A stretch of DNA of 64,000 nucleotides, taken from positions 969,289-1,033,288 of the forward strand of contig OY282446.1 in NCBI GenBank assembly GCA_958295975.1, given 5' to 3'. Under the pieces are notes generated by a model that was not told where the DNA came from, did no database searches, and worked only from the letters and a program-made list of their open reading frames with translations. Positions 1 through 64,000 of this stretch are shown one piece after another. A program made the position numbers and the translations under genes. The stretch comes from Tepidiformaceae bacterium. Lineage in GTDB: Bacteria; Chloroflexota; Dehalococcoidia; Tepidiformales; Tepidiformaceae. Within the stretch, counting starts at the first letter, position 1; each line of letters begins with the position of its first letter.

Positions 1-2
1 TG

Positions 3-680
3 CGCCCCGACGACGCCGGCCATGCGCGGCGCGTGCTCGAACGCCTCGGCGACGAGGTGACGCCGATCGTCGGGCCCTGCTGCGGCCAGCCCGCCTACAA
101 CAGCGGCTACCGCGCGGAGGCGCGCAGCGTGGGGCGGGCGCTGCTGCGCGCGGCGCGCGGCCACGACGCGGTGGTCGTGCCCTCCGGCTCGTGCGCGAGC
201 ATGGCGCGGCATTTCCTGCCCACGCTCTGGGCGGGGGCGCGCGGCGCCAGCGTGGCCCGCTTCTGCGAGCGCTTCGTCGAATTCGGCGCGTGGGTGGCGG
301 CCCATCCGCGGGCGGGCGCGCTGACGTTGCGGCTCGACGGCGCGGTCGCCTGGCACGACGCCTGCCACGGACGCCGCGAGCTGGGGCTGACGGAGGGCGC
401 GCTGGCGCTGCTGGGGCGCATCGAGGGGCTGGAGACGCGCCGCCTCGCGCACGAGGAGGAGTGTTGCGGCTTCGGCGGAACCTTCGCGGCCAAGGAGCCG
501 GAGGTCTCGCTGGCCATGGCCGGGGCGAAGCTGGCGGACGCCGCCGCCACGGGCGCGCGCGTGCTCGTCTCCGGCGACCTCTCCTGTCTGGCCCATCTGG
601 AGACGGCGGCGCGGGCACGCGGGCGGACGCTGGAGACGTGGACGCTGGCGGAGCTGCTCGATCGGGCGCTGACGCCGTGA
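3..680 (+). CDS. lutA: LutA-type (Fe-S)-binding protein, 5' end outside window
   Basis: Subunit of the cytoplasmic LutABC complex that oxidises L-lactate to pyruvate. The frame is open to the window edge and the translated edge sequence already matches the family, so the start lies upstream. Two Cys-rich CCG motifs are visible: CCGQPAYNSGY near the start and HDACHG followed by ECCGFGG, the pattern of the heterodisulfide-reductase-like Cys-rich domains. A third CCG-type segment (SGDLSCL) lies near the C-terminus. The stop overlaps the GTG of the next gene by four bases, so the two genes are translationally coupled. Family assignment is firm. Glycolate oxidase GlcF relatives share the domain, but the lutB neighbour decides. 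Confidence 0.9.
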   Translation, partial: RPDDAGHARRVLERLGDEVTPIVGPCCGQPAYNSGYRAEARSVGRALLRAARGHDAVVVPSGSCASMARHFLPTLWAGARGASVARFCERFVEFGAWVAAHPRAGALTLRLDGAVAWHDACHGRRELGLTEGALALLGRIEGLETRRLAHEEECCGFGGTFAAKEPEVSLAMAGAKLADAAATGARVLVSGDLSCLAHLETAARARGRTLETWTLAELLDRALTP

Positions 681-2416
681 GCGGCTTCCGCGCGCGCGCG
701 CGCACGGCCATCGCCGAAGAGGCGCCCGCGGCCACGCTCTCGCCCATCCTGCGCAAGCTGGCGGCGGACAGCCGCGAGCGGCTCGCGATCATGCCGCCCG
801 ATGCGCGCGAGCGGGCGCGCGAGGCCCGCGCCTACGCCGTGGACCATATGGAGGAGCTGCACGAGCGCCTGCGCGCGGCCTGCGCCCGCCAGGGGACCGG
901 CTACCACCGCGCGGCCACGGCGGAGGAGGCGGTGGCCATCACGCGGCGGCTGCTGGGGAACGCGCGCCGCATCGCCAAGTCGAAGTCGATGGTGGCGGAG
1001 GAGATCGGCCTCACGGCGGCCCTGCGGGCGGACGGGCGCGAGGTGCTGGAGACGGACATCGGCGAGTACATCGTGGACATCGAGGGGCGCGGGCCGAGCC
1101 ACATCACCGCGCCCGCGCTGCACCTCAACCGCGCCCGCATCCGCGAGCTGCTGGCGGGCGCGGGCGCGCACGTTCCCGACGACGATCCCGTGCGCCTTTC
1201 GCGCGCCGTGCGCGACGCCGTGGCCGCCTTCTTCACGGACGTGGACGCGGGCGTCACGGGCGCGAACGCCGTCATCGCCGAAAGCGGGCGCATGGTGATC
1301 GTGGAGAATGAGGGCAACGTGGCCCTCGGCGTGAGCCGCCCGCGCCTGCACGTGGCCGTCACCGGGCTGGAGAAGGTGGTGGCGGACGAGGCGGCGGCGC
1401 TGGCCGTGCTGCAGACGCTCGCGCCCAGCGCCACGGCCCAGCCGCTCACCGCCTACACCCATTTCCTCGGCGGCCCCGGCGCGGGCCGGGAGCGCCACCT
1501 CGTGGTGGTGGACAACGGCCGCTCGGCCATCCTCGCCGACGAGCGCTACCGCGACGCCCTGCGCTGCATCCGCTGCGGGGCGTGCATGAACGCCTGCCCG
1601 GTGTACGCGGCGGCGGGCGGCCTCGCCTACGGGTCGCCCTACATGGGGCCGATCGGGGCCGTGCTCTCGCCCCTGCTCTGGCGCGACGGGCGCTACGCCG
1701 ACCTGCCCTCGGCCTCCAGCCTCTGCGGGCGCTGCACGGAGGTGTGCCCCGTCGGCATTCCCCTCCACCGCATGTTGCTCGACCTGCGCGCGGACCTGGC
1801 CGAAGCGGGCGCGGGCGGCACGCTCGAACGGCTCGGCTGGAAGGCGTGGGCGGCGGCCTTCGCGGGCGGGCGCGGGCGCATCGCCAGCGGGCTGGCGCGC
1901 ATGGGGCTGCGCGTCGGCGCGGCGCGGGCGCCCCTGCCCGGCACCGGCGGACGGCGGCTGCCCGCCGCCCGTCCGGCCCGCGATCCGGCCATGCTCATCC
2001 CCCTCGAGGCCGTGGCCGTCGAGCCGCCCCCCGAAGCCGCGGACGAGCCAGCGGACGGCGCGGCGCTCTTCCGCGCGCGGGCGGAGGCCAACGGCGCGGA
2101 GGTGGCGGAGCGGATCGAGCCGCGCGCGGGCGACCGGCGCGTGCGCGGCTCGGCGGGCGTGGCCGCCACCGGCAGCGTGGCGCTCACGGGGGAGGCGGCG
2201 GAGCGCGGGGCGCTCATGGACGCGCGCCGCATCGTGGTGGAGCTTGAGGCGGCGGACATCGCGCCCTACCCGCGCGACCTGGCGGGCGCGCTCGGCGGGG
2301 ACGGCGACGCCCTCATCCTCACGGGCGCGAGCCGCACGGCGGACATCGAGAAGCGCATCGTGCGCGGCATCCACGGCCCCGACGCGCTGGCCATCGAGCT
2401 GCGCGCGAGCGGGTAG
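677..2416 (+). CDS. lutB: LutB iron-sulfur protein with fused, shortened LutC-like tail
   Basis: Lactate utilisation protein B, 579 aa, longer than the usual ~470. The GTG start overlaps the lutA stop. The LUD domain (residues ~60-280) is followed by ferredoxin-type cysteines at 297/300/303/307 and a second set at 350/353/357 (CGRCTEVCP). After a Pro/Ala-rich linker, residues ~463-579 look like the C-terminal half of a LutC LUD domain: a GVAATGSVALT strand, an acidic strand, then LTGASRTADIEKRIVRGIHG, the signature end of LutC. No separate lutC follows. The fusion probably supplies the third subunit in cis; this is inference. The LutC part lacks the N-terminal half of the domain, so it may be structural only. 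Confidence 0.9.
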   Translation: MSGFRARARTAIAEEAPAATLSPILRKLAADSRERLAIMPPDARERAREARAYAVDHMEELHERLRAACARQGTGYHRAATAEEAVAITRRLLGNARRIAKSKSMVAEEIGLTAALRADGREVLETDIGEYIVDIEGRGPSHITAPALHLNRARIRELLAGAGAHVPDDDPVRLSRAVRDAVAAFFTDVDAGVTGANAVIAESGRMVIVENEGNVALGVSRPRLHVAVTGLEKVVADEAAALAVLQTLAPSATAQPLTAYTHFLGGPGAGRERHLVVVDNGRSAILADERYRDALRCIRCGACMNACPVYAAAGGLAYGSPYMGPIGAVLSPLLWRDGRYADLPSASSLCGRCTEVCPVGIPLHRMLLDLRADLAEAGAGGTLERLGWKAWAAAFAGGRGRIASGLARMGLRVGAARAPLPGTGGRRLPAARPARDPAMLIPLEAVAVEPPPEAADEPADGAALFRARAEANGAEVAERIEPRAGDRRVRGSAGVAATGSVALTGEAAERGALMDARRIVVELEAADIAPYPRDLAGALGGDGDALILTGASRTADIEKRIVRGIHGPDALAIELRASG

Positions 2417-2453
2417 ACTGGCCCCGCGCCCCATGCGGCGCGGGAGGCCGGAG

Positions 2454-2978
2454 ATGGCGGAACTGGACGGGCGGGAGCTGATTCGCGCCCAGTATGCGTT
2501 CGCGCAGGACAACCTCGAGGGCACGGCGGCGAAGTGCCCGCCGGAGCTGCTGGCGAAGACGATCGAGGGGTCCCTCACCAACCCCTTCGGCGCGACTTGG
2601 GCGCACGCCGTGATCACGCAGGACCTGCTGCTGGTGGGCTGGCTGCAGGGCCGCGAACCCGTCTACCACGCGGGCGGATGGCGCGGGAAGACCGGCTTCG
2701 AGCTGCCCGACAGCCCCGTCGTCACGCGCGAGTGGGCGGAGGCGCTGCGCGTGGACGCCGGGGGGCTGCGCGGCTACGCCGCCGACGTGCGCGCGGCGGT
2801 GGACGGCTACCTCGCGGATGCCCCGGCGGAAGCGCTGCTGGAGGAGGTCTCCTTCGGCCCGCAGCCGCGCACGAAGCTGTGGATGCACGGCACGCTGGGC
2901 GTGTGGCACGTGACCACGCACCAGGGCGAGCTGGCGGCGCTGCTGGGGCTGGAGGGGATGCGGGGGCAGCTGCTCTAG
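2454..2978 (+). CDS. DinB-superfamily protein
   Basis: 174 aa protein of the DinB/YfiT four-helix-bundle superfamily, whose members bind a divalent metal through three His residues and often act as thiol-dependent transferases. Visible His positions are in TWAHAVITQD near residue 45 and WHVTTHQGEL near the C-terminus, the usual first and last helices. The ATG at 2454 follows GGGAGG with good spacing; an in-frame ATG at 2433 is possible and lies 13 bases after TAGACT (2414-2419). The end overlaps tail to tail by four bases with the AlkB-like gene on the other strand. Substrate unknown. Confidence 0.75.
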   Translation: MAELDGRELIRAQYAFAQDNLEGTAAKCPPELLAKTIEGSLTNPFGATWAHAVITQDLLLVGWLQGREPVYHAGGWRGKTGFELPDSPVVTREWAEALRVDAGGLRGYAADVRAAVDGYLADAPAEALLEEVSFGPQPRTKLWMHGTLGVWHVTTHQGELAALLGLEGMRGQLL

Positions 2979-3598
2979 AAGCGCTCGAAGTCCGCGGTGC
3001 TGCGGAACATCAGGCTGATGCGCGGTCCGGCGGCGGCGGCCTTGGGCACGCAATGCTCCCAGTCGCGCTGGCAGGCCCCGCCCATGACGAGCAGGTCGCC
3101 CCAGCCCGCGGAGAAGGCGCGGGAGGGGCCGCCGCCGTGGGGGCGCACGAGGAAGCGCCGCGATTCCCCCAGCGAGACGGTGGCCACGAGGGCGCAGTGG
3201 CGGCGCTCGCGGCGGGCCTTGTCGCGGTGCCAGGCCACGCTGTCGCGCCCGTCGCGGTAGAGCGCGAGGGAGACGGAGTCGAAGGTGCGCCCGTAGCGCG
3301 CGCCGAGGGCGTCGGCGATGGCGCGCACGACCGGGTGCCCGGGGCCGTCGCGGGGGATGCCGGCGGTGAGGCGCGGCACCTCCACCATGCGGTCGTACAT
3401 GAGCCGCCGGTGCCCGTGCCAGCGCGTGTCGTCGCGCAGGGCGGCGAAGAGCGTCTGGTGCCCGGCGAGGAAGCCCTGCAGCTGGTCGATCCAGGCGTCG
3501 CGCCCCAGCAGGACGCGGCCCATGCCCGCGAGGGAGGCGTCGAAGGCCGGACCCTCGCGGCCGAGCAGGGTGGGCTGGCGGACGGCGTGCGCGGTCAT
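2975..3598 (-). CDS. AlkB-like 2-oxoglutarate/Fe(II) dioxygenase
   Basis: 207 aa protein of the AlkB family, which removes alkyl groups from nucleic acid bases by oxidative demethylation. The iron ligands can be read: the His-x-Asp of WHRDK and the distal His of WEHCVPK. The RISLMFR motif supplies the Arg that holds 2-oxoglutarate and the Arg near the active site. MYDR and the catalytic-core order resemble the ALKBH2/ALKBH3-like and plant-type bacterial members more than E. coli AlkB. It is divergent from the phosphoesterase gene. The ATG lies six bases after a TACCAT box, so the message may be leaderless. Confidence 0.85.
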   Translation of the reverse strand: MTAHAVRQPTLLGREGPAFDASLAGMGRVLLGRDAWIDQLQGFLAGHQTLFAALRDDTRWHGHRRLMYDRMVEVPRLTAGIPRDGPGHPVVRAIADALGARYGRTFDSVSLALYRDGRDSVAWHRDKARRERRHCALVATVSLGESRRFLVRPHGGGPSRAFSAGWGDLLVMGGACQRDWEHCVPKAAAAGPRISLMFRSTADFERF

Positions 3599-3604
3599 GG
3601 GGGA

Positions 3605-3610
3605 ATGGTA
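3605..3610 (-). promoter_or_regulatory. TANNNT -10 box of AlkB-like gene
   Basis: TACCAT on the minus strand, followed by exactly six bases and then the ATG at 3598. The geometry places the transcription start at the start codon. No convincing -35 element is seen. Confidence 0.45.
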
Positions 3611-3640
3611 GCAGAACGCTCGTTCGCAAGGCAAGCGGCG

Positions 3641-3646
3641 TAGACT
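3641..3646 (+). promoter_or_regulatory. TANNNT -10 box of phosphoesterase gene
   Basis: TAGACT followed by six bases (GCGCCC) and the ATG at 3653. No Shine-Dalgarno sequence fits in this space, so the transcript is probably leaderless. Confidence 0.5.
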
Positions 3647-3652
3647 GCGCCC

Positions 3653-4228
3653 ATGCGCATCGGCCTGATCTCGGACACGCACATCCCCGAGGCGCGGGCG
3701 GCGCTGTGGCCGCAGGCGTTCGACGCCTTCGCGGGCGTGGACGCCATCCTGCACGCGGGCGACATCCACGACGTGCGCCTGCTGGACGAGCTGGCCGCGG
3801 CGGCCCCCGTGTGGGCGGCGCGCGGCAACGGCGAGGACGGCTCCGGCGGGCGGCCCGTGCAGCCCGACCACCCGCGCCTGCGCGAGGCCTGGACGCTGGA
3901 GTTCGGGGGCCTCTCCGTGGGCCTCGTGCACGACCTGCCCGTGCCCGAACTGCCGCCCAGCCTCACGGTCGAGCGCGCCATGTCCCGCTATTTCGGGCGC
4001 ACGGACCTCGACGTGGTGGTCTACGGCGACACGCACGTGGAGGCCGTGGACGAGATCGGGGGCGTGCTCTGCGTGAACCCCGGCTCACCCACCTACCCCC
4101 ACAACCTGGAGACGCAGCTGGGCACGATCGGCTTCCTCGACATCGCGGACGGACGCGCGGAGGCGTCCATCTGGCAGCTCACGGAAACGGGCATGGCGCC
4201 GTTCGACTGGACGCGCTGGCGGCGCTGA
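3653..4228 (+). CDS. YfcE/MJ0936-family metallophosphoesterase
   Basis: 191 aa calcineurin-like phosphoesterase of the small YfcE/MJ0936 group, which hydrolyses phosphodiester model substrates with two metal ions. The metal-binding motifs are clear: LISDTHI (D-x-H), LHAGDIHD (G-D-x-x-D), ARGNGED (G-N in place of G-N-H, with the His replaced by Gly), VYGDTHV and the closing NPGSPT. The replacement in the GNH motif is worth noting because that His normally helps leaving-group protonation. Length is typical. It stands alone between a divergent AlkB-like gene and small unknown genes. Confidence 0.88.
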   Translation: MRIGLISDTHIPEARAALWPQAFDAFAGVDAILHAGDIHDVRLLDELAAAAPVWAARGNGEDGSGGRPVQPDHPRLREAWTLEFGGLSVGLVHDLPVPELPPSLTVERAMSRYFGRTDLDVVVYGDTHVEAVDEIGGVLCVNPGSPTYPHNLETQLGTIGFLDIADGRAEASIWQLTETGMAPFDWTRWRR

Positions 4229-4277
4229 GCACGCGGGCGGGGTTGCGGGTGCTATCGTTGCGGGGGAGGATTGCCCC

Positions 4278-4556
4278 GTGCCTACGTTCGCCATCATCCT
4301 CAACGAACCGAACGCGGAAGTGGAGCGGCGCATCCAGGCCTGCGGGGAATGTCTCAAGGTCAACGCCGTTTCCTGGCTGGTGACCGGCGACCTGTCCGTT
4401 GAGGAGATCATCGACGTCATCGGGTTCACGGGGGAAACCCCCGTGGCGAACGCGGCGGGTTTCGTCTTCAGTCTCAATGGCAGCTACGCGGGGCGCGTCG
4501 ACAAGGACGCCTGGGAGTGGCTGGACCGCGCCGAGGCGGCAAGGGCGACGGCGTGA
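4278..4556 (+). CDS. Conserved-looking small protein of unknown function
   Basis: 92 aa, GTG start seven bases after a strong GGGGGAGGA ribosome site, with a possible TATCGT -10 at 4253-4258. The product has no signal peptide or membrane segment and mixes beta-strand-like stretches (TFAIILNE, SWLVTGDLS, AGFVFSLNG) with a short helix. Codon use is typical of the region, so it is very likely a real gene. The stop overlaps the GTG of the next small gene, so both are probably co-translated. I do not recognise a family. Confidence 0.6.
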   Translation: MPTFAIILNEPNAEVERRIQACGECLKVNAVSWLVTGDLSVEEIIDVIGFTGETPVANAAGFVFSLNGSYAGRVDKDAWEWLDRAEAARATA

Positions 4557-4813
4557 CAACGGAGTCGGGTTCCGACGCCGACCTCAGCCTCCGCGTTGGC
4601 CGCTTCGAATCCGAGCTCGAACACCGGGCGACGAAGGTGGACATCGCCAACCTTCAAACGGAGATCGCCAACGTCCGCGGAGAAATCGCGGACGTCAGGA
4701 CGCAGGTCGAGCGAACGAAGACCTGGGCCCTTGAGCGAATGTGGGCCGCCATCATCGCGGCCGCCATGATCGGCGCGGGCGTTGCGGGCGTGGTCGTGCG
4801 ATTCCTCGACTGA
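4553..4813 (+). CDS. Small coiled-coil membrane protein
   Basis: 86 aa, GTG start overlapping the previous stop. Residues ~15-50 form a heptad-like coiled coil (LQTEIANVRGEIADVRTQVER), cut short here to its core pattern of I/V every three or four residues, followed by one membrane segment near the C-terminus rich in Ala/Ile/Val. The arrangement resembles DUF1640- or XhlA-like small membrane-anchored coiled coils. A similar small protein is encoded at 39599-39757. Function unknown; probably an oligomerising membrane anchor. Confidence 0.6.
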   Translation: MTTESGSDADLSLRVGRFESELEHRATKVDIANLQTEIANVRGEIADVRTQVERTKTWALERMWAAIIAAAMIGAGVAGVVVRFLD

Positions 4814-4853
4814 GGTTCGCGTACGTGCTGGATCGGGGCGGCGCGGGATGCGC

Positions 4854-4859
4854 TATACT
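4854..4859 (+). promoter_or_regulatory. Possible -10 box of DUF454 gene
   Basis: TATACT lies about 40 bases before the assigned TTG start of the DUF454 gene. No clear -35 partner is seen. Confidence 0.35.
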
Positions 4860-4897
4860 CCCGCCGAAACTCCCACGACGGGACGGGATGGCCCCAT

Positions 4898-5338
4898 TTG
4901 GCGGAATTGGCGGGTTCCCGGGATACGGCGAAGGCGGCCCCCGCGGCGCGGCCCGCCGCCCTGCGCGCGCTCCTGCTGGCGCTGGGCAGCCTCTTCGTCG
5001 TCGTGGGCGTGCTCGGCCTCATCCTGCCCCTGCTGCCGGGCACGGTCTTCCTGCTGCTCGCGGCCTCCTGCTACGCGGGCAGCTCGGAGCGGGCCCACCG
5101 CTGGCTGATGACGAACCGCCTCTTCGGGCGCTACCTGCGGAACTACCGCGAGGAGCGCGGGGCCACGGCGCGCACGAAGACCGTGACCATCGCCGCGCTG
5201 TGGATCGGGCTGGGCGTCTCCGCGTGGCTGCTGGGGCCGCCCGCGTGGGTCTACCCCGCGTGGGTGTACGCCGTGCTGGCCGCCGTGGGCGTGGGCGTGA
5301 GCGCGCACCTGCTGCGGCTGCGCACGCTCCCCCGCTGA
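4898..5338 (+). CDS. DUF454 (YbaN-family) inner-membrane protein
   Basis: 146 aa membrane protein of the DUF454/YbaN family, function unknown. Three or four hydrophobic segments are visible: residues ~22-65 contain two, with the family hallmark of Leu/Pro-rich LPLLPGTVFLLLAA; then a polar stretch with RAHRWLMTNRLFGRYLRNY, also typical, and two more segments at the C-terminus. The start is uncertain: TTG 4898 is the only good candidate upstream of the first membrane segment, and the frame has no ATG or GTG in the right place. Confidence 0.75.
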   Translation: MAELAGSRDTAKAAPAARPAALRALLLALGSLFVVVGVLGLILPLLPGTVFLLLAASCYAGSSERAHRWLMTNRLFGRYLRNYREERGATARTKTVTIAALWIGLGVSAWLLGPPAWVYPAWVYAVLAAVGVGVSAHLLRLRTLPR

Positions 5339-5366
5339 GGGCCGCGCGCGCAGCCGCCCAACCGCG

Positions 5367-6377
5367 CTAGTTCACCGCCGTCGCCTCCATCGTATCGTCA
5401 ACCTCGTCGCTCCCCAGCGTGAGGAGGGTGGCGGGGTCGATGATGATGCCCTGGCCACTGGGCAGGAGGGCGATGTCGAGGTCGTCGGCGAGCTTGTCCA
5501 CGGCGAGGTACTGGATGACCTGCGGCGTGAGCGACGCGTCGAGCAGGCGGTTGGCCTCGGCCTGGCCCTCGGCGCGGATGCGGATGGCGTCGGCGGCACC
5601 GCGGGCGCGCTCCCGCTCCTGCTCGGCCTCGCCCTTGGCGCTTTCAACCCCCTGCTGCGCCTCAGCCTGCCGCTGGCTGATGCGCTCCTGCTCGCGGAGC
5701 GCGTTCTGCGCGGCGATCTGCTTCTCCTCGATCGACTGTTTGAACTCGGTGGTGAAGTCGATGTTGTCGATGAGCAGGTCCGCGACGGTGATGGAGAACT
5801 GGCGCAGGTCCTCGTCCAGCTTGGCCTGCACGGCGAGCCGGATCTGCTCGCGGTTGGGGGCGATGTCCACGGTGTTGTACTTGACCGTCTCGGCCTTGAA
5901 GAACTGGTTGATGCGCGGCTCCACCAGCGTGTCGAACCAGTTGGGCCCGACCGTGCGGTAGAGGTTCTGCACGGCGCCGGGGTCCACGCGGTAGTTGAGC
6001 GTGGCGGAGACGATCACGTCCTGCGTCTCCTGCGAGAAGCCGCTGATGTTGTCGAAGCGCTGGCGCTGCACCTTGATGCTCTCCGTGCGCAGCTCCTGCC
6101 AGGGGGCGATGAACTGGAGGCCCTCGCCCTTCTGCCCGACGATCTCGCCGAACTGGTAGACGACGCCGACGGAGCCGGCCTCGATCGGCTTGAGCGCGGT
6201 GAGGGCGGTGTGCGCGCCCACCCAGAGCACGAACACGATGACCGCGGCCACGGCCACGATCATGCCGCGGTCGGCCTCCGGGCTGCCGGGCTCGGCTTCG
6301 CGGCGCATGGCGCGCCCGATGAGAAAGACGACGCCGCAGATGATGATGGCGAAGGCGACGCTGATGAACCAGAACAT
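5367..6377 (-). CDS. SPFH/prohibitin-family membrane protein
   Basis: 336 aa member of the stomatin/prohibitin/flotillin/HflC (SPFH) superfamily, which forms membrane rings and often regulates FtsH or organises membrane domains. Two N-terminal hydrophobic segments (residues ~2-22 and ~38-60) precede the SPFH core, which begins at GSVGVVYQFGEI and includes TESIKVQRQRFD. A charged Ala/Glu/Arg-rich coiled coil occupies ~215-275 and the closing helix ends in a short acidic tail. HflK/HflC pairs are co-transcribed; here only one gene is present, nearer to prohibitin-type singletons. It is monocistronic between a convergent DUF454 gene and tsaD. Confidence 0.85.
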   Translation of the reverse strand: MFWFISVAFAIIICGVVFLIGRAMRREAEPGSPEADRGMIVAVAAVIVFVLWVGAHTALTALKPIEAGSVGVVYQFGEIVGQKGEGLQFIAPWQELRTESIKVQRQRFDNISGFSQETQDVIVSATLNYRVDPGAVQNLYRTVGPNWFDTLVEPRINQFFKAETVKYNTVDIAPNREQIRLAVQAKLDEDLRQFSITVADLLIDNIDFTTEFKQSIEEKQIAAQNALREQERISQRQAEAQQGVESAKGEAEQERERARGAADAIRIRAEGQAEANRLLDASLTPQVIQYLAVDKLADDLDIALLPSGQGIIIDPATLLTLGSDEVDDTMEATAVN

Positions 6378-6434
6378 GGATTGTCCCCCCGGGCGCGCGT
6401 GGGCGGCCCCGCGCCAGTGTAGGGCGGCGCGCGC

Positions 6435-7421
6435 CTAGACGCGCGACCAGTCGTTGGCGCTGAAGACGTCCTCGCCGAGAGCGCTGCGCTGGCCGAGCGC
6501 GAGGCGGTGTCCCCCGGCGGCCCCGATCATGGCCGCGTTGTCCGTGCAGAGGGCGGGCGGGGGGATGCGCACGGGCGCGGGGCTGCGCGCGCGCACCTCC
6601 TCGCGCAGGCGCGCGTTGGCGGCCACGCCCCCGGCCAGCAGCACCTCGGCGGCGCCCAGCTCGCGGGCTGCGCGCGAGACCTTGCCCGCGAGCACGTCCA
6701 CCACCGCCTCCTGGAACTCCCACGCGATCTCGGCGGGCGCGGCCCGCTCCTCGCGCACGGCCCGCAGCACCGCCGTCTTCAGCCCGCTGAAGCTGAAATC
6801 GAACGTTCCCCGCAGCCAGGCGCGCGGCAGGCGCAGGGCCGACGCCCCCGCCGCCGCCGCCACGCGCGCGATGGCGGGGCCGCCCGGGAAGGGCAGCCCC
6901 AGCAGCCGCCCCGACTTGTCGAAGGCCTCCCCCGCGGCGTCGTCGAGCGTCCCGCCGAGGCGCTCGTACTGGCCGTGCCCGCGCATGAGGATGAGGTCCG
7001 TGTGCCCCCCGGAGACGACGAGGCAGAGGGCCGGGAAGGCAGGCGGCGGGCCCTCCATGAGCCAGTTGGCGTAGACGTGCCCCTCGAGGTGGTTGACGCC
7101 GAGGAAGGGCAGCTCGCGCCCGAAGGCGATGGCCTTGCCCGTGCCGTGCCCCACCAGCAGCGCCCCCGCCAGCCCGGGGCCGCGCGTGGCGCACACGGCG
7201 TCCATGTCCTCGAGGCCGCAGCCCGCCGCCTCCAGCGCCTCGCGCACGACGGGGCCGATGCGGCGCAGGTGCTCGCGGCTGGCCACCTCCGGCACGATGC
7301 CCCCGTACTTCGCGTGCAGGTCCACCTGGCTGGCCACGATCGAGCTGCGCGCCACGCGCCCGTCCTCGACCACGGCGGCGGCGGTCTCGTCGCAGGAGGA
7401 TTCGATGGCGAGCACGCGCAT
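6435..7421 (-). CDS. tsaD: tRNA threonylcarbamoyladenosine transferase TsaD
   Basis: 328 aa catalytic subunit that moves the threonylcarbamoyl group onto A37 of ANN-decoding tRNAs. The start gives MRVLAIESSCDETAAA, the invariant TsaD N-terminus of the ASKHA fold. The HLEGH motif (metal ligands), VSGGHT, GGTLDDAAGEAFDK and LLAGGVAANARLR are all intact, so the enzyme should be active. tsaB, tsaC and tsaE are not nearby. The gene is divergent from the small MoaD/ThiS-like gene with 69 bases between them. Confidence 0.97.
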   Translation of the reverse strand: MRVLAIESSCDETAAAVVEDGRVARSSIVASQVDLHAKYGGIVPEVASREHLRRIGPVVREALEAAGCGLEDMDAVCATRGPGLAGALLVGHGTGKAIAFGRELPFLGVNHLEGHVYANWLMEGPPPAFPALCLVVSGGHTDLILMRGHGQYERLGGTLDDAAGEAFDKSGRLLGLPFPGGPAIARVAAAAGASALRLPRAWLRGTFDFSFSGLKTAVLRAVREERAAPAEIAWEFQEAVVDVLAGKVSRAARELGAAEVLLAGGVAANARLREEVRARSPAPVRIPPPALCTDNAAMIGAAGGHRLALGQRSALGEDVFSANDWSRV

Positions 7422-7468
7422 GGCGGGGGAATCGTACCGCCGCGCCCCGCGGAGGGCCACGGCGGCGC

Positions 7469-7474
7469 TAGAAT
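7469..7474 (+). promoter_or_regulatory. Probable -10 box of sulfur-carrier-like gene
   Basis: TAGAAT followed by a GGAGG ribosome site and the ATG at 7491. The leader would be about ten bases. Confidence 0.4.
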
Positions 7475-7490
7475 GGCGCGCGGAGGCCCC

Positions 7491-7730
7491 ATGGCGATCA
7501 CGGTCACGCTCTTCCCCACGCTCCGCAACCTGTCCGCCTCGAAGCGCGAGACGTTCGCGCTGGACTGGCGCGAGGGGCTGACGGCGCGCGCCGTGCTGGC
7601 GGCGGAGGGCTTCAACGAGCGCGACTCGGAGGCGGTGCTGGCGGTGGTGAACGAGGCGCAGTCGACGCTGGACGCGCCCCTCGCGGACGGCGACGCGCTG
7701 GAGCTGCGCGTCAACATCCAAGGCGGCTGA
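7491..7730 (+). CDS. MoaD/ThiS-like ubiquitin-fold sulfur carrier
   Basis: 79 aa beta-grasp protein ending in Gly-Gly (NIQGG), the site that is adenylated and thiocarboxylated in MoaD and ThiS. The N-terminal strand ITVTLFPTLRNL and the central LVVNEAQ-like strand fit MoaD better than ThiS. Partners in molybdopterin or tungstopterin synthesis (moaE, moeB) are absent here. A link to the tungsten-type oxidoreductase at 23646 is possible but not supported by position. ATG preceded by GGAGG. Confidence 0.75.
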   Translation: MAITVTLFPTLRNLSASKRETFALDWREGLTARAVLAAEGFNERDSEAVLAVVNEAQSTLDAPLADGDALELRVNIQGG

Positions 7731-7746
7731 GCGCCGCGCGCGCATC

Positions 7747-7950
7747 GTGCCGAGCGTGAGAGACGCAATCCGCATCGTGGAACGGGACGGCTGGAGACAG
7801 ACGCGAACGCGCGGAAGCCACCGCCAGTTCCGTCACCCGATGAAACCCGGCGCGGTGACGATCTCCGGCCACTTGCGGGATGACGTGAAGCCGGGGACAT
7901 GGAACAGTATCCTGAAGCAGGCTGGCCTGACGCACCGGAGGGGATCGTGA
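7747..7950 (+). CDS. hicA: HicA-family mRNA interferase toxin
   Basis: 67 aa dsRBD-like HicA/YcfA protein. HicA toxins cleave mRNA with one catalytic His. The typical order is present: a helix (SVRDAIRIVERDGW), RTRGSHRQFRHP with the catalytic His after Gly-Ser, VTISGH, and the closing helix with SILKQAGL. GTG start. The stop overlaps the GTG of the hicB gene, the toxin-first order of classic hicAB. This is the only cassette on the plus strand; the two to the right are antitoxin-first on the minus strand. Confidence 0.85.
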   Translation: MPSVRDAIRIVERDGWRQTRTRGSHRQFRHPMKPGAVTISGHLRDDVKPGTWNSILKQAGLTHRRGS

Positions 7951-8168
7951 AGTACCTCGTGATCTACGAGCGGGCGCCGAACAACTACTCCGCCTACGCG
8001 CCCGATCTGCCCGGCTGCATCGCCACGGGCGGGACGCTGGTCGAGACGGAGGCGCTGATGCGCGAGGCCATCGCCTTCCACATCGAGGGGCTGCGCGAGG
8101 CGGGCGATCCGGTGCCCGAGCCCGCGACGCGGGCGGGCACGATCGAGGTCGAGCCGGTCGGGGTCTAG
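7947..8168 (+). CDS. hicB: HicB-family antitoxin
   Basis: 73 aa HicB-type protein with a partial RNase-H-like fold: KYLVIYERAPNNYSAYAPDLPGCIATG, shortened here to its signature YSAYAPDLPGC, then an alpha helix with EALMREAIAFHIEGLREAG. Neutralises the preceding HicA. The GTG start overlaps the hicA stop; an in-frame ATG at 7899 inside hicA is less likely. The protein has no obvious C-terminal DNA-binding domain, so autoregulation may use the HicA-HicB complex or another factor. Tail-to-tail overlap of four bases with the nuclease gene. Confidence 0.85.
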   Translation: MKYLVIYERAPNNYSAYAPDLPGCIATGGTLVETEALMREAIAFHIEGLREAGDPVPEPATRAGTIEVEPVGV

Positions 8169-8506
8169 GCGACAGCGATCTCGTAGGTCATGCCGCGCCG
8201 CCCGCACCAGAGTTCGGCCGCCGCGCGCTTGCGCGCCACCGCCTCCGAGTCGGCCATGTGCGCGCCCTTCACCTCGATCAGCTTGAGCGCCCCGTCGGTG
8301 TATTCGACGAGGAAGTCCGGGCGGTAGGAGTGGCGCTGGTTGCGGCGGTCGAGCCAGACGATGGCGACGCCGTGCTTCTTCGTCCACTTGCGCACGGACG
8401 GGTCGGCCTCCAGCCGCTCCATCATGCGCTGCTCGGGGGCGCTGTCGTAGACCTCGAAGCTCCAGGCGCTCTTGCGCGGGTTCTCGAATTCGCCGCGTTC
8501 AGCCAT
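8165..8506 (-). CDS. Small PD-(D/E)XK nuclease-like protein (TnsA-like)
   Basis: 113 aa protein with the core SYRPDFLVEYTDG followed by LIEVKG, the Asp...Glu-x-Lys pattern of TnsA and of the nuclease domains of type III restriction enzymes. An upstream Glu-rich helix (EQRMMERLEAD) completes the fold. It is the last gene of the minus-strand toxin-antitoxin run and its ATG overlaps the stop of a 55 aa ORF. At 113 aa it is a bare domain and could be the remnant of a larger restriction protein, or a stand-alone nuclease effector. Catalytic residues look intact. Confidence 0.6.
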   Translation of the reverse strand: MAERGEFENPRKSAWSFEVYDSAPEQRMMERLEADPSVRKWTKKHGVAIVWLDRRNQRHSYRPDFLVEYTDGALKLIEVKGAHMADSEAVARKRAAAELWCGRRGMTYEIAVA

Positions 8507-8666
8507 GCTCGATCATGCCCCGCACGATGTCGTGCCGCTTCGTGAACTCCGCTTCCACGCGGTGCATGCGGCGCAGCGCCCGGCGCAGCGCATCCTCATC
8601 GGCGTAGGGGATGTCCGTGCCGTTGAGGAAGCGCGCGCACACGTGCAGGCGCAGGGGCGTGAGCAC
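8499..8666 (-). CDS. 55-residue protein before the nuclease
   Basis: Short GTG-initiated frame whose start overlaps the stop of the decayed hicA and whose stop overlaps the nuclease start. The product is Arg/Glu-rich and helical, ending ...DIVRGMIEHG. The tight coupling and regional codon use argue that it is translated. It could be a remnant of the C-terminal part of a helicase or restriction subunit; no family recognised. Confidence 0.45.
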   Translation of the reverse strand: MLTPLRLHVCARFLNGTDIPYADEDALRRALRRMHRVEAEFTKRHDIVRGMIEHG

Positions 8667-8895
8667 TACCGCATGGCGAGGTAGTCGTCGCGGGAGAGGC
8701 CGATTTCGCGCAGGATGTCGAGGATGAGACGGGGATCAATCGTACGGCCGCGGTGATGGGGGACGGTCGTCGCGCGTCCTCCGGATGGCGATAGTAGACG
8801 TGGCTGCCCTTGCCGCGACCGGGAGTCACCGCGAACCCCAACTGGCGTAGGATGCGGTCGATCTCGCGGAAGGTGGCAGGGGGAATGCGGCTCAG
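8666..8895 (-). pseudogene. hicA: Decayed hicA toxin (frameshift, lost start codon)
   Basis: Clearly homologous to the intact hicA at 9276-9509: the frame with GRGKGSHVYYRHPEDA runs into a second frame with TTVPHHRGRTIDPRLILDI. One base is missing near 8780, between the codons for Asp-Ala and Thr-Thr. The position that is the GTG start in the intact copy reads CTG here (8895). The upstream antitoxin gene is intact. Toxin loss with antitoxin retention is the direction expected under selection. Confidence 0.8.
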
Positions 8896-9176
8896 GGAGA
8901 TTCACCGTTCACACGGCGATTTTCGAGCTGCTGCAGTCCCACGAAGCGCGGCAGCTCGTCCGCTTCGATCTCGCCCACCTCCACAAGCAGTTCCAGCACC
9001 TCGCGCAGGTTGTCGCGGAGCTCGTCGAGGGTCGCGGCTTGGGTGTGCGCGCCACGAATGCCCGGGATGATGCCGATGTAGTGCTGGCTCTCCTCGCCCC
9101 ATTCGACGTAGGCGGTGACGGTCAGCGTCCTGCGGTCGGGATGTTCGGCGGTGGCGGAGCGCTCGGCGACGGTCAT
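8892..9176 (-). CDS. hicB: HicB-family antitoxin, paired with decayed hicA
   Basis: 94 aa HicB-like protein. The first residues MTVAERS, the central HTQAATLDELRDNLREVLEL and the closing GLQQ are shared with the copy at 9506-9754, so the two arose by duplication of the cassette; the leader DNA before the ATG (9177-9215) is also duplicated. The strand-turn IPGIRGAHTQA is the HicB core. The stop overlaps the lost start of the decayed toxin. It may now act on the other HicA or be free of a partner. Confidence 0.85.
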   Translation of the reverse strand: MTVAERSATAEHPDRRTLTVTAYVEWGEESQHYIGIIPGIRGAHTQAATLDELRDNLREVLELLVEVGEIEADELPRFVGLQQLENRRVNGESP

Positions 9177-9275
9177 CGGAGTCTCCTCCCGGGACGCGCC
9201 AGTGGCGCATCGCCTCCAAGAGTGCCGTAACCTTCCTAACGGGCGGGCGGGCCATGCGCGCCACGCACGTTGGCG

Positions 9276-9509
9276 CTAGCGCCCGCGGCGCAGGCGCAGG
9301 TAGTCGTCGCGCGCGAGGCCGATGTCGCGCAGGATGTCCTGGAGAATCTCCGTACCGATCTGCTTGCCGCGATGGTCGGACAGGACCGTCGTGCGTCCGT
9401 CGGGGTGGCGGTAGACGACATGGCTGCCCTTGCCGCGACGGGACTCGAAGCCCAGGCGGCGGAGCAGGCGATCCAGCTCACGGAAGGAGGCGGGGGAGAG
9501 CCTGCTCAC
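9276..9509 (-). CDS. hicA: HicA-family mRNA interferase toxin
   Basis: 77 aa HicA. The helix FRELDRLLRRLGF is followed by RRGKGSHVVYRHPDGR with the catalytic His, then TTVLSDHRGKQIGTEIL and the last helix ILRDIGLARDDYL. The GTG start overlaps the stop of the upstream hicB by four bases (antitoxin first). All key residues are present, in contrast to the decayed paralogue 380 bases further on. Confidence 0.85.
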   Translation of the reverse strand: MSRLSPASFRELDRLLRRLGFESRRGKGSHVVYRHPDGRTTVLSDHRGKQIGTEILQDILRDIGLARDDYLRLRRGR

Positions 9510-9754
9510 ACGGCGACGGCCACCTGCTGGAGGCCGATGAAATCCGGAACCTCGTCCATCTCGATCAGGTCTTCTTCGGCAAGCAGTTCGAGCACCTCGC
9601 GCAGGTTGTCGCGGAGCTCGTCGAGGGTCGCGGCCTGCGTATGCGCGCCCGGGATGCCCGGGACCGTGCCGGCGAAGAGGCCGACGCTCTTGTCCCACCG
9701 GACGTAGGCGGTGAAGGTCACGTTCGCGCGGTCGGAGCGCTCGGCGACGGTCAT
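9506..9754 (-). CDS. hicB: HicB-family antitoxin
   Basis: 82 aa HicB, first gene of the minus-strand run. FTAYVRWDKSVGLFAGTVPG is the HicB strand-strand core, followed by the helix shared with the paralogue at 8892. The Shine-Dalgarno GGAGGAGACT precedes the ATG. The gene is directly upstream of intact hicA, so this is the functional cassette of the pair. Confidence 0.85.
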   Translation of the reverse strand: MTVAERSDRANVTFTAYVRWDKSVGLFAGTVPGIPGAHTQAATLDELRDNLREVLELLAEEDLIEMDEVPDFIGLQQVAVAV

Positions 9755-9870
9755 CGGAGTCTCCTCCCCGGGACGCGCCAGCGGCGCATCGCCCTCTGCT
9801 TATCCTAACGGGCTCACGGGCCAGCGCGCCACGCCCGCGCGCGCGCTAGAATCACGGACGGAGGCGCGCC

Positions 9871-10725
9871 ATGCCCGATATCGAGCGGCCCGACGGAGCC
9901 GTCATCCACTACGAGACGTTCGGGGCGGGCTACCCGCTCCTGTGCCTCGCGCCCGGCGGCGTGAACAGCGAGATCGCGTTCTGGCAGGTGAGCGCCATCA
10001 ACCCCCTGCGCGAGCTGGCGGACGAGTTCCTCGTGATCGGCATGGACCAGCGACACGCCGGCCGCAGCCCGGCCCCGGCGGCGCCGTTCTCCTACGCGCA
10101 GACGGCGGGCGACCAGCTGGCGGTGCTCGACGACCTCGGCCTCGAGCGGGCGCACGCCTACGGCGGCTGCATCGGCGTGGCCTACATCCTGCGGCTGGCG
10201 CGGGAAGCGCCGGGGCGCATCACGGCGGGCGTGGGGCAGGACCCCGTGGGGCTGGACGAGACGAATTCGACGGCCACCTTCATGGAGATGTTCCGGCCCA
10301 CGCTGGCGCTGGCGCGGGAGGGCGGCGTGGGCGCGGTGATCGAGGCGGCGCTGGCCAATCCCGTGTTCATGGCCAACAACTCGGCGGGGCCGTTCGCGCG
10401 ACGCCTGCACGACGACGCGGCCTTCCGCGCGGAGCTGGAGGCGCTGGGCGCGGAGGGCTACGCGGCCCTGATCGAGGCGTTCGCGGACGGCCTCTGGCCC
10501 GACCGCGCGCCCTACTTCAGCGTGGACGAGGCGGACGTGCGGGCCTGCGCGACGCCGCTGCTCATCCTGCCGGGCAGCGACCCGTTCCATCCCACGGGCG
10601 TGGCCGAGCGCATCTGCCGCGACGCGCCGGACGCGCGCTGCCTGCCGGTGGACTGCCGCGAGGAGGCGAACCTGGCGGACACGGTCGCGGAGATTCGCCG
10701 CTTCCTGCGCGAGCGCACGCCGTGA
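9871..10725 (+). CDS. Alpha/beta hydrolase-fold protein with Cys at the nucleophile elbow
   Basis: 284 aa alpha/beta hydrolase. The oxyanion segment (LCLAPGGVNSE) and the strand VIGMDQRHAGRS are standard. The nucleophile elbow reads YGGCIGVA, so Cys100 stands where Ser is normal. The expected acid is in LPGSDPFHP. At the place of the catalytic His, near CREEANLADTV, there is no His. The enzyme is therefore atypical: a Cys hydrolase as in dienelactone hydrolase, or an inactive or non-hydrolytic member. ATG with GGAGG. The stop overlaps the DinB-like gene. Confidence 0.8.
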   Translation: MPDIERPDGAVIHYETFGAGYPLLCLAPGGVNSEIAFWQVSAINPLRELADEFLVIGMDQRHAGRSPAPAAPFSYAQTAGDQLAVLDDLGLERAHAYGGCIGVAYILRLAREAPGRITAGVGQDPVGLDETNSTATFMEMFRPTLALAREGGVGAVIEAALANPVFMANNSAGPFARRLHDDAAFRAELEALGAEGYAALIEAFADGLWPDRAPYFSVDEADVRACATPLLILPGSDPFHPTGVAERICRDAPDARCLPVDCREEANLADTVAEIRRFLRERTP

Positions 10726-11276
10726 CGGCGGCGATGCCGGGGTTCGGCGCCGAGCCGACGGTGGCGGCGCAGCAGGCGCGGCTGGTGGAGCGCGTGCTGG
10801 CCTTCTGCGAGCGCGTGGTGGAGGGGCTGACGGTGGAGCAGCTGTGCGACACGCAGGGGCGGCGCACGAGCTCGATCGGCTTCGACGTGTGGCACGTGGC
10901 GCGCACGGCGGACAACATCATCCACTTCGCCTTCGAGCGGGAGCGCCCGGTGTGGCTGACGGGGGGCTACGACGAGGCGTGGGGGCTGCCGCGCGTGGAG
11001 CAGGGCACGAACATGACGGCGGAGGAGGCGTACGCGCTGCGCTTCCCGGCGGCGGAGGAGCTGGCGCGCTACGCGCGGGCGGTGCGGGAGGCGATCGTGC
11101 CGCGCATCGCGGGCATGAGCGGGGAGTACCTGGCGGGGATCGTGTTCATCCGCCCGTGGGGGGAGGTGCCGCGCATGGAGGCGATCGGGCACGGGCTCAT
11201 CGGGCACGGCAACGGGCACCTGGGGCGGGCCTCGTACGCGCGCACGCTGCTGGGCAAGGACGGCCTGCCCTACTGA
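10722..11276 (+). CDS. DinB-superfamily protein
   Basis: 184 aa DinB-like four-helix bundle. His residues in FDVWHVARTADN and in the last helix (GHGNGHLGRASY) fit the metal triad. The GTG overlaps the stop of the hydrolase gene, so the two are co-translated and may act in one thiol- or ester-related pathway; this is inference. One of three DinB-superfamily genes in the window, which differ strongly from one another. Confidence 0.7.
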   Translation: MTAAMPGFGAEPTVAAQQARLVERVLAFCERVVEGLTVEQLCDTQGRRTSSIGFDVWHVARTADNIIHFAFERERPVWLTGGYDEAWGLPRVEQGTNMTAEEAYALRFPAAEELARYARAVREAIVPRIAGMSGEYLAGIVFIRPWGEVPRMEAIGHGLIGHGNGHLGRASYARTLLGKDGLPY

Positions 11277-11289
11277 GGGGGCTGGGCGC

Positions 11290-11475
11290 TCACGCGGGGA
11301 ACCGCTCCCGCTCGCGGGCGGCCTCGCGCCAGGCGCGTTCCTTCGTCTCATGCCACTCATCCCCGGAGACCGTGACCGTGGTATGGGAGGCGAGACTGCC
11401 CTTCAGCGATTCGCCATGATCGGGGGGCATTACCACCTGCCCCTGCGTTCCAACCGAACCGTTCACCCGTTTCAT
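11290..11475 (-). CDS. Possible small protein, unknown
   Basis: 61 aa frame with a good AGGGGG ribosome site before the ATG. The N-terminus (KRVNGSVGTQGQVVMP) looks like a short swapped-hairpin strand and the C-terminus is a Glu/Arg-rich helix. It is slightly less GC-rich than its neighbours. It could be an orphan antitoxin-like protein, but evidence is limited to the frame and the ribosome site. Confidence 0.35.
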   Translation of the reverse strand: MKRVNGSVGTQGQVVMPPDHGESLKGSLASHTTVTVSGDEWHETKERAWREAARERERFPA

Positions 11476-11515
11476 CCCCCTGCTGATGATACATCCAGCG
11501 CCCGCACACGGCGCG

Positions 11516-13027
11516 CTACGCGAGGCCGAGGCGCTCGGCGAGGCCGAGGCGCTGCAGCTTGCCCGTGGGCCCGACGGGGATCTCGTCGACGAAGACGACG
11601 GCGCGCGGCACCTTGAAGGGCGCGAGCTGGCTGGCGCAGAGGTCGCGCACGGCGGCCTCGTCGAGGGCGTCCGCCCGCAGGCCTTCGGCGCGCACGACGG
11701 CGGCGGCCACCTCCTCGCCGAGCGTGGCGTGGGGCAGCGCGAAGCAGACGGCCTGGCGCACGGCGGGGTGGCGCAGGATGACCTCCTCGACCTCGCGCGG
11801 AGCGACCTTCTCGCCGCCGCGGTTGATCAGCTCCTTCAGCCGCCCCGTGAGGAAAAGGCAGCCGTCCGCGTCGAGGTAGCCCTCGTCGCCCGTGCGGAAC
11901 CAGCCGTCGGCGGTGAAGGCGGCGGCGTTGGCCTCGGGGTTGGCCTCGTAGCCCGCGGTGACGCCGGGGCCGCGCACGGCGATTTCGCCGCGTTCGCCGG
12001 GGGGCCGCGCCGCGCCGTCGGGGGCGAGGACGGCGAGCTCGACGCCCGCGGGGCGTCCCACGGAGCCGGCCTTGCGCACGCCCGGCGGGAGGGGCTGGGC
12101 GGTCATCTGGTGGGAGGCCTCGGTCATGCCGTAGGCCTCGATCATGGGCGCGCGGAAGGTGGCCTCGATGCGTTCGAGCACGACCGGCGGCAGCGGCGCG
12201 GAGGAGGAGCGCACGAAGCGCAGGCGCGCCCGCGCGAGGGCTTCGGCGTGGCGCGCGGCGCGCGCGAGGATGAGCTGGTGCATGGTGGGCACGGCGGTGT
12301 ACCAGGTGGGGCGGAACTCGTCGAGCCAGTCGAAGAAGCGGAAGGCGTTGAAGTCGCCCGGGCAGGCGACGGCCCCGCCCGCCGCCAGCGGTGCCAGCAG
12401 CCCGGCGACGAGCCCGTGGATGTGGAACAGCGGCATCGCCAGCAGGCCGCAATCGGCGGGCGCGAGGGCCAGGGAGCGGGCCACGGAGGCGGCGGAGGCG
12501 GCGAGGTTGGCGTGCGTGAGGGGCACCGTCTTGGGGCGCGCCGTGGTGCCGGAGGTCTGCAGGACGAGGGCCACGGCGTCGGGCGTGGGTGGGGCCACGG
12601 GGACGGGCGCGAGGGGAACGCCGCCGTCCGTGAGGTCGAGGTCGAGGCCCTCGCCCGCGATGGCGAGACGGCGGACGCCGGGCGCGTCGGGAACGTCCGC
12701 GGCGTCGGGCGCGACCACCGCGGCGCGCACGCCGAGCTCCGCGAAGGCGCGGCGCAGTTCCCCCTCGCGGTAGCGGGGGTTGAGCGGCGCGGCCACGGCG
12801 GCGCTGGCGGCGGCGAGGAAGGCGGTGGCCATGGCGGGGCCGTTGGGCGCCGCCAGCGCGACGCGGTCGCCGGGGCCGACGCCGGCGGCGCGGAGCTGTC
12901 CGGCCAGCCGCGCGACCGTCGCGCGCAGCTCCGCGAAGGAGGCCGCGCCATGCGCGCCCTTCAGCGCGGGCGCTTCGTCCGCGCCCGCGGCCAGCAGCTC
13001 GGGAATGGTCGCCGGTGCGTTCGCCAC
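11516..13027 (-). CDS. AMP-forming acyl-CoA synthetase/ligase
   Basis: 503 aa member of the ANL superfamily, which activates a carboxylic acid with ATP and joins it to CoA. The P-loop-like core LQTSGTTARPKTVP, the adenine motif EAYGMTEASH, the hinge WFRTGDEGYLD and RLKELINRGGEKV are intact, and the final catalytic Lys in GPTGKLQR is present. No N-terminal acyl-carrier domain. Close in pattern to PCS60/oxalyl-CoA or medium-chain synthetases; the substrate cannot be read. GTG 13027 chosen because AGGGGAGC precedes it. Its promoter region faces the palindromic operator array shared with the divergent AlbA_2 gene. Confidence 0.9.
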   Translation of the reverse strand: MANAPATIPELLAAGADEAPALKGAHGAASFAELRATVARLAGQLRAAGVGPGDRVALAAPNGPAMATAFLAAASAAVAAPLNPRYREGELRRAFAELGVRAAVVAPDAADVPDAPGVRRLAIAGEGLDLDLTDGGVPLAPVPVAPPTPDAVALVLQTSGTTARPKTVPLTHANLAASAASVARSLALAPADCGLLAMPLFHIHGLVAGLLAPLAAGGAVACPGDFNAFRFFDWLDEFRPTWYTAVPTMHQLILARAARHAEALARARLRFVRSSSAPLPPVVLERIEATFRAPMIEAYGMTEASHQMTAQPLPPGVRKAGSVGRPAGVELAVLAPDGAARPPGERGEIAVRGPGVTAGYEANPEANAAAFTADGWFRTGDEGYLDADGCLFLTGRLKELINRGGEKVAPREVEEVILRHPAVRQAVCFALPHATLGEEVAAAVVRAEGLRADALDEAAVRDLCASQLAPFKVPRAVVFVDEIPVGPTGKLQRLGLAERLGLA

Positions 13028-13049
13028 TGCTCCCCTCACACCTTGTCGA

Positions 13050-13070
13050 TACTCTAACATTTTTAGAGTA
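13050..13070. promoter_or_regulatory. Palindromic operator, copy 1
   Basis: Arms TACTCTAA and TTAGAGTA around CATTT. It is the copy nearest the acyl-CoA synthetase start (23 bases from the GTG) and may control that gene. Confidence 0.6.
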
Positions 13071-13158
13071 TGTACCAGGCTGAAGGGGTATGCCTTCCAG
13101 CGACGCCGGAAACGGGCGGCCCGCAAGGCCCGAGCCCTGCGCCCGGTCACTCCGGCGG

Positions 13159-13179
13159 TACTCTAACATTGTTAGAGTA
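13159..13179. promoter_or_regulatory. Palindromic operator, copy 2
   Basis: Arms TACTCTAAC and GTTAGAGTA around ATT; identical to copy 3. Confidence 0.6.
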
Positions 13180-13266
13180 TGTGCCAGGCTGTAGGGGTCA
13201 TGCCTTCCAGCGACGCCGGAAACGGGCGGCCCGCAGCCCGAGCCCTGCGCCCGGTCACTCCGGCGG

Positions 13267-13287
13267 TACTCTAACATTGTTAGAGTA
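13267..13287. promoter_or_regulatory. Palindromic operator, copy 3, at the AlbA_2 promoter
   Basis: Same 9-base arms as copy 2. It lies immediately upstream of TAGGCT (13293-13298), the likely -10 box, so a bound dimer would block the promoter. Confidence 0.65.
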
Positions 13288-13292
13288 TGTGC

Positions 13293-13298
13293 TAGGCT
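13293..13298 (+). promoter_or_regulatory. -10 box of AlbA_2 gene
   Basis: TAGGCT, nine bases before the ATG at 13308. The matching positions in repeat units 1 and 2 read CAGGCT, which lacks the key first T. Confidence 0.4.
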
Positions 13299-13307
13299 GA
13301 AGAGGTC

Positions 13308-14708
13308 ATGCCTTCCAGCGACGCCGGAAACGGGCAGCCCGCCGAGTGCCGGCAGCTGGCGGCGCGCGATGAGAACCAGTGGTTCGAGCGCAAGAGCGGC
13401 CGCTTCAGCGCGCGCGATCTGGGCGATGTGCTCGTCGGTTTCGCGAACGCGGAGGGCGGCATGATTGTGCTCGGCGTGACCGACGACGGGCGCATCGAGG
13501 GCATCGCCGACGGCGCCAGGGTCAACGAGTGGCGGCAAGCGGCGCAGCGGTTCACGGACCCGACCGTGCGGCATGTGTTCCGGGTGCTCCCCTGTACGAA
13601 CGACGCCGGCGAGGACAGCGAGATCGCCGTCATCGAAATCGAACCGGCCGAGCACCCGCACACGAACGCGAAAGGCGAGACCTTTTTGCGCATCGGCGAC
13701 GCAACCCACAGGCTCGGCCCCGCCGAGGCCCAGGAGCTGCGCTACGACAAGGGGGACGCCGCCTTCGACGGCCGCGTGAGCGAGGCTGGCGACGACGCGC
13801 TCGACGATGCGCTCACGGAGCGGTACGTCGCCGCCACCGGCGCATCCGGCCGGACCGGGGCGCTCACGGCCCGCGGGCTTGCGGTCGAGCGCGACGGGGC
13901 CCCGCGGGCGACGAACGCGGGCCTGCTGCTGCTGGGCTCGCGGCCGCAGCTGTATTACCCGGAGGCCTACGTGCGCGTGCTGCTCCATGAGGGGCGCGGG
14001 CGCGAGACGGGCGCGCGGGCGAACGTCGTCGAGGACCGTCGCCTTGAAGGCCCCATCGTGCGACAGATCGATGAGGCCCGCGCGATCATCGGGGAGTGGC
14101 TCCCGCGGGCGATCCGGCTCGGCGAGGGCGGGCGCTTCCGGCCCGAAACGATCATCCCCCGCGACGCCTGGAGCGAGGCGCTCGTGAACGCCGTCACGCA
14201 CCGCTCGTACTCGCTGGGTGGCGACCACGTCCGCGTCTCCCTCTTCCGGGACCGCGTCGAGGTGGAGAGTCCGGGGCGGCTCCCCGGGCTGGTGCGCATC
14301 GAGAACATCCGCAGGACGCGCTTCGCCAGGAACCCCCGCATCGCCCGCGCGCTCGGCGATCTGGGCTACGGGCGGGAGCTCGGCGAGGGCGTGAACCGCA
14401 TGTTCGAGGAGATGCAGCGCGCGGGACTTCCCGCCCCCCTCTACGAGCAGGGGCCCGCGTCCGTGCGTCTCACGCTGCGGGCCGATCCCCTGAGCGCGCG
14501 CATCCTCGAACGCCTGCCGCCCGGCTCCGGACGCTTCGCCGAGCACCTGACGCAGCGCGAGCGCGTGACCACGACCGAGGCCGTCGACCTGTTCGGCCGT
14601 TCCCGCCCGACGACGCTCCGCTATCTGCGGAACCTCGAACGCGCGGATCTGATTGAGCGCGTCGGCTCCACCTATGATCCGACCGCCTACTGGCGACTCA
14701 TCCGGTAG
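13308..14708 (+). CDS. AlbA_2/Schlafen-like ATP-binding transcriptional regulator
   Basis: 466 aa. Residues ~20-135 are an AlbA_2 (Schlafen-like) domain: the opening ENQWFERKSG, FANAEGGMIVLGVTDDG and the closing TFLRIGDATHRL. The middle carries a reduced GHKL-type region with EALVNAVTHRSYS, the N-box of the HATPase_c_4 group, and VEVESPGRLPG. The C-terminal ~70 residues form a winged helix (TTTEAVDLFGRSRPTTLRYL). Such proteins are putative ATP-responsive regulators. It starts in the third repeat unit and has one more palindrome after its stop, so autoregulation is likely; inference. Possible target: the divergent acyl-CoA synthetase. Confidence 0.85.
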   Translation: MPSSDAGNGQPAECRQLAARDENQWFERKSGRFSARDLGDVLVGFANAEGGMIVLGVTDDGRIEGIADGARVNEWRQAAQRFTDPTVRHVFRVLPCTNDAGEDSEIAVIEIEPAEHPHTNAKGETFLRIGDATHRLGPAEAQELRYDKGDAAFDGRVSEAGDDALDDALTERYVAATGASGRTGALTARGLAVERDGAPRATNAGLLLLGSRPQLYYPEAYVRVLLHEGRGRETGARANVVEDRRLEGPIVRQIDEARAIIGEWLPRAIRLGEGGRFRPETIIPRDAWSEALVNAVTHRSYSLGGDHVRVSLFRDRVEVESPGRLPGLVRIENIRRTRFARNPRIARALGDLGYGRELGEGVNRMFEEMQRAGLPAPLYEQGPASVRLTLRADPLSARILERLPPGSGRFAEHLTQRERVTTTEAVDLFGRSRPTTLRYLRNLERADLIERVGSTYDPTAYWRLIR

Positions 14709-14733
14709 CCCGGGCCTGAACGCCAACCCTGAA

Positions 14734-14774
14734 ACCTCGTCGCTACTCTAAAATTGTTAGAGTAGCAACGAGGT
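14734..14774. terminator. Long hairpin between convergent genes, containing operator copy 4
   Basis: Arms of 18 bases with one mismatch: ACCTCGTCGC extends the TACTCTAA arm and GCAACGAGGT extends TTAGAGTA. The loop is AATTG. It lies between the AlbA_2 stop (14708) and the rplA stop (14790), so it can act as a bidirectional terminator. The inner 21 bases (14744-14764) are the same palindrome as the operators upstream. Confidence 0.6.
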
Positions 14775-14789
14775 ACCCGCGGGGGCGGG

Positions 14790-15497
14790 TCAGGCGGGCT
14801 TCAGCGCCATCGCCTGGTTCACGTCCACGGCGACGGCCGGGCCCATGGTGCTGGTGAGCGTGACCGAGCGGATGAAGGAGCCCTTCACGTCGGGGCGCGC
14901 CTCGTTCACGGCCTCGATGAAGGCGGCCATGTTCTCGCGCAGCTGCTCGGTGGCGAAGGAGGCCTTGCCCAAGGGCACGTGGATGTTGGCGAGGCGGTCG
15001 AGGCGGAATTCGACGCGCCCGCGCCGGGCCTCGCGCACGGTGCGGCCCACGTCCTCGGGTGCCACCACGGTGCCCGCGCGGGGGTTGGGCATGAGGCCGC
15101 GGGGGCCGAGGATGCGCCCCAGCCGCCCCACCTTGCCCATCATCTCGCGCGAGGCCACGGCCATGTCGAAATCGGTGAAGCCGTCCTCCACGCGCTTGAT
15201 GAGGTCGTCGCCGCCGACGATTTCGGCGCCCGCCTCGCGGGCCTCGCGGGCGGGCTCGCCCTCGGTGAAGACGGCCACGCGCAGCTCGCGGCCGAGCCCG
15301 TGGGGGAGCACGGTGCTGCCGCGGATCTGCTGCTCCGCGTGGCGCGGGTCGAGGCCCGTGAGGAGGTGCAGCTCCACCGTCTCGTCGAATTTGGCGGTGG
15401 CCGTCTCGCGCACGAGGTCGATGGCCTCGTCGGGCGCGTAGGCCCGCGCGGCGTCGACCTTGCTGCTGGCTTCGCGGTAGCGCCTGCCCTGTTTCAT
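14790..15497 (-). CDS. rplA: 50S ribosomal protein L1
   Basis: 235 aa, typical length. The family signature MPNPRAGTVV and the domain-I residues FDETVELHL and GRELRVAVF are clear. L1 forms the mobile stalk beside the E site and usually represses its own operon. It follows rplK after eight bases. The usual neighbours rplJ and rplL are absent; the operon ends at the 14734-14774 hairpin. Confidence 0.97.
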   Translation of the reverse strand: MKQGRRYREASSKVDAARAYAPDEAIDLVRETATAKFDETVELHLLTGLDPRHAEQQIRGSTVLPHGLGRELRVAVFTEGEPAREAREAGAEIVGGDDLIKRVEDGFTDFDMAVASREMMGKVGRLGRILGPRGLMPNPRAGTVVAPEDVGRTVREARRGRVEFRLDRLANIHVPLGKASFATEQLRENMAAFIEAVNEARPDVKGSFIRSVTLTSTMGPAVAVDVNQAMALKPA

Positions 15498-15505
15498 GCC
15501 GTGCC

Positions 15506-15931
15506 TCAGTCCTCGATGCCGATGCCCATGCTGCGGGCGGTGCCGGCGATGATCTTCATGGCGCCCTCGATGTCGGTGGCGTTCAGGTCGGGCAGCTTGG
15601 TTTCGGCGATGCGGCGGATGTCGGCGGGGGTGACGGAGCCGGCCATTTCGAGCTTGGCGGCTCCGGCGCCCTTGTCCACGCCCGCGGCCTTGCGCAGGAG
15701 GTCGGCGGCGGGGGGCGTCTTCAGCACGAAGCTGAAGGAGCGGTCCTCGTAGATGGTGAGCTGGGCGGGGATGACGTCGCCCGCGCGCGCCTGCGTGCGG
15801 GCGTTGTACTCCTTGCAGAACTCCATGATGTTGGCCCCGTGCTGGCCGAGGGCGGGGCCGATGGGCGGGGCCGGGTTGGCCTTCCCCGCCTCGATCTGGA
15901 GCGTGAGCACCGCGCGCACTTTCTTCGCCAT
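15506..15931 (-). CDS. rplK: 50S ribosomal protein L11
   Basis: 141 aa, typical length. The N-terminus [23 protein letters not shown], given here by its core [19 protein letters not shown], is the L11 signature; the RNA-binding C-terminal domain includes [13 protein letters not shown] and ends [12 protein letters not shown]. It binds 23S rRNA at the GTPase centre. nusG and secE, the usual upstream genes, are missing; phoU lies upstream with 78 bases between. The methyltransferase for L11 (prmA) is encoded at 28425. Confidence 0.97.
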
Positions 15932-16009
15932 ACGTCCGTTCCGGCGGCGCCCGTTCGCGCGGGCGCGCGCGCCCAGTATCGGGCCGCGCGCGCGCACGGG
16001 CAACGGGGG

Positions 16010-16678
16010 CTAGTACCTGGAGACGTTGATCTCCTCCATGCGCCCCGTGACGAGGTAGATGACGCGCTCGCAGATGTTGGTGCAGCGGTCGGCGATGCGC
16101 TCCAGGTTGTGGGCGGTCCAGAGGTAGTAGGTGTTGCGCTGGATGACGTCGGGGTTCTCGATCATGCCGCGGAAGGTTTCGTCGTAGACGGCGTCCTGCA
16201 GGCGGTCCACCTCGTCGTCGGCGTCGCAGACGCGGCGCGCCTCGTCCACGTTGCGCTCCACGTAGGCCTGCAGGCTGTCGCGCAGCATGGCGAGGGCGCG
16301 GTCGGCCATGGCCGGGATGTAGCCCATGCGGCGGGGCACGTCGTCGGCCTCGCCGAGGCGCAGGTTGATGCGGGCGATGCCCTCGGCGTGGTCGCCGATG
16401 CGCTCCAGGTCGGTGATGATCATGAGGGCGCTCATGACGGCGCGCAGGTCGCCGGCCAGCGGCTGCTGGGAGGCGATCACGAAGAGGGCGCGCTCCTCGA
16501 TGTCGAAGCGCTTGGTGTTGATGGCGAGGTCGTCGTCGACGATGCGCTGCGCCCATGCGAGGTCGGCGGAGCGCAGCGCCTCCACGCTCTCGGCCACGGC
16601 CTTCTCGGCCATGGAGCCGAGGATGAGGACGTCGTCCTGGAGCTGGATGAGCTCCTTCTGGAACAGTTCGCGCGTCAC
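16010..16678 (-). CDS. phoU: Phosphate-signalling protein PhoU
   Basis: 222 aa with two repeats of a three-helix bundle. The metal-binding E/D-rich motifs are visible in both halves: DLERIGDHAEGIA and NLERIADRCTNICE. PhoU links the Pst transporter with the sensor kinase and represses the Pho regulon when phosphate is plentiful. It follows pstB after 15 bases, the standard order. A PhoR/PhoB pair is not in the window. Confidence 0.95.
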   Translation of the reverse strand: MTRELFQKELIQLQDDVLILGSMAEKAVAESVEALRSADLAWAQRIVDDDLAINTKRFDIEERALFVIASQQPLAGDLRAVMSALMIITDLERIGDHAEGIARINLRLGEADDVPRRMGYIPAMADRALAMLRDSLQAYVERNVDEARRVCDADDEVDRLQDAVYDETFRGMIENPDVIQRNTYYLWTAHNLERIADRCTNICERVIYLVTGRMEEINVSRY

Positions 16679-16693
16679 GGCGCCCGTCCCTTC

Positions 16694-17581
16694 CTAGCCG
16701 AAGCGCCCGCTGATGTAGTCCTCCGTGCGCTGGTCGGCGGGCTGCGTGAACATGGTTTCGGTGGGAGCATACTCGATCAGGCGCCCCGTGGTTTCCTCGT
16801 CCGTGAGCATGAAGGCGGTGTAGTCGGAGACGCGCGCCGCCTGCTGCATGTTGTGGGTGACGACCACGATCGTGTAGTCGTCCGCCAGCTCGCGCATGAG
16901 GTCCTCGATCTTGAGGGTGGCGATCGGATCGAGGGCGGAGCAGGGCTCGTCCATGAGGATCACGTCGGGGTTGTTGGCCAGCGCGCGCGCGATGCAGAGG
17001 CGCTGCTGCTGGCCGCCGGAGAGGGCCAGCCCCGATTTCCGCAGGTCGCCGCGCACCTCGTCCCAGAGGGCGGCGCGCCGCAGCGAGCGCTCCACGAGGT
17101 CGTCGAGGTTGCCGCGGAAGCCGTTGACGCGCGCGCCGAAGGCCACGTTCTCGTAGATCGACTTGGGGAAGGGGTTGGGCTTCTGGAAGACCATGCCGAT
17201 GCGGCGGCGCACCTCCACGGGATCCACGTCCGCGCCGTAGATGTCCACGCCGCGGTAATCGACGCGGCCCGTGATGGTGACGCCCGGGATGAGGTCGTTC
17301 ATGCGGTTGAGGCAGCGGATCAGGGTGCTCTTGCCGCAGCCGGAGGGGCCGATGAGGGCCGTCACCTTGCGGCGCGCGATCTCCAGCCCCACGCCCGTGA
17401 GCGCCTGCTTGGCCCCGTACCAGAGGTTGAGCGCGTCGATGGCGAAGGTGATCTCGCCATCGGGGCGGACGACGGCGTCCGCGGACGGCTGCCCTTCCCC
17501 GGCGGGGCGGGCGCGCAGGGCGCGGGCCGCGTCGGCGGCGTCCGGCGGCATGCGGGGCGGCGTCTTCATGCGAATCGACAC
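16694..17581 (-). CDS. pstB: Phosphate ABC transporter ATPase PstB
   Basis: 295 aa, with about 35 extra N-terminal residues compared with typical PstB. Walker [10 protein letters not shown], signature [15 protein letters not shown], Walker [13 protein letters not shown] and the switch [15 protein letters not shown] are intact. GTG 17581 is chosen since GAGG lies at a fitting distance; ATG 17569 is a close alternative. The gene follows pstA after 40 bases that hold a small CCCG/CGGG hairpin. Confidence 0.95.
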
Positions 17582-17621
17582 GATGGCGGAACCTCGTCTT
17601 CCCCCGCGAACGGGAACGGTA

Positions 17622-18518
17622 TCAGTTTCGGCGCAGACGGTCGCGCACGACCAGCGCCAGCGCGTTCAGGCCGATGACGGCGATCATGAGGACGATGATG
17701 CCCGCGGCGGCGTTGGCGCGGAACTCCGGCTGCGGGCGGATCGTCCAGTTGTAGATCTGGATGGGCAGCGTGGTGAACGAATCGAGCAGGCCCCCGAAGC
17801 TGAGGTCGGGGTCGAAGGCGATGAAGGTGAAGGCCCCGATCATGATGAGCGCGGCGGTTTCCCCGGCGGCGCGCGCCACGGCGAGGATGACGCCCGTCAT
17901 GATGCCGGGCATGGCGCCGGGCAGGACGTGCCGCCAGACCGTCTGCCAGCGCGTGGCGCCGAGCGCCAGCGAGCCCTCGCGGATGCTGGGCGGCACCTGG
18001 TTGATGGCCTCCACGGAGGTGATCACCGTCATCGGCAGGATCATGAGGGCCAGCGTGAGCGCCCCCGCGAGGATGCTGGGCCCCAGGCTCAGCAGGCGCA
18101 CGAACACGGCCAGCCCGAGGATGCCGTAGATGATGCTGGGCACGCCCGCGAGGTTGGCGATGTTGAGGCGCACGACGGTGAGCACGGCGTTGCGGGGCGC
18201 GAACTCCTCCATCCACACCGCCGACCCCACCGCCAGGGCGATGGCGAAGAGCACGGTGAAGACGAGCACCCAGACGGAGCCGAGCACGGAGGAGCGGATG
18301 CCCGCGCGCTCCGCGAAGCGCGAGGGGTAGCTGGTGAGGAAGTCCCAGTCGAGCGCGGGCAGGCCCGCGATGGCGTTGTCGATGCCGAGGATGAGGAGCA
18401 CGACGAGGCCCAGCAGGGTGGCCCCCAGCAGCGCCCAGCGGGAGGCGCGCGACCACGCCTGCCGCCGCGCCACGCGCCCCTCCGCGCGCAGGTGGAAGCC
18501 GCCCCGCGCGGCGCTCAT
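17622..18518 (-). CDS. pstA: Phosphate ABC transporter permease PstA
   Basis: 298 aa inner-membrane permease with six predicted segments and the EAA-type loop [20 protein letters not shown] that docks onto Pst[12 protein letters not shown] is characteristic of PstA. The start codon overlaps the stop of a 16-residue mini-frame that arose by duplication of the pstC/pstA junction. Confidence 0.95.
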
Positions 18519-18597
18519 TCGCAGGACCCGCAGACGCGGCGCACGATCAGCCGCGCGGCGCTCATTCGTAGGACTCCCGGAAGCGGCGCACGATCAG
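18504..18597. repeat. 47-base tandem duplication of the pstC/pstA junction
   Basis: 18504-18550 and 18551-18597 are imperfect direct copies. Each begins CCGCGCGGCGCTCATTCG and ends GCGGCGCACGATCAG (plus-strand reading). The copies hold the end of pstC and the start of pstA. Confidence 0.85.
18515..18565 (-). CDS. 16-residue mini-frame between pstC and pstA
   Basis: ATG 18565 overlaps the pstC stop and the TGA at 18515-18517 overlaps the pstA ATG. The product would be [16 protein letters not shown]: the first residues of PstA followed by a version of the last residues of PstC. It is a by-product of the duplication and probably serves to carry ribosomes across to pstA. Confidence 0.5.
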   Translation of the reverse strand: MSAARLIVRRVCGSCE

Positions 18598-19503
18598 CTG
18601 CGCGCCCACGTTGAGCGTGAAGGTGAGCAGGAAGAGGAGCGCGCCCACGGCGAAGAGCGAGGTGTAGTCGGTGGTGCCGCGGGCGGCGTCGCCCAGCGCC
18701 ACCTGCAGCATGTAGCCGGTCATGGTCTGGATGCTCTCCAGCGGCGAGAGCGTGAGGTTGGGCGTGGAGCCCGCGGCCACGGCCACGATCATGGTCTCGC
18801 CCACGACGCGCGCGATGGCCAGCAGGATGGCCGCCATGATGCCGGAGATGGCCGCCGGGAAGACGACGCGGAAGGCCACCTCGAGGCGCGTGGCCCCCAG
18901 CCCGTAGGCCGCCTCGCGCAGGTCGCGCGGTACGCTCGCCATGGCGTCCTCGGAGACGGAGGCGATGATGGGCAGGATCATGACCGCCAGCATGACGCTG
19001 GCCGCGAGCGAGTTGAAGAACGACACGTTCTGGCCGAAGAGGGGCAGCAGCACGTCGTCGGAGATGAAGGTGAGGGCGAAATAGGCGTAGACCACGGTGG
19101 GCACGCCCGCCAGCAGCTCCAGCAGCGGCTTCAGGAAGCGCCGCGTGCGCGCGTGCGCGTACTCGCTCAGGTAGACGGCGGCGGCCAGCCCCAGGGGCAG
19201 GGCGATGACCATCGACCAGAGGGTCACGTTGACGGTGCCCGCCACCAGCTCCCACACGCCGAAGCTGCGCGGCTCGAAGAGCGTCTGCCACTCCGCCCCC
19301 CAGCTGAGGAACTGGCCGACGGGCACCTCGCGGAAGAAGCCGATGGCGTCGCGGAAGAGGACGATGATGATGGCGAAGGTGGTGGCGATGGAGACCGCCG
19401 CGCAGAGCGCGAGCAGGGCGACGATGAGGTTCTCGCCGGGGCGCCGCAGGGGGCGGCGGCGCAGCGCGTGCGCGAGGTCGGCGCCTTCGCCCGCCAGCGC
19501 CAT
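18562..19503 (-). CDS. pstC: Phosphate ABC transporter permease PstC
   Basis: 313 aa permease, six membrane segments, with the EAA loop REAAYGLGATRLEVAFRVVFP and LAGVPTVVYAYFAL. It pairs with PstA to form the channel. The first gene of the operon; no pstS for the binding protein is found beside it, so that gene must be elsewhere. The upstream region contains a candidate Pho box at 19624-19640. Confidence 0.95.
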   Translation of the reverse strand: MALAGEGADLAHALRRRPLRRPGENLIVALLALCAAVSIATTFAIIIVLFRDAIGFFREVPVGQFLSWGAEWQTLFEPRSFGVWELVAGTVNVTLWSMVIALPLGLAAAVYLSEYAHARTRRFLKPLLELLAGVPTVVYAYFALTFISDDVLLPLFGQNVSFFNSLAASVMLAVMILPIIASVSEDAMASVPRDLREAAYGLGATRLEVAFRVVFPAAISGIMAAILLAIARVVGETMIVAVAAGSTPNLTLSPLESIQTMTGYMLQVALGDAARGTTDYTSLFAVGALLFLLTFTLNVGAQLIVRRFRESYE

Positions 19504-19623
19504 GCTCAGCCCCCCGCCCGCGCGCGCACATGCGCGTCCGGCGCGGGGCGATCATGGGGCGGGACCGTGAACGGAAGCTGAGGGGAGGCGGACACCGCGA
19601 GCGGGACGGTAGGGGCGGCGCGA

Positions 19624-19640
19624 TTAACGGCCAGTTAACA
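19624..19640. promoter_or_regulatory. Candidate Pho box
   Basis: TTAACG, five bases, TTAACA: two six-base direct repeats with an 11-base period, as in PhoP/PhoB boxes. It lies about 120 bases before the pstC start and 82 before the methyltransferase start, in the 218-base gap between these divergent genes. Nothing else was recognised in that gap except the TAGAAT at 19710. Confidence 0.4.
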
Positions 19641-19709
19641 CGGCGAACAGGGCCGCGCCCAGCGCCCGAGCGCCCGCCCGATGAGCGCGCGGACGGCGCT
19701 GTCCTTCGC

Positions 19710-19715
19710 TAGAAT
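19710..19715 (+). promoter_or_regulatory. TANNNT -10 box of DNA methyltransferase gene
   Basis: TAGAAT followed by six bases (GGCCCC) and the ATG at 19722; no ribosome site fits, so the message should be leaderless. Confidence 0.5.
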
Positions 19716-19721
19716 GGCCCC

Positions 19722-20660
19722 ATGCCATCGACGATCTGTAGCGGGAGCGGGGCCGCGCGCGGCGTCGTGCACTACGCCGACGGCGTCACGGTGGCGCGTG
19801 CGCTGGCGGACGAATCGGTCGATCTCGTCTACCTCGATCCGCCCTTCAACACGGGCAGGCGGCAGCGTCGCGAGCGGCTGCGTACGACGCGCGCGACGGT
19901 CGGCGCGGGCGACCGCACGGGCTTCGGCGGCAGGCGCTACGAGACCATGCGCCTCGGCGTGCGCTCCTTCGACGACGCCTTCGACGACTACCTGGCCTTC
20001 CTCGAACCGTTCCTCACGGAGGCGCGGCGGCTGCTGAAGCCGAGCGGCTCCCTCTACCTGCACCTCGACTACCGCGAGGTCCACTACGCGAAACTGCTGC
20101 TGGACGGCGTGTTCGGGCGCGACTGCTTCCTCAACGAGATCGTGTGGGCCTACGACTACGGCGGGCGTCCGCGCGACCGCTGGCCCGCCAAGCACGACAC
20201 CATCCTCTTCTACGCGAAGGAGCCCGGTCGGCACCTCTTCAACGCGGACGAGGTCGAGCGCATCCCCTACATGGCCCCCGGGCTGGCGGGGCCGGAGAAG
20301 GCGGCGCGCGGCAAGCTGCCCACCGATACCTGGTGGCACACCATCGTCAGCCCCACCGGCAAGGAGAAGCTGGGCTACCCGACGCAGAAGCCGCTGGGCG
20401 TGCTGCGGCGCATCGTGGCCGCATCCTCGCCGCGCGGCGGGCTGGTGGCGGATTTCGTGGCGGGCAGCGGCACGACGGGCGCGGCGGCGCTGGCGCTGGG
20501 CCGCCGCTTCGTGCTGGCCGACCGTTTGGAGGATGCGTTCACGGTGATGCGGACGCGCTTCGCGGGGGAGCCGGGCGTGGAGTTCCGCACCGCCGATGGC
20601 TCGGTCACGCGGGCGGATGATGCATTTGGGGATGGCGGGGCGCAGACCTCGTTGCTATGA
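19722..20660 (+). CDS. Beta-class DNA methyltransferase (N6-adenine or N4-cytosine)
   Basis: 312 aa. Catalytic motif IV (LVYLDPPFNTG) comes before the SAM-binding motif I (DFVAGSGTTGAAAL), the order of the beta group (RsrI/HinfI-like). The region between (~90-230) is the target-recognition part, with HDTILFYAK and YPTQKPLGVLRRI typical for the class. Probable partner of the nuclease gene that follows after 15 bases. The recognition site cannot be read from the sequence. Confidence 0.92.
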   Translation: MPSTICSGSGAARGVVHYADGVTVARALADESVDLVYLDPPFNTGRRQRRERLRTTRATVGAGDRTGFGGRRYETMRLGVRSFDDAFDDYLAFLEPFLTEARRLLKPSGSLYLHLDYREVHYAKLLLDGVFGRDCFLNEIVWAYDYGGRPRDRWPAKHDTILFYAKEPGRHLFNADEVERIPYMAPGLAGPEKAARGKLPTDTWWHTIVSPTGKEKLGYPTQKPLGVLRRIVAASSPRGGLVADFVAGSGTTGAAALALGRRFVLADRLEDAFTVMRTRFAGEPGVEFRTADGSVTRADDAFGDGGAQTSLL

Positions 20661-20675
20661 TCATAGGTGACAGAG

Positions 20676-21218
20676 ATGGCGGAACACAGTTTTTCGAAGC
20701 TGGTCGCGGCTGCGAGTGCGCTGGAATCGGAGTATGCACCTACCGAGTCCGATGAATGGGCTAATAGCCCCTTCGAGTGGCTCAAGAAAATTCCTTCGTC
20801 GCGACGACGCGGAAAGGCTGCGGAAGTGCTCGTCGAACGCTGGCTCACGGCCGAAGGATTTGATATTGGTTCCACTGGAGACTCCGAGGCTGACATTCTT
20901 GTCGATGGGTATCGGGTGGAAGTGAAATCGTCCACGCTCTGGGCCAATGGAACGTACCGGTTCCAGCAGATCAGGAATCAAAACTATGATCTGATGATCT
21001 GCCTCGGCCTCTCGCCATTCGAAGCGCACTGCTGGGTGCTGTCCAAAGCGCTACTGCTTGAGCGAGTGATTGGGCATGGGCGTGGACAGCACGGGGGCGC
21101 AGGCGCAGCGGAGACTGCTTGGCTGGCAGTAAATCCCCAGTCTCCTGAAGCGTGGTTGCGTCCTCTGGATGGCGATCTCGATGATGCGGTCCAACTCATC
21201 CGGCAGGCGACTGTCTGA
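20676..21218 (+). CDS. Putative type II restriction endonuclease (PD-(D/E)XK)
   Basis: 180 aa. A PD-(D/E)XK core is visible: Glu50 in a helix (RGKAAEVLVERWL), Asp73 in EADILVDGY and Glu82-x-Lys84 in RVEVKSS, all in canonical order. It follows the methyltransferase, which supports a restriction role. GC content and codon choice are much lower than in the neighbours. ATG 20676 is preceded by AGGTGA at good spacing. TATGAT at 20656-20661 may be a separate promoter; a GTG at 20667 lies five bases after it. Confidence 0.75.
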   Translation: MAEHSFSKLVAAASALESEYAPTESDEWANSPFEWLKKIPSSRRRGKAAEVLVERWLTAEGFDIGSTGDSEADILVDGYRVEVKSSTLWANGTYRFQQIRNQNYDLMICLGLSPFEAHCWVLSKALLLERVIGHGRGQHGGAGAAETAWLAVNPQSPEAWLRPLDGDLDDAVQLIRQATV

Positions 21219-21285
21219 CCGCATGCAGCCAGCGCACTCCAGCAGAGGGAGCGGTCTCGGAGGCCACCCCCTTCCGCCATCCCGG

Positions 21286-22251
21286 CTAGCGGGGCGGGGG
21301 CGCGTGCCCGACCTCGTCCAGCGCGCGCTCCAGCAGCTCCGCCAGCAGGGCGCGGGAGTACCAGGGTTCGCCATCGTTGAAGGCGACCCAGCCGCGATGG
21401 ATGACGCCCAACTCGAAGAGCCAGCGGGCGCGGAACCAGGCCAGCCCGCGTGTCTCGCCCACGCCCCGCGCACGCTCCCACAGGCGCACGAAGGGGTGGT
21501 CGCGGGCCGGTCCGAAGGGCGCGCCCTTGAGGTGGGCGAGGGCCAGCAGCTGGGCGGCGTCGGCGCGCGGGTCGCCGATGCGCGCCTGCTCCCAGTCCAC
21601 CACGGCCACGACCTCGCCGCCGCGGACGAGGTAGTTGAAGACGTTGACATCGCCGTGGCAGAGGGCCAGCTCAGCGGCGGCGGGGTCGCGCTCGCGCAGG
21701 AGGGCGAGGGCGCGGCGCAGCAGGGGATCGTCCGCGCCGGGGAAGCGCTCGAGGCGCGCCGCCGTGCGTTCGAGCCAGCGGCGCTCGGCGTCGGCGGGGT
21801 CGGGGACTTCCAGCACGCGGTCGAGGCCGAGGGCGCGCCAGTCGAGCGCATGGATGCGCGCCACCATGTCCGCGTAGGCGTCGAAGCGCGCCTCCGCCCC
21901 GGCCTCGCCCATGTGGGGGGCGTCGACCCATTCCAGCACGGCGAAGGGGGCGCCGGGGACGGAGTCGTCGCGCTCCACGCCGACGACGCGGGGCACGGGC
22001 ACGGGGGAGGGGGCCAGGCGGCGCAGCACCTCGGCCTCGCGGGGCACGTCGTAGGGCTCGAAGATGCCGCGTTCGCGCTGCAGGCGCAGGGCCACGGCGG
22101 GCAGGGGGGCGTGGACGAGGGGCGCGCGGAAGGTGAGGTTGGAGGCGCCGCCCGCGACGGGCCGCAGGGCCAGCGCCTCCGCGCGTTCGTAGCCCGCGAG
22201 GCCGCGCAGCCACGCGGTGAGGGCGGCGGGCGCGGGCGCGTCAGGCGTCAT
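21286..22251 (-). CDS. Aminoglycoside-phosphotransferase-like kinase family protein
   Basis: 321 aa member of the APH/choline-kinase-like superfamily. The Brenner motif LCHGDVNVFNYLV (catalytic Asp and Asn) and the metal motif VVDWEQARIGDP are complete, and AVLEWVDAPH is the hinge. Close in pattern to the ACAD10/FadE36-type group that acts on hydroxy-acyl or small-molecule substrates; resistance is not implied. The ATG overlaps the fic stop by 11 bases, so both proteins are produced together. Confidence 0.82.
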   Translation of the reverse strand: MTPDAPAPAALTAWLRGLAGYERAEALALRPVAGGASNLTFRAPLVHAPLPAVALRLQRERGIFEPYDVPREAEVLRRLAPSPVPVPRVVGVERDDSVPGAPFAVLEWVDAPHMGEAGAEARFDAYADMVARIHALDWRALGLDRVLEVPDPADAERRWLERTAARLERFPGADDPLLRRALALLRERDPAAAELALCHGDVNVFNYLVRGGEVVAVVDWEQARIGDPRADAAQLLALAHLKGAPFGPARDHPFVRLWERARGVGETRGLAWFRARWLFELGVIHRGWVAFNDGEPWYSRALLAELLERALDEVGHAPPPR

Positions 22252-23341
22252 CGGCGGCGAGCAGTTCCACCAGCGGCGGATTGACGTAGTAGTTGGCGCG
22301 GCCAGCGCGGCGCTTCTCCACGAAGCCCGCCCCGGCCAGCAGGTCGAGGTAGCGCGCCGCCGTCTGGCGGCTGATGAGGAGGTCGCGCTGGACGAAGTCG
22401 ATCTTCGTGTAGGGGTGGCGGAAGAGGTTGTTGAGCAGGTCCTGGGAGTAGACGCGGGGCAGGCGCTCGCGCATCTCGCGCTTGGTGCGCAGCATGAGCT
22501 CCCCGACGCCCTCGACGAGGCGCAGCGTCTCGCGCGCGGTTTGCGCGACGGCGCGCAGCAGGTAGAGCGTCCACTCTTCCCAGGCGCCCTCCTCGCGCAC
22601 GGCCTGCAGGAGGCGGTAGTACTCGCCGCGGGTGCGGTTGATGGCGCGGCTGAGGTAGAGGATGGGCAGGTCGAGCAGGCCGCTCCGCACGAGGTAGAGC
22701 ACGTTCAGGATGCGGCCCACCCGCCCGTTCCCGTCGGAGAAGGGGTGGACGCTCTCGAACTGGTGGTGGACGACGGCCATCTTGATGAGCGGATCGAGGT
22801 CGCAGAGGGCGTCGTCGTTGACGAAGCGCTCGAGGGCCGTCATGTGGCGCACGATTTCGGCGGCGTCCTGCGGGGGCACGTAGACGACGGCGCCGCTGGC
22901 CTGGTTGTAGAGGGCGGTGCCGGCGATCGTGCGGAAGCCGTCCGTGCGGAGCATGAGCGCGCGGTAGACGCCGATGAGCACGTTGTTCGTGATGAGCCCC
23001 TCGCGCGCCGTCATCCCGTCGAAGCCGCGCTGCAGGGCCGCGCCGTAGCGGGCGACCTCCTTGGCCGCCGGATCGCTCGCCGCCTCCGCGAAGAGGGAGG
23101 CCTGGAACAGCTCGTCGCGGGTGGTGACGATGTTCTCGATTTCGGAGCTGTCCATGGCCTCCTGCAGGGAGAGCGTGCTGATCAGGACCGACGGGTTGGG
23201 CACGGTGGCGGCGCGCCCCTTCAGCTCCGCCAGATGGCGGTGGGCGTCGACCAGCGCGCGCAGGACCGGGGCCGTCTCGAATTCGGCGGGCGGCGGCAGG
23301 GGCGGCAGCTCGTAGGTCTGGCGCAGCTCCACGCCCGACAT
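22241..23341 (-). CDS. Fic-domain AMP-transferase-like protein
   Basis: 366 aa. The Fic motif HPFSDGNGRVGR lies at residues 199-210 with all active-site residues. The inhibitory helix motif S65-S-E-I-E69-N fits (S/T)xxxE(G/N) and precedes the Fic core, so this is a class II, self-inhibited Fic protein. The C-terminal ~75 residues (DFVQRDLLISRQTAARYLDLL) form a winged helix that may bind DNA. Fic proteins usually attach AMP to hydroxyl groups of target proteins. ATG 23341 fits the usual N-terminus; the frame is open further upstream through the repeat region. Confidence 0.92.
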   Translation of the reverse strand: MSGVELRQTYELPPLPPPAEFETAPVLRALVDAHRHLAELKGRAATVPNPSVLISTLSLQEAMDSSEIENIVTTRDELFQASLFAEAASDPAAKEVARYGAALQRGFDGMTAREGLITNNVLIGVYRALMLRTDGFRTIAGTALYNQASGAVVYVPPQDAAEIVRHMTALERFVNDDALCDLDPLIKMAVVHHQFESVHPFSDGNGRVGRILNVLYLVRSGLLDLPILYLSRAINRTRGEYYRLLQAVREEGAWEEWTLYLLRAVAQTARETLRLVEGVGELMLRTKREMRERLPRVYSQDLLNNLFRHPYTKIDFVQRDLLISRQTAARYLDLLAGAGFVEKRRAGRANYYVNPPLVELLAADDA

Positions 23342-23514
23342 GGTAGCAAAACGCGATTTTCCGGACAGGTGGGCAGGGACATGTTCGCAAAACGCTATTT
23401 TCGCAACACATGCCTGACGATATTCACTTTTCAGTTCAATATGGAAATGACATGTCAGGGAAATCACCATTTCGTTGACAGGTGGGCGGGGACATGTTCG
23501 CAAAACGCTATTTT
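23341..23514 (-). repeat. Repeated fic leader (two 38-base copies plus start region)
   Basis: Copies at 23364-23401 and 23477-23514 differ by one base. In the minus orientation each has AAAATAGCGTTTTGCGAAC followed by ATGTCCC. The true start region (23336-23360) reads AAAATCGCGTTTTGCTACC followed by ATGTCGG, so it is a third, diverged copy that includes the start codon. GACATGTTCGC occurs once more at 23532. The rest of the 304-base gap shows no gene. Confidence 0.8.
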
Positions 23515-23645
23515 GATAACACGTCGGGCCGGACATGTTCGCGTTATCGACATGTCGCGAACGCGTCGCGCGGCCCCTTGTCCGGGGCTGCGGTAGGATG
23601 AGGGCCCCGCCAGGCTTCGCGGCCCGGCCGGAAGCGAGGCCGAGC

Positions 23646-25337
23646 GTGGCGATCGACCGCATCATCCGCGTGGACATGAGCACGGGCGCCGTGACCGAGG
23701 AGCGCGCGCCGGAGCGGTACGCCCTGCTGGGCGGGCGCGCCCTCACCGCGCGCATGTTGCTGGAGGAGACGGACGCCCGCATCCACCCCCTGAGCGCGGA
23801 GGCGAAGCTGTTCATCGCGCCCGGGCTGCTGGCGGGCACCGCCGCCACCACCAGCGGGCGCACGAGCTTCGGCTTCAAAAGCCCGCTCACGGGGGGCACG
23901 AAGGAGGCCAACGCGGGCGGCCAGCTGGGCCACCGCCTCGCCCGCCTCGGCATCAAGGCCATCGTCGTCTCGGGCGCGGCGCGCGGGGGCTGGCGGCGGC
24001 TCGACATGGACGCGGAGGGCGCGCGCCTCTCGGCGGCGGACGACCTCGCCGGGCGCGGCAACTACGACCTCCACCGCGAGCTGGTGGGCGAGGCCCGCCG
24101 CACGCGCGCCGCCGCCACCATCGGCCCCGCGGGCGAGCACCGCCTGTCCGCCGCCTCCATCGCCGTCACCGACCCGGAGGGCCGCCCCACGCGCCACGCC
24201 GCCCGCGGCGGGCCCGGCGCCGTCATGGGCGCGAAGGGGCTGAAGGCCATCGTCGTGGACGACTCCGGCGGGGCGCGCACCGTGCCCGGCGAGAACGCGG
24301 ACGCCTTCAAGCGCGAGGTCGTGCAATTCAGCAGGACCGTGCTGGAGGACCCGCGCGTGCACAACACCAGCCGCTACGGCACGGCGGGCGTGGTCAAATT
24401 CGTGAACCGCGAGAACGTGCTCTCCATGCCCACGCGCAACCACCGCCACGGCAGCTGGGAGCGCGCGGACACGATCAGCGGCCAGCTGATCGAGGAGCTG
24501 GGCCGCGAGCGCGGCGGCAAAATGCTGCCCTGCATGGCCGGCTGCATCATCAAGTGCGCCATCCTCTACCACGACGCCGGCGGCGGGCACGTGACCACGG
24601 CGCTGGAGTTCGAGACGCTGGCGCTGCTCGGCTCCAACCTCGAAATCGGCCCCGCCGATGCCGTGGCCGAACTGGACCGCCTCTGCGACGACGTGGGGCT
24701 GGACACGATCGAGATGGGGAACGCCATCGGCGTGGCCATGGAGGCGGGCGCGCTCGCCTGGGGCGACTGGGAGGGCGTGAGGCGCCTGCTCGACGAGGAC
24801 GTGCGCGCGGGCACGCCCCTGGGCCGCATCGCGGGCAACGGCACGGCCTCCGTGGCCGCCGCCTGGGGCATCGACCGCGTGCCCGTGGTGAAGGGGCAGG
24901 GGCTGCCCGCCTGGGAGCCGCGCACGCTCAAGGGCATGGGCATCACCTACGGCAGCAGCCCGCAGGGGGCCGACCACACCGCCGGCATGGTGACCGCGCG
25001 CGGGGTCACGCCGGAGACGCTGGCGCAGCAGAGCCGCCGCGAGCAGCTGACGATGATGGCGCTCGATTCCGCCGGGCTCTGCCAGTTCACCAACGCCCTG
25101 CCCGCCGACATGGCCGCCTTCGTGCGCGAGCGCTTCGGCGCGGAGATGAGCGAGGAGCGCCTGCTGGCCGAGGCCCGCGAGGCCATCGAGACGGAGCGCG
25201 AGTTCAACCGTCGCGCGGGCTTCGACCGCGAGGACGACCGCCTGCCGCGCTGGCTGCTGGAGGAGCCCCTGCCCCTGCCCGACGGCCCCGCCGTGTTCGA
25301 CATCGACGAGGCGCTCATCGACGCGGTCTGGGCCTAG
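23646..25337 (+). CDS. Tungsten-type aldehyde:ferredoxin oxidoreductase family protein
   Basis: 563 aa AOR-family enzyme, which oxidises aldehydes to acids with a tungstopterin and one 4Fe-4S cluster, giving electrons to ferredoxin. The N-terminal beta domain carries RALTARMLLEE and FGFKSPLTGG; GPAGEHRLS and ARGGPGAVMGAKGLKAI are pterin-binding hallmarks. Cluster ligands are Cys296, Cys300 and Cys304 (CMAGCIIKC) and probably Cys479 (SAGLCQF). The spacing C-x3-C-x3-C differs from the usual C-x2-C-x3-C, suggesting a divergent group. GTG start with GAGGCCGAG. Ferredoxin could feed the complex I encoded at 54212; inference. Confidence 0.9.
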   Translation: MAIDRIIRVDMSTGAVTEERAPERYALLGGRALTARMLLEETDARIHPLSAEAKLFIAPGLLAGTAATTSGRTSFGFKSPLTGGTKEANAGGQLGHRLARLGIKAIVVSGAARGGWRRLDMDAEGARLSAADDLAGRGNYDLHRELVGEARRTRAAATIGPAGEHRLSAASIAVTDPEGRPTRHAARGGPGAVMGAKGLKAIVVDDSGGARTVPGENADAFKREVVQFSRTVLEDPRVHNTSRYGTAGVVKFVNRENVLSMPTRNHRHGSWERADTISGQLIEELGRERGGKMLPCMAGCIIKCAILYHDAGGGHVTTALEFETLALLGSNLEIGPADAVAELDRLCDDVGLDTIEMGNAIGVAMEAGALAWGDWEGVRRLLDEDVRAGTPLGRIAGNGTASVAAAWGIDRVPVVKGQGLPAWEPRTLKGMGITYGSSPQGADHTAGMVTARGVTPETLAQQSRREQLTMMALDSAGLCQFTNALPADMAAFVRERFGAEMSEERLLAEAREAIETEREFNRRAGFDREDDRLPRWLLEEPLPLPDGPAVFDIDEALIDAVWA

Positions 25338-25813
25338 CCGTCGCCGTCGCGCAGGGCGCGCAGCTGGGCGGCGTGCTCCCCGGCGTGGTCGGCCCCGCGC
25401 GCCACCAGCCCGCCGACCGTGATCGCGCCCAGCCCGGGATGGCGGGCGCGCCGCTCCCAGGCGTCGGGGGCGCACTCGCGCAGCAGCTCGGCGCTGCCGT
25501 GGCGCGCCAGCCGGAAGCACTCCAGCGCGGCCTCCGCGTCGCGGAAGACGTAGAGCAGGCGGCGCTTCCACAGCTCCCCGTCCCAGGCGGGCAGCAGCGG
25601 TTCGCCCCCCGCCAGCGCCATGCGCAGGCGCACGGCCAGCACCAGCTCGCCGTCGGCGAGGTGCACGACGATGTCGCGCATGGACCAGTCGCCGCCGGAC
25701 GGACGGCGGTTGAAGGCGGCGGGGTCGGCGCCGTCGATGGCCGCGCGCACGAGCGCGGGACCGCGCGCGAAGCGGGCGAAGGCGTCGGCGTGCTGTTCGG
25801 GGATGCGGGGCAC
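25334..25813 (-). CDS. DinB-superfamily protein
   Basis: 159 aa, third DinB-like protein of the window. The metal-site His residues are in IVVHLADGE and DHAGEHAAQLRAL; GGDWSMRDIVVH is characteristic of the DinB_2 group. The GTG start at 25813 is a choice without a clear ribosome site. The gene overlaps the AOR gene by four bases tail to tail. Function unknown, metal-dependent transferase-like. Confidence 0.7.
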   Translation of the reverse strand: MPRIPEQHADAFARFARGPALVRAAIDGADPAAFNRRPSGGDWSMRDIVVHLADGELVLAVRLRMALAGGEPLLPAWDGELWKRRLLYVFRDAEAALECFRLARHGSAELLRECAPDAWERRARHPGLGAITVGGLVARGADHAGEHAAQLRALRDGDG

Positions 25814-25867
25814 GGGCGCAGTGTAGGCGCGCGGCGGTAGACTGCGCGCGTCGGCGACGGCGACATC

Positions 25868-26041
25868 GTGTGGCTCGTCCCCGAGATCGTGCGCACGGAC
25901 GCGGGATTCGCGCTGGCGCGCGGCCATTGGGAAGTGCTCACGCTGGAGGCGTCGGGCGAGAAGCTGCTGGCCGCCGAGACGATCAAGCGCGAGGCGTTCG
26001 AGGAAGCGCTGCGGGCGCTAGCGCGTGCTTCCGAAATCGAA
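25868..26041 (+). pseudogene. Fragment of a gene, truncated at its 3' side
   Basis: About 57 codons (starting VWLVPEIVRTDAGFALA) have the strong GC-rich codon bias and sequence character of a real protein, then the bias stops where the convergent secreted-protein gene ends. The frame continues to 26557 but is antisense to that gene and not protein-like. It looks like the front part of a gene cut by a rearrangement. Family not recognised. Confidence 0.3.
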
Positions 26042-26539
26042 CACTTCGCAAGTGCTGACGCGAAGCTTCGCTTCTGTCGAATGGTCGATCCATCCCCCTA
26101 TGCGGTTCTGTGCGCGCGAGTGGAAGCGGATGCGCGCAACGTCATCGACAGGAGGCCAGTAGCGCCACTCCAAGTATTGGAACGTGGATGGCGTAATCAG
26201 TCGGGACTTCACGAGCGCAGTCATCGTACGCACGACTTCCCCATCGCACGCGGTGACATCTGTGTTTGTGGTCGGACCCAGCGGCACCGCGAGCGTGATG
26301 TCGCCGTAACGGAAGCGCCCGGAGCTGCTCACGCCATCCGTCAGCGGGATGGGGATGGTCCCCAGCGTGCGCCAGCTCCCACCTTCGGGGCGAGCGCTGA
26401 TGTAGTTGCGCTCCGGGTCGTTCACGTCCTCCCAGACGCGGACCTCGATGTTCGCCGTGGGGGAGCTCTGCGCGAACGCGAGAGCGCCGCCGACGGCGAT
26501 GACAGCCGCCAGCAGCCCGATGATGAGATTCTTGGTCAT
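26018..26539 (-). CDS. Small secreted protein, unknown
   Basis: 173 aa. Signal peptide (KNLIIGLLAAVIAVGGALAFA, cleavage near Ala-Gln-Ser) and a mature domain rich in beta strands: IEVRVWEDVNDPERNYIS, GGSWRTLGTIPIPLTDG, YGDITLAVPL. A partial paralogue at 26841-27111 shows the same order VW...RxxYxSAR..GGSWR.LG. A cysteine pair is present in the C-terminal part. AGGAGG before the ATG is strong. GC content is lower than around it. Extracellular role unknown. Confidence 0.75.
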   Translation of the reverse strand: MTKNLIIGLLAAVIAVGGALAFAQSSPTANIEVRVWEDVNDPERNYISARPEGGSWRTLGTIPIPLTDGVSSSGRFRYGDITLAVPLGPTTNTDVTACDGEVVRTMTALVKSRLITPSTFQYLEWRYWPPVDDVARIRFHSRAQNRIGGWIDHSTEAKLRVSTCEVFDFGSTR

Positions 26540-26586
26540 GGTCTCTTCCTCCTGTGACCTTGCTATAGTCAGACCCTACGAGCCTG

Positions 26587-26883
26587 CTACCATGCGGGCG
26601 ATCCTGGCAGTGCCATCGTGCCATCTCCGAGCGCGAGACCGGAGGCGAGTTGGCAGGCGGCGATGTTGCGGTAGACGGTGGCGAATCCGAAGTGCTCACC
26701 GAGGATGACGCAGCGCTCGTCCACGGGGAGCGCGTTGAACTCGGAAATCTTCAGACTCTCGAACTTGGTCATGGGCTGGTCGGTAGGCGCGCTCCCGCCA
26801 CACGCCACGCTGGCGGCGACGATGGCGGCGAGCGCCAATCGGGTAGGGGCACGGTCACGTCGATGTCCATGTACTCGAAGCAT
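26587..26883 (-). CDS. Small exported (possibly lipoprotein) protein
   Basis: 98 aa with an N-terminal basic stretch, then RLALAAIVAASVACGG, a hydrophobic core ending in a Cys that could be lipidated although the lipobox is weak. The rest is short and ends without a domain I recognise. The start codon is uncertain: ATG 26883 lies inside the homologous part of the neighbouring decayed gene, which suggests a deletion joined the two. Confidence 0.45.
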   Translation of the reverse strand: MLRVHGHRRDRAPTRLALAAIVAASVACGGSAPTDQPMTKFESLKISEFNALPVDERCVILGEHFGFATVYRNIAACQLASGLALGDGTMALPGSPAW

Positions 26884-27111
26884 CCACAGGTAGAGACGCC
26901 ATCGAAATCCACGGGCTGCGTACCGCCGAGATCACGCCAGCTCCCGCCAGCGGCCCGGGCCGAGTAGAAAATGCGCGTGTGGTCGGAGGCGCTGCGCCAG
27001 ACGCGCAGCTCCACATCGGCAGTGCGCTGCTCCTGCGCGGCCGATGATGGCGATGCCCGCACAGGCGGCGAGCAGCACCGCCAGCGTGATGATGATGAGA
27101 TTCTTCGGCAT
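26841..27111 (-). pseudogene. Decayed paralogue of the secreted protein
   Basis: ATG 27111 opens a good signal peptide (MPKNLIIITLAVLLAACAG), but the mature part VELRVWRSASDHTRIFYSAR is in another frame; a one-base shift sits near 27040. Homology to the protein at 26018-26539 stops at about 26841 (VTVPL), after which sequence of the next gene begins. Both ends of the mature gene are therefore damaged. Confidence 0.65.
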
Positions 27112-27262
27112 GGTTCTCTTCCTCTGGCCTGCCTCGTCGGTGCTGAGCGGCCATTCTCAGCAGACGCGCCCGAAGGCGCGTTTCGGTCAGACTGAGGCCG
27201 CTCACCCCAGAGCGCCGCGCCGACCGCTGACTCCGCCGATCCGGCGGAAGGGGCGGCGGTGC

Positions 27263-27268
27263 TACACT
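27263..27268 (+). promoter_or_regulatory. -10 box of dnaJ
   Basis: TACACT ten bases before the ATG. No CIRCE-type inverted repeat is seen, only a 7-base hairpin (TCCGCCG/CGGCGGA) at about 27231-27248. Confidence 0.4.
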
Positions 27269-27278
27269 TTCGGGGCTC

Positions 27279-28409
27279 ATGCCCGCATCGCCACGCGACC
27301 TCTACGACGTGCTCGGCGTCGAGCGCAACGCCTCCGCGGAGGACCTGAAGCGGGCCTACCGGCGGCTGGCCATGGAGTACCACCCCGACCGCAACAGCGG
27401 GGCCGACGCGGCGGAGCGCTTCAAGGAGATCAACCGCGCCTACGAGGTGCTCTCCGACGCGGAGAAGCGCGGGGCCTACGACCGCTTCGGCCACGCGGGC
27501 GTGGACGCGACGGGGGGACCGGCGGGCTTCGACGGCTTCGCCTTCGAGGGCTTCGGCGACATCTTCGACGCCTTCTTCGGCGGCGCCCGCGGCGGCGGAC
27601 GGCGGCGGCGCGGCCCGGCGCGCGGGGGCGACCTGCGCGCGCGCGTGCGCCTCACCTTCGAGGAGGCGGCCTTCGGCGCGGAGAAGCAGCTGGAGTACGA
27701 GCGCCGCGAACACTGCGAGGAGTGCGGCGGCTCCGGCGCGGCCCCCGGCAGCCAGCCGGAGACGTGCGCGGAGTGCAAGGGCGCGGGCGAAATCCGGCGC
27801 GCCCAGCAGAGCGTCTTCGGGCAGTTCGTGAACGTGTCCGCCTGCCCGCGCTGCGCGGGCGAGGGGCGCGTCGTCTCCAACCCCTGCGGAACCTGCCGCG
27901 GACGCGGGGCGGTGCGGCGCACGCGCCAGATCAGCGTGGCCATCCCCGCGGGCGCGGACGACGGGCTGCAGATCCGGCTGACGGGCGAGGGCGAGGCGGG
28001 CGACCGCGGGGGCCAGCCGGGCAACCTCTACGTGCTGCTGGCGGTGGAGCCGCACGAGCTGTTCGAGCGCATCGAGGACCACCTGCTCTACGACCTGCCC
28101 CTGAACGTGGCGCAGGCGGCGCTGGGCGCGCGCCTCTCCATCCCCACGCTGGAGGGGGAGATGGAGTTCGAGATACCGGCGGGCACGCAGAGCGGCGACG
28201 AGTTCGTGGTGCGCGGGCAGGGCGTGCAGGTGCTCAACGGCAACCGCCGCGGCGACATGATCGTGCGCGCCGCCGTGGTCGTGCCGGAAACGCTTTCGGA
28301 GGCGCAGCGCGGGCTGCTGGAGCAGCTGGCGGAGACGCTGGGCACGCCCTCGCTGCCGCGCCGGCGCAAGAGCTTCCTGGAGCGCCTGCGCGACGCCGTG
28401 GCCGGCTAG
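27279..28409 (+). CDS. dnaJ: Co-chaperone DnaJ
   Basis: 376 aa. J domain (residues 1-70) with HPD at 35-37, Gly/Phe-rich region to ~105, four zinc-binding repeats [24 protein letters not shown] and CGTCRGRG, then the two substrate-binding beta domains. It stimulates DnaK ATPase and delivers unfolded clients. dnaK, grpE and hrcA are not adjacent; the order dnaJ-prmA-rsmE is the downstream half of the common heat-shock cluster. Confidence 0.97.
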
Positions 28410-28424
28410 GGCCGGGCGGGACGG

Positions 28425-29321
28425 ATGGACGAGGGCGGCCGCTGGTGCGAGTTCACGGCGCTGACGCCTCCCCATCTCGTGGAGACGGCGGCGGCGTTCC
28501 TGCGCGAGGCGGCGCCGGGCGGCATCGCCGTGGAGGAGCCCGTCGAGCCGCTGGGGCCGGAGGAGGGCTACGCCGTGCGCGCGGGCGAGCCGGTGGCCCT
28601 GCGCGCGTGGCTGCCCGCCACCGACCTGGGGGGCGTGCTCGCGCAGCGGCTGCGCGAATCGCTGGCGGCCTTCCCCGACATCGAGCTGCGCGCGCGACCG
28701 CTGCGCGAACGGGACTGGGCGGTGAGCTGGCGCGAGTTCTTCGGCCCCGTGACGGTGGGGCGCATCGCCATCGTGCCCACGTGGATCGAGTACGCCCCCG
28801 CGGCGGGCCAGCTGGTCGTGCGGATCGACCCGGGGCAGGCCTTCGGCACGGGCCACCACGAGACGACGCGCCTCTGCCTGGCGGCGCTGCAGGAGCGCGT
28901 GCGCCCGGGGATGCGCGCGCTCGACGTGGGCGCGGGCTCCGGCATCCTCTCCATCGCCGCGGCGAGGCTGGGGGCGGCGGCGGTCGAGGCCTTCGAGATC
29001 GACCCCGTGGCGGCGGAGGCGGCGCGCGCGGCCTGCGCGGCCAACGGCGTGGACGGGCGCGTGACGGTGCGCGGGGCCTTCCCCGCCGAGGTCGCCGCGC
29101 CCGCCGACGTGGCCGTGGTCAACGTGAGCGCGCGCGCCGACATCGCCTTCGCGGAGGCGCTGGCCGCGGCGCTGCGGCCCGGCGGGCGGCTGATCGCGAG
29201 CGGCTTCCTCGTCGGGGACCGCGCGCAGGCGCTGGCCGCCTTCGAGGCGCGCGGCCTGACGCTGACGGGCGAGCGCGAGGAGCGCGGCTGGGCGCTGCTG
29301 GATCTGGCGGCGGGGGGCTGA
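28425..29321 (+). CDS. prmA: Ribosomal protein L11 methyltransferase PrmA
   Basis: 298 aa class I SAM methyltransferase. PGQAFGTGHHETTRLCL is the PrmA signature, followed by motif I LDVGAGSGILSIAA and the VVNVSARAD segment, where the usual N-I-L/N-P motif is replaced by N-V-S. The N-terminal ferredoxin-like domain that binds L11 covers residues ~1-85. Fifteen bases after dnaJ. Confidence 0.93.
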   Translation: MDEGGRWCEFTALTPPHLVETAAAFLREAAPGGIAVEEPVEPLGPEEGYAVRAGEPVALRAWLPATDLGGVLAQRLRESLAAFPDIELRARPLRERDWAVSWREFFGPVTVGRIAIVPTWIEYAPAAGQLVVRIDPGQAFGTGHHETTRLCLAALQERVRPGMRALDVGAGSGILSIAAARLGAAAVEAFEIDPVAAEAARAACAANGVDGRVTVRGAFPAEVAAPADVAVVNVSARADIAFAEALAAALRPGGRLIASGFLVGDRAQALAAFEARGLTLTGEREERGWALLDLAAGG

Positions 29322-29325
29322 GCGC

Positions 29326-30057
29326 GTGACCGCCGCGCCGCCGCCCGTCCCGCCCCGCGTGTGCCTGCCGGAGGGCGTGCGTCCGGGGCCGCTCACGCTG
29401 CGCGGGGCGCGGGCGCGGCATCTGGCGGGGTCGCTGCGCCTGCGCCGCGGCGACGAGTTCCTGGCCTTCGCGGGCGACGGGCGCGAGTACCGCGCGCGCA
29501 TTCTGGAGAGCGCGCGCGACCTCGTGACGGCCACGGTGGGGGAGCTGGCGCGGCAGGCGCCGCCGCCCACGCGCGTGATCGAGGTGTGGTGCGCCAACGT
29601 GCGCGCGACGCGCATGGAGTGGGCCATCGAGAAGTGCGTGGAGGCGGGCGCGGACCTCTTCCGCCCCATCGCCGCGGAGCGCGGAACGCGGGGTGCCAGC
29701 CTCTCGGAGGCGCGACTGGAGCGCTGGCGGCGCATCGCCGTGGAGTCGTCGGAGCAGTGCGGGCGGCTGCGGCTGCCCGCCATCGCGCCCATCGCGCCCT
29801 TCGCCGAGGCCGTGGCGGCGCGGCGCGAGGGAACGCTCCTGCTGGCCAGCCCGCGGGGCGCGCCCTGGTCGGAGGCGGAGGCGCTCCTGCCCAAACGCGG
29901 CGTGGTGGCCGTGGCCATCGGCCCCGAGGGCGGCTTCAGCGCGCGGGAGACGGCGCAGGCGCGCGCGGCGGGCGCGATCACCGTCTCGCTCGGCCCGCAC
30001 ACGCTGCGCACGGAGACGGCGGCGGTGGCGGCCACGGTCTTCCTCGCGCGCGGCTAG
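29326..30057 (+). CDS. rsmE: 16S rRNA m3U1498 methyltransferase RsmE
   Basis: 243 aa SPOUT-class enzyme. The N-terminal PUA-like domain (RGARARHLAGSLRLRRGDEF) is followed by the knotted domain with VAIGPEGGFSARE and SLGPHTLRTETAAVAA, both family hallmarks. Methylates U1498 in helix 44. GTG start four bases after the prmA stop. Tail-to-tail overlap with the UDG gene. Confidence 0.93.
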   Translation: MTAAPPPVPPRVCLPEGVRPGPLTLRGARARHLAGSLRLRRGDEFLAFAGDGREYRARILESARDLVTATVGELARQAPPPTRVIEVWCANVRATRMEWAIEKCVEAGADLFRPIAAERGTRGASLSEARLERWRRIAVESSEQCGRLRLPAIAPIAPFAEAVAARREGTLLLASPRGAPWSEAEALLPKRGVVAVAIGPEGGFSARETAQARAAGAITVSLGPHTLRTETAAVAATVFLARG

Positions 30058-30728
30058 CCCGCGGCGGCGAGCTCGCGGGCGCGGGCGAACACGGCGTCGA
30101 ACATGTCCTGCGTGAGCTTGCCCGTGAAGGTGTTGCGCTGGCTGGGGTGATAGGAATCGAGCAGCGTGCGCCCGTCCCCGAGGGCGGCCTCGGCCAGGTG
30201 CCCGAAGCGCGGGCGCGGACGCAGCCCGGCGAGGTCGCAGAGGGCGTCGTGGGCGTAGGCGCCGAGCGCCACGACTACGCGCGCGCGCGGCAGCAGCGCC
30301 AGCTCGCGGCGCAGGAAGGGCAGGCAGGCGGCGCGCTCCCCGCGCTCGGGGCGGTTGTTCGGGGGAGCGCAGCGCACGACCGCGCCGATCCAGGCGCCCG
30401 TGAGCCGCAGGCCGTCGTCGCGCGCCACGCTCTCCGCGCGGTTGGCGTAGCCCGCGCGGTGGAGCGCGCCGTAGACCCAGTCGCCGGAGCGGTCGCCGGT
30501 GAAGGCGCGGCCCGTGCGGTTGCCGCCGTGGGCGGCGGGCGCGAGCCCGACCACGTACAGCTCGGCGTCGGGATCGCCGAAGCCGGGCACGGGCCGCCCC
30601 CAGTAGGTCCAGTCGCGGAAGGCGGCGCGCTTCTCCCGCGCCACCTCTTCGCGCCATTCGACCAGGCGCGGGCAGGCGCGGCAGCCGGCGATCTCGCGGT
30701 TCAGCGCATCCAGCGCCGCCCCGCTCAC
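30054..30728 (-). CDS. udgB: Type 5 uracil-DNA glycosylase (UdgB)
   Basis: 224 aa thermophile-type DNA repair enzyme that removes uracil (and some other deaminated bases). Motif GLAPAAHGGNRTGRAFTGD is the family-5 active-site loop, in which the usual catalytic Asp is replaced. SYHPSQRNT is the conserved leucine-loop region, and CRACPRL with further Cys residues binds the 4Fe-4S cluster. The GTG start overlaps the stop of the small gene upstream. Confidence 0.92.
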   Translation of the reverse strand: MSGAALDALNREIAGCRACPRLVEWREEVAREKRAAFRDWTYWGRPVPGFGDPDAELYVVGLAPAAHGGNRTGRAFTGDRSGDWVYGALHRAGYANRAESVARDDGLRLTGAWIGAVVRCAPPNNRPERGERAACLPFLRRELALLPRARVVVALGAYAHDALCDLAGLRPRPRFGHLAEAALGDGRTLLDSYHPSQRNTFTGKLTQDMFDAVFARARELAAAG

Positions 30729-30976
30729 GCCCGCGCGCGGCGGCGGGCGCGACGACGCTTCAGACGGCGGCGGGCGAGGACGGGGGCGAGCCAGGTCGCG
30801 CCGATGGCGCCCGCGGCGATGGCCAGATGCCGCCGCCGCTCCGCGTCCAGCGCGCCCAGCCCCTGCGCGTTCTCCATCATCCGCGCCAGCATCGCGCGAC
30901 CCCCGTCGAACGAGCCCTGTCCGAAGTCGAAGGCGTCCTGGTCGCGCGAGGGGCCGGGGTCGGGCGGGAGTTGCAT
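30725..30976 (-). CDS. Small membrane-anchored protein of unknown function
   Basis: 83 aa. Acidic/aromatic N-terminus (DAFDFGQGSFDGGR), then a helix, one membrane segment (HLAIAAGAIGATWLAPVLA) and a strongly basic Arg-rich tail. It is the first gene of a pair with the UDG, coupled by a GTGA overlap, and is expressed from a TATACT box six bases before the ATG. Family not recognised. Confidence 0.6.
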   Translation of the reverse strand: MQLPPDPGPSRDQDAFDFGQGSFDGGRAMLARMMENAQGLGALDAERRRHLAIAAGAIGATWLAPVLARRRLKRRRARRRARA

Positions 30977-30982
30977 GCCGCG

Positions 30983-30988
30983 AGTATA
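30983..30988 (-). promoter_or_regulatory. TANNNT -10 box of small gene/UDG operon
   Basis: TATACT on the minus strand, six bases (CGCGGC) and then ATG 30976; leaderless geometry. Confidence 0.5.
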
Positions 30989-30993
30989 GCGGT

Positions 30994-31761
30994 TCAGCGG
31001 AGGGCGGCGGCAAGCGCGGCCAGCGCCGCCGTCACGTCCGCCTGCTCCAGCAGCGCGTCGCAGGCGTCGACCACCTCGGGGGGCGTCTCCGCGCCGCCGG
31101 AGACGCCCAGCGCCAGCGTGCGCGCGCCGTCGGCCCGCAGCGCGCGCAGGGCGCGGAACATGGGCGCGTCGGTGCGGTCGTCGCCGAGCGCGAGCAGGGC
31201 GCGGGGGCGGAATCGCGCCGCCAGCGCCAGCAGGGCCGCATCCTTGCCCCCGCCCTCGGGCAGCGCCTCCAGCACGAGGCGGCCGGGCTGGACGCGCAGG
31301 CCCGCGGGGAGCAGCTCCGCCAGCGCCGCCCGCAGCGGTTCCGCCAGCGCGGGGGCGGCGCGATGGTGGAAGGCCACGGAGCGGGCCTTGCGCTCGACGC
31401 GCAGGGCGGGGCTCGCCAGCCGCGCCGCGACCGCGTCCGCCAGCGCGTCCAGCTCCGCCGCGCGGTCGGGCGCGGGCGCGGACGGCCACGAGGTCTCCAG
31501 CCCGTGGCTGGCGGCGAACTCCAGCCCGGCGACCGGCACGAGGGCGCGGGCGGCGGCCAGATCGCGGCCCGTGACGATGGCCGCGTGCGCGCGCGCGGCC
31601 AGCCGTTCCAGCACGGCCAGCGTCTCCGGCGGCACGCGCGCCAGCTCCGGCGCGGGCGCGATGGGCGCGAGCGTGCCGTCGAGGTCGATGGCCGCCAGCA
31701 GCGGCCCGGGCGGACGCGCGAGCTCGCGCAGGCGCGCCGCCAGCGCGGGGTCCAGCGTCAC
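30994..31761 (-). CDS. otsB: Trehalose-6-phosphate phosphatase
   Basis: 255 aa HAD-family phosphatase, last step of OtsAB trehalose synthesis. Motif I is AAIDLDGTLAPIA with the nucleophile Asp; ASHGLET and LEALPEGGGKDAAL are OtsB-specific; motif IV is LALGDDRTDAPMF. The GTG overlaps the otsA stop. Trehalose protects against osmotic, heat and drying stress. Confidence 0.93.
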   Translation of the reverse strand: MTLDPALAARLRELARPPGPLLAAIDLDGTLAPIAPAPELARVPPETLAVLERLAARAHAAIVTGRDLAAARALVPVAGLEFAASHGLETSWPSAPAPDRAAELDALADAVAARLASPALRVERKARSVAFHHRAAPALAEPLRAALAELLPAGLRVQPGRLVLEALPEGGGKDAALLALAARFRPRALLALGDDRTDAPMFRALRALRADGARTLALGVSGGAETPPEVVDACDALLEQADVTAALAALAAALR

Positions 31762-33191
31762 GCTTCCCCCAGGGCGGCGAGGAAGGCGCGGCCCCAGGCG
31801 TGCGCGTCCCGTTCGCGCACGGCGGCGGCGAGGCGGTCGCCGATGCGTCCGGGGCGGCCCGCGAGGGCCTCGCGCAGGGCCGTCGCCGCCGCGCCCTCGT
31901 CGAGCGGATCGACGGGCGCGATGCCGTCCGCGGCGAAGTCCGCCCAGGCGGCGCAGACGCCCGCGCGCCGTCCCGCCAGGATCACGCCCCGTTCGGCGGC
32001 GGGGCGCGCGGACTGGGCGATGGCGGCCTGCAGGGGCACGAGGTTCATGCCGTCGGCCAGCGAGGAGGTGAAGACCACGTCGGCGTCGCGCAGGAGGCCC
32101 AGCATCGGCGCGCGGGGCAGGGCGCGCGCTTCCTGCCGGAAGGGGAGGCCGCGCGCGCGCGCCAGCCGTTCGCAGTCCGCCGCCAGCCGTTCGCACTCGG
32201 CGCGCAGGGCGGCGTAGGCGGGCACGGCCTCGCGCGTGGGCGCGGAGAAGCCCGCGTAGGCGAAGCGCGCGCCGTCCGCCAGCGCCCGCCGCAGGGCCGC
32301 CAGCCGTTCGGGCACGCCCTTGGTGTAATCGGCCCGTTCCAGCCCGATCACGAGCGGGAGCGAGCCGTCGCCGCGCAGCTCCGCGGAGGGCGCGGGCGCG
32401 TCCGATGCCTCCGCCGCCAGCGCCGCGGCGTCGATGCCGGCGGGGAAGGCGGCCACGCGCACGAGCCGTCCGTGCAGGCGCAGGCCGTCGCCTTCGGCGC
32501 GCGCGCCCAGCAGGCGTTCCGCGGCCTCGCGCAGGCGCGCGGCGTCGCCCTCCGTCTGCACGCCCGCGAGGTCGGCCCCCAGCAGGCCCGCCAGCCATTC
32601 GGCGAAGCGCGCGCGCGCGGGCGGCGGCAGGAAGGGGTCGGCGGTGGCGAGATCGGGGAAGGGCGTGTGCAGGAAGAAGCCCGTGCGCCCCGCGAAGCCG
32701 CCCGCGCGCAGCAGCGCCGGAACCAGCCCCAGCTGGTAGTCCTGCACCCAGCAGCACTCCCCGCCGAGCGCGATGGCGGCGTCGGCGAAGGCGGCATTGA
32801 CGGCGCGCCAGGCCCGCCAGGCCGCGTCCGCGGGCGGCGCCGGCGCGGGGAACCAGGGGCAGCGCTCGGGCAGCGGCTCGTGCGAGAGGTGGAGCAGCGG
32901 CCAGAGGAAGGCGTTGGCGGTCTCGGCGTAGTGGCCGCGCCAGGTGGCCGCGTCGAAGCGCAGGCGGCGCTGGCGCAGCGGCCCCGCGCCCGTCTCCGCC
33001 AGCTCGAAGGCCGCATCCGCCGCGCCCGCGGACTCGCCCGGCGCGAGGGGCGCGCCGCCGATCCAGGTGGTCCCGCGAGTCCCGTCCCAGGGCACGGCCA
33101 CGGGGCGCACGGCCTCCACCAGCCCGCCCGTGGCGACCGCGCCGCCGCCGGAGCGCGCGGGCCGGTTGGCGAGGATGAGGTCGAGGCTCAC
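31758..33191 (-). CDS. otsA: Trehalose-6-phosphate synthase
   Basis: 477 aa GT20 enzyme, which joins glucose from a nucleotide-sugar to glucose 6-phosphate. Signatures: WVQDYQLGLVPALLR, FFLHTPFPD, VIGLERADYTKGVPERL (binding Arg/Lys) and SLADGMNLVPLQ. The N-terminal LILANRPAR keeps the family's Asn-Arg. The GTG overlaps the stop of the surface protein gene upstream, an unusual operon partner. Length typical. Confidence 0.94.
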   Translation of the reverse strand: MSLDLILANRPARSGGGAVATGGLVEAVRPVAVPWDGTRGTTWIGGAPLAPGESAGAADAAFELAETGAGPLRQRRLRFDAATWRGHYAETANAFLWPLLHLSHEPLPERCPWFPAPAPPADAAWRAWRAVNAAFADAAIALGGECCWVQDYQLGLVPALLRAGGFAGRTGFFLHTPFPDLATADPFLPPPARARFAEWLAGLLGADLAGVQTEGDAARLREAAERLLGARAEGDGLRLHGRLVRVAAFPAGIDAAALAAEASDAPAPSAELRGDGSLPLVIGLERADYTKGVPERLAALRRALADGARFAYAGFSAPTREAVPAYAALRAECERLAADCERLARARGLPFRQEARALPRAPMLGLLRDADVVFTSSLADGMNLVPLQAAIAQSARPAAERGVILAGRRAGVCAAWADFAADGIAPVDPLDEGAAATALREALAGRPGRIGDRLAAAVRERDAHAWGRAFLAALGEA

Positions 33192-34486
33192 GGCGCGCCC
33201 TCCCCGGGCTCCGCCACGTACACGAAGTAGACGCCGCCCGGGACGAGCGCCGTGATCGTGTTCACGCCGAAGCCCGCCAGTTCGGGGAAGTAGCTGAGCC
33301 AGCGCTGCGCGCGCGCGTCCCAGGCGTAGATGGCGCGCACGCGCGCCTCGCCGATGGCGTCCGCCGCCGCCGTCTCCGCGCCGCGCCAGGCGATGAGGTC
33401 CCAGCCCGCCGCCGCCAGCCCCAGGTCCGCCAGCGTCTGCGTCGATTCCGGCGTCGGCGTAGGCGTGGGGATAGGCGTGGCGGTGGCGCTGGCGGGGATG
33501 CGGACGGTGTCCCCGATCTGCAGCCCCGTCGGGTCCAGCCCCGGGTTCAGCTCCATGATCGCGTTCACCGTCACGTCGTAGGCCACGGCCAAGCCCCACG
33601 GCGTGTCCCCCTCCACGATCGTGTGCCGCACCTCCGCCGTCCGCGTGGGGGTAGGCTCAGGCGTCGGCGTGGGGGTAGGAGTTGGCGTCGGCGTGGGCGT
33701 CGGGACAGGCGTGGGGGTGGCGGCGGCGCTGGCGGGGATACGGACGGTGTCCCCGATCTGCAGCCCCGTCGCGTCCAGCCCAGGGTTCAGCTCCATGATC
33801 GCGTTCACCGTCACGTCGTAGGCCACCGCCAAGCCCCACGGCGTGTCCCCCTCCACGATCGTGTGCCTCACCTCCGCCGTCCGCGTCGGCGTGGGCGTGG
33901 GCGTGGGCGTGGGCGTGGGCGTGGGGCTGGGCGTGGGGGTGGGCGTGGGCGTGGGCGTGGGGCTGGGCGTGGGGCTGGGCGTAGGGGTGGGCGTGGGGCT
34001 GGGCGTGGGCGTGGGGCTGGGCGTGGGCGTGGGCGTGGGCGTGGGCGTGGGCGTGGGGCTGGGCGTGGGCGTGGGCGTGGGCGTGGGCGTGGGCGTGGGC
34101 GTGGGCGTGGGCGTGGGCGTGGCGGGAGGGCCGGATGCGCTCAGGTCCAGCCGGATGAGGCGCCCGGCGGACCAGACGACCGTCTCCACCGCGGGCCTGC
34201 CGTTCACGGTGAAGGCCACGGCATCGCCCGAGCCGCAGCGCGGGACGTGGATGGTATAGCCGCCGGGCGAGCCCAGGCCCGTGAGCGTGGCGCGGGCGCA
34301 GACGACGCTGCCCATGCTCGCCGCCACCTCCGCGCCCGCGGGGGCCGCACGCCCGCCCAGCGTGGCCGTGCCCGCGAACCGCGCGGCTTCCCGCTGCTGC
34401 GCGCCCGCGACGAGCGTGAACGCCAGCCCCGCCAGCAGCGCCAGCCCCGCCAGCGCCGCGCCCATCCGCCCGTACGCGCCGCTCAT
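33188..34486 (-). CDS. Secreted LysM surface protein with Pro/Thr-rich stalk
   Basis: 432 aa. Order: signal peptide (~1-38); a beta domain with two Cys (GTATLGGRAAPAGAEV ... TIHVPRCGSGD) shared with the protein at 36306; a long Thr-Pro repeat stalk; LysM domain 1; a short stalk; an almost identical LysM domain 2 (VEGDTPWGLAVAYDVTV); and a C-terminal domain (~65 aa) shared with the surface proteins at 34598 and 37084. LysM modules bind peptidoglycan or related glycans. First gene of the otsAB transcript. TATGCT (34498-34503) may be the -10 box. Confidence 0.85.
   Translation of the reverse strand: MSGAYGRMGAALAGLALLAGLAFTLVAGAQQREAARFAGTATLGGRAAPAGAEVAASMGSVVCARATLTGLGSPGGYTIHVPRCGSGDAVAFTVNGRPAVETVVWSAGRLIRLDLSASGPPATPTPTPTPTPTPTPTPTPTPSPTPTPTPTPTPTPSPTPTPSPTPTPTPSPTPSPTPTPTPTPTPSPTPTPTPTPTPTPTRTAEVRHTIVEGDTPWGLAVAYDVTVNAIMELNPGLDATGLQIGDTVRIPASAAATPTPVPTPTPTPTPTPTPTPEPTPTRTAEVRHTIVEGDTPWGLAVAYDVTVNAIMELNPGLDPTGLQIGDTVRIPASATATPIPTPTPTPESTQTLADLGLAAAGWDLIAWRGAETAAADAIGEARVRAIYAWDARAQRWLSYFPELAGFGVNTITALVPGGVYFVYVAEPGEGAP
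33481..33890 (-). repeat. Duplicated LysM module
   Basis: 33481-33650 and 33721-33890 are about 170-base direct copies with 240-base spacing that differ at only a few positions, mostly silent. Recent duplication or gene conversion. Confidence 0.85.
33886..34122 (-). repeat. Low-complexity GTGGGC tract coding Thr-Pro repeats
   Basis: Near-perfect six-base repeats on the plus strand (GTGGGC with occasional GTGGGGCTGGGC), translated as (PT)n with sparse Ser on the minus strand. A second, shorter tract lies at ~33645-33720. Likely to vary in length. Confidence 0.9.
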
Positions 34487-34541
34487 GCCACGCCGCCAGC
34501 ATAGCCGCCGCGGCGCGCGCCCGCACGCGCCCCCCACGCGA

Positions 34542-34573
34542 CGAGGGGGCCCCCGCGAACGGGAACCCCCTCG
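34542..34573 (-). terminator. Hairpin downstream of surface-protein gene
   Basis: CGAGGGGG pairs with CCCCCTCG around an inner CCCG/CGGG stem; the loop on the minus strand is TTCG. It follows the stop of the gene at 34598. No T-run. Confidence 0.55.
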
Positions 34574-34597
34574 AGGCCGGTCGCCGCGGGGATGCGG

Positions 34598-36190
34598 CTA
34601 GTCGAGGTAGACGGCGTAGATGGCGTCCATCTCCATCTGCGTGAGCGTGTTCACGCCCAGGCCCTCCGCGCCGGGGAACCAGGAGCGCCACGCCTGCGCC
34701 GCCGCGTCCCAGTAGTAGATCGCGGTCACGTCGAGGTCGACGACGACGTTCTCCACGGGCGTGTCCTTGAAGGTCCAGGCAATGATGGTGGCCCCGCCCT
34801 CGACCAGATCCTGGTCGAGCCGCTCCAGCGTCCGCGTCTGCAGCTCGCGCTCGGTGAAGTCGAGCGTGCGCGAGAAGGCGAAGCCCGCCGAGGTGATGAC
34901 GAGGTCGATGTCGGAAGAGCGCGCGGTGGAGCGCACCGTCCACGACTGGCGGCACTCGCTGTCCGTGGCCGCGAAGCGGCTGGCCAGCGCCGCGGGCGCG
35001 TCCGCGTTGGCGGCGATGCGCCTGCCCGTGTACGACGCCAGCGTGGGCAGCGTCTGCTGCGCGCCGCCCGCCACGAAGACCGAGCCGCCGCTGACGGAGA
35101 AGCTCACGGCGCGCGACTGCAGATCGGAGTCGCAGACCCAGCCGCGCACGGTGTTCCCGCGGTAGACCGGGGCCGCCGTGTGGAAGGTCACGCGCTTCTC
35201 CGTGCCATCCGTGCCGGCGTCCTCGACGGTGACGCCCGCGTAGCCGTCCCACGCCCAGTCCACGCGCACCGTGGCGCTGGCCTCGCCCGCCGTGACGGCG
35301 AGCGTGGTGGACGCTTCCGGCGTCGCGCAGAAGGGGTTGGCGATGGCGACCTCGACGGGGGCCGCGCCCCACTGCACGGAGGCCGTCTCGCCGCTCTCGA
35401 TGACGCCGCGCGCGACGCCCACGCCGATGGCCCCGGGCACCGTGACCGTGCCGCAGCCGCCGGTGACGGCGAAGGACACGGGCAGGCCCGCGAGGTTGTC
35501 CGTCTCCAGCGCTCCGGCCGTGACGCCTACGGTGGCCGTCACCGTGTCGGGGGTGTGGTAGTGGTCGCCGCGCGCGTCCGTGCCGTAGAAGCGCAGCCGC
35601 TGCGCGATGGGGGCCGTGACGGCCTGCCCGCCGCTCGTGAGGCTGATGGCGGGCGCCGCCACCCAGCGCACGCGCAGGGGCATGGGCGCGGCCAGCCCCG
35701 CCGTCACCTCCGTGTACAGCCCGTCGTCGGCGAGCACGCGCGCGCCGTTCTGCAGCAGCACCGTCTGCACGCCCGGCTCACTCGACGTCCAGTAGACGCA
35801 GGTCTCGCGCCCGAAGGTGGTGGCCGTGGCCGCGTTGGGGTGCACCAGCGCCGTGCCCTCCACCACGGGCTTGCCCTCTTCCGTGGCGATCACCCAAGCC
35901 GGGCCCTCCGCCGCGTCCGCCGACTGCACCACGCTCGCGGGGCGCACGCTCGAGTCGGACACGAGGCAGACCTGGTGGCGGTAGCCCACCGCCAGCGTGA
36001 CGGAAGCGCCCGGCAGGATGGTCTGTTCGTTGGCGCTGAAGTGGTCCAGCCCGCCCGCGGACGGGTAGACCGCGCGCGCTTCGTCGGCGGGGGCCTGCGC
36101 GAGGGCGCGGCCCCCCACGGCCAGCGTGGCGAGCATGAGCGCCAGCACGGCCAGCGCCTTCCAGCCCGCGAGAGTGTGCACTTCGTTCAT
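34598..36190 (-). CDS. Large secreted surface protein (S-layer-like), paralogue of 37084
   Basis: 530 aa with signal peptide (~1-33, ending ALAQA). The body is beta-rich and Thr/Val/Ala-rich with spaced Cys pairs and matches the 37084 protein in several blocks: YRHQVCLVSD/FRHAVCLVDN, ETCVYWTSSEPG/EACVYWTSTAPG, DSECRQSWTVRS/DSECQVSWTVRS. The last ~65 aa (IIAWTFKDTP ... YYWDAAAQAWRSWFPG) are the shared C-terminal domain. No membrane anchor. ATG preceded by AGGGGGCAT. Probably a cell-envelope structural protein; family not known to me. Confidence 0.78.
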   Translation of the reverse strand: MNEVHTLAGWKALAVLALMLATLAVGGRALAQAPADEARAVYPSAGGLDHFSANEQTILPGASVTLAVGYRHQVCLVSDSSVRPASVVQSADAAEGPAWVIATEEGKPVVEGTALVHPNAATATTFGRETCVYWTSSEPGVQTVLLQNGARVLADDGLYTEVTAGLAAPMPLRVRWVAAPAISLTSGGQAVTAPIAQRLRFYGTDARGDHYHTPDTVTATVGVTAGALETDNLAGLPVSFAVTGGCGTVTVPGAIGVGVARGVIESGETASVQWGAAPVEVAIANPFCATPEASTTLAVTAGEASATVRVDWAWDGYAGVTVEDAGTDGTEKRVTFHTAAPVYRGNTVRGWVCDSDLQSRAVSFSVSGGSVFVAGGAQQTLPTLASYTGRRIAANADAPAALASRFAATDSECRQSWTVRSTARSSDIDLVITSAGFAFSRTLDFTERELQTRTLERLDQDLVEGGATIIAWTFKDTPVENVVVDLDVTAIYYWDAAAQAWRSWFPGAEGLGVNTLTQMEMDAIYAVYLD

Positions 36191-36255
36191 TGGATGCCCC
36201 CTGCGCCAGTCTGCTACACGGTCCCGCATCATACCGGGTTCCTCCGGGGATTCAA

Positions 36256-36285
36256 CGATGGGCCTCCCGCGCGGGAGGCCCATCG
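36256..36285. terminator. Perfect 30-base palindrome downstream of stalk-protein gene
   Basis: CGATGGGCCTCCCGC and its complement without loop bases. It lies between the stop of 36306-36989 and the start of the gene at 36190. It can form a hairpin in RNA; no T-run. Confidence 0.5.
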
Positions 36286-36305
36286 AGGCTGTTGGATCGT
36301 ATCGG

Positions 36306-36989
36306 TTAGCCGCGGCGGCGGGCCAGCGCCAGGCCGCCGAGCGTGACCGCCAGCGCCAGCGCGCCGAGCGCCGCCGCGAGCGTGGTGGTCGTGGTCGAGC
36401 CCGAGGCCAGGCCCGTGCCCGTGCTGGGCGCGCCCGGCGTTTCGCCGCCGCCGCCCATGGCGGTGTCGTCTTCCGTCGGCATGGCCGTCGGCTCTTCCGT
36501 CGGCTCTTCCGTCTCCATGGCCGTCGGCTCTTCCGTCGGCTCTTCCGGCTCCGTCGGCTCTTCCGTCGGCTCTTCCGTCGGCATGGCCGTCGGTTCCGCC
36601 GTCGGTTCCGGCGTCGGCGTCATGGCGGTCAGGTTGACCGTGTTGAGGCCGGAGTTGCTGAAGGGGGCCGTCTCCATGGCCATCATGTCGCCGACCATGA
36701 AGGAGAGCTCGCCGTCGCCGGCGCAGCTCTGGGGCACGCGCAGGACGTAGCGGCCCGAAGCCGGGCCATCCATGCCCACCTGGCCGGTGGCGCAGGTGGT
36801 CTCGCCCACCATGGCCGTGACGGTGGTGCCGTCCGCGGCCGCCTCGCCGTCGATCATGACGGTCCCCGTGAAGACGCCGTCCGGGTTGGTCTGGGCCTGG
36901 GTCTCGCCCACGCCCTGGAGCCCGGCGAAGCCGAGCAGCAGCGCCGCCGCCGCCAGCCCCATGCCGAGCCGCTTGCAGAGTTTGGTCAT
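36306..36989 (-). CDS. Surface protein with acidic Pro/Thr/Glu stalk and C-terminal membrane anchor
   Basis: 227 aa. Signal peptide (~1-33), then the two-Cys beta domain also found in the LysM protein (TGTVMIDGEAAADGTTV ... LRVPQSCAGDGE), a stalk of EEPTEEPTE-type repeats, a small Gly/Ser/Thr linker with APSTGTG and a hydrophobic segment ending in RRRG. The end resembles a sortase signal (LPXTG-like) but the motif is not canonical, so it may simply be membrane-anchored. Typical cell-wall spacer protein. A strong candidate for the anchor of the envelope layer formed by its neighbours; inference. Confidence 0.8.
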   Translation of the reverse strand: MTKLCKRLGMGLAAAALLLGFAGLQGVGETQAQTNPDGVFTGTVMIDGEAAADGTTVTAMVGETTCATGQVGMDGPASGRYVLRVPQSCAGDGELSFMVGDMMAMETAPFSNSGLNTVNLTAMTPTPEPTAEPTAMPTEEPTEEPTEPEEPTEEPTAMETEEPTEEPTAMPTEDDTAMGGGGETPGAPSTGTGLASGSTTTTTLAAALGALALAVTLGGLALARRRG

Positions 36990-37038
36990 TCGGGTGTGCT
37001 CCTTGTGTGGTTCGCGGTCGAATCCCGCAGCGCCCCCG

Positions 37039-37066
37039 CCCCCGTCCCCGCGAACGGGGACGGGGG
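37039..37066 (-). terminator. Strong hairpin downstream of surface-protein gene
   Basis: 12-base arms (CCCCCGTCCCCG) with a TTCG loop on the transcribed strand, 18 bases after the stop at 37084. No T-run follows. Confidence 0.6.
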
Positions 37067-37083
37067 CCGGGGGCGGACGCGGG

Positions 37084-39144
37084 CTAGTTGCGCGGAGTCG
37101 AGACGGCGTAGATGCCGCCGGTGACGAGCCGCGTGAGCGAGTTCACGCCCAGCTCCTCGGAGTTGGGGAAGAACGTCAGCCAGCTCTGCGTGGCCGAGAC
37201 CCACTGGTAGACCGCGATCGCGCCGGAGTCGCCGATGGCGTCGCCGACCGGCGTGTCCGCGCCCGTCCACACGATGTAGTCGATGCCCGGGTCCAGCGGA
37301 CGCTCGATGTCGCCGAAGGTCGTCACCGCGGGAGTCTCCGGCGCGAAGCTCAGCAGATCCGAGAACGAATCCACGCCGAGCGACGTGATGTCGAGGTAGA
37401 CATCGGACGCACGGGAGGGCGAACGCACCGTCCAGGAGACCTGGCACTCGGAGTCCGCCGCGCCCAGCGTGCGCCTGGGCGTGGCAAAGCCGACGCTGGC
37501 CGCCCGCACCGTGGCGAACGTCGGACCGTCGGTGCCGACCGTGTTGCGCCGCGCGTAGCCGGACACGCTGGCGCGCCCGTCGAGGTCGAACAGGACCGTG
37601 CGGGCCTGCGAGTTGGTGTCGCACGCCCAGCCGATGGCCGCGCCGAGGCGCGTGTACGTCCGCGGAACGGCCGTGTGGAACGTCACCTTCTTGGTGGTGT
37701 CGTTCACGTCCTCCACGGTGTAGTCGCCGTAGCCGTCCCAGTTCCAGTTGACGGAGACCGTCTCGCTGAGAGCGCCGGACGTGACGGTGAGCGTGGTGGT
37801 CGAGCTGGCCCGCTTGCAGGCCGCCGCGCCCTTGCCCGTGTTGCTGAACGTGGCGGTGACGGCGTTGCTCCAGCTGCCGATGGCGCCGGTCTTGCCCGGC
37901 GTGAGAGCCCCGTCCGTGACGCCCGTACCGATGGCGCCGGGCACGGTCACCATGCCGCAGGTGCCCGTCACCGCGAAGGACACGCTCGCGCCCGTCAGCT
38001 GGTTGAGGCTCCGGTTGATGTCCTCGTAGGCGTTGACGCTGACTGCGACCCCGGCGGGATCGGTGTCCGCGGTGCCGCCAGCGGGCTCGAAGGCGTTGGC
38101 CGGAATGGCCCGAAGCGCCGAGACCGCCGCCACGTAGTCGTCTTCACCCGGGGTGCCGCTGGCGGCGACGGCCGCGCGAACGGCCTGGCCGGCGCCGGTG
38201 AAGACCATGCGCTGGGCGATGGGCGCCGTCACGCGGGCACCGGTCGCGACAGTGTTCACCCTGAGGATGGGATCGGCGTCGACCCACGTCACCTCGAGCT
38301 GCAGGGTCGCGTCCGCCATGACCGCGGCCGTGCTGTCGCCCCGACCGATGTTCAGGACGCTCCGGCCGGTGGCGGCAAGGGTGTTGGCCCGGTAGAGCTG
38401 GATGACCTGCGTGCCGGGCGCGGTGGAGGTCCAGTAGACGCAAGCCTCCTGGCCCTGGTCGGTGTTGTTGGTGGCGCCAACGCCGGCGTTGGAGAAGCGG
38501 CGCTGTGCGTTCGTCACGTTGGGCGTGCCCTGCGAGCCCGTCTTCTTCGCGATCACCCAGTTCCAGCCGATCGCGGGAGGATTGCCGCGGGGCGCGGCCG
38601 TCAGGACGTTCCGCGGCCCCCGCACGTGGTCGTCTGCGGCGGCGACGTCGACGCCGACGTCGCCAAGCGCGATGCTGATGCCGTCGGCATCGGCAGAGGA
38701 CTCATCCCAGGCGAGGTCGTCGATGTCGCTCAGCGGATTGTAGTTCGCCGCCAGGGGGTCGTCGCCCTGGCTGACGCCGGAGACCGGCAGTGCGTCCAGT
38801 GCGGCGGTCGCGCCGCCGCTGGCCGCGTTGGCGGAGTCCGCGCGGAACTGCTGGCCGTTGATGTTATCCACGAGGCAGACCGCATGGCGGAACCCCGTGG
38901 TCAGGGTGATCGTCAGGGACTCAATGGACTGCTCCCCGGCGGTCAGGGCCGTGTTGACGTGGTCCAGGCCGACGGTCGAGTAGCCGTCGTCCTCCGTGCT
39001 CGGGATGCCGTCGTTCATGGTCTGGGCATCGGCGGTGCGGGTGGAGAGCGCCCCGCCGGCGGCGAGGAGCGCGATCGCGACGAGCAGCGCGCCGAAGGCG
39101 GCGAGCCTCTTCCCCGCGAAGGAGCCAATCAGCTCTTTCATCAT
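37084..39144 (-). CDS. Large secreted surface protein (S-layer candidate)
   Basis: 686 aa. Signal peptide (~1-40, ending TADAQT). Ala/Thr/Val/Asp-rich, beta-structured, with few Lys and spaced Cys; homologous along most of its length to the 530 aa protein at 34598 but with insertions. The C-terminal ~65 aa are the shared domain (YIVWTGADTP ... VYQWVSATQSWLTFFPN). The composition, size, signal peptide and isolated strong terminator suit an abundant S-layer protein; no SLH domain is seen. ATG 39144, or the next ATG 39141. Confidence 0.78.
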   Translation of the reverse strand: MMKELIGSFAGKRLAAFGALLVAIALLAAGGALSTRTADAQTMNDGIPSTEDDGYSTVGLDHVNTALTAGEQSIESLTITLTTGFRHAVCLVDNINGQQFRADSANAASGGATAALDALPVSGVSQGDDPLAANYNPLSDIDDLAWDESSADADGISIALGDVGVDVAAADDHVRGPRNVLTAAPRGNPPAIGWNWVIAKKTGSQGTPNVTNAQRRFSNAGVGATNNTDQGQEACVYWTSTAPGTQVIQLYRANTLAATGRSVLNIGRGDSTAAVMADATLQLEVTWVDADPILRVNTVATGARVTAPIAQRMVFTGAGQAVRAAVAASGTPGEDDYVAAVSALRAIPANAFEPAGGTADTDPAGVAVSVNAYEDINRSLNQLTGASVSFAVTGTCGMVTVPGAIGTGVTDGALTPGKTGAIGSWSNAVTATFSNTGKGAAACKRASSTTTLTVTSGALSETVSVNWNWDGYGDYTVEDVNDTTKKVTFHTAVPRTYTRLGAAIGWACDTNSQARTVLFDLDGRASVSGYARRNTVGTDGPTFATVRAASVGFATPRRTLGAADSECQVSWTVRSPSRASDVYLDITSLGVDSFSDLLSFAPETPAVTTFGDIERPLDPGIDYIVWTGADTPVGDAIGDSGAIAVYQWVSATQSWLTFFPNSEELGVNSLTRLVTGGIYAVSTPRN

Positions 39145-39598
39145 GATGTGGTGTGATACTCCCTGTTCGAGTAGTGGTCGGAGCGGGATGGGGGCCCGCG
39201 CGGGGCCGGTGGCGGATTCCGGACTCGCCCGGAACGTGCGGGCGGAGGCGGCGTGGATGCCGCGGTCTGATGGGGCCGCCCGCGCGTCTGCCGCCGCCGC
39301 CTGGCGCTGGCGAATGGCGGATCCGGGCCGTTCCCCGTGCGGTCGATGCTGGCGATGGCCCCTCCGCTCGCTGCGTCCGTGCCCCGCTGGGGGCGCGCGC
39401 CTCGCGGCGGCGGCGGGAAGGCGGCCTCCTTTCTCCATGCATGGCGCACGGAGCGCGTGATAATCGGCGGCAACGCTACCGCCCGCCCCGCGAACGGTCA
39501 ACCGCGCCGCCATGCGCCGCACGCCCCGTGGGGCCGCGCGGACGCACCGGTACAAGCGGAATAACGCGAAAGGGGGGGAAAGGTTACCGGCGGGGGGG
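39145..39598. other. 454-base gap upstream of the S-layer candidate
   Basis: No gene with convincing start and codon bias in any frame. The part next to the gene contains a weak GGGAG ribosome site. The rest is GC-rich with no repeat noticed. It may hold the promoter of an abundant protein. Confidence 0.5.
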
Positions 39599-39757
39599 CT
39601 AGCCGAGGTAGCGGAACACGGCGCTGGCGGCGATGACGGCGGCGAAGCCCCCGCCGACGACCCACACGAGGGTGGTGACGCGCCCGCGCAGCTCGGCGAT
39701 TTCGGCCTTCAGCTCACCGAACTTGCTTTCGAGCTCGGCCTTCGTGCTTCCGGCCAT
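39599..39757 (-). CDS. Small coiled-coil membrane protein
   Basis: 52 aa. A short coiled coil (ELESKFGELKAEIAELRGRV) followed by one membrane segment. The same design as the 86 aa protein at 4553. Expression could come from TACGGT nine bases before the ATG. The two 116-base structured repeats are directly upstream. Function unknown. Confidence 0.6.
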   Translation of the reverse strand: MAGSTKAELESKFGELKAEIAELRGRVTTLVWVVGGGFAAVIAASAVFRYLG

Positions 39758-39808
39758 GACGGGGATACCGTAGCGGAGCGCGCGGGGCGCTGGCAACGGG
39801 CCACGGCC

Positions 39809-39924
39809 TTGACGCCATGCCGCCCATGCCCGACACTGCCATCACCACCCCGGCGAGAGCATCGCCGGGCCGACGCCCCCCGGAGTCGCGGCAGGCCAGC
39901 CAACGCTCCATCACGGGGGGCGTC
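39809..39924 (-). repeat. 116-base structured repeat, copy A
   Basis: Contains stem H1 (CCCGGCGA, loop, TCGCCGGG) and stem H2 (arms GACGCCCCCCG and CGGGGGGCGTC with a GGAGT/GCTCC inner stem). It lies between a small membrane-protein gene and the end of the NYN gene. Same strand orientation as copy B. Confidence 0.75.
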
Positions 39925-39945
39925 CTCTTTTTGCGGCGCGGATGC

Positions 39946-40061
39946 TTGACACCATGCTGACCATCCCCGAAACTGCCTGCACCACCCCGGTGAGAGTATC
40001 GCCGGGCCGACGCCCCCCGGAGCCGCGGCAGGCCAGCCAACGCTCCACCCACGGGGGGCGT
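39946..40061 (-). repeat. 116-base structured repeat, copy B
   Basis: Direct copy of copy A, offset 137 bases, ~85% identical. Both stems are kept: H1 has a G-T wobble in place of a pair (CCCGGTGA/TCGCCGGG) and H2 keeps its arms. Ends ten bases from the NYN stop. Confidence 0.75.
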
Positions 40062-40070
40062 TTCTCACGT

Positions 40071-40688
40071 TCACCGCCAACGCTGCGGACGGTTCAGCAC
40101 GCTGCCATCCGTCCCGAGAAGCTGCTCTGGCAGTTGGCTGTGGCGAAGGACCCCATGTCCAATGCCAAACGCCACGTCCGCCGTGCGGCGGAGATCCCAG
40201 GATTGCCGGTTCGGCGGGAAGGCGGCGACGACGCGCTTGCCGTGGCGCTCGCGCACGGCCCGCACGGGGCCAACCAGATCGCTGTCCGCGGAGATGAGGA
40301 TGGCCGTGTCGAAGGCGTCGTCCGCGGCGTCGCCGAGCATCTCGACGGCGATGTTCACGTCGGTCATCTTCTCTTCGTAGGTCCGCCACACGGCCTCGCA
40401 TTCGGGACAGCGGCGCTCCTTCGACATGAAGTAGCCCTCGTGGATGGTCAGGTCGGGGAGCGTGGCCAGCGCCTCCAGGTACGCGTTCTGGCGGCGCGGC
40501 TTGTCGGGATCGTTGGGCTGGGCGGAGACGCGCGCGGTGAAGTAGCGCACGCGCGCCAGCGTCTGGTCGCCCACCAGCAGGCGCTCGGCCAGACGGCGCA
40601 CGTCGAGCCAGTAGTAGCGCCGCCAGCCCTTGTTCCTGAGGCCGTAGTAGAGGTTGAGGCCGTCGACGTAGACGGCGGCGCGGGTCAT
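40071..40688 (-). CDS. NYN/PIN-like domain protein
   Basis: 205 aa NYN-domain protein (LabA/DUF88-like), a PIN-fold metal-dependent RNase group. Acidic motif 1 is in VYVDGLNLYYGL, motif 2 around KMTDVNIAVEML and motif 3 in ILISADSDLVGPV. The insert ERRCPECEAVW carries a CxxC pair. The ATG overlaps the stop of the CDP-alcohol transferase. A second NYN protein is encoded at 41561. Confidence 0.82.
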   Translation of the reverse strand: MTRAAVYVDGLNLYYGLRNKGWRRYYWLDVRRLAERLLVGDQTLARVRYFTARVSAQPNDPDKPRRQNAYLEALATLPDLTIHEGYFMSKERRCPECEAVWRTYEEKMTDVNIAVEMLGDAADDAFDTAILISADSDLVGPVRAVRERHGKRVVAAFPPNRQSWDLRRTADVAFGIGHGVLRHSQLPEQLLGTDGSVLNRPQRWR

Positions 40689-41326
40689 GCGGGGGCGTCC
40701 GCGCGGCGGGCCGCGAGCAGGCGCACGGCCACGGTGAGGGCGCTCGCCGCGGCCAGCGCCGCCAGCGTCCAGTAGCACTGCCCCACGGCGGTGCCGACGG
40801 CGGCGGCGAGCAGGCGCACGTCGCGGCCGGCCAGCCAGGAGAGCGCGAGGGGCCCGCGCGCGGCGGCCATGGCGGGCCAGAGGCCGGAGGCCTCGGCGCG
40901 GGCGCGGCTGTAGCTGACGGTGAGCGCGCCCGCCAGCGCCAGCGCGCCCACGGCCTCGGGCTGGGGGAAGGACTCGAAGCGGGCGGCGTGGATGGTCATG
41001 CCGCCGAGGATGGCCGCGTCGGCGTAGCGGTCGGCGATGGCGTCGAGCGCGGCCCCGAAGCGGGAGACGCGGCCCGTGCGGCGCGCGAGGTCGCCGTCCA
41101 CGCCGTCGGCCACGCTGGCCAGCTGGATGGCCACGCCGCCCGCGACGGACCAGCCCAGGGCCACGAGGGCGGCGGCGGCAAAGGAGACGGCGAGGGCGGC
41201 GAGGGTGAGGGCGGCGGGGCTGGCGTGCGTGCGCGCGAGGGCGGCGGCGAGGGGGCGGCTGAGGCGCCGGTTGAGGTGGCGGGAGACGGGGCCCTCGGCG
41301 GGCGCGCGCGCGGGTCCGGCGCTCAC
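40685..41326 (-). CDS. CDP-alcohol phosphatidyltransferase family protein
   Basis: 213 aa integral membrane enzyme that transfers a phospho-alcohol from CDP-lipid or CDP-alcohol. The signature D-x2-D-G-x2-A-R-x8-G-x3-D-x3-D is complete from DGVDGDLARR to FGAALDAIADRYAD. Six membrane helices are likely. Substrate cannot be decided; may make a phosphatidylinositol-like or glycerol head group. The GTG start overlaps the stop of a 27-residue membrane peptide. Confidence 0.85.
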   Translation of the reverse strand: MSAGPARAPAEGPVSRHLNRRLSRPLAAALARTHASPAALTLAALAVSFAAAALVALGWSVAGGVAIQLASVADGVDGDLARRTGRVSRFGAALDAIADRYADAAILGGMTIHAARFESFPQPEAVGALALAGALTVSYSRARAEASGLWPAMAAARGPLALSWLAGRDVRLLAAAVGTAVGQCYWTLAALAAASALTVAVRLLAARRADAPA

Positions 41327-41406
41327 GCCCCGCCGAGGGAGAGGCCGATGAGCAGGCCGATGAAGGCGAGGCAGAGCGCGCTGAGCATGCCGATGGTCTT
41401 CCACAT
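41323..41406 (-). CDS. 27-residue membrane peptide
   Basis: MWKTIGMLSALCLAFIGLLI and seven more residues: one hydrophobic segment. The stop TGA overlaps the GTG of the CDP-alcohol transferase, and a TATACT box (41415-41420) lies eight bases before the ATG. Such coupling supports translation. It may be an accessory subunit of the transferase or a leader peptide. Confidence 0.5.
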   Translation of the reverse strand: MWKTIGMLSALCLAFIGLLIGLSLGGA

Positions 41407-41414
41407 GGGGGGAG

Positions 41415-41420
41415 AGTATA
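41415..41420 (-). promoter_or_regulatory. -10 box of the membrane-peptide operon
   Basis: TATACT on the minus strand, eight bases before ATG 41406. Confidence 0.4.
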
Positions 41421-41527
41421 GGGCAGGCGGGCGCTGGCGCATCACGCTTGCGCGCTCGCGCGCGGTCCCGTAACCTGTCCTCACTGTACTCCCGCCGGTT
41501 GCACGCCAACCGTCGGTTCTTACCACG

Positions 41528-41550
41528 AAGGGGTCGCACGGCGACCCCTT
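41528..41550 (-). terminator. Hairpin downstream of NYN gene
   Basis: 10-base perfect arms AAGGGGTCGC/GCGACCCCTT with a 3-base loop, 11 bases beyond the NYN stop. No T-run. Confidence 0.6.
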
Positions 41551-41560
41551 CCCCATTCCT

Positions 41561-42085
41561 CTATTCTCCAGCCTGCTCCTCACGCCAGAGGTTCTCAAAG
41601 TACTCCGGAGTCAAGTTAATCACTTCATCTGCGACATCCCTGAGCACCCGCGCCGATCCGGGGCCGAACAGCGCAATCTCGACGTTGGGCCCAAGATCCT
41701 TGACCGCCTGCACCGCATCGGCGAAGTCGGCATCCCCGCTCACGAGGACTGCCGTATCGTAGTGGTCACGGAAGGCGTGCATGAGCATATCGGTCGCCAG
41801 GCTGACATCGACGCCCTTCTGGCGGGGGCGGGAATCCGGGGAGTACACCAGGTTGCCAAGCTTGACTTCGAGTTTCGGCACGCGCCGAAGGTAATCGAAG
41901 AACCGCTGCTGGATCGCGTAGCGATCAGGATCGTGGGACTGGCCCAGCCGTGCGTTGTAATAGTACGTCCGCCGAAGGTTCCTGCCATCGCTAAGCGCCA
42001 GACACAGCTTGCGATAGTCAAGGTCCGTGCGCCCGCACACCTTCTCCAGCGAGTGGTACAGGTTGGCCCCGTCAATGAAGACCAT
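41561..42085 (-). CDS. NYN/PIN-like domain protein (LabA-like)
   Basis: 174 aa. Acidic residues in VFIDGANLYHSL, KGVDVSLATDMLMH and LVSGDADFADAVQAV are all in place for a metal-dependent nuclease. No extra Zn insert, unlike the 40071 protein. ATG 42085 gives the usual length; ATG 42148, 63 bases upstream, is in frame and possible. A little lower in GC than its neighbours. Role unknown; relatives cleave or bind RNA. Confidence 0.82.
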   Translation of the reverse strand: MVFIDGANLYHSLEKVCGRTDLDYRKLCLALSDGRNLRRTYYYNARLGQSHDPDRYAIQQRFFDYLRRVPKLEVKLGNLVYSPDSRPRQKGVDVSLATDMLMHAFRDHYDTAVLVSGDADFADAVQAVKDLGPNVEIALFGPGSARVLRDVADEVINLTPEYFENLWREEQAGE

Positions 42086-42215
42086 CACGCGCGTGAAGTC
42101 ACGCCTGGAGAGCCCGCCAAGGCTCGCGATAGCCGGATACGCCCCCATCCCCAAGAAGGTACCCAGCGGGATCGAGACTGACAAGGCCGCGCGGCCTCCT
42201 AGCGCGCCCGTCGCG

Positions 42216-42221
42216 TAGGCT
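42216..42221 (+). promoter_or_regulatory. TANNNT -10 box of P-type ATPase gene
   Basis: TAGGCT, six bases (GGGGGC) and the GTG start at 42228; leaderless geometry. Confidence 0.5.
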
Positions 42222-42227
42222 GGGGGC

Positions 42228-44666
42228 GTGACGAGCGCGACGGCGGCGGCGCCAGGCCCCGGGCTGGACGAGGCCGAGGCCGCGCGCCGCCTGACCGCGG
42301 GCGAGGGCAACGCCGACGCCTCCCGCCAGCGCCGCGACCGCGACGTGGTCCGCGCCAACGCCCTCACCTTCTTCAACGTCACCCTCTTCCTCATGATCGC
42401 GGCCCTGCTGGCGGCGGGCGAGATCCGCGACGGGCTGTTCGTGGGCGCGGTCGTCTTCGCCAACGTGGCCGTCTCCACCTGGCAGGAGCTGCGGGCCGTG
42501 CGCACGCTGCGCTCGCTGGTGGCGCTCACGGCCCCGCGGGCGCGCGTGGTGCGCGGCGGCGGCGAGCGCGAGATTCCCGCCGAAGCGGTCGTGCGCGGCG
42601 ACCTCGTGCACCTGCGCCCGGGGGACCAGGTGGTGGCCGACGGCCCCGTGGCGGGGCGCGCCGCCGAGCTGGACGAATCGCTGCTCACGGGCGAATCGGC
42701 CTCCGTGCGCAAGGCCCCGGGCGACCGCCTGCTCTCCGGCTCCTTCTGCGTGGCGGGCGACCTGTACTACACGGCGGAGCGCGTGGGCGCGGAGGCCTAC
42801 GCGCTGCGGCTGACGGCGGACGCGCGCCAGCTGGTGAGCCGCGCCACGCCCCTGCAGCTGCAGCTGAAGCGCATCCTGCGCGTGCTGGTGGGGGCCACGA
42901 TCGTGCTCACCGCGGCCCTGCTCATCTCCTACAGCGTGAACGACCGCGGCCTCACGGAGTCGCTGCGCGCGACCACGGCCACGGTGACCACGGTGGTGCC
43001 CGTGGGCCTGCTGCTGGGCATGACCGTGGCCTTCGCCGTGGGGGCCGTGCGCGTCTCCCGCGCGGGGGCCATCGTGCAGGACATCCAGGCCGTGGAGGCG
43101 CTCAACTACGCCGACGTGGTGTGCCTCGACAAGACGGGCACGCTCACGGCCAACCGGCTCACGGTGCGCGACGTCCGCTGGGCGGAGGGCGTGGGCGGCG
43201 CGGAGGCGATGGGCTGGCTGGGGGCCTTCGCCGCCGCCGTCGCGGGCGAGAGCAAGACCGCCGACGCCCTCGCCGAGCGCTTCGCCCCCGCCGCCCGCGA
43301 GGCCCGCCCCGACGGCAACGTGCCCTTCAGCTCGGCGCGGCGCTGGAGCGCCATGCGGCTGCGGGCGGGCGGCGAGCGGCGCGTGTTCGCGCTGGGCGCG
43401 CCGGAGACGCTGGCGCGCCCCGACGGCCCCGGCGCGGAGCTGCTGGAGGCCGCGCGCGCCGCCAGCGAGGCTGGCCTGCGGAGCGTCATCTTCGCCGAGA
43501 CCGCGGCCCTGCCCGAGCGCGACGCGCCCATCGGGGAGGCGCGCCCGCTGGCCCTCATCACGCTCGCCGACGTGCTCCGCCCGGAGGTGAAGGAGGCCTT
43601 CACGCTCATGGACGAGCTGGGCATCGAGCCCAAGATCATCAGCGGCGACGACCCGCGCACGGTGGCCGCCCTGCTGCGCCAGCTGGGCATCGAGACGCGC
43701 GGCGGCGTCATCGCCGGGGCGGAGCTGGAGACGCTGACGGAGGACGATTTCGCCGAGGCGGCGGCCACGCGCAGCGTCTTCGGGCGCATCTCGCCGGACC
43801 AGAAGCGGGCCATCGTGGAGGCCCTGCGCGAGCGCGGGCGCTTCGTGGCCATGGTGGGCGACGGGGCCAACGACGTGCACGCCCTGCGCGCCGCCGACAT
43901 CGCCGTGGCCATGGAATCGGGCGCCTCCACGGCGCGCGGCGTGGCCGGCATCGTGCTGCTGCGCGATTCCTTCGCCGCGCTCATCCGCGGCGCGCGCGAG
44001 GCCACCTTCGTGCTGGGCAACTCCGCCCGCCTGAGCAAGCTCTTCCTGGCCAAGAGCATCTACGCCTACCTGCTCATCTTCGCCGCCGACCTGCTGGGGC
44101 TGGATTTCCCCTTCCTGCCCCGCCACGGCTCGCTCACGGCCATGCTGGCGCTGGGCATCCCCGCCATCTTCATCAGCATCAGCATCCCCCCGCCGGGCGC
44201 GGGCAAGGACTACCTGCACAGCGTGCTGCGCTTCGCCCTGCCCGCGGGCATAGCCCTGGGGGTCGTGGCCATGATCGTGCAGTTCGGCGTGGAATGGCTC
44301 TTCGGGCAGGGCGTGGAGGAATCGCGCACGCTGGTGTCGCTGGTCATCGGCTTCACCAGCATCGGCTTCGTGGTCGAGGTGCTGGGCTTCGAGGGGGCGT
44401 CCTTCCGCAACCTCACGCGGCCGGTGCTGACGCTGCTGCTGGCGGCGGCGCTGGGGGCGGCGCTGGTGCTGACGGTGTACACGCCCTGGCTGCGCGATTT
44501 CTTCAATTTCTCGGCGATCAACGCGGGCGAGTGGGCGGTGGTGGGGGTGGGCACGGCGGCGGCGCTGGCGGGGCAGTACTACGTGAGCCGTCACTGGCGC
44601 GGGATCATCGCCTTCCTGTTGGCGACGCCGGGGGAGAAGGAGCGGCTGCGGGGCCGCCCGGCCTGA
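42228..44666 (+). CDS. CtpE-like P-type cation ATPase
   Basis: 812 aa. The A domain has LLTGESASV, the phosphorylation site Asp301 is in VVCLDKTGTLT, the N domain has the usual KxxG-type region replaced by FALGAPE, and the hinge is MVGDGANDVHALRAADIAVAM. Ten membrane helices fit the pattern. No N-terminal heavy-metal domain. The overall pattern resembles mycobacterial CtpE, for which a calcium role has been described; ion specificity here is unproven. Leaderless promoter. Confidence 0.88.
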   Translation: MTSATAAAPGPGLDEAEAARRLTAGEGNADASRQRRDRDVVRANALTFFNVTLFLMIAALLAAGEIRDGLFVGAVVFANVAVSTWQELRAVRTLRSLVALTAPRARVVRGGGEREIPAEAVVRGDLVHLRPGDQVVADGPVAGRAAELDESLLTGESASVRKAPGDRLLSGSFCVAGDLYYTAERVGAEAYALRLTADARQLVSRATPLQLQLKRILRVLVGATIVLTAALLISYSVNDRGLTESLRATTATVTTVVPVGLLLGMTVAFAVGAVRVSRAGAIVQDIQAVEALNYADVVCLDKTGTLTANRLTVRDVRWAEGVGGAEAMGWLGAFAAAVAGESKTADALAERFAPAAREARPDGNVPFSSARRWSAMRLRAGGERRVFALGAPETLARPDGPGAELLEAARAASEAGLRSVIFAETAALPERDAPIGEARPLALITLADVLRPEVKEAFTLMDELGIEPKIISGDDPRTVAALLRQLGIETRGGVIAGAELETLTEDDFAEAAATRSVFGRISPDQKRAIVEALRERGRFVAMVGDGANDVHALRAADIAVAMESGASTARGVAGIVLLRDSFAALIRGAREATFVLGNSARLSKLFLAKSIYAYLLIFAADLLGLDFPFLPRHGSLTAMLALGIPAIFISISIPPPGAGKDYLHSVLRFALPAGIALGVVAMIVQFGVEWLFGQGVEESRTLVSLVIGFTSIGFVVEVLGFEGASFRNLTRPVLTLLLAAALGAALVLTVYTPWLRDFFNFSAINAGEWAVVGVGTAAALAGQYYVSRHWRGIIAFLLATPGEKERLRGRPA

Positions 44667-44736
44667 CGGGGGCCATCGGGTTACGTTGACACGCTCCGGG
44701 GCGACCGGGAGAATCCGGCGCTGCCCGGAGGGAGCA

Positions 44737-46746
44737 ATGACGCAGCCGCGCTGGCGCTTCGCGCGCATGACGCCCGCCGAGATCAACCAGGATCCGGTGC
44801 AGGGCGAGTTCTTCAGCCGCGAGGCCGATCTGCCCGGACGCCTCGTGCGCGAGGCCATCCAGAATTCGCTCGACGCGCGCCGCGGCGCCGACCCCGTGCG
44901 CGTGCGCTTCGTCTTCAGCGGCGAGCGCGACGTGCTGCCCCCGCATCGGGCCGCGCGCTACCTCGACGGCCTCGAGGAGCATGTCGAGGCGGTGGTGGCG
45001 GCGGGCGGCATGACGGCGGGCGCGTCCGGCGAGGATGACGACGAGGAAGAGAGCGCCGCCTACGACGCGCTCGCCTGCTTCAACAAGCCGATGGACTACC
45101 TCGTCGTCGAGGACTTCGGCACGAAGGGGCTCAAGGGCAACATCCGCGCCAACTCCGAGCTGGAAGAGAACAACCACTTCTGGGGCTTCTTCCGCAGCAT
45201 CGGCATCTCCCCGAAGGGCGAGAACGACGCGGGCTCGTGGGGGCTGGGCAAGTGGGTGTTCCCCGACGCCTCCATCATCAACGCCTACCTGGGCATGACG
45301 CAGCGCGAGGACGAAGAGAACTGGCTGCTGATGGGCATGGCGCTGCTCAAGACGCACCACCTGGGCGAGGGAGAGGAACGGGAGAAGTACCGCTACTACG
45401 GCTCCTTCGCCGCCCACAGCGACGCCACCGACGAGCAGTGGTTCCCGCTGCCCGTCAATTCCGACGACGACGCGGACGACTTCATTCAGGAGACGCTGCG
45501 CGATTTCAACCTGGAGCGGCTGGAGAATCCCGGCCTCTCCGTGATCGTGCCCTACCCGAAGACCGAGCTGAACCCCACGGCCATCGCGCGGGCGGTGCTG
45601 ACGCAATACTTCCTGCCCGTCGTGCGGGGCGATCTCATGGTCGAGATCGTCCACCCGGACGAGGAGACGCGAACCATCGACGCCGCCAGCATTGAGGAAG
45701 AGGTCGGGCGCATCGCGAAGTCGGAGCGCGACGACGAGTCGCCGGAGTCGCTGCTCGGGGCCATCGAGCTCGCGCGCTGGGCGCTTGAGCGGAACGAGCG
45801 CGCACACACCGAGCTTCCGGCGCGGAACCTGCCGGACGCGCTCGGCGGGCACGCCGACCTCGACGCCATCCGCGAGCGCTACGAGCGCGGGGACCGGCTC
45901 GCATTCCGGCTGACGACGAACGCGCGAGCGCGGAGCGACGCCCGCCCCACCGAATCCGGCTTCCACCTCTACCTCGAACGCGACGACCGGCTGGACAAGG
46001 GGCACGACTACTTCATGCGCGGGCCGCTTCGCATTCCGCACATGGACCACATCGAACGGCAGAAGGCGCGGGCGCTCGTGCTCGTCGATGGCGACTCCCC
46101 GCTGGGCCACCTGCTGCGCGACGCCGAGGGCCCGGCGCACGAGTCGTGGGATCCGCACGCGCAGCGTCTCAAGGACAACTGGAGCGGGGGCTATCAGCGC
46201 GTGCAGGACGTGCGGCGCGCCGCCGTGCACCTGCTGCAACGCCTCGTCGAGCGGCCCCGGGAGCGGCAGATGGACGCGCTCGCCGACCTCTTCCCCGGCG
46301 ATCCCTCGCGCATCGGGAAGGGAACGAGCGGCAAGACCGGAACCAGGACGCCCCCGACCCGCACCGCCACAGGCGCGCCCAGCCCGCTGCAGGTCGATTC
46401 GCCCGCGGGCGCATTCGTGGTGCGGAAGCCGACGGGCGGCGAGGAGACGCTCGCGGGTACGGTCTGGAACGTGCGCTTCGCCTACGACACCGTGCGCGGC
46501 AACCCCTTCACCGTGTTCGAGGCGGGCGTGCGGCAGGGCTCGCCCGATTTCTCGCTCGACGAGGGGCTGGAGCTGGACGGGACGGCGGGCTGCGAGTTCG
46601 AGGTGGTCGGCCCGAACGCGCTGCGCTTCGAGGTGACGGACGAGACCTTCCGGCTGCGCGTCTCCGGCTTCGACGAACGCGACGTGAAGGTGGAGGTGCG
46701 CGAGGAGAAGGCGGCGGATGAGCGTGAGGAAGAGGACGCCGCGTGA
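44737..46746 (+). CDS. GHKL (Hsp90/MutL-type) ATPase, first gene of unknown operon
   Basis: 669 aa. GHKL ATP-binding motifs are clear: the N-box REAIQNSLDA (Glu39, Asn43), the G1 motif VVEDFGTKG (Asp126, Gly128, Gly131) and a lid motif GSWGLGKWVF (~167-176). Between them is an acidic insert (GEDDDEEES). The rest (~180-669) has no domain I know; a Thr/Pro-rich linker near ~540 precedes a beta-rich C-terminal part ending in an acidic tail. ATG with GGAGGGAGC. The stop overlaps the next gene. Phage-defence systems with GHKL proteins exist (for example mzaABCDE), but their other parts are not seen here. Confidence 0.7.
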   Translation: MTQPRWRFARMTPAEINQDPVQGEFFSREADLPGRLVREAIQNSLDARRGADPVRVRFVFSGERDVLPPHRAARYLDGLEEHVEAVVAAGGMTAGASGEDDDEEESAAYDALACFNKPMDYLVVEDFGTKGLKGNIRANSELEENNHFWGFFRSIGISPKGENDAGSWGLGKWVFPDASIINAYLGMTQREDEENWLLMGMALLKTHHLGEGEEREKYRYYGSFAAHSDATDEQWFPLPVNSDDDADDFIQETLRDFNLERLENPGLSVIVPYPKTELNPTAIARAVLTQYFLPVVRGDLMVEIVHPDEETRTIDAASIEEEVGRIAKSERDDESPESLLGAIELARWALERNERAHTELPARNLPDALGGHADLDAIRERYERGDRLAFRLTTNARARSDARPTESGFHLYLERDDRLDKGHDYFMRGPLRIPHMDHIERQKARALVLVDGDSPLGHLLRDAEGPAHESWDPHAQRLKDNWSGGYQRVQDVRRAAVHLLQRLVERPRERQMDALADLFPGDPSRIGKGTSGKTGTRTPPTRTATGAPSPLQVDSPAGAFVVRKPTGGEETLAGTVWNVRFAYDTVRGNPFTVFEAGVRQGSPDFSLDEGLELDGTAGCEFEVVGPNALRFEVTDETFRLRVSGFDERDVKVEVREEKAADEREEEDAA

Positions 46747-47504
46747 TCAGCCGCATCAACCGCACCGGGCGCAAGCGCATCCAGCGGCGCGACGTCGACC
46801 TCAGCCTGCGCGTGGCGGAGCGGGGCGAGGCGCCCATCTTCGACCTCACGCTGCGGCTGGAGGACTACGGCTTCCCGCCGGAGGCGCGCGTGCGCGTCGA
46901 GGCCGCGCGCGGCAACGCCTCCCAGCGCTGGGACTACGGCACGGTCTGGCGCCGCACGCCGCCCCCCGACGAGGAGCGCCGCCTGACGGAGGTTCCCGGG
47001 GCCGCGAGCTTCCGCGTGTTCGTGGTGGCGGCGGACGGCTCCGGCAAGCTGCTCGGCCACGCGCCCAACCTGCGGCCGGTGCTGCCGCTTGATTCGCGGC
47101 TGCCGCTGGAGGAGAGCGACGATCTCGGCGAGGAGGTCTGGCGCGTCGAGTTCGACGGCGACAACGGCGACCCCGTGCTGAAGGTCAACTCCGGCATCCC
47201 GGGCATCAGCGAGTCCGTGCGCCGCGATCCTGCCTTCCGCTCGCTCGTCATGCCGGAGGTGTTCCGCACGATCCTCACGCGCATGGTCCTGATCGACCGC
47301 GCCAACCCGGAGGACGATGAGCCGTGGGGGCACTGGTTCGGGATCGCGCACGCCTACCTGCCCGACCGCGAGCCGCCGTACCTGGGGGGGCCGCACGACG
47401 CCGGCCGGGACGATGAGGCCCGCGAGTGGATCGACGCGGTCGTGGGGGCGATGGCGAAGAAGCCGCTCGACGCGGCCAACTCCTACCGGGAAGCGCTGGC
47501 GTGA
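46743..47504 (+). CDS. Unknown protein B of the GHKL operon
   Basis: 253 aa, GTG overlapping the ATPase stop. The N-terminal ~120 residues are beta-rich (LSLRVAERGEAPIFDLTLRL), followed by a fold with WRVEFDGDNGDPVLKVNSG, then a mainly helical C-terminal half with FRTILTRMVLIDR and DEPWGHWFGIAHAY. No catalytic motif recognised. Strict coupling to both neighbours implies one complex. Family unknown to me. Confidence 0.65.
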   Translation: MISRINRTGRKRIQRRDVDLSLRVAERGEAPIFDLTLRLEDYGFPPEARVRVEAARGNASQRWDYGTVWRRTPPPDEERRLTEVPGAASFRVFVVAADGSGKLLGHAPNLRPVLPLDSRLPLEESDDLGEEVWRVEFDGDNGDPVLKVNSGIPGISESVRRDPAFRSLVMPEVFRTILTRMVLIDRANPEDDEPWGHWFGIAHAYLPDREPPYLGGPHDAGRDDEAREWIDAVVGAMAKKPLDAANSYREALA

Positions 47505-48580
47505 GCGAGGCGATCGAGCGGCTGCGCGAGGCGCGCGAGGCGCTCATGCGACCCGGCGCGCCCCTGCGCGTCAACCTGCGCGACTACGTGCCGGAGGGTT
47601 CGGCGGCGTGGCGGGCGTTCGTGCGCGTCAGGAGCGAGTCCGCGCGCTCCACGCTCGTGCCCGGCTACAGCGTGCGGCGCGCGACGATCGTCGGCTGGCT
47701 CGACGACGTGATCGCCCAGTTGGAGGCGGAGCGCGACGCCGGGGAGACGCCCGCGGATGAGCCCGTGGAAGCGCCTTCGCCGCGCGATCTGCCCCGCACG
47801 GGCGAACGCTCGTCGCGGATGGAGCCTTCCGCGGGATCGCCCTCCCCGAGGGGGACGCCGCTGCGACGGCTGACGGCGGCGGGCATCGCGGAGGCGCAGG
47901 CGTTCCTCGCGCGCCTGCGCGAGCACCCCGACGCGGACCGCACGCCGCCCGACGACCTGCTCTTCGGCGACCGCTACAGCCGCCCGTTCGACGCGGGCGC
48001 GGGCATCACGGTGGAGCCGCGCGCGTTCGGGACGCGGCGCGAGGCGGGGGCGTATCTGTCGCCGCTGCTCGAGTCGGTGCGGCACCGCGTCGCGGACGAC
48101 GCAGGCGTGTGGTCGTGGCTTGGCATGTTCTACTTCACGGATACCGTCCGCGTGAGGGATGGGCGCGCGCAGTTGCACACCGACGAGGCAAGCCTTTTTC
48201 TGGGAGAGAGGGCTGCTCAACGTCGCTATCGGCACTACCTTTGGATGGCTTGGCGGATTTACGAACAGCATGGCGAGAAAGTGTCCTTTCTCCTCGACCA
48301 GCCTCTGACCGCGAGGGGGGACTTGCTGGAAGCTGTCGGTGGATATGCCCGCATCTTCAACTCCGCAGGGGTCGTTCCACTGGCCCTGCGCCTCTATACC
48401 CACAGCGGCAAACTGAAGCGCGGCTTTAGTGCGAAGAAGGGGCAGCCTGGCAATATTCGCCGCCTGCCTGCTGTGCTGGAGCAGCTGGCGTTGACCTACG
48501 ACGTGTATGGCATGGCGCCGGACGCGCTGCTGGATGTGCTGCCCGACGACTTCCGCCGCTGGGACGCGAGGACGGCGTGA
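47501..48580 (+). CDS. Unknown protein C of the GHKL operon (paralogue of D)
   Basis: 359 aa, GTG overlapping the stop of B. The N-terminus (AIERLREAREALM ... VNLRDYVPEGSAAWRAFVR) and the C-terminal ~240 residues are shared with the next protein: SPLLESVRHRVADDAGVWSW, RRYRHYLWMAWRIYEQHGEK and LTYDVYGMAPDALLDVLPDDF. The centre includes a Pro/Ser/Arg linker. It might belong to a DUF6339-like group, a guess from memory. The 3' third (~48130-48510) has far lower GC3 than the 5' part and than gene D, suggesting recombination. Confidence 0.65.
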   Translation: MSEAIERLREAREALMRPGAPLRVNLRDYVPEGSAAWRAFVRVRSESARSTLVPGYSVRRATIVGWLDDVIAQLEAERDAGETPADEPVEAPSPRDLPRTGERSSRMEPSAGSPSPRGTPLRRLTAAGIAEAQAFLARLREHPDADRTPPDDLLFGDRYSRPFDAGAGITVEPRAFGTRREAGAYLSPLLESVRHRVADDAGVWSWLGMFYFTDTVRVRDGRAQLHTDEASLFLGERAAQRRYRHYLWMAWRIYEQHGEKVSFLLDQPLTARGDLLEAVGGYARIFNSAGVVPLALRLYTHSGKLKRGFSAKKGQPGNIRRLPAVLEQLALTYDVYGMAPDALLDVLPDDFRRWDARTA

Positions 48581-49995
48581 GCGAGGCGGTCTGGCGGCTG
48601 CGCGAGGCGCTCGACGCGCTCACGCGGCCCGACGCGCCCGCGACGGTCAACCTGCGCGACTACGTGCCGGAGGGATCGGCGGCGTGGCGGGCGTTCGTGC
48701 GTGAATGGCCAGCCGATGCGGGTTCTGGTCCGCCGGAGGGCTCGGCGGCATGGCGGGCGTTCGTGCGGGCGTGGCGCGTGCCCGGCGACGACGTGGAGCG
48801 CGCGACGATGGTCGGCTGGGTCGAGGCGGTGATCGCGCGGCTGGAGGCGGAGACCGATGCCCGGGAGAAGCCCGCGGGTGAATCCGCCAGGGAGAGCGAA
48901 GCGCCTTCGCCGCGCGATCTGCCCCGCACGGGGGAGCGCTCGTCGCGGATGGAAGGGGCCGTGTTCAGCCTCGAGACGGACGATGTCGCGCGGACGCTGG
49001 CCGAGCGCTCCGTGGCGGACGCGGACGCGGGGCCAGCGGCGGACTGGCCCGTCTCCGCGCGGGTTCCCGCGCAACAGATGGACGACTGGTACTACGGGCC
49101 GGAGTACGACGAGGAGGCGCGGCAGGAGCGCGCCAGCCTCTCGGCGGCGCAGTGGGAGGAGCGGTTGCGCTGGCAGGCGGAGCACGGCGGCGATCCCGCG
49201 CGGGACACGCCGACGCCGTCGGCGCGCGGGCGGGCGGGGACTCCGCTGCGGCGGCTGACGGCGGAGGGCATCGTGGAGGCGCGGGCGTTCCTGATGCGCC
49301 TGCGCGAAGAGCCCGACGCGGACCGCGAGCCGCCGCGCGCGCTGCTGTTCGGCGACCGGCGCTACAGCCGCCCCTACAGCGAGGAAGTGCGCGTCGAGCG
49401 GCGGGGCTTCCGCACGCGGCGCGAGGCGGGGGAGTATCTGTCGCCGTTGCTCGCGCCCGTGCGCCACCACATCACGGATGACGCGGGCGTGTGGTCGTGG
49501 CTCGGCATGTTCTACTTCCCCGAGATCGTGCGCGTGAAGGATGGCCGGGTGCTGCTCCATGCCGATACGACGTCGCTCTTCCTGGGCGAACGGTCGGCGC
49601 AGCGGCGCTACCGCCACTACCTCTGGTCGGCCTGGCGGCTCTACGAGCAGCACGGCGAGAGCGTGGGCTACGTCCTCGACCAGCCGGTGACGGACTCCGG
49701 CGACATCGCCAAGGCGGTGCTCGACTACCCCCGCGTGTTCACCTCGGCGGGCGTGATCCAGCTCATCCTCCAGCTGTATACGGACGGCGAGCGGACGAAG
49801 CGCGGGTTCAGCGTGCGGGCGCGGCAGGGCGTTTCCACCAGGCCCCGGCCCGGCACCGTGTGGCACCTGATCGAGCGCGCCTTGCCGCAGCTGGAGCTGA
49901 CCTACGACGTGTACGGCATGGCGCCGGACGCGCTGCTGAAGGTGCTGCCGGACGATTTCCGCGCGTGGGAGCGCGCGGACGCGATGGGGGCGTAG
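48577..49995 (+). CDS. Unknown protein D of the GHKL operon (paralogue of C)
   Basis: 472 aa, GTG overlapping the stop of C. Same plan as C but with a longer middle (~130-225, charged) and an internal repeat: PEGSAAWRAFVREWP is followed closely by PEGSAAWRAFVRAWR. The C-terminal domain contains YLSPLLAPVRHHITDDAG, RYRHYLWSAWRLYEQHGES and VYGMAPDALLKVLPDDF. All codons have the local GC bias. Two related proteins in one operon suggest a heteromeric partner pair for the ATPase; inference. Confidence 0.65.
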   Translation: MSEAVWRLREALDALTRPDAPATVNLRDYVPEGSAAWRAFVREWPADAGSGPPEGSAAWRAFVRAWRVPGDDVERATMVGWVEAVIARLEAETDAREKPAGESARESEAPSPRDLPRTGERSSRMEGAVFSLETDDVARTLAERSVADADAGPAADWPVSARVPAQQMDDWYYGPEYDEEARQERASLSAAQWEERLRWQAEHGGDPARDTPTPSARGRAGTPLRRLTAEGIVEARAFLMRLREEPDADREPPRALLFGDRRYSRPYSEEVRVERRGFRTRREAGEYLSPLLAPVRHHITDDAGVWSWLGMFYFPEIVRVKDGRVLLHADTTSLFLGERSAQRRYRHYLWSAWRLYEQHGESVGYVLDQPVTDSGDIAKAVLDYPRVFTSAGVIQLILQLYTDGERTKRGFSVRARQGVSTRPRPGTVWHLIERALPQLELTYDVYGMAPDALLKVLPDDFRAWERADAMGA

Positions 49996-50000
49996 CGGCC

Positions 50001-50900
50001 CTACCAGCCGCGGGCGGCGAGGGCCTCGCCCTCGGGCAGGCTGGCGACGGACTGGCCGCGCATGGCCGGGCCCAGGCCGCGGCTGACGCGCGCCAGCAGC
50101 TCCGCGTCCCCGTAGTGCGTGACGGACTCGACGATGGCGCTGGCCACGGCGGGGGGGTTCTCGGCCTTGAAGATGCCGGAGCCGACGAACACGCCGTCGG
50201 CGCCGAGGCGCATCATGAGGGCGGCGTCGGCGGGGGTGGCCACGCCCCCGGCGGCGAAGTTGACGACGGGCAGGCGGCCCTCGGCGCGCACGCGCTCGAC
50301 CAGTTCGAGGGGGGCGCGCAGGTCCCTGGCGGCGGCGGGGAGCTCGTCGGGGGAGAGGGAGCAGAGGCGGCGGATTTCGCCCTGCACGGCGCGCATGTGG
50401 CGCACGGCCTCGACGATGTCGCCGGTGCCGGCCTCGCCCTTGGTGCGGATCATGGCGGCGCCCTCGGCGATGCGGCGCAGGGCCTCGCCGAGGTCGCGGC
50501 AGCCGCAGACGAAGGGCACGGTGAAGGCGCGCTTGTCGATGTGGTGGGCCTCGTCGGCGGGGGTGAGCACCTCGGACTCGTCGATGTAGTCGACGCCGAG
50601 GGCCTGCAGGATGTCGGCCTCGACGAAGTGGCCGATGCGGGCCTTGGCCATGACGGGGATGGAGACGGCCTCGGTGATGCGGACGATGATTTCGGGGTCG
50701 CTCATGCGGGCCACGCCGCCGTCGCGGCGGATGTCGGCGGGCACGCGCTCGAGGGCCATGACGGCGCAGGCCCCGGCCTCCTCGGCGATGCGGGCGTGTT
50801 CGGGGGAGACGACGTCCATGATGACGCCGCCCTTGAGCATCTGCGCGAGGCCGGTCTTCACCGTCCAGGTGCCGCGTTCGGTCGCTCCGTTCTCGCTCAT
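50001..50900 (-). CDS. pdxS: Pyridoxal 5'-phosphate synthase subunit PdxS
   Basis: 299 aa (beta/alpha)8 enzyme that makes PLP from ribose 5-phosphate, glyceraldehyde 3-phosphate and ammonia. Signature blocks: [53 protein letters not shown] and [14 protein letters not shown]. Catalytic Lys residues are present. The amidotransferase partner pdxT is not adjacent. The ATG follows GGAGGAG; TAAGCT at about 50927 may be its -10. Confidence 0.96.
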
Positions 50901-50940
50901 GGTCGGCTCCTCCGCGGGGGTGGTTTCAGCTTAGGCGTTT

Positions 50941-51588
50941 TCAGGGGGCGGCGCGGCGCACGAGCGTGAGGCCGTCGCGCACGGTGAGCAGCACGCATTC
51001 GACGCGCGCGTCGGCGGCGAGGCGGGCGTTGAGGGCGCGGATGGCGGCGGTGTCGTCCGTATCGTCGTCCGCGTCGAGCACGCGCCCGCCCCAGAGCATG
51101 TTGTCGAAGGCGATGACGCCGCCGTCCGCCAGTTTGGGCAGGACGGCGTCGTAGTAGGCGGGGTAGTTGGCCTTGTCGGCGTCCACGAAGACGAAGCCGA
51201 AGGGGCCGTCGAGGGCGGCGATGGTGTCGAGGGCGGGGCCGTGGCGCAGCTCGATGCGGTCGCCGAGGGGGCTGCGGGCGAAGTTGGCGCGGGCGATGGC
51301 GGCGTGCTCCTCGCTGATCTCGCAGGTGACGAGCCGCCCGCCGGGGGGCAGGGCCTCGGCCATGGAGAGGGCGGAGTAGCCCGTGAAGCAGCCGATTTCG
51401 AGCACGCGGCGGGGGCGCAGGATGGCCACGAGCAGCTTGAGCAGGCGGCCCTCGAGGCGGCCCGTGAGCATGCCCGCGCGCGCGCCCAGCTGTTGCGTCT
51501 CCTCCGCGATGGCCCGCAGCAGCTCCGGCTCGGGCGTGGTGGAGGCGCGGGCGAACTCCTCGATGTCGGGGCGCACGAGCGGGTCCAT
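50941..51588 (-). CDS. CaffeoylCoA-type SAM-dependent O-methyltransferase
   Basis: 215 aa. Motifs: EIGCFTGYSALSMAEAL (SAM binding), VFVDADKANYPAYYDAVLP (metal site) and AFDNMLWGGRV, the signature of the cation-dependent O-methyltransferase family 3. Substrate unknown; bacterial members act on catechol-like or amino-sugar groups. Downstream of the PPOX-fold gene with 13 bases between. Confidence 0.88.
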   Translation of the reverse strand: MDPLVRPDIEEFARASTTPEPELLRAIAEETQQLGARAGMLTGRLEGRLLKLLVAILRPRRVLEIGCFTGYSALSMAEALPPGGRLVTCEISEEHAAIARANFARSPLGDRIELRHGPALDTIAALDGPFGFVFVDADKANYPAYYDAVLPKLADGGVIAFDNMLWGGRVLDADDDTDDTAAIRALNARLAADARVECVLLTVRDGLTLVRRAAP

Positions 51589-51601
51589 GGGGCGCCTCCG
51601 C

Positions 51602-52090
51602 TCAGGCGTCCTGACGCCAGATGCGCGGCTCCGCGCCGGTCATCATGTCGCCGATGGCGGAGAGCTCGATGCGCCAGGGGGTGAGGCGCAACATGCCGAA
51701 CTCGGGGTTCTCCACGGTCTGGAAGAAGAGGGCGGGGTCGTAGCCGACGGGCGGGGGCGCGTTCCTGATGAAGTCCCAGAGGCGGCGCTTCTCGGCGGGG
51801 TCGTCCTCCCAGTCGGCGCGGCACTCGGCGTACACCTGCTGCTGGGCGAGGGGGTTATCGGGGGGCAGGTGGAAATAGGTGAGGGAGACGTACGGGGCGG
51901 CGGCGAGGTGCTTCTCCTTGTGGGAATGGCGGCCGGTGGCGATCCAGCCGGTGGCGCCCTCCCAGACGGGGTGGAGGATGCGGGAGCGGGGGCGTCCCTT
52001 GCGATCGACGGTGGCGACGGAGCACCAGACGGTGCGGTTGACGCGGGCCGCGAACTCGTCGGCGATCTCGTCGAAGGTGGCGACGTCCAT
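51602..52090 (-). CDS. Pyridoxamine 5'-phosphate oxidase-fold protein
   Basis: 162 aa split-barrel flavoprotein of the PPOX-like family (general stress protein 26/F420-dependent group). VWCSVATVDRKGRPRSRI is the flavin-binding strand-turn, followed by HKEKHLAAAPYVSLTYF. The true cofactor (FMN or F420) cannot be told. First gene of a pair with the O-methyltransferase; strong GGGAGG ribosome site further upstream. Its proximity to pdxS is not evidence for a B6 role. Confidence 0.75.
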   Translation of the reverse strand: MDVATFDEIADEFAARVNRTVWCSVATVDRKGRPRSRILHPVWEGATGWIATGRHSHKEKHLAAAPYVSLTYFHLPPDNPLAQQQVYAECRADWEDDPAEKRRLWDFIRNAPPPVGYDPALFFQTVENPEFGMLRLTPWRIELSAIGDMMTGAEPRIWRQDA

Positions 52091-52169
52091 GTTCCAGGCC
52101 TCCCGCGCGCAGTGGCGCGGGCGCTAGGATACGGGATGCGGGCGGGATTGGCGCGTATGAACGAAAGTT

Positions 52170-52175
52170 CTATAC
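52170..52175 (+). promoter_or_regulatory. -10 box of three-Cys-motif gene
   Basis: TATACT about 28 bases before ATG 52204, with a GGAGG ribosome site between. Confidence 0.35.
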
Positions 52176-52203
52176 TGGGGACGGCGGAAAACGGAGGCCA
52201 TGC

Positions 52204-52983
52204 ATGAGCGCCACGTCGAGCATTGAGTGGACGCAGGCGACCTGGAACCCGGTGACGGGTTGCACGAAGGTCAGCCCCGGCTGCGCCCACTGCTACGCGG
52301 AGACGTTCGCCAACCGCTTCCGTGGCGTGCCCGGCCATCCCTACGAGCGGGGCTTCGAGCTCCAGCTGCGTCCCGAGCGGCTGGAGTTGCCGCTGGACTG
52401 GAAGAAGCCGCGCATGATCTTCGTGAACAGCATGAGCGACCTCTTCCACGAGGGCGTGGACGACGATTTCATCGCGCGCGCGTTCGCGACGATGGAGCGC
52501 GCGCACTGGCACACCTTCCAGGTGCTGACGAAGCGCCCCGAACGGGCGCTGGCGCTGGCGGGCGGGCTGCCCTGGCCGGACAACGTGTGGCTGGGCGTGT
52601 CCGTGGAGAACCGCCGCTTCCTGCACCGGCTGGACGCGCTGCGCGGGATTCCCGCCGCGCTGCGCTTCGCCTCCTGCGAGCCGCTGCTGGGGCCGCTGGC
52701 CGGGATCGACCTGACGGGCATCGGCTGGGTCATCTGCGGGGGCGAGTCGGGGCCGCGGGCGCGGCGCATGGAGCCGGAGTGGGCGCGCGCGCTGCGGGGT
52801 GCCTGCGAGGCTGCGTCGGTGCCGTTCTTCTTCAAGCAGTGGGGGGCGCACGACGCGGATGGGCGTCGCGTGGGCAAGGGGCGCGCGGGCCGCGAGTTCG
52901 ACGGCCAGCGCTGGGACGGGATGCCGGGGGCGATTCAGAACGCGGGGAACGTGACCCGCGTATCCGTACCCGTGCCCCAGTAG
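52204..52983 (+). CDS. DUF5131 phage Gp37/Gp68-like three-Cys-motif protein
   Basis: 259 aa. The N-terminal TWNPVTGCTKVSPGCAHCYAE holds the C-x6-C-x2-C three-Cys motif that gave the family its name; it is shortened here to GCTKVSPGCAHC. KPRMIFVNSMSDLFHE, WLGVSVENRRF, LRFASCEPLLGPL and GGESGPRARRM are also family hallmarks. The Cys arrangement hints at an iron-sulfur or radical-SAM-like fold. Relatives occur in phages and mobile islands. It converges on, and overlaps, the gene for its usual partner TcmP. Confidence 0.88.
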   Translation: MSATSSIEWTQATWNPVTGCTKVSPGCAHCYAETFANRFRGVPGHPYERGFELQLRPERLELPLDWKKPRMIFVNSMSDLFHEGVDDDFIARAFATMERAHWHTFQVLTKRPERALALAGGLPWPDNVWLGVSVENRRFLHRLDALRGIPAALRFASCEPLLGPLAGIDLTGIGWVICGGESGPRARRMEPEWARALRGACEAASVPFFFKQWGAHDADGRRVGKGRAGREFDGQRWDGMPGAIQNAGNVTRVSVPVPQ

Positions 52984-54050
52984 GTCTTCTTCATCTTTTT
53001 TTCAGGAGGGCGCTCGACCATCACCAACCCCTCCCTCTCAGCATCGCGCAGCACTTTCTTCCCGTGCGTCTCGCGGAACGCGGTCTCGATCAAGACAAAG
53101 TTGTCAATCTCACCGATGGGAACATCCGCACGTCCAGCAAAGTGACGCAGCATCAGGCTGCGCAACTGGGCGTAGTTCGGCTCGACTCCAAACAGCGTGG
53201 CCTGTCCCCGACTCGGCGCGGTGAAGTCCGAGAAGGTGACGCCGCCTGCCTGATCGACTTTCCACATGGCATCCTTCATGACTCGCAGCCCCTCCGGGCT
53301 GTGGGTGGCGAAGGCGAGGAAGTACTCCGTCCGGTTCCTCGCATCCCTCATCTCGAACAGGCGGACATATTTCATGCCGATGCCCTCGAGCTGACGAGCG
53401 TAGAGGTCGCTGAGGAACTTCTTCTTGTCCTGAGCAGCAAGCCCCGCCGCATCCCTCCACTTCCGTGTGCCGAAGAGATCGTCGAGGGGCGACTCGAACG
53501 AGGGGTGCTCAAGGAACCGGCTGATCGGTTCGTACATGAGGGAAACGAGCAGCTCGGTCTTGGGGAAGTCGGCCAAGCGACGCAGCAGGTCGAGCGGCAG
53601 GCCCTTCACGCCGAAGGGATCGACCATGACGAAGGACGGCCTCGACGGCCTCAGGCCAAAGTTCCTAACCTTTTCAAGACCGCCGAACACTTCGTCGATA
53701 TGCTCCTCAAAAGTTCCCTGTCGAACCATCACCTCGGCGTTCGGCGGATGCTGGCGACTATCGACCGTGGTCTTGAGCATCTCGAAGTGCGCCTGGTCCT
53801 CTTCGATAAACAGGAACTTGAACCGGCAGCCCTTCATATTCGGCAAATGCTTGTGCTGGGCGAGAACGTCGAGCGCGATGATGGGCGAGCCGGGCTCGCC
53901 GTCGGCGTACGTGCCCGGCCCGGCGAAGCCATCGACGAAGACGATGAGGCCTCGCGTGCTCGCCAGCTTCGGGTAGTACGCCTGGAGGTAGCGGCGCAGG
54001 ATCTCGTGCTTGGCGACGGTGTGCGGTTGGATCTTCCAGGTAGCAGTCAT
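52935..54050 (-). CDS. Three-Cys-motif partner protein TcmP
   Basis: 371 aa. IVFVDGFAGPGTY and FVMVDPFGVKGLPL are the characteristic motifs of TcmP, a methyltransferase-like protein almost always encoded beside a three-Cys-motif protein. A C-terminal helical part may be a winged helix. The coding sequence is clearly lower in GC than the surroundings, a sign of transfer. The 3' end overlaps the 3' end of the DUF5131 gene by 49 bases on the opposite strand; in most genomes the pair is reported in the same direction. Confidence 0.85.
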   Translation of the reverse strand: MTATWKIQPHTVAKHEILRRYLQAYYPKLASTRGLIVFVDGFAGPGTYADGEPGSPIIALDVLAQHKHLPNMKGCRFKFLFIEEDQAHFEMLKTTVDSRQHPPNAEVMVRQGTFEEHIDEVFGGLEKVRNFGLRPSRPSFVMVDPFGVKGLPLDLLRRLADFPKTELLVSLMYEPISRFLEHPSFESPLDDLFGTRKWRDAAGLAAQDKKKFLSDLYARQLEGIGMKYVRLFEMRDARNRTEYFLAFATHSPEGLRVMKDAMWKVDQAGGVTFSDFTAPSRGQATLFGVEPNYAQLRSLMLRHFAGRADVPIGEIDNFVLIETAFRETHGKKVLRDAEREGLVMVERPPEKKMKKTYWGTGTDTRVTFPAF

Positions 54051-54211
54051 GGGCGAACGGTTGTACCACGGCGGTCCCGAATCGGCAAATCCGCATCCCC
54101 GCGCTTGCCGCCCCTCCCCCTCCGGTGTAGCGTTGGCGCGCACATCACCGGGCCCGCGGCAGTGAGGCCCGCGTGCGGGCGCGCGTCCGCACGCGAACGC
54201 AAAGCAGGGGC

Positions 54212-54570
54212 ATGAGCTTCTACGACACCTGGGCCGCCATCCTCATCGCCTCCATCGCCGGCTTCATCCTCGTCTTCACGGCGCTGGTGGGGGCGCGCCT
54301 GCTCGGGCCCTTCGCGCGCGAGCGGGGCAAGGGCGTCTCCTACGAGTGCGGGATGCTGCCCACGGGGCGCAACTGGTCCCAGGTGCACGTGCGCTACTAC
54401 CTGTTCGCCATCATGTTCCTCATCTTCGACGTGGAGACGATCTTCATCTTCCCCTGGGCGGTGACCTTCCTCGACCTGCCGGGCTTCGTGTTCTGGTACA
54501 TGTTCGTGTTCATCACGGTGCTGGGCGCGGGGCTGCTCTACGCCTGGCGGCGGGGCGTGCTGGAGTGGCG

Positions 54571-54574
<4 letters not shown>
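54212..54574 (+). CDS. nuoA: Complex I subunit NuoA
   Basis: 120 aa, three membrane helices, with YECGMLPTG and [15 protein letters not shown] as family signatures. The Cys in the first loop is kept. Start ATG after AGCAGGGGC. First gene of the operon; a 161-base gap before it has TAGCGT at 54127 but no clear promoter. Confidence 0.96.
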
Positions 54575-55136
<562 letters not shown>

Positions 55137-55140
<4 letters not shown>

Positions 55141-55646
55141 GCGCCGCATCTGAGGTGCCGGCCATCGCCGCGCTCGTGCGGGAGCGGCTGCCGGAGGTTC
55201 CCTTCACGGCCTCGGAGACGAAGACGTACGCCGACCTGCGCGTCGCGCCCGCGCGCCTGCTGGAGCTGATGACGGGGCTGCGCGACGACCCCGACCTGGC
55301 CTTCGACCTGCTGCGCAACGTGGTGGCGCTGGACATGGAGGAGGAGGGGCTGGCGGCGCGCTACCAGCTCTACTCCTTCCGCCACAGCCACGCCCTGCAG
55401 GTGAGCGTGGCCGCGCCCCTCGCCGCGCCCGTGCTGCCCACGCTCACGGGGCTGTGGCCGACGGCGGACTGGCACGAGCGGGAGGCGGCGGAGATGGTGG
55501 GGCTGGTGTTCTCGGGGCACCCCGATCCGCGCAACCTGCTGCTGGAGGAGGACCTGCGCATCCATCCCCTGCGCAAGGCGCACCCGCTGCAGCAGGCCGA
55601 AATCCTGCAGGGCATCGAGGACGGCCCGCCCGGGGTGGACCGCTAG
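55137..55646 (+). CDS. nuoC: Complex I subunit NuoC
   Basis: 169 aa 30-kDa-type subunit of the peripheral arm. The motif [25 protein letters not shown], here abbreviated by WHEREAAEM and [12 protein letters not shown], is diagnostic. The ATG overlaps the nuoB stop. Separate from nuoD, not fused. Confidence 0.95.
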
Positions 55647-56789
55647 ATGGCGATCTGGCCGGAGGAGCGGACGGCCGCCGCGGGCGACCTCGACACGGTC
55701 GACATGACCGTGAACGTGGGCCCGCAGCACCCGGCCACGCACGGCGTGTTCCGCATGGTGCTGACGGTGGACGGCGAGCGCGTGGTGGGCTGCGAGCCCT
55801 ACATCGGCTACCTGCACCGCGGGCTGGAGAAGCTGACGGAGAACGCCGACTACCGCCAGGCCATGGGCTGGTGGGACCGCACGGACTACCTCGCGGGCAT
55901 GTGCTGCGAGGGGGCCTACGTGATGGCCGTGGAGCGGCTGGCGGGCATCGAGGCCCCGGAGCGGGCGGAGTACATCCGCGCCCTCATGATGGAGCTGTCG
56001 CGCATCAACTCCCACTTCATGTTCCTGGGGGCCTTCGGCGCGGACGTGGGCTCCTTCGGCACGAGCTTCACCTACGCCTGGCGCGAGCGCGAGCGCATCT
56101 ACGACCTCTTCGAGGAGGTGGCCGGGGACCGCATGTTCCCCACCTACTTCCGCATCGGCGGCGTGACCATGGACCTGCCCGCCAACTTCGAGCGGCGCTG
56201 CCGCGAGGTGCTGGCCTCCATCCGCCAGGGGCTGGAGGACCTGGACGGGCTGCTCACGGGCAACGAGGTGTTCGTGGAGCGCTGCCGCGGGCTCACGCCG
56301 GTGACGCCCGAATGGGCCATCGCGCGGGGCGTCACCGGCCCCATGCTGCGCGCCACGGGCCTCGCCTGGGACATCCGCAAGGCCGAGCCCTACGGCGTCT
56401 ACCCGAAGCTCGATTTCGACATCCCCACGGGACGGCAGGGCGACGTGTTCGACCGCTTCCACGTGCGCCTGGCGGAGTGCTACCAGAGCGCGCGCATGGT
56501 GGAGCAGTGCCTCGAGGCCATGCCCGGCGGGCGCGTGCTCGCCCCCAAACTGCCCAAGACGCTGCGCATCAACGAAGGCGAACTCTACTTCCCCACGGAG
56601 GGCACGAAGGGCGAGTACGGCGTCTACCTGATGGCGCGCGGCGGGACGCAACCCTACCGCGCCAAGCTGCGCTCGCCCTCCTTCTGCAACCTCTCGGCCC
56701 TGCGGGAGCTGGTGGTGGGGACCTACGTGGCCGACGCCATCGTCATCCTCGGCTCGCTCGACATCGTGCTGGGCGAGGTGGACAAGTGA
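55647..56789 (+). CDS. nuoD: Complex I subunit NuoD
   Basis: 380 aa 49-kDa subunit that forms the quinone pocket with NuoB. NVGPQHPATHGVFR carries the quinone-binding His; YLHRGLEKL and ELSRINSHFMFLG are typical; LPKTLRINEGELYFPTEG near the end. The ATG directly follows the nuoC stop. Confidence 0.97.
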   Translation: MAIWPEERTAAAGDLDTVDMTVNVGPQHPATHGVFRMVLTVDGERVVGCEPYIGYLHRGLEKLTENADYRQAMGWWDRTDYLAGMCCEGAYVMAVERLAGIEAPERAEYIRALMMELSRINSHFMFLGAFGADVGSFGTSFTYAWRERERIYDLFEEVAGDRMFPTYFRIGGVTMDLPANFERRCREVLASIRQGLEDLDGLLTGNEVFVERCRGLTPVTPEWAIARGVTGPMLRATGLAWDIRKAEPYGVYPKLDFDIPTGRQGDVFDRFHVRLAECYQSARMVEQCLEAMPGGRVLAPKLPKTLRINEGELYFPTEGTKGEYGVYLMARGGTQPYRAKLRSPSFCNLSALRELVVGTYVADAIVILGSLDIVLGEVDK

Positions 56790-57916
56790 CCTTCGGCGAG
56801 GCCTTCTTCGGCATGAGCTGGCTGGACGCGATCATCCGCATCGTGATCGTGGTGCTGCTGATGACGGTGGTGGTGGTCTACCTGACCTACGGGGAGCGCA
56901 AGGTGATCGCGCGCTTCCAGATGCGGCTGGGGCCGACGCGCACGGGCCCGGCGGGGCTGCTGCAGGGCGTGGCCGACGCGCTCAAGCTGCTCTGCAAGGA
57001 GGACGTGCGCCCGCGCAACGCCGACCGCTGGGTGTTCGAGTTCGCGCCCTACCTGACCTTCATCCCCGTCTTCCTCGTGCTGGCGGCGCTGCCCTTCGCG
57101 CGCGACTGGGGCGTTCGCAACCTAGCGCTGGGCATGTTCTTCGTGTTCGCCGTGCTGGGGCTCAACATCGTGGGCGTGCTCATGGCCGGGCTGGGCTCGG
57201 GGAACAAGTACGCCCTGCTCGGCGGCGTGCGCGCGGCGGCGCAGATGATCAGCTACGAGATTCCGCTGGTGGTGGCCCTGCTGGCGGTGGCCATGCTGGC
57301 GGGCACGCTCGACCTGAACGCCATCGCGGCCATGCAGGAGTCGCGCCCCTTCGTGCTCGTGCAGCCCCTCGCCTTCGTCATCTTCCTGACCGCCGTGCTC
57401 TCCGAGCTGCACCGCGCGCCCTTCGACATCCCCGTGGCCGAATCGGAGATCGTGGGCGGCTACTTCGTGGAGTATTCGGGCATTCGCTGGAGCATGTTCC
57501 AGCTGGCCGAATACGCCGCCCTCTGGGCCTTCAGCATCTTCGGCGCGGTCGTCTTCCTCGGCGGCTGGCAGTTCCCCTTCGGCGACGACTGGGGCTGGTG
57601 GTGGCAGCTCATCCTCACGCTGGTCAAGAGCCTGCTCCTGATCCTGCTCATCTTCTGGGTGCGGGCCACGCTGCCGCGCCTGCGCATGGACCAGCTCATG
57701 AGCTTCTGCTGGAAGGCGCTCATCGAGGTGAGCTTCGCCCTGCTGCTGGTGAACGGCCTCTTCCTCTACTTCGGCTGGTCGGAGATCATCCTCGCGGTGG
57801 TGAACTGGGCGGGGGCCGCCGCCTTCCTCGGGGCCATCTACCTGCGCGCCATCCGCAAGCCCGCCGTCGAGAACCTCGTCGGCGCCTACAAACACGCGGG
57901 GGTTTCGCCGCCATGA
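56786..57916 (+). CDS. nuoH: Complex I subunit NuoH
   Basis: 376 aa membrane subunit at the quinone entry. YGERKVIARFQMRLGPTRTGP, here by its core ERKVIARFQMRLGP, and SELHRAPFDIPVAESEIVGG are signatures; eight helices. The GTG start overlaps the nuoD stop. Confidence 0.96.
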   Translation: MTFGEAFFGMSWLDAIIRIVIVVLLMTVVVVYLTYGERKVIARFQMRLGPTRTGPAGLLQGVADALKLLCKEDVRPRNADRWVFEFAPYLTFIPVFLVLAALPFARDWGVRNLALGMFFVFAVLGLNIVGVLMAGLGSGNKYALLGGVRAAAQMISYEIPLVVALLAVAMLAGTLDLNAIAAMQESRPFVLVQPLAFVIFLTAVLSELHRAPFDIPVAESEIVGGYFVEYSGIRWSMFQLAEYAALWAFSIFGAVVFLGGWQFPFGDDWGWWWQLILTLVKSLLLILLIFWVRATLPRLRMDQLMSFCWKALIEVSFALLLVNGLFLYFGWSEIILAVVNWAGAAAFLGAIYLRAIRKPAVENLVGAYKHAGVSPP

Positions 57917-59193
57917 TCGGCATTCTCAAGGGGCTGGCCACCACCTTCTCCACCTTCACGCGGCGGCCCGTCACCATCCAGTACCCGACGGAGAAGCACG
58001 AGCTGCCGGAGCGGCAGCGCAGCTTCCCCGTGCTCACGTGGGACTTCGACCACGACGAGCCCTTCTGCACGGGCTGCAACATCTGCGTGCGCAACTGCCC
58101 GGTGGACTGCATGACGGCGGTCATGCACGACAACCCGAAGTACGCCGAGGGCACGAGCGAGCGGCGCAAGATCGCCGAGAAGTTCTGGATCGACTACGCG
58201 CGCTGCATGCGCTGCAACATCTGCATCGAGGTCTGCCCCTTCGAGGCCATCGCCATGGACAACACGTGGGCCGGGCACGAACACTCGACCTACGACCGGC
58301 GCGACCTGCACAAGGACATCGAGGACCTGCTGGCGGCGAGCAAGCGCGGGGAGCTGGCCAACCCCTTCCGCCCGCTGGACAGCATCGAGGCGAACGCGGC
58401 GCTGGCGGAGGGCGGGGAGGCGCCCGCGCCGGGCTTCGCCGCGGCCCGCCCCGAGGCCCGCGCCGCCCAGGACGAGCGCATCGCCCAGGGGCTGGGCGCG
58501 GCCATCCAGGAACGCGAGCCGGAGGTCCGCCAGGAGGCCGCCGGAGCCGCCGCCGCCCTCAGCGCGGAGGACGAGGAGGCCGCCGCGCTCACGCCGCGCA
58601 AGCTGCGCGCGCGCCGCATGAAGGCCGAGCGCGAGGCCCGCGCCGAACGGGAGGCGGGCGAGGTGAGCGCGGAGGCGATCGCCGCCCTGCGCCGCTACGG
58701 CAGCGAGCTCTACACCGAGATCACGGGCGAGCCCGTGCCCGCCCCCGGCTCGCCGCCGCCCGCGCCCGCCGCGGGAGCCACCCCCGCCGCCGCGCCCGCG
58801 GGCGACGCGGGCGATCCCAACTCGCCGCGCAAGGTGCGCGCCCGCCGCATGAAGGCCGAACGCGCCGCCCGCGAGCACATCGCCCGGGGCGAGGAGACGC
58901 CCGCGGACGTCCTGCAGGCGCTGAACGACACGGAGAGCGCCCTCTACAAGGAGATCACGGGGAACGATCCCGCGCCCGCGGGGGCCGCCGCTCCCGCCGT
59001 CGCGCCCGCGGCGCCCGCCGCCGGGGGGCAGGGCGACCCCAACTCGCCGCGCAAGCTGCGTGCGCGCCGCATGAAGGCCGAACGCACGGCGCGCGAGCAT
59101 CTGGCGCGGGGCGAGGCCGTGCCCGCCGAGCTCGCGGCCTCCATCGCCGAGCTGGGCGGGGCCGTGCCCGGGGCGGGGGAGGGCGGCGCGTGA
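57913..59193 (+). CDS. nuoI: Complex I subunit NuoI with long three-repeat C-terminal extension
   Basis: 426 aa, where ~150-180 is usual. Residues 1-~150 are normal NuoI: cluster ligands Cys52/55/58/62 and Cys98/101/104/108. The extension is Ala/Pro/Glu-rich and holds three copies of a basic block, starting near residues 227, 304 and 378: PRKLRARRMKAER, PRKVRARRMKAER, PRKLRARRMKAER, each followed by a helix and, in the first two, by a LY(T/K)EITG end. Frames and codon use are continuous, with no stop or shift, so the extension is real. The start overlaps nuoH and the stop overlaps nuoJ. A docking role for an electron donor or an assembly function is inference. Confidence 0.95.
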   Translation: MIGILKGLATTFSTFTRRPVTIQYPTEKHELPERQRSFPVLTWDFDHDEPFCTGCNICVRNCPVDCMTAVMHDNPKYAEGTSERRKIAEKFWIDYARCMRCNICIEVCPFEAIAMDNTWAGHEHSTYDRRDLHKDIEDLLAASKRGELANPFRPLDSIEANAALAEGGEAPAPGFAAARPEARAAQDERIAQGLGAAIQEREPEVRQEAAGAAAALSAEDEEAAALTPRKLRARRMKAEREARAEREAGEVSAEAIAALRRYGSELYTEITGEPVPAPGSPPPAPAAGATPAAAPAGDAGDPNSPRKVRARRMKAERAAREHIARGEETPADVLQALNDTESALYKEITGNDPAPAGAAAPAVAPAAPAAGGQGDPNSPRKLRARRMKAERTAREHLARGEAVPAELAASIAELGGAVPGAGEGGA

Positions 59194-59693
59194 TCACGGA
59201 GGTCCTCTGGTGGATCGTGGCCGCGGGCGTGGTGGGGGCCTCGGCGGGCGTGGTGCTCTCGCGCTCGGTGGTGCACGCCGCCATCTTCCTCATCCTTAGC
59301 CTCGCGGGGGTGGGGGCCATCTACCTCTTCCTCACGGTCGAGTTCATCGCCCTCGTGCAGTTCCTCATCTACGGCGGCGCGGTGACGGTGCTGATCCTGC
59401 TGGCGCTGATGCTCACGCGCATGGGCGCGTCGGGGCGGCCCGAGCCGCTGACGGGGGCGCAGGCCCCCTTCGGCGCGCTGGTGGCGGCGGCGCTCATGGC
59501 CACACTCATCGGCGTGGCCGTGGCCACGGCCTGGCCGGGGGACCTGGGGGGCTCGCCCACGGCCATCTCCATCGAGCGCATCGGGGCGGCCCTCTTCCAG
59601 AACTACGGCGCGCCCTTCATCATCATGGCGGCGCTGCTGCTGGTGGCCTTCGTGGGCGCGATCGTGATCGCGAGGCAGGAGGACGGCGACTAG
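59190..59693 (+). CDS. nuoJ: Complex I subunit NuoJ
   Basis: 167 aa, five membrane helices. VVHAAIFLILSLAGVGAIYL and FLIYGGAVTVLILLALML carry the pi-bulge region and conserved Tyr/Gly. GTG start overlapping the nuoI stop. Confidence 0.95.
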   Translation: MITEVLWWIVAAGVVGASAGVVLSRSVVHAAIFLILSLAGVGAIYLFLTVEFIALVQFLIYGGAVTVLILLALMLTRMGASGRPEPLTGAQAPFGALVAAALMATLIGVAVATAWPGDLGGSPTAISIERIGAALFQNYGAPFIIMAALLLVAFVGAIVIARQEDGD

Positions 59694-60001
59694 TGGTCCC
59701 GCTGGAGAACTACCTCGTCCTCAGCGCCATCCTCTTCGCGCTCGGCGTCTACGGCGTGCTCTCGCGGCGCAACGCCGTGCTGGTGCTGATGAGCGTGGAA
59801 CTGATGCTGAACGCGGTGAGCCTCAATTTCGTGGCCTTCGCCGCGCACCTCGATCCGGACCGCGCCACGGGCATCGTCTTCGCCGTGTTCGTGATCGCGG
59901 TGGCGGCGGCGGAGGTGGGGCTGGCGCTGGCCATCGTCATCCGCCTCTTCCGCAACCGCTCCAGCGCCAACGTGGACGAGGCGGCCACGCTGCGATGGTG
60001 A
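59693..60001 (+). CDS. nuoK: Complex I subunit NuoK
   Basis: 102 aa, three helices with the conserved Glu in MSVELMLNAVSLNFV. Proton-channel subunit. GTG overlaps the nuoJ stop by one base. Confidence 0.96.
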   Translation: MVPLENYLVLSAILFALGVYGVLSRRNAVLVLMSVELMLNAVSLNFVAFAAHLDPDRATGIVFAVFVIAVAAAEVGLALAIVIRLFRNRSSANVDEAATLRW

Positions 60002-60013
60002 GGGAGGGGCCGC

Positions 60014-61903
60014 GTGGCTGAGCACGCCTGGATCCTGGCCGCCGTCCCCGCCATCGCCTTCCTCGCGCTGGCCGCCCTCGGACGCCGCCTGCCGCGCCAG
60101 GGCGATTTCCTGGCGGTGCTGGCCGCGGCCTCCGGCTTCGGCCTCTTCTTCGCCGTGCTGGCCAGCTTCCTGGGGCGGGGCGAGGGCGCCTGGCCCGTGC
60201 TCAACGCCATCGAGTGGACGGCCATCGGCGACTTCCGCCTGAACATGGGCATCGCCGTCGACCAGATCACGATCGTCATGCTGGCCGTCGTCACCACCGT
60301 CGCCTTCATGGTCAACGTCTTCTCCGTGGGCTACATGAAGGGCGAGCCGCGCTACTGGTGGTACTTCGCCGTGCTCCAGCTGTTCGTGGCCTCGATGCTG
60401 CTGCTGGTGCTGGCCGACAACCTGCTGCTGCTCTACGTGGCCTGGGAGCTGGTGGGGCTGAGCTCGTTCCTGCTCATCGGGCACTACTGGGAGCGGCGTT
60501 CGGCGGTGGAGGCGGCGAAGAAGGCGTTCATCACCACGCGCGTGGGCGACGTGGGCCTGCTCATCGGCATCATCCTGCTGTGGAAGGCCACGGGCACCTT
60601 CAACATCCTCGACATCATCCACGCCGTGGAGGCGGGCGAGGTGGGCGGCACGGGCCTCTTCGTGAGCGTCATGTTCATCTTCCTCGGGGCCATGGGGAAG
60701 AGCGCGCAGCTGCCCTTCCACGTGTGGCTGCCGGACGCCATGGAGGGCCCCACGCCGGTGAGCGCCCTCATCCACGCGGCCACCATGGTGGTGGCGGGCG
60801 TCTACCTCGTGGCGCGCCTGCTGCCCGTCTTCGAGGCCGCCGGCGACGCGCTCCTCGTGGTCACCGCCGTGGGCCTGATCACGGCCCTCTTCAGCGGCGT
60901 GGTGGCCTTCGCGCAGACGGACATCAAGAAGGTGCTGGCCTACTCCACCGTGAGCCAGCTGGGGTTCATGTTCGTGGCCCTGGGGGCGGGCGTGGTGAGC
61001 GCGGGCATGTTCCACCTGTTCACGCACGCCTTCTTCAAGGCGCTGCTCTTCCTCGGCGCGGGCTCCGTCATCCTCGGCGCGCACCACCGCCAGGAGGTGG
61101 GCCAGCTGGGCGGGCTCTGGCGCCGCATGCCGGTGACCGCCGCCGCCTTCCTCGTGGGCTCGCTGGCGCTGGCCGGGCTCTTCCCCCTGGCCGGGTTCTG
61201 GAGCAAGGACGAGATCCTGCACGCCGTGGAGGGCCACCGCGGGGCGCTCGTCTTCGCGCTCATCTCGCTGGCCTCGATCATGACCGCCTTCTACACGACG
61301 CGGCTCTTCATCCTCACCTTCCTCGGCAAGCCGCGGGACGCGGAGGCGGGCCACGCGCGCGAGACGGGCGCGAGCATGACGGGGCCGCTCGTCTTCCTCG
61401 CCGTGCTCTCCGTGTTCGCGGGCTTCGTCGTCTACGGCGGCGTGGGCGAGGCCCTCGGCTTCCCCGGCGGCTTCGGCGAATTCGTCTACCTGCATCACCC
61501 CGAGACCTTCCACATCGACTGGGGCCTGGCGGGCGTCTCCACCGCCCTCTTCGTGATCGGCGTGTTCGGCGCGGGCTGGCTCTACCGGGGCGGGCGGCTG
61601 GACCGCGCCGCCGCGCTGACGGCCTGGCAGCCGAAGCTGTACGAGATGACGCGGCGCAAGTTCTACTTCGACGACCTCTACCAGTTCCTCATCGACCGCG
61701 TGGTGCTGGGCTTCAGCTACGTGGTGAGCTGGTTCGACCGCTTCGCCGTGAACGACACGGGCGTGGACGGCTCGGCCACGCTCACGGGCTACGCGGGCTT
61801 CCTGCTGAAGCACCTGCAGACGGGGCGCGTGCCGAACTACGCGCTGGCCATCGCGGCGGGCGTGGCCGCGCTCATCCTGGTCGCGCTGGCGGCGGGGGGC
61901 TAG
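60014..61903 (+). CDS. nuoL: Complex I subunit NuoL
   Basis: 629 aa antiporter-like proton pump. YVAWELVGLSSFLLIGHYW holds the key Glu; LPDAMEGPTPVSALIHAATMV and the broken helix Lys region are intact; the long amphipathic helix at the C-terminus is present. GTG after GGGAGGGGCC, 12 bases from nuoK. Confidence 0.96.
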   Translation: MAEHAWILAAVPAIAFLALAALGRRLPRQGDFLAVLAAASGFGLFFAVLASFLGRGEGAWPVLNAIEWTAIGDFRLNMGIAVDQITIVMLAVVTTVAFMVNVFSVGYMKGEPRYWWYFAVLQLFVASMLLLVLADNLLLLYVAWELVGLSSFLLIGHYWERRSAVEAAKKAFITTRVGDVGLLIGIILLWKATGTFNILDIIHAVEAGEVGGTGLFVSVMFIFLGAMGKSAQLPFHVWLPDAMEGPTPVSALIHAATMVVAGVYLVARLLPVFEAAGDALLVVTAVGLITALFSGVVAFAQTDIKKVLAYSTVSQLGFMFVALGAGVVSAGMFHLFTHAFFKALLFLGAGSVILGAHHRQEVGQLGGLWRRMPVTAAAFLVGSLALAGLFPLAGFWSKDEILHAVEGHRGALVFALISLASIMTAFYTTRLFILTFLGKPRDAEAGHARETGASMTGPLVFLAVLSVFAGFVVYGGVGEALGFPGGFGEFVYLHHPETFHIDWGLAGVSTALFVIGVFGAGWLYRGGRLDRAAALTAWQPKLYEMTRRKFYFDDLYQFLIDRVVLGFSYVVSWFDRFAVNDTGVDGSATLTGYAGFLLKHLQTGRVPNYALAIAAGVAALILVALAAGG

Positions 61904-61906
61904 GGC

Positions 61907-63412
61907 ATGGCGGAGACGGACGCGCAGGGCTACGTGCTGCTGACGGCGCTGGCCCTGCCGCTGCTGGCGGCGGCGGCGCTGCTGGCCATGCCCGGCGATC
62001 GGCCCATGGCGGCGCGGCGCCTGTCGGCGGTGACGGGGGCGGTGCTGCTGGGCCTCTCCATCTACGTGTTCCTCGCCTACCGCGCGGGCGGCGAGGTGCT
62101 GCAGATGCAGCTGCGCTGGCCCTGGATCGAGCACGTGGGCTTCCTCGGCGAGAACGGCATCGCCCTGCGCCTGGGGGTGGACGGCATCTCCGCCCTGCTC
62201 ACGCTGCTCACGGGCGTGGTGGCCTTCGCGGGCACGCTCGTCGCCTGGAAGCTGGAGTACCGCGCGCGGGACTTCTTCATCCTCTTCTGGGTGCTGATCG
62301 CGGGCGTCTACGGCACCTTCTTCTCGCTCGACCTCTTCTTCTTCTTCTTCTTCTACGAACTGGCGGTGGTGCCGCTCTACCTGCTCATCGGCATCTGGGG
62401 CTCGACGCGCAAGGAGTACGGCGCGATGAAGCTGACGCTGATGCTGGTGGGCGGCTCGGTGGGCATCTGGATCGGCATCTTCGCGGTGGTGCACGAAGCG
62501 GGGCTGGGCACCTTCGACCTGCCCGCGCTGTGGGAGGCGGGCCGCAGCGGGGCCCTGAGCCCCGATTTCCAGAAGGCCATCTTCCCCTTCTTCGCCGTGG
62601 GCTGCGGCGTGCTGGCGGGCCTCTGGCCGCTGCACACATGGTCGCCCGACGGCCACATGTCGGCGCCCACCTCGGTGTCGATGGTGCACGCGGGCGTGCT
62701 CATGAAGCTGGGGGCCTTCGGCATCATCCGCCTGGGCATCCAGATCCTGCCGGAGGGGGCCGCCTTCTGGATGCCGGCGCTGCTGGTGCTGGGCACGATC
62801 GGGGCGCTCTACGGGGCCATCGCGGCGCTCACGCAGCGGGACTTCAAGCTGATCAGCGGCTACAGCTCGGTGAGCCACATGGGCTACGTGCTCATCGGGC
62901 TGGCCACGCTCAACGAGATCGGCGTGAGCGGGGCGGCCCTGCAGATGTTCAGCCACGGCGTCATGACGGCCCTCGTCTTCCTCCTCATCGGGGCGCTCTA
63001 CGACCAGGCGCACACGCGCGACCTGCGCGACTTCGGGGGCGTGGCGCGGGTGATGCCCCTGTGGGTGGTGGCCTACGTGGTGGCGGGCCTCGCCAACGTG
63101 GGCCTGCCCGGCCTCTCCGGCTTCACCGCCGAATTCCACATCTTCGTGGGCACCTTCCGCACCTATCCCATCTTCGGCGGGCTGGCCATCCTCGCCGCCG
63201 CCATCGCCGCCGCCTACATGCTGCGCATGTTCGCCACCGTCTTCTTCGGGCCGCTCAACCCGCGCTGGCGCGAGCTGCGCGACCTCTCGCCCATCGAGAT
63301 CGCGGCGGCGGTCCTGCTCATCGCCTCCATGCTGGTCATGGGGCTCTGGTGGGCGCCCTTCACTGACCGCCTCGCGCAGACGGTGCTGAGCCTGCCGGGG
63401 GTGACGGGCTGA
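61907..63412 (+). CDS. nuoM: Complex I subunit NuoM
   Basis: 501 aa antiporter-like subunit. FFFYELAVVPLYLLIGIWG carries the essential Glu; LHTWSPDGHMSAPTSVSMV and SHMGYVLIGL are typical. The ATG is four bases after the nuoL stop. Confidence 0.96.
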   Translation: MAETDAQGYVLLTALALPLLAAAALLAMPGDRPMAARRLSAVTGAVLLGLSIYVFLAYRAGGEVLQMQLRWPWIEHVGFLGENGIALRLGVDGISALLTLLTGVVAFAGTLVAWKLEYRARDFFILFWVLIAGVYGTFFSLDLFFFFFFYELAVVPLYLLIGIWGSTRKEYGAMKLTLMLVGGSVGIWIGIFAVVHEAGLGTFDLPALWEAGRSGALSPDFQKAIFPFFAVGCGVLAGLWPLHTWSPDGHMSAPTSVSMVHAGVLMKLGAFGIIRLGIQILPEGAAFWMPALLVLGTIGALYGAIAALTQRDFKLISGYSSVSHMGYVLIGLATLNEIGVSGAALQMFSHGVMTALVFLLIGALYDQAHTRDLRDFGGVARVMPLWVVAYVVAGLANVGLPGLSGFTAEFHIFVGTFRTYPIFGGLAILAAAIAAAYMLRMFATVFFGPLNPRWRELRDLSPIEIAAAVLLIASMLVMGLWWAPFTDRLAQTVLSLPGVTG

Positions 63413-64000
63413 TGCGCGACTTCACGCTCTTCATCCCGGAGTACATCGCCGCGGGCGCGGCCATCGGCGTGCTGGCGCTGGAGCTGGCCCTGCCCCGCCT
63501 GCGCCGGGACGCGCTGGCCTGGGCCACGGCGGCGGGGGCGGCGGCCTGGCTGATCGCGGCCCTGTTCTACGTCGGCGACGCGCCCGGGGACTTCGAGGGG
63601 CTGCTGCGCACGGACGCCTTCACCGCCTACTTCCGCATCCTCGCCGCGGGCGCCGTGCTGGCCGTCGCCCTCCTCTCCGCCCGCTACCTGCGCGACCGCA
63701 CGCGCGCCGCCGGGGAGTACTACGGCCTGCTGCTGATGGCGGGCGCGGGCATGACCCTGCTGTCCGCCGCGCGCGAGCTGCTCACGGCCTACGTGGCGCT
63801 GGAGCTGCTGAGCTTCTCCCTCTACGTGCTCGTGGGCTACCTGAAGCGCGACGCGCGCTCCAACGAGGCCAGCCTCAAGTACATCCTGCTGGGGGCCTTC
63901 TCCAGCGCCATGCTGCTCTACGGCATCAGCCTGCTCTACGGGCTGACGGGCAGCACCACCTACGCGGGCGTGGCCGAGGGGCTGGCGGCGCGCGGCGAGG
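63412..64000 (+). CDS. nuoN: Complex I subunit NuoN, cut by window end
   Basis: First 196 codons of the third antiporter-like subunit. YVALELLSFSLYVLVGYLKRD is the NuoN segment with the conserved Glu; EASLKYILLGAFSSAMLLYG follows. The ATG overlaps the nuoM stop. No frameshift in the visible part. Confidence 0.95.
   Translation, partial: MRDFTLFIPEYIAAGAAIGVLALELALPRLRRDALAWATAAGAAAWLIAALFYVGDAPGDFEGLLRTDAFTAYFRILAAGAVLAVALLSARYLRDRTRAAGEYYGLLLMAGAGMTLLSAARELLTAYVALELLSFSLYVLVGYLKRDARSNEASLKYILLGAFSSAMLLYGISLLYGLTGSTTYAGVAEGLAARGE

Follow-up and report, generated by a model that had tools for sequence, protein, structure and literature searches.

A horizontally acquired operon with a paraMORC2-like GHKL ATPase in a Tepidiformaceae genome: a conserved three-gene unit and its candidate role in restriction-like defence

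Described GHKL ATPase systems and the window operon

MORC ATPases are the source of the chromatin MORCs of eukaryotes, and the mechanism of the latter is still debated. GHKL ATPases also occur in mzaABCDE, a defence system of the MutL-Z1-AIPR type. Their presence in restriction operons has been known since 2008 (Iyer, Abhiman and Aravind, PMC2292703); the main text of that study gives the ExxxH motif as a signature of the paraMORC2 ATPases of restriction systems, and it describes sporadically distributed paraMORC2/MORC systems with C5 methyltransferase and Vsr neighbourhoods, whose partners are mostly superfamily II helicases and RE-fold nucleases. ParaMORC-like ATPases with a C5 methyltransferase and Vsr are described as well in the text on the Response_reg_2/HEF_HK clusters (Bellieny-Rabelo 2021, PMC8011034). 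In the GHKL-Shedu protein VcSduA, which is paraMORC3-like, the ATPase is coupled to defence: a nuclease domain is fused to it, and an E-to-A exchange in the ATPase abolishes protection (PMC12137116). Finally, PADLOC includes the candidate system PDC-M33. A literature search at the level of main texts returned no paper on PDC-M33 or on such a GHKL/Vsr/methyltransferase defence operon.

Our analysis focused on an operon of four genes, A to D, located in a window of 64,000 nucleotides (G000:C1:969289-1033288) of a 2.40-Mb genome on a single contig. The ATPase encoded by gene A and its relatives share with the paraMORC2/MORC systems the GHKL motifs, the C-terminal ExxxH, the sporadic spread, and the C5 methyltransferase and Vsr neighbourhoods, but their constant partners are the proteins B and C instead of the helicases and nucleases named in the text of PMC2292703. 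B and C are set apart from the published partners by text description, and either may be among the uncharacterised domains X1-X3/Z2-Z3 of Figure 2 in that paper. Inspection of open reading frames together with Pfam revealed no superfamily II helicase, RE-fold nuclease or methyltransferase in the window operon.

An earlier note on this DNA had named mzaABCDE as an example of a phage-defence system with such an ATPase. Both operons combine a GHKL ATPase with several other genes, yet the mzaABCDE partners Z1, AIPR and restriction endonuclease have no Pfam counterpart in A-D – the note itself had seen none of the three – and the nearer relatives are ATPases of the paraMORC2 type, partnered by a C5 methyltransferase and by Vsr or a glycosylase. 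In contrast to VcSduA, A contains no nuclease domain, neither DUF4263 nor any other, according to Pfam. Genes of the Response_reg_2/HEF_HK type are lacking at the window locus, and A-B-C is undescribed in the text of PMC8011034; three Bacteroidota relatives (L066, L089 and partly L062/L076) carry extra GHKL or regulator-like genes, assigned by eye, between the methyltransferase gene dcm and A-B-C. In PADLOC, the A component model of PDC-M33 matches A, and B, C and D are without a match.

The inserted segment and its conserved core

The features of the locus are listed in Table 1. At all three junctions (A-B, B-C and C-D) the genes overlap by GTGA, as noticed earlier, and the GTG of this overlap is the start of the downstream gene. 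No internal stops interrupt the four frames, and their third-position GC lies between 0.86 and 0.96. An antisense ORF of 544 aa overlaps A; DNA with 70% GC yields long ORFs by chance. Despite such chance frames, protein-level conservation across phyla shows that A-D are real genes. The sigma-70-like promoter, which is defined by consensus match only, lies 22 bp upstream of A; one was found, compared to 0.1 expected in shuffles of the region.

Table 1. Coordinates, in window numbering, of the inserted segment, its genes and its flanks
Feature	Position	Strand	Description
P-type ATPase gene	42228-44666	+	flank of inserted segment
Inserted segment	44667..49995	+	between stop codons of P-type ATPase gene and convergent pdxS
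Promoter, sigma-70-like	44686..44714	+	TTGACA-N17-GAGAAT; 10/12 consensus matches; within inserted segment
Gene A	44737..46746	+	669 aa, ATG..TGA; GHKL-type ATPase, ExxxH E464/H468, paraMORC2-like, matched by PDC-M33A
Gene B	46743..47504	+	253 aa, GTG..TGA; NxTxR tail, predicted Ig-like beta-sandwich and C-terminal helices
Gene C	47501..48580	+	359 aa, GTG..TGA; accessory N-terminal domain, linker, ~240-aa mostly helical core
Gene D	48577..49995	+	472 aa, GTG..TAG; tandem paralogue of C, linker longer
pdxS	50001-50900	-	convergent flank of inserted segment

The comparison with congeneric genomes is informative about the origin of the operon. In three of them (G030, G033 and G029), the P-type ATPase gene and pdxS are convergent with stop codons about 10-20 bp apart, and in a fourth (G028) the spacing is about 100 bp. 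At the same spot, G031 and G035 carry a HigB/HigA-like pair, and G032 and G034 another two-gene toxin-antitoxin-like cassette (both assigned by eye). These empty or cassette-bearing spots indicate that the 5.3-kb segment is a clean, recent insertion at a place where small defence-type cassettes are swapped. None of 37 further genomes of the family, eight of them congeneric, has the module. Hence, the window module is mobile and was acquired horizontally.

Scanning 84,980 species genomes with a profile of A yielded 80 loci, 76 of which are assessable, i.e. not cut by a contig end. Profile searches recovered A-B-C in the same order and on the same strand in 74 of these 76, with A-B gaps mostly below 40 bp; in the two exceptions, A is truncated (L081) or fused (L085). 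One locus (L033) has an extra copy of C upstream of A-B-C. The hosts belong to 12 bacterial phyla – Chloroflexota, Acidobacteriota, Actinomycetota, Gemmatimonadota, Pseudomonadota, Thermodesulfobacteriota, Myxococcota, Nitrospinota, Nitrospirota, Planctomycetota, Bacteroidota and Verrucomicrobiota – and include one archaeon of the Nitrososphaerota. In named collections, the close relatives of the window are Chloroflexota, Dehalococcoidia among them. The distribution is patchy: among 400 genomes of the phylum, 12 possess A. A profile of the C family matched ten of these 400, all ten also with A, and C without A was never seen there. IMG/VR includes a single 12.7-kb contig with A-B-C (L135); viral collections gave no match to C as a query, and phage records contained no A.

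A-B-C is thus a real unit of three genes. The expectation that all four genes are kept together holds for A-B-C and fails for D, which according to the tree is a local copy of C; the four genes as a conserved unit are rejected. The proposal of a self-contained, ATP-driven module agrees with the joint retention of A, B and C.

Properties of the encoded proteins

None of the four proteins has a significant match in Pfam or NCBIfam. For A, membership in the GHKL superfamily is derived from the motifs REAIQNSLDA, VEDFGTKGL and GSWGLGK, which the earlier note had correctly read as a complete set (with DFGTKG for the second) and whose residues are nearly invariant in 79 relatives. In their order they conform to the superfamily motifs ExxxN(S/A)xD, DxGxxG-type and GxxGxG(K) across these relatives: E39, N43, D46, D126, G131, G166, G169 and G171 are invariant (79/79) and K172 is kept in 78, whereas position G128 varies (67 G, 11 N, 1 A). 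The C-terminal ExxxH (E464, H468) is likewise found in 79 of 79, the distant L004 and L025 included. Generic GHKL models of Pfam and NCBIfam do not reach A, and in hhalign comparisons with MutL/HATPase_c_3 proteins the first motif region alone aligns (probability 15-38%; E 0.0017 and 0.0003 for one comparison). The PADLOC model of a phage-defence candidate, PDC-M33A (PDLC04582, 627 positions), gives 4.5e-18 for A, mainly over the ATPase half, and values as low as 5e-25 for distant members of the A family; A as such is therefore already known from the PADLOC candidate list. Judged from the combination of GHKL and ExxxH motifs, A is likely a paraMORC2-type ATPase.

The structure model of B (mean pLDDT 92) consists of an Ig/FN3-like sandwich at residues ~10-117, followed by C-terminal helices. 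The top VIA match of the sandwich (Z 8.5) is the Ig-like domain of a GH2 enzyme, and the fold is a common one. At the N-terminus, N6-x-T8-x-R10 is near-invariant (70-71 of 71) in a stretch of ten residues that the model places with low confidence; this combination suggests a docking tail.

C (mean pLDDT 87) has a mostly helical core, mostly above 90, and a low-confidence linker. Conserved core residues are W204, W206, H245, Q328, D334 and G317. The N-terminal helical domain of ~90 residues (1-90) is accessory; it is limited to part of the window clade and is situated at the opposite end of the protein in some relatives. With the full-length model, Foldseek obtained no usable match (best E 2.8 in PDB and 0.66 among viral models), and a second look with VIA-align gave Z values up to 4.7 that cover the accessory domain alone. 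As the core was folded only within the full-length model, the missing fold match is no proof of a new fold.

C and D had been proposed to be paralogues, and indeed they are 66-68% identical across the ~240-aa core and form sisters in the window-clade tree (support 98/91), separate from the duplications in L028 and L032/L035. C was duplicated repeatedly within the window clade; the C/D duplication is specific to the window lineage, with D as the local tandem copy, as far as can be read from sequence and tree.

That B, C and D lack a recognised domain is borne out by Pfam and NCBIfam, and no housekeeping family was matched in these libraries or, for B and C, in PHROGs. As far as scanned, B and C have no family in Pfam, NCBIfam, PADLOC, PHROGs or PDB sequences. 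The library searches produced chance-level matches of single members (CheR_N at 0.0012, Cren7 at 0.0078) among 75-78 members, and a relation of B or C to a family in these libraries was rejected on these grounds. Nor did A, B or C show any nuclease signature.

Methyltransferase linkage and proposed function

A C5 methyltransferase adjoins 25 of the loci and Vsr adjoins 19 (identities by Pfam), often co-directional and within tens of base pairs. Compact operons of the form A-B-C-Dcm-Vsr occur in L060, L072 and L079, of the form A-B-C-Dcm-HhH-GPD glycosylase, without Vsr, in L074, L088 and L100, and of the form Dcm-A-B-C in L101. None of these seven contains a further recognisable nuclease, and inspection of the A-B-C-Dcm-Vsr operons revealed no helicase. 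Vsr and HhH-GPD glycosylases do the same work: they correct the T:G mismatches that arise when 5mC is deaminated. That one is exchanged for the other suggests that both protect the host from the methyltransferase it encodes, and that neither is the restriction enzyme. Since both look like 5mC-repair enzymes, and Dcm is kept with A-B-C in the presence of no other recognisable nuclease, elimination suggests that the restriction activity most simply resides in A-B-C. A Vsr-like protein could be the nuclease at loci that have one; Vsr as the restriction nuclease of the family is not favoured, because HhH-GPD replaces it in three operons and elsewhere it is absent.

The linkage is unevenly distributed over the tree of A, where the label 'Dcm or Vsr present' forms clusters (11 changes vs 22.5 in shuffles); both genes are absent from all 20 rows nearest the window, and two other large branches are without them as well. 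The clustering and the label-free branches show that methyltransferase linkage was lost or gained several times. The window operon itself has no cognate methyltransferase. Five C5 and 17 N6/N4 methyltransferase places are present elsewhere in the window genome, hence self-marking in trans is possible. Two assemblies with relatives of the window module (G106 and G350) contain no C5 methyltransferase; both carry N6/N4 enzymes, on which the module may depend in trans. Another kind of linked methyltransferase in the window clade was considered and rejected: N6/N4 enzymes lie near A inconsistently, in L028 and L036 only. Elsewhere, some neighbours of A-B-C are type I restriction genes, GmrSD or other methyltransferases, while most methyltransferase-free relatives lie amid ordinary genes, outside defence islands.

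Based on these data, we propose – with a probability of roughly 0.6 – that A-B-C(-D), acquired horizontally, provides a restriction-like, ATP-dependent defence against foreign DNA for which a methyltransferase is optional. The defence role suggested earlier thus gains support from the neighbourhood context, which points to restriction or defence; the module may act against phages. According to this model, A would dimerise via its GHKL/S5-type ATPase and work, in the way suggested for paraMORCs, as an ATP-gated clamp or a DNA-looping engine. B would act as an adaptor: its conserved N-terminal tail would dock on a partner, and its Ig-like domain would link A with C. C, together with its copy D, may recognise the target, perform the effector step, or both. 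In much of the family, the C5 methyltransferase of the same operon would mark self and A-B-C would be the restricting part, with Vsr or the glycosylase repairing the mismatches. In the window clade, the lack of a linked methyltransferase implies that foreign (or modified) DNA would be recognised without self-marking, or that the methyltransferase is encoded elsewhere in the genome. More tentatively, A-B-C may represent an undescribed, widespread ATP-dependent DNA-targeting machine with C as a new effector fold (nuclease or target recognition), which in some lineages is a restriction-modification system policed by 5mC and repair enzymes and in others, including the window, is self-contained and distinguishes foreign DNA without a linked methyltransferase.

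What is more doubtful is an anti-phage function without DNA cutting, in which A would be the sensor of a phage protein or DNA structure and C/D a toxin-like effector by which the cell is stopped (abortive infection); in the sister clades, the methyltransferase would then be an independent neighbour or an anti-toxin-like control. C without a nuclease-like family or fold match, its repeated duplication in the window clade, as with sensors or effectors, the window locus without a methyltransferase, and the toxin-antitoxin-like pairs at the insertion spot in congeners are all in line with this. Against it stands the operon-like coupling to a C5 methyltransferase in many lineages, for which restriction-modification is the easiest reading. 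We consider it unlikely that the module serves DNA maintenance or repair (of mismatches or 5mC damage), with A acting like MutL and Vsr or the glycosylase as lesion-specific nuclease: the GHKL/MutL-like motifs of A and the neighbouring 5mC-deamination repair enzymes fit such a role, and recruitment of such ATPases to repair is discussed in the text of Iyer et al. (PMC2292703), but the distribution is patchy and mobile, and most close relatives as well as the window have no Vsr, glycosylase or methyltransferase nearby. Least probable is a mobile ATPase module with another role, e.g. in protein remodelling or stress response, that was captured by restriction operons, since the metabolic surroundings of many methyltransferase-free relatives are outweighed by associations with methyltransferases and restriction genes that arose repeatedly and independently, and by the position of the window module in a module-exchange spot.

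With respect to the restriction-like module that we prefer, what is new, as far as the literature shows, is that B and C are obligate partners, that the unit has three genes, that some branches have no linked methyltransferase, and that a glycosylase can take the place of Vsr. If the model is true, two families unnamed in Pfam, NCBIfam and PADLOC would belong to the core of a defence system in 12 bacterial phyla and one archaeon, with C as a new effector or recognition fold. The swap of Vsr and HhH-GPD beside one and the same core argues that these genes are 5mC-repair guards and not the restriction nuclease, and it makes the search for a nuclease within A-B-C directly testable. Because the family comprises both methyltransferase-linked and methyltransferase-free branches, it would offer a natural experiment on how self is told from non-self after the loss of a methyltransferase.

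Relatives of the module in other settings

In four Bacteroidota loci (L062, L066, L076, L089), extra GHKL genes were seen by eye between the C5 cytosine methyltransferase gene Dcm and the A-B-C core (the GHKL ATPase A with B and C), accompanied in L066 and L089 by receiver-like regulator genes, likewise recognized by eye; judged in the same way, this arrangement resembles the Response_reg_2/HEF_HK clusters (PMC8011034). A complete A-B-C is also present on an IMG/VR contig of 12.7 kb (L135; A identity, 29%), on which no phage hallmark gene was identified.

Gene neighborhood in the window and in congeners

Immediately upstream of the P-type ATPase gene lie two genes that appear NYN/PIN-like, with protein starts read by eye as VDGLNLY and IDGANLY. 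Translations point to a further, convergent pair. In four congeners, toxin-antitoxin-like pairs of two kinds occupy the intergenic spot between the P-type ATPase gene and pdxS. The bacterial chromosome also holds a type II hammerhead ribozyme match.

Features in the window and at the P-type ATPase/pdxS spot of congeners
Feature	Position	Strand	Remarks
N6_N4 methyltransferase match	19818-20534
Type II hammerhead ribozyme (RF02276)	27123-27188	-	52.6 bits (cut-off 37), E 5.8e-8
NYN/PIN-like gene	40071-40778	-	by eye
NYN/PIN-like gene	41561-42712	-	by eye
DUF5131-like and three-Cys-motif-partner-like (TcmP-like) genes	52204-54143	+ and -	convergent; translations, by eye
HigB/HigA-like pair	L133, L134
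Second kind of two-gene cassette, toxin-antitoxin-like	L131, L132

Methyltransferases and a second GHKL cluster

DNA methyltransferases are very abundant for a genome of 2.4 Mb, with 17 matches of the N6_N4 type and six of the C5 type, the latter in five places. At G000:C1:1309617-1311037 (this genome's single contig), a HATPase_c_3 GHKL gene directly adjoins a C5 methyltransferase gene; this is the genome's second paraMORC/MORC-type restriction cluster, unrelated to the A-B-C module.

Follow-up and report, generated by a model that had tools for sequence, protein, structure and literature searches.

Complex I operon and the nuoI gene

The window (the whole stretch of 64,000 nucleotides analyzed here) carries a complex I operon on the plus strand at positions 54212 to 64000, in the order nuoA-B-C-D-H-I-J-K-L-M-N, with nuoN continuing beyond the window. 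Its gene content (A, B, C, D, and H to N) is that of an 11-subunit complex I, and nuoE, nuoF, and nuoG are absent from the operon. In complex I without the NADH module, electrons enter at the distal [4Fe-4S] clusters of NuoI. Just upstream of the operon (52204–54050), a gene for a DUF5131 protein on the plus strand adjoins one for the three-Cys-motif partner protein TcmP on the minus strand. Elsewhere in the window, two adjacent ORFs at 47546–49995 share the sequence VNLRDYVPEGSAAWRAFVR without a Pfam match and look like a tandem duplication; ORFs with long VG dipeptide runs lie opposite an Ala/His/Pro-rich ORF in a low-complexity repeat tract (33603–34259); and two similar small HicB/UPF0150-like ORFs with near-identical ends are found on the minus strand at 8892–9754.

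The nuoI gene (57913–59193, plus strand) encodes a protein of 426 aa (45.4 kDa, pI 5.5) without internal stop. Its ATG overlaps the stop codon of nuoH, and its TGA stop is overlapped by the GTG start of nuoJ (GTGA), the latter both in the window and in several relatives. The protein consists of a two-cluster ferredoxin domain (aa 1–145, 57913–58347), in which both clusters (CTGCNICVRNCP and CMRCNICIEVCP, CxxCxxCxxxCP type) were found, and a tail of 281 aa. TIGR01971 matched residues 7–139 with E = 6e-26 and 90 bits, which is under the curated cut-off of 113 bits. The PDB matches of the core were NdhI/NuoI, and the gene sits where the NuoI/23-kDa (TYKY) subunit is expected in a complex I operon, with nuoH before it and nuoJ after it. 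A single open frame through the tail is kept in every complete family member. A frame or assembly artefact as the source of the tail was ruled out by its conservation in 35 genomes and by the overlapping start and stop codons. An antisense ORF of 404 aa (57886–59100) was taken as a GC-rich shadow of nuoI.

The genes missing from the operon have counterparts elsewhere in the genome. The genes for NuoE and a NuoF-like protein are located at C1 685–688 kb (L098:7669–10040), those for a NuoG-like protein and a second, short NuoI (NuoI2) at C1 1832–1835 kb (L067:6559–9486); the NuoI2-NuoG pairing also occurs in a sister family (L108). Judged from this gene content, a 14-subunit assembly may be formed. 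The genome further encodes one 2-oxoacid oxidoreductase homologue (POR_N) and two ferredoxin-like proteins, of 95 aa (net charge -17, near C1 507.5 kb) and 171 aa (net charge -9). F420-dependent electron input was considered and rejected, there being no match to the FpoF-type FrhB/FdhB_C family (PF04432) in the genome.

Architecture of the NuoI tail

The first-pass annotation had described an in-frame extension of more than 250 residues after the two-cluster domain, with three repeats of PRK-x-RARRMKAER about 75 residues apart that share a helix, an EITG end (twice), and Ala/Pro linkers. All of this stood up. The motif PRK(L/V)RARRMKAER is present in all three units and starts near aa 228, 305, and 379, the spacing of the core motif being 77 and 74 aa. 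The units are about 40–50 aa each, and the DNA of the three copies matches at 64–73% over 157 nt.

All parts of the tail are given here on the plus strand. The core is followed by a core-to-repeat region (aa 146–206, 58348–58530) with the family-wide conserved pattern ARPEAR..RIAQG..AIQEREPE, and by linker 0 (aa 207–223, 58531–58581). Repeat unit R1 (aa 224–274, 58582–58734) has predicted helices at 228–248, 253–261, and 266–271, and is joined by the Ala/Pro-rich linker 1 (aa 275–299, 58735–58809) to unit R2 (aa 300–351, 58810–58965; predicted helices 305–324, 331–339, and 343–349). The second Ala/Pro-rich linker (aa 352–373, 58966–59031) leads to unit R3 (aa 374–412, 59032–59148; predicted helices 379–398 and 405–413). 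EITG closes R1 and R2 and is absent from R3.

Each unit opens with a predicted basic helix, with net charges of +5 in R1 (58594–58656), +6 in R2 (58825–58884), and +6 in R3 (59047–59106). The positive charge is confined to these helices; the whole 281-aa tail is acidic (net charge -7, pI 5.2). The term 'basic arm' used in the first-pass annotation thus applies to the first helix of each unit and not to the tail as a whole.

Predicted structure of the repeat unit

AlphaFold2 with a family alignment gave pLDDT values of about 66–92 for the units and below 50 for the linkers, including residues 279–300 of the linker 1 region and 357–374 of the linker 2 region. The NuoI core was poorly modelled in this whole-protein prediction (pLDDT ∼26–46, shallow alignment), and no docking geometry was taken from the model. 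R2 modelled alone from 49 unit sequences reached a pLDDT of 93.7 and a pTM of 0.75, with helices at 7–26, 33–41, and 45–51 of the unit. The repeat unit is therefore predicted to be a small helical module, and the linkers are predicted to be disordered. The first-pass reading holds for the basic helices on Ala/Pro linkers, but not for bare basic stretches, each unit being such a predicted module.

We compared the unit with known families and folds. No Pfam or NCBIfam family was found for NuoI residues 130–426, and the 27 repeat units gave only chance-level matches to family models. A Foldseek search of the R2 model against the PDB returned nothing at E ≤ 0.001, an absence that does not make the fold new, and the top VIA Z score of 4.6 is the level expected of common helical arrangements. 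Profile searches of the PDB also picked up adenylate kinases, P450s, and TRMT10 (E = 1.5e-4), which were discarded because all they have in common with the repeat is an inter-helix GE-x-(I/V)-P turn. For a tail so rich in Ala, simple k-mer shuffling has little power, and nothing here rests on it. The module is absent from Pfam and NCBIfam, i.e., uncatalogued in the libraries searched, and the searches did not reveal an already described domain of unrelated function. Our literature search, in which coverage of subscription journals was poor, found no paper describing a NuoI repeat tail.

The basic helix has a mean hydrophobicity of about -0.7 and a hydrophobic moment of 0.30, a moment that 42% of shuffled sequences reach. 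It is not an amphipathic helix of the membrane-inserting type, which disfavors membrane binding by insertion as a role for the arm.

Distribution of the repeat

The repeat could be followed with a profile, as had been proposed, and the matches that could be placed all lay in NuoI. The profile was built from 27 units. In the window's own genome it gave three matches, all of them the NuoI units (E-values from 2.5e-15 to 1.3e-23), with the next best hit not below E = 0.27. Among 393 Dehalococcoidia genomes, the repeat was present in 35 of the 38 genomes of the window's own family (f1) and in none of the 355 genomes outside it. The family f1 is probably Tepidiformaceae or a relative, and Tepidiforma a likely cultured relative. 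Two of the three f1 genomes without a match (G010 and G015) are uninformative, in that NuoI itself gave only weak ferredoxin matches there; the third is G349. Where the assembly breaks off in a short contig end, some repeat matches could not be linked to the ferredoxin part. No loss of the tail was seen in f1 genomes where NuoI is assembled, and the K-x-R-A-R-R-M-R-A-E-R motif is kept in 18 genera of the family.

A wider scan for RA[RK]RM[RK]AE[RK] over 84,980 species genomes picked up 124 stretches, and 20 loci were confirmed; the records are mostly Dehalococcoidia or Chloroflexi MAGs. The motif was in frame with a NuoI ferredoxin domain at 19 of the 20 loci, and the remaining one was a fragment at a contig end, from a genome already counted among the 19. 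Strong matches in a phylum sample of 400 genomes were likewise found in f1 only, and the other matches were weak (short stretches, E ∼1e-4). It is well supported by these searches that the repeat is restricted, among the genomes searched, to the NuoI of one family.

One contig labelled 'Holophagae' (L086, isolate FeB_10) has a nuo operon of the Dehalococcoidia type, with a NuoI nearly identical to that of L087. It was not accepted as evidence of transfer: its NuoI is 90%-plus like that of the Dehalococcoidia-type L087, and the bin is likely mislabelled.

Selection and origin

Pairwise Nei-Gojobori estimates among four genus members gave dN/dS values of 0.05 for the core, 0.07–0.13 for the three units, and 0.15–0.33 for the linkers (∼0.33 for linker 0 and ∼0.32 for linker 1); the core-to-repeat region was at ∼0.10. 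Indels among the same four members were found in linkers only, linkers 1 and 2 included, and none in units. That the repeat units are under purifying selection while the linkers drift is well supported.

Complete NuoI proteins of relatives hold three or four units, and the identity of adjacent units reaches 100% (L018), evidence of recent unit duplication in relatives. In a FastTree phylogeny of 111 NuoI cores, f1 formed one clade (support 0.97) nested in short-tailed NuoI. In the sister families, the nuoABCDHIJKLMN operon is syntenic and encodes a tail-less NuoI of 154–179 aa. The position of the clade and the short NuoI of the nearest relatives with the same operon show that the tail was gained once.

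Possible function of the tail

The best-fitting reading of the tail is a flexible, multivalent arm at the point of electron entry, to which a soluble electron-input protein would dock. We favor it tentatively, as a little short of probable, and name a partner only as a candidate. The tail would begin where electrons enter the complex, and the basic helix of each module would bind an acidic surface of the soluble protein weakly and reversibly. Several modules together could then raise the local donor concentration beside the N6 clusters. Candidate partners are the 95-aa ferredoxin (net charge -17) and the separately encoded NuoEF or NuoG-NuoI2 proteins, between which we cannot separate. That the tail begins near the electron-entry site, and hence may form such an arm, is suggested by the binding of ferredoxin on NdhI in NDH-1L (PMC7021789), by the contacts of E. 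coli NuoI (PMC8357420), and by the docking platform proposed for 11-subunit complex I, the electron donor of which is an open question (PMC11238625).

We counted in favor of a docking arm the selected modules, their basic first helices, the drifting linkers, the unit duplications, the restriction of the repeat to NuoI of one family, the EFG-less operon, the long NuoI tails of two other clades, and the encoded ferredoxin candidates and POR_N homologue. The negative net charge of the tail counts against it, and of the acidic-donor docking first proposed we retain the multivalent arm on a complex I without NADH module but not the notion of an arm that is basic overall. The ferredoxin with a charge of -17 is itself weak evidence for docking, since acidic ferredoxins are common. 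Many sister lineages have the same EFG-less operon with a tail-less NuoI; electron input can thus do without the tail. As a conserved arm specific to one family, attached to the subunit with the entry clusters, the tail would be useful as bait, and a pull-down with it could reveal the donor directly.

Alternatively, the tail could wrap the peripheral arm as an intramolecular clamp, its modules stabilizing NuoI against NuoB, NuoD, NuoC, or an extra subunit without catching a mobile donor. Residues 139–180 of E. coli NuoI hold arm subunits together (PMC8357420), the C-terminal helix of A. vinelandii RnfC contacts RnfB and RnfH (PMC12174285), and aa 146–206 of the window's protein are well conserved, as would suit a clamp. 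Such a clamp, however, would not need units that vary in number and are joined by drifting linkers rich in indels. The modules are also predicted to be separate from each other, and sister complexes are encoded without a tail. We consider a clamp unlikely, though it deserves to be kept in mind.

A scaffold for a metabolon or condensate, in which the tail would cluster upstream enzymes or many complexes by multivalent weak binding and not act at electron entry alone, seems decidedly improbable to us. Repeated motifs on flexible linkers do resemble the logic of CsoS2 and EPYC1 (PMC10614612), but a membrane subunit of low copy number would offer three to four valences, and it has no known partner. 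Anchoring to anionic lipids, by which the basic helices would keep complex I close to the headgroups or cluster several complexes within the membrane, could draw on the Arg/Lys clusters on the helices. It is very unlikely given their low hydrophobicity and ordinary moment, and complex I is already an integral membrane complex.

Nearly neutral expansion of the repeat, by GC-rich tandem duplication tolerated at the free NuoI C-terminus, would account for the drifting linkers. Long NuoI tails arose several times, and the genomes are GC-rich. The lower dN/dS of the units compared with the linkers, the indel-free units of the four genus members, and the retention of the motif across 18 genera with no loss where NuoI is assembled leave this explanation with little credit. 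Least of all do we credit contact with nucleic acid or the ribosome, e.g., RNA binding during co-translational assembly: the helices are Arg-rich and weakly resemble ribosomal S15 and an EPRS motif (Z 2.5–3.1, within the chance range for small helical folds), but there is no sequence match to RNA-binding domain families, the flanking modules range from neutral to acidic, and a NuoI-specific functional reason is lacking.

Other long NuoI tails in Chloroflexota

The family f1 is not alone in having a long NuoI tail. NuoI of another Dehalococcoidia family (f7/f61; L105, L139, L140, L142, and L151) carries two to three copies of DPRVAxARxKAAELRAQRAAERGE. It resembles the window's NuoI in its repeated basic helix, Ala/Pro/Glu-rich linkers, C-terminal position, and EFG-less operon, but it forms a separate clade in the core tree and its repeat has no detectable relation to that of f1. 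Several families outside the class have Ala/Pro-rich NuoI tails of 150–210 aa with short end motifs, some of them duplicated, e.g., two LxPAE(K/R)AALYKARQRxAGI or two KGIPWKGKAAxxGGS (L185, L186, L187, L196, L198, and L199). These two long-tail groups are separate clades in the core tree, with support of 0.99 (one short-tailed intruder) and 0.985.

Every long-tailed NuoI with readable flanks has nuoD directly before nuoH, i.e., no nuoEFG between them, an association that spans few independent clades and includes some loci assigned by flank evidence alone. In the few operons where nuoI has no adjacent nuoD, NuoI has mostly 42–59 residues after the second cluster, and 103 in one. Short-tailed NuoI is also common in EFG-less operons, so the absence of nuoEFG is not sufficient for a long tail. 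The recurrence of unrelated long NuoI tails in such operons suggests a general solution. It is possible, though on balance doubtful, that multivalent tethers recruiting soluble electron donors have evolved repeatedly at the C-terminus of NuoI in complex I without NADH module, independently in at least three Chloroflexota clades and from unrelated modules; the window's tail would then be a new small helical domain family serving this role.

Comparison with known systems

The Rubisco linkers CsoS2 and EPYC1 carry repeated short motifs in a flexible chain and bind weakly and multivalently (PMC10614612). They share this design with the NuoI tail, but they are stand-alone Rubisco scaffolds and the likeness is one of analogy only. 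A partial parallel is RnfC/RsxC: the C-terminus of E. coli RsxC has six VDPRKAAVEAAIARAKARK-type repeats, and, as in the window's NuoI, basic Ala-rich helical repeats in more than one copy follow a two-[4Fe-4S] domain in a membrane redox pump. RnfC of A. vinelandii has a long C-terminal helix that contacts RnfB and RnfH and whose function is not known (PMC12174285). RnfC/RsxC is, however, another subunit of another complex, and no homology was detected among the f1, f7, and RsxC repeats, the profile scores being within the range of composition-shuffled sequences.

The E. coli NuoI extension (residues 139–180) contacts NuoG, NuoB, NuoF, NuoD, and NuoE and stabilizes the arm (PMC8357420). Like the window's tail, it is C-terminal on the same subunit; it lies at the end of the peripheral arm where electrons enter and contacts electron-input subunits, as the window's tail would in the reading favored here. 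It comprises 42 ordered residues, mostly without secondary structure and without repeats, in a complex with the NADH module, whereas the window's tail has 281 residues with repeated, predicted helical modules in an operon without nuoEFG. Cyanobacterial and chloroplast NDH-1 resembles the complex encoded by the window's operon in having 11 core subunits and no NADH module, and the top PDB matches of the NuoI core include NdhI. In NDH-1L, ferredoxin docks electrostatically on NdhI at a highly positive pocket (PMC7021789); the positive charge there is located on the surfaces of NdhI, NdhH, NdhV, and NdhO, and not on a repeat tail.
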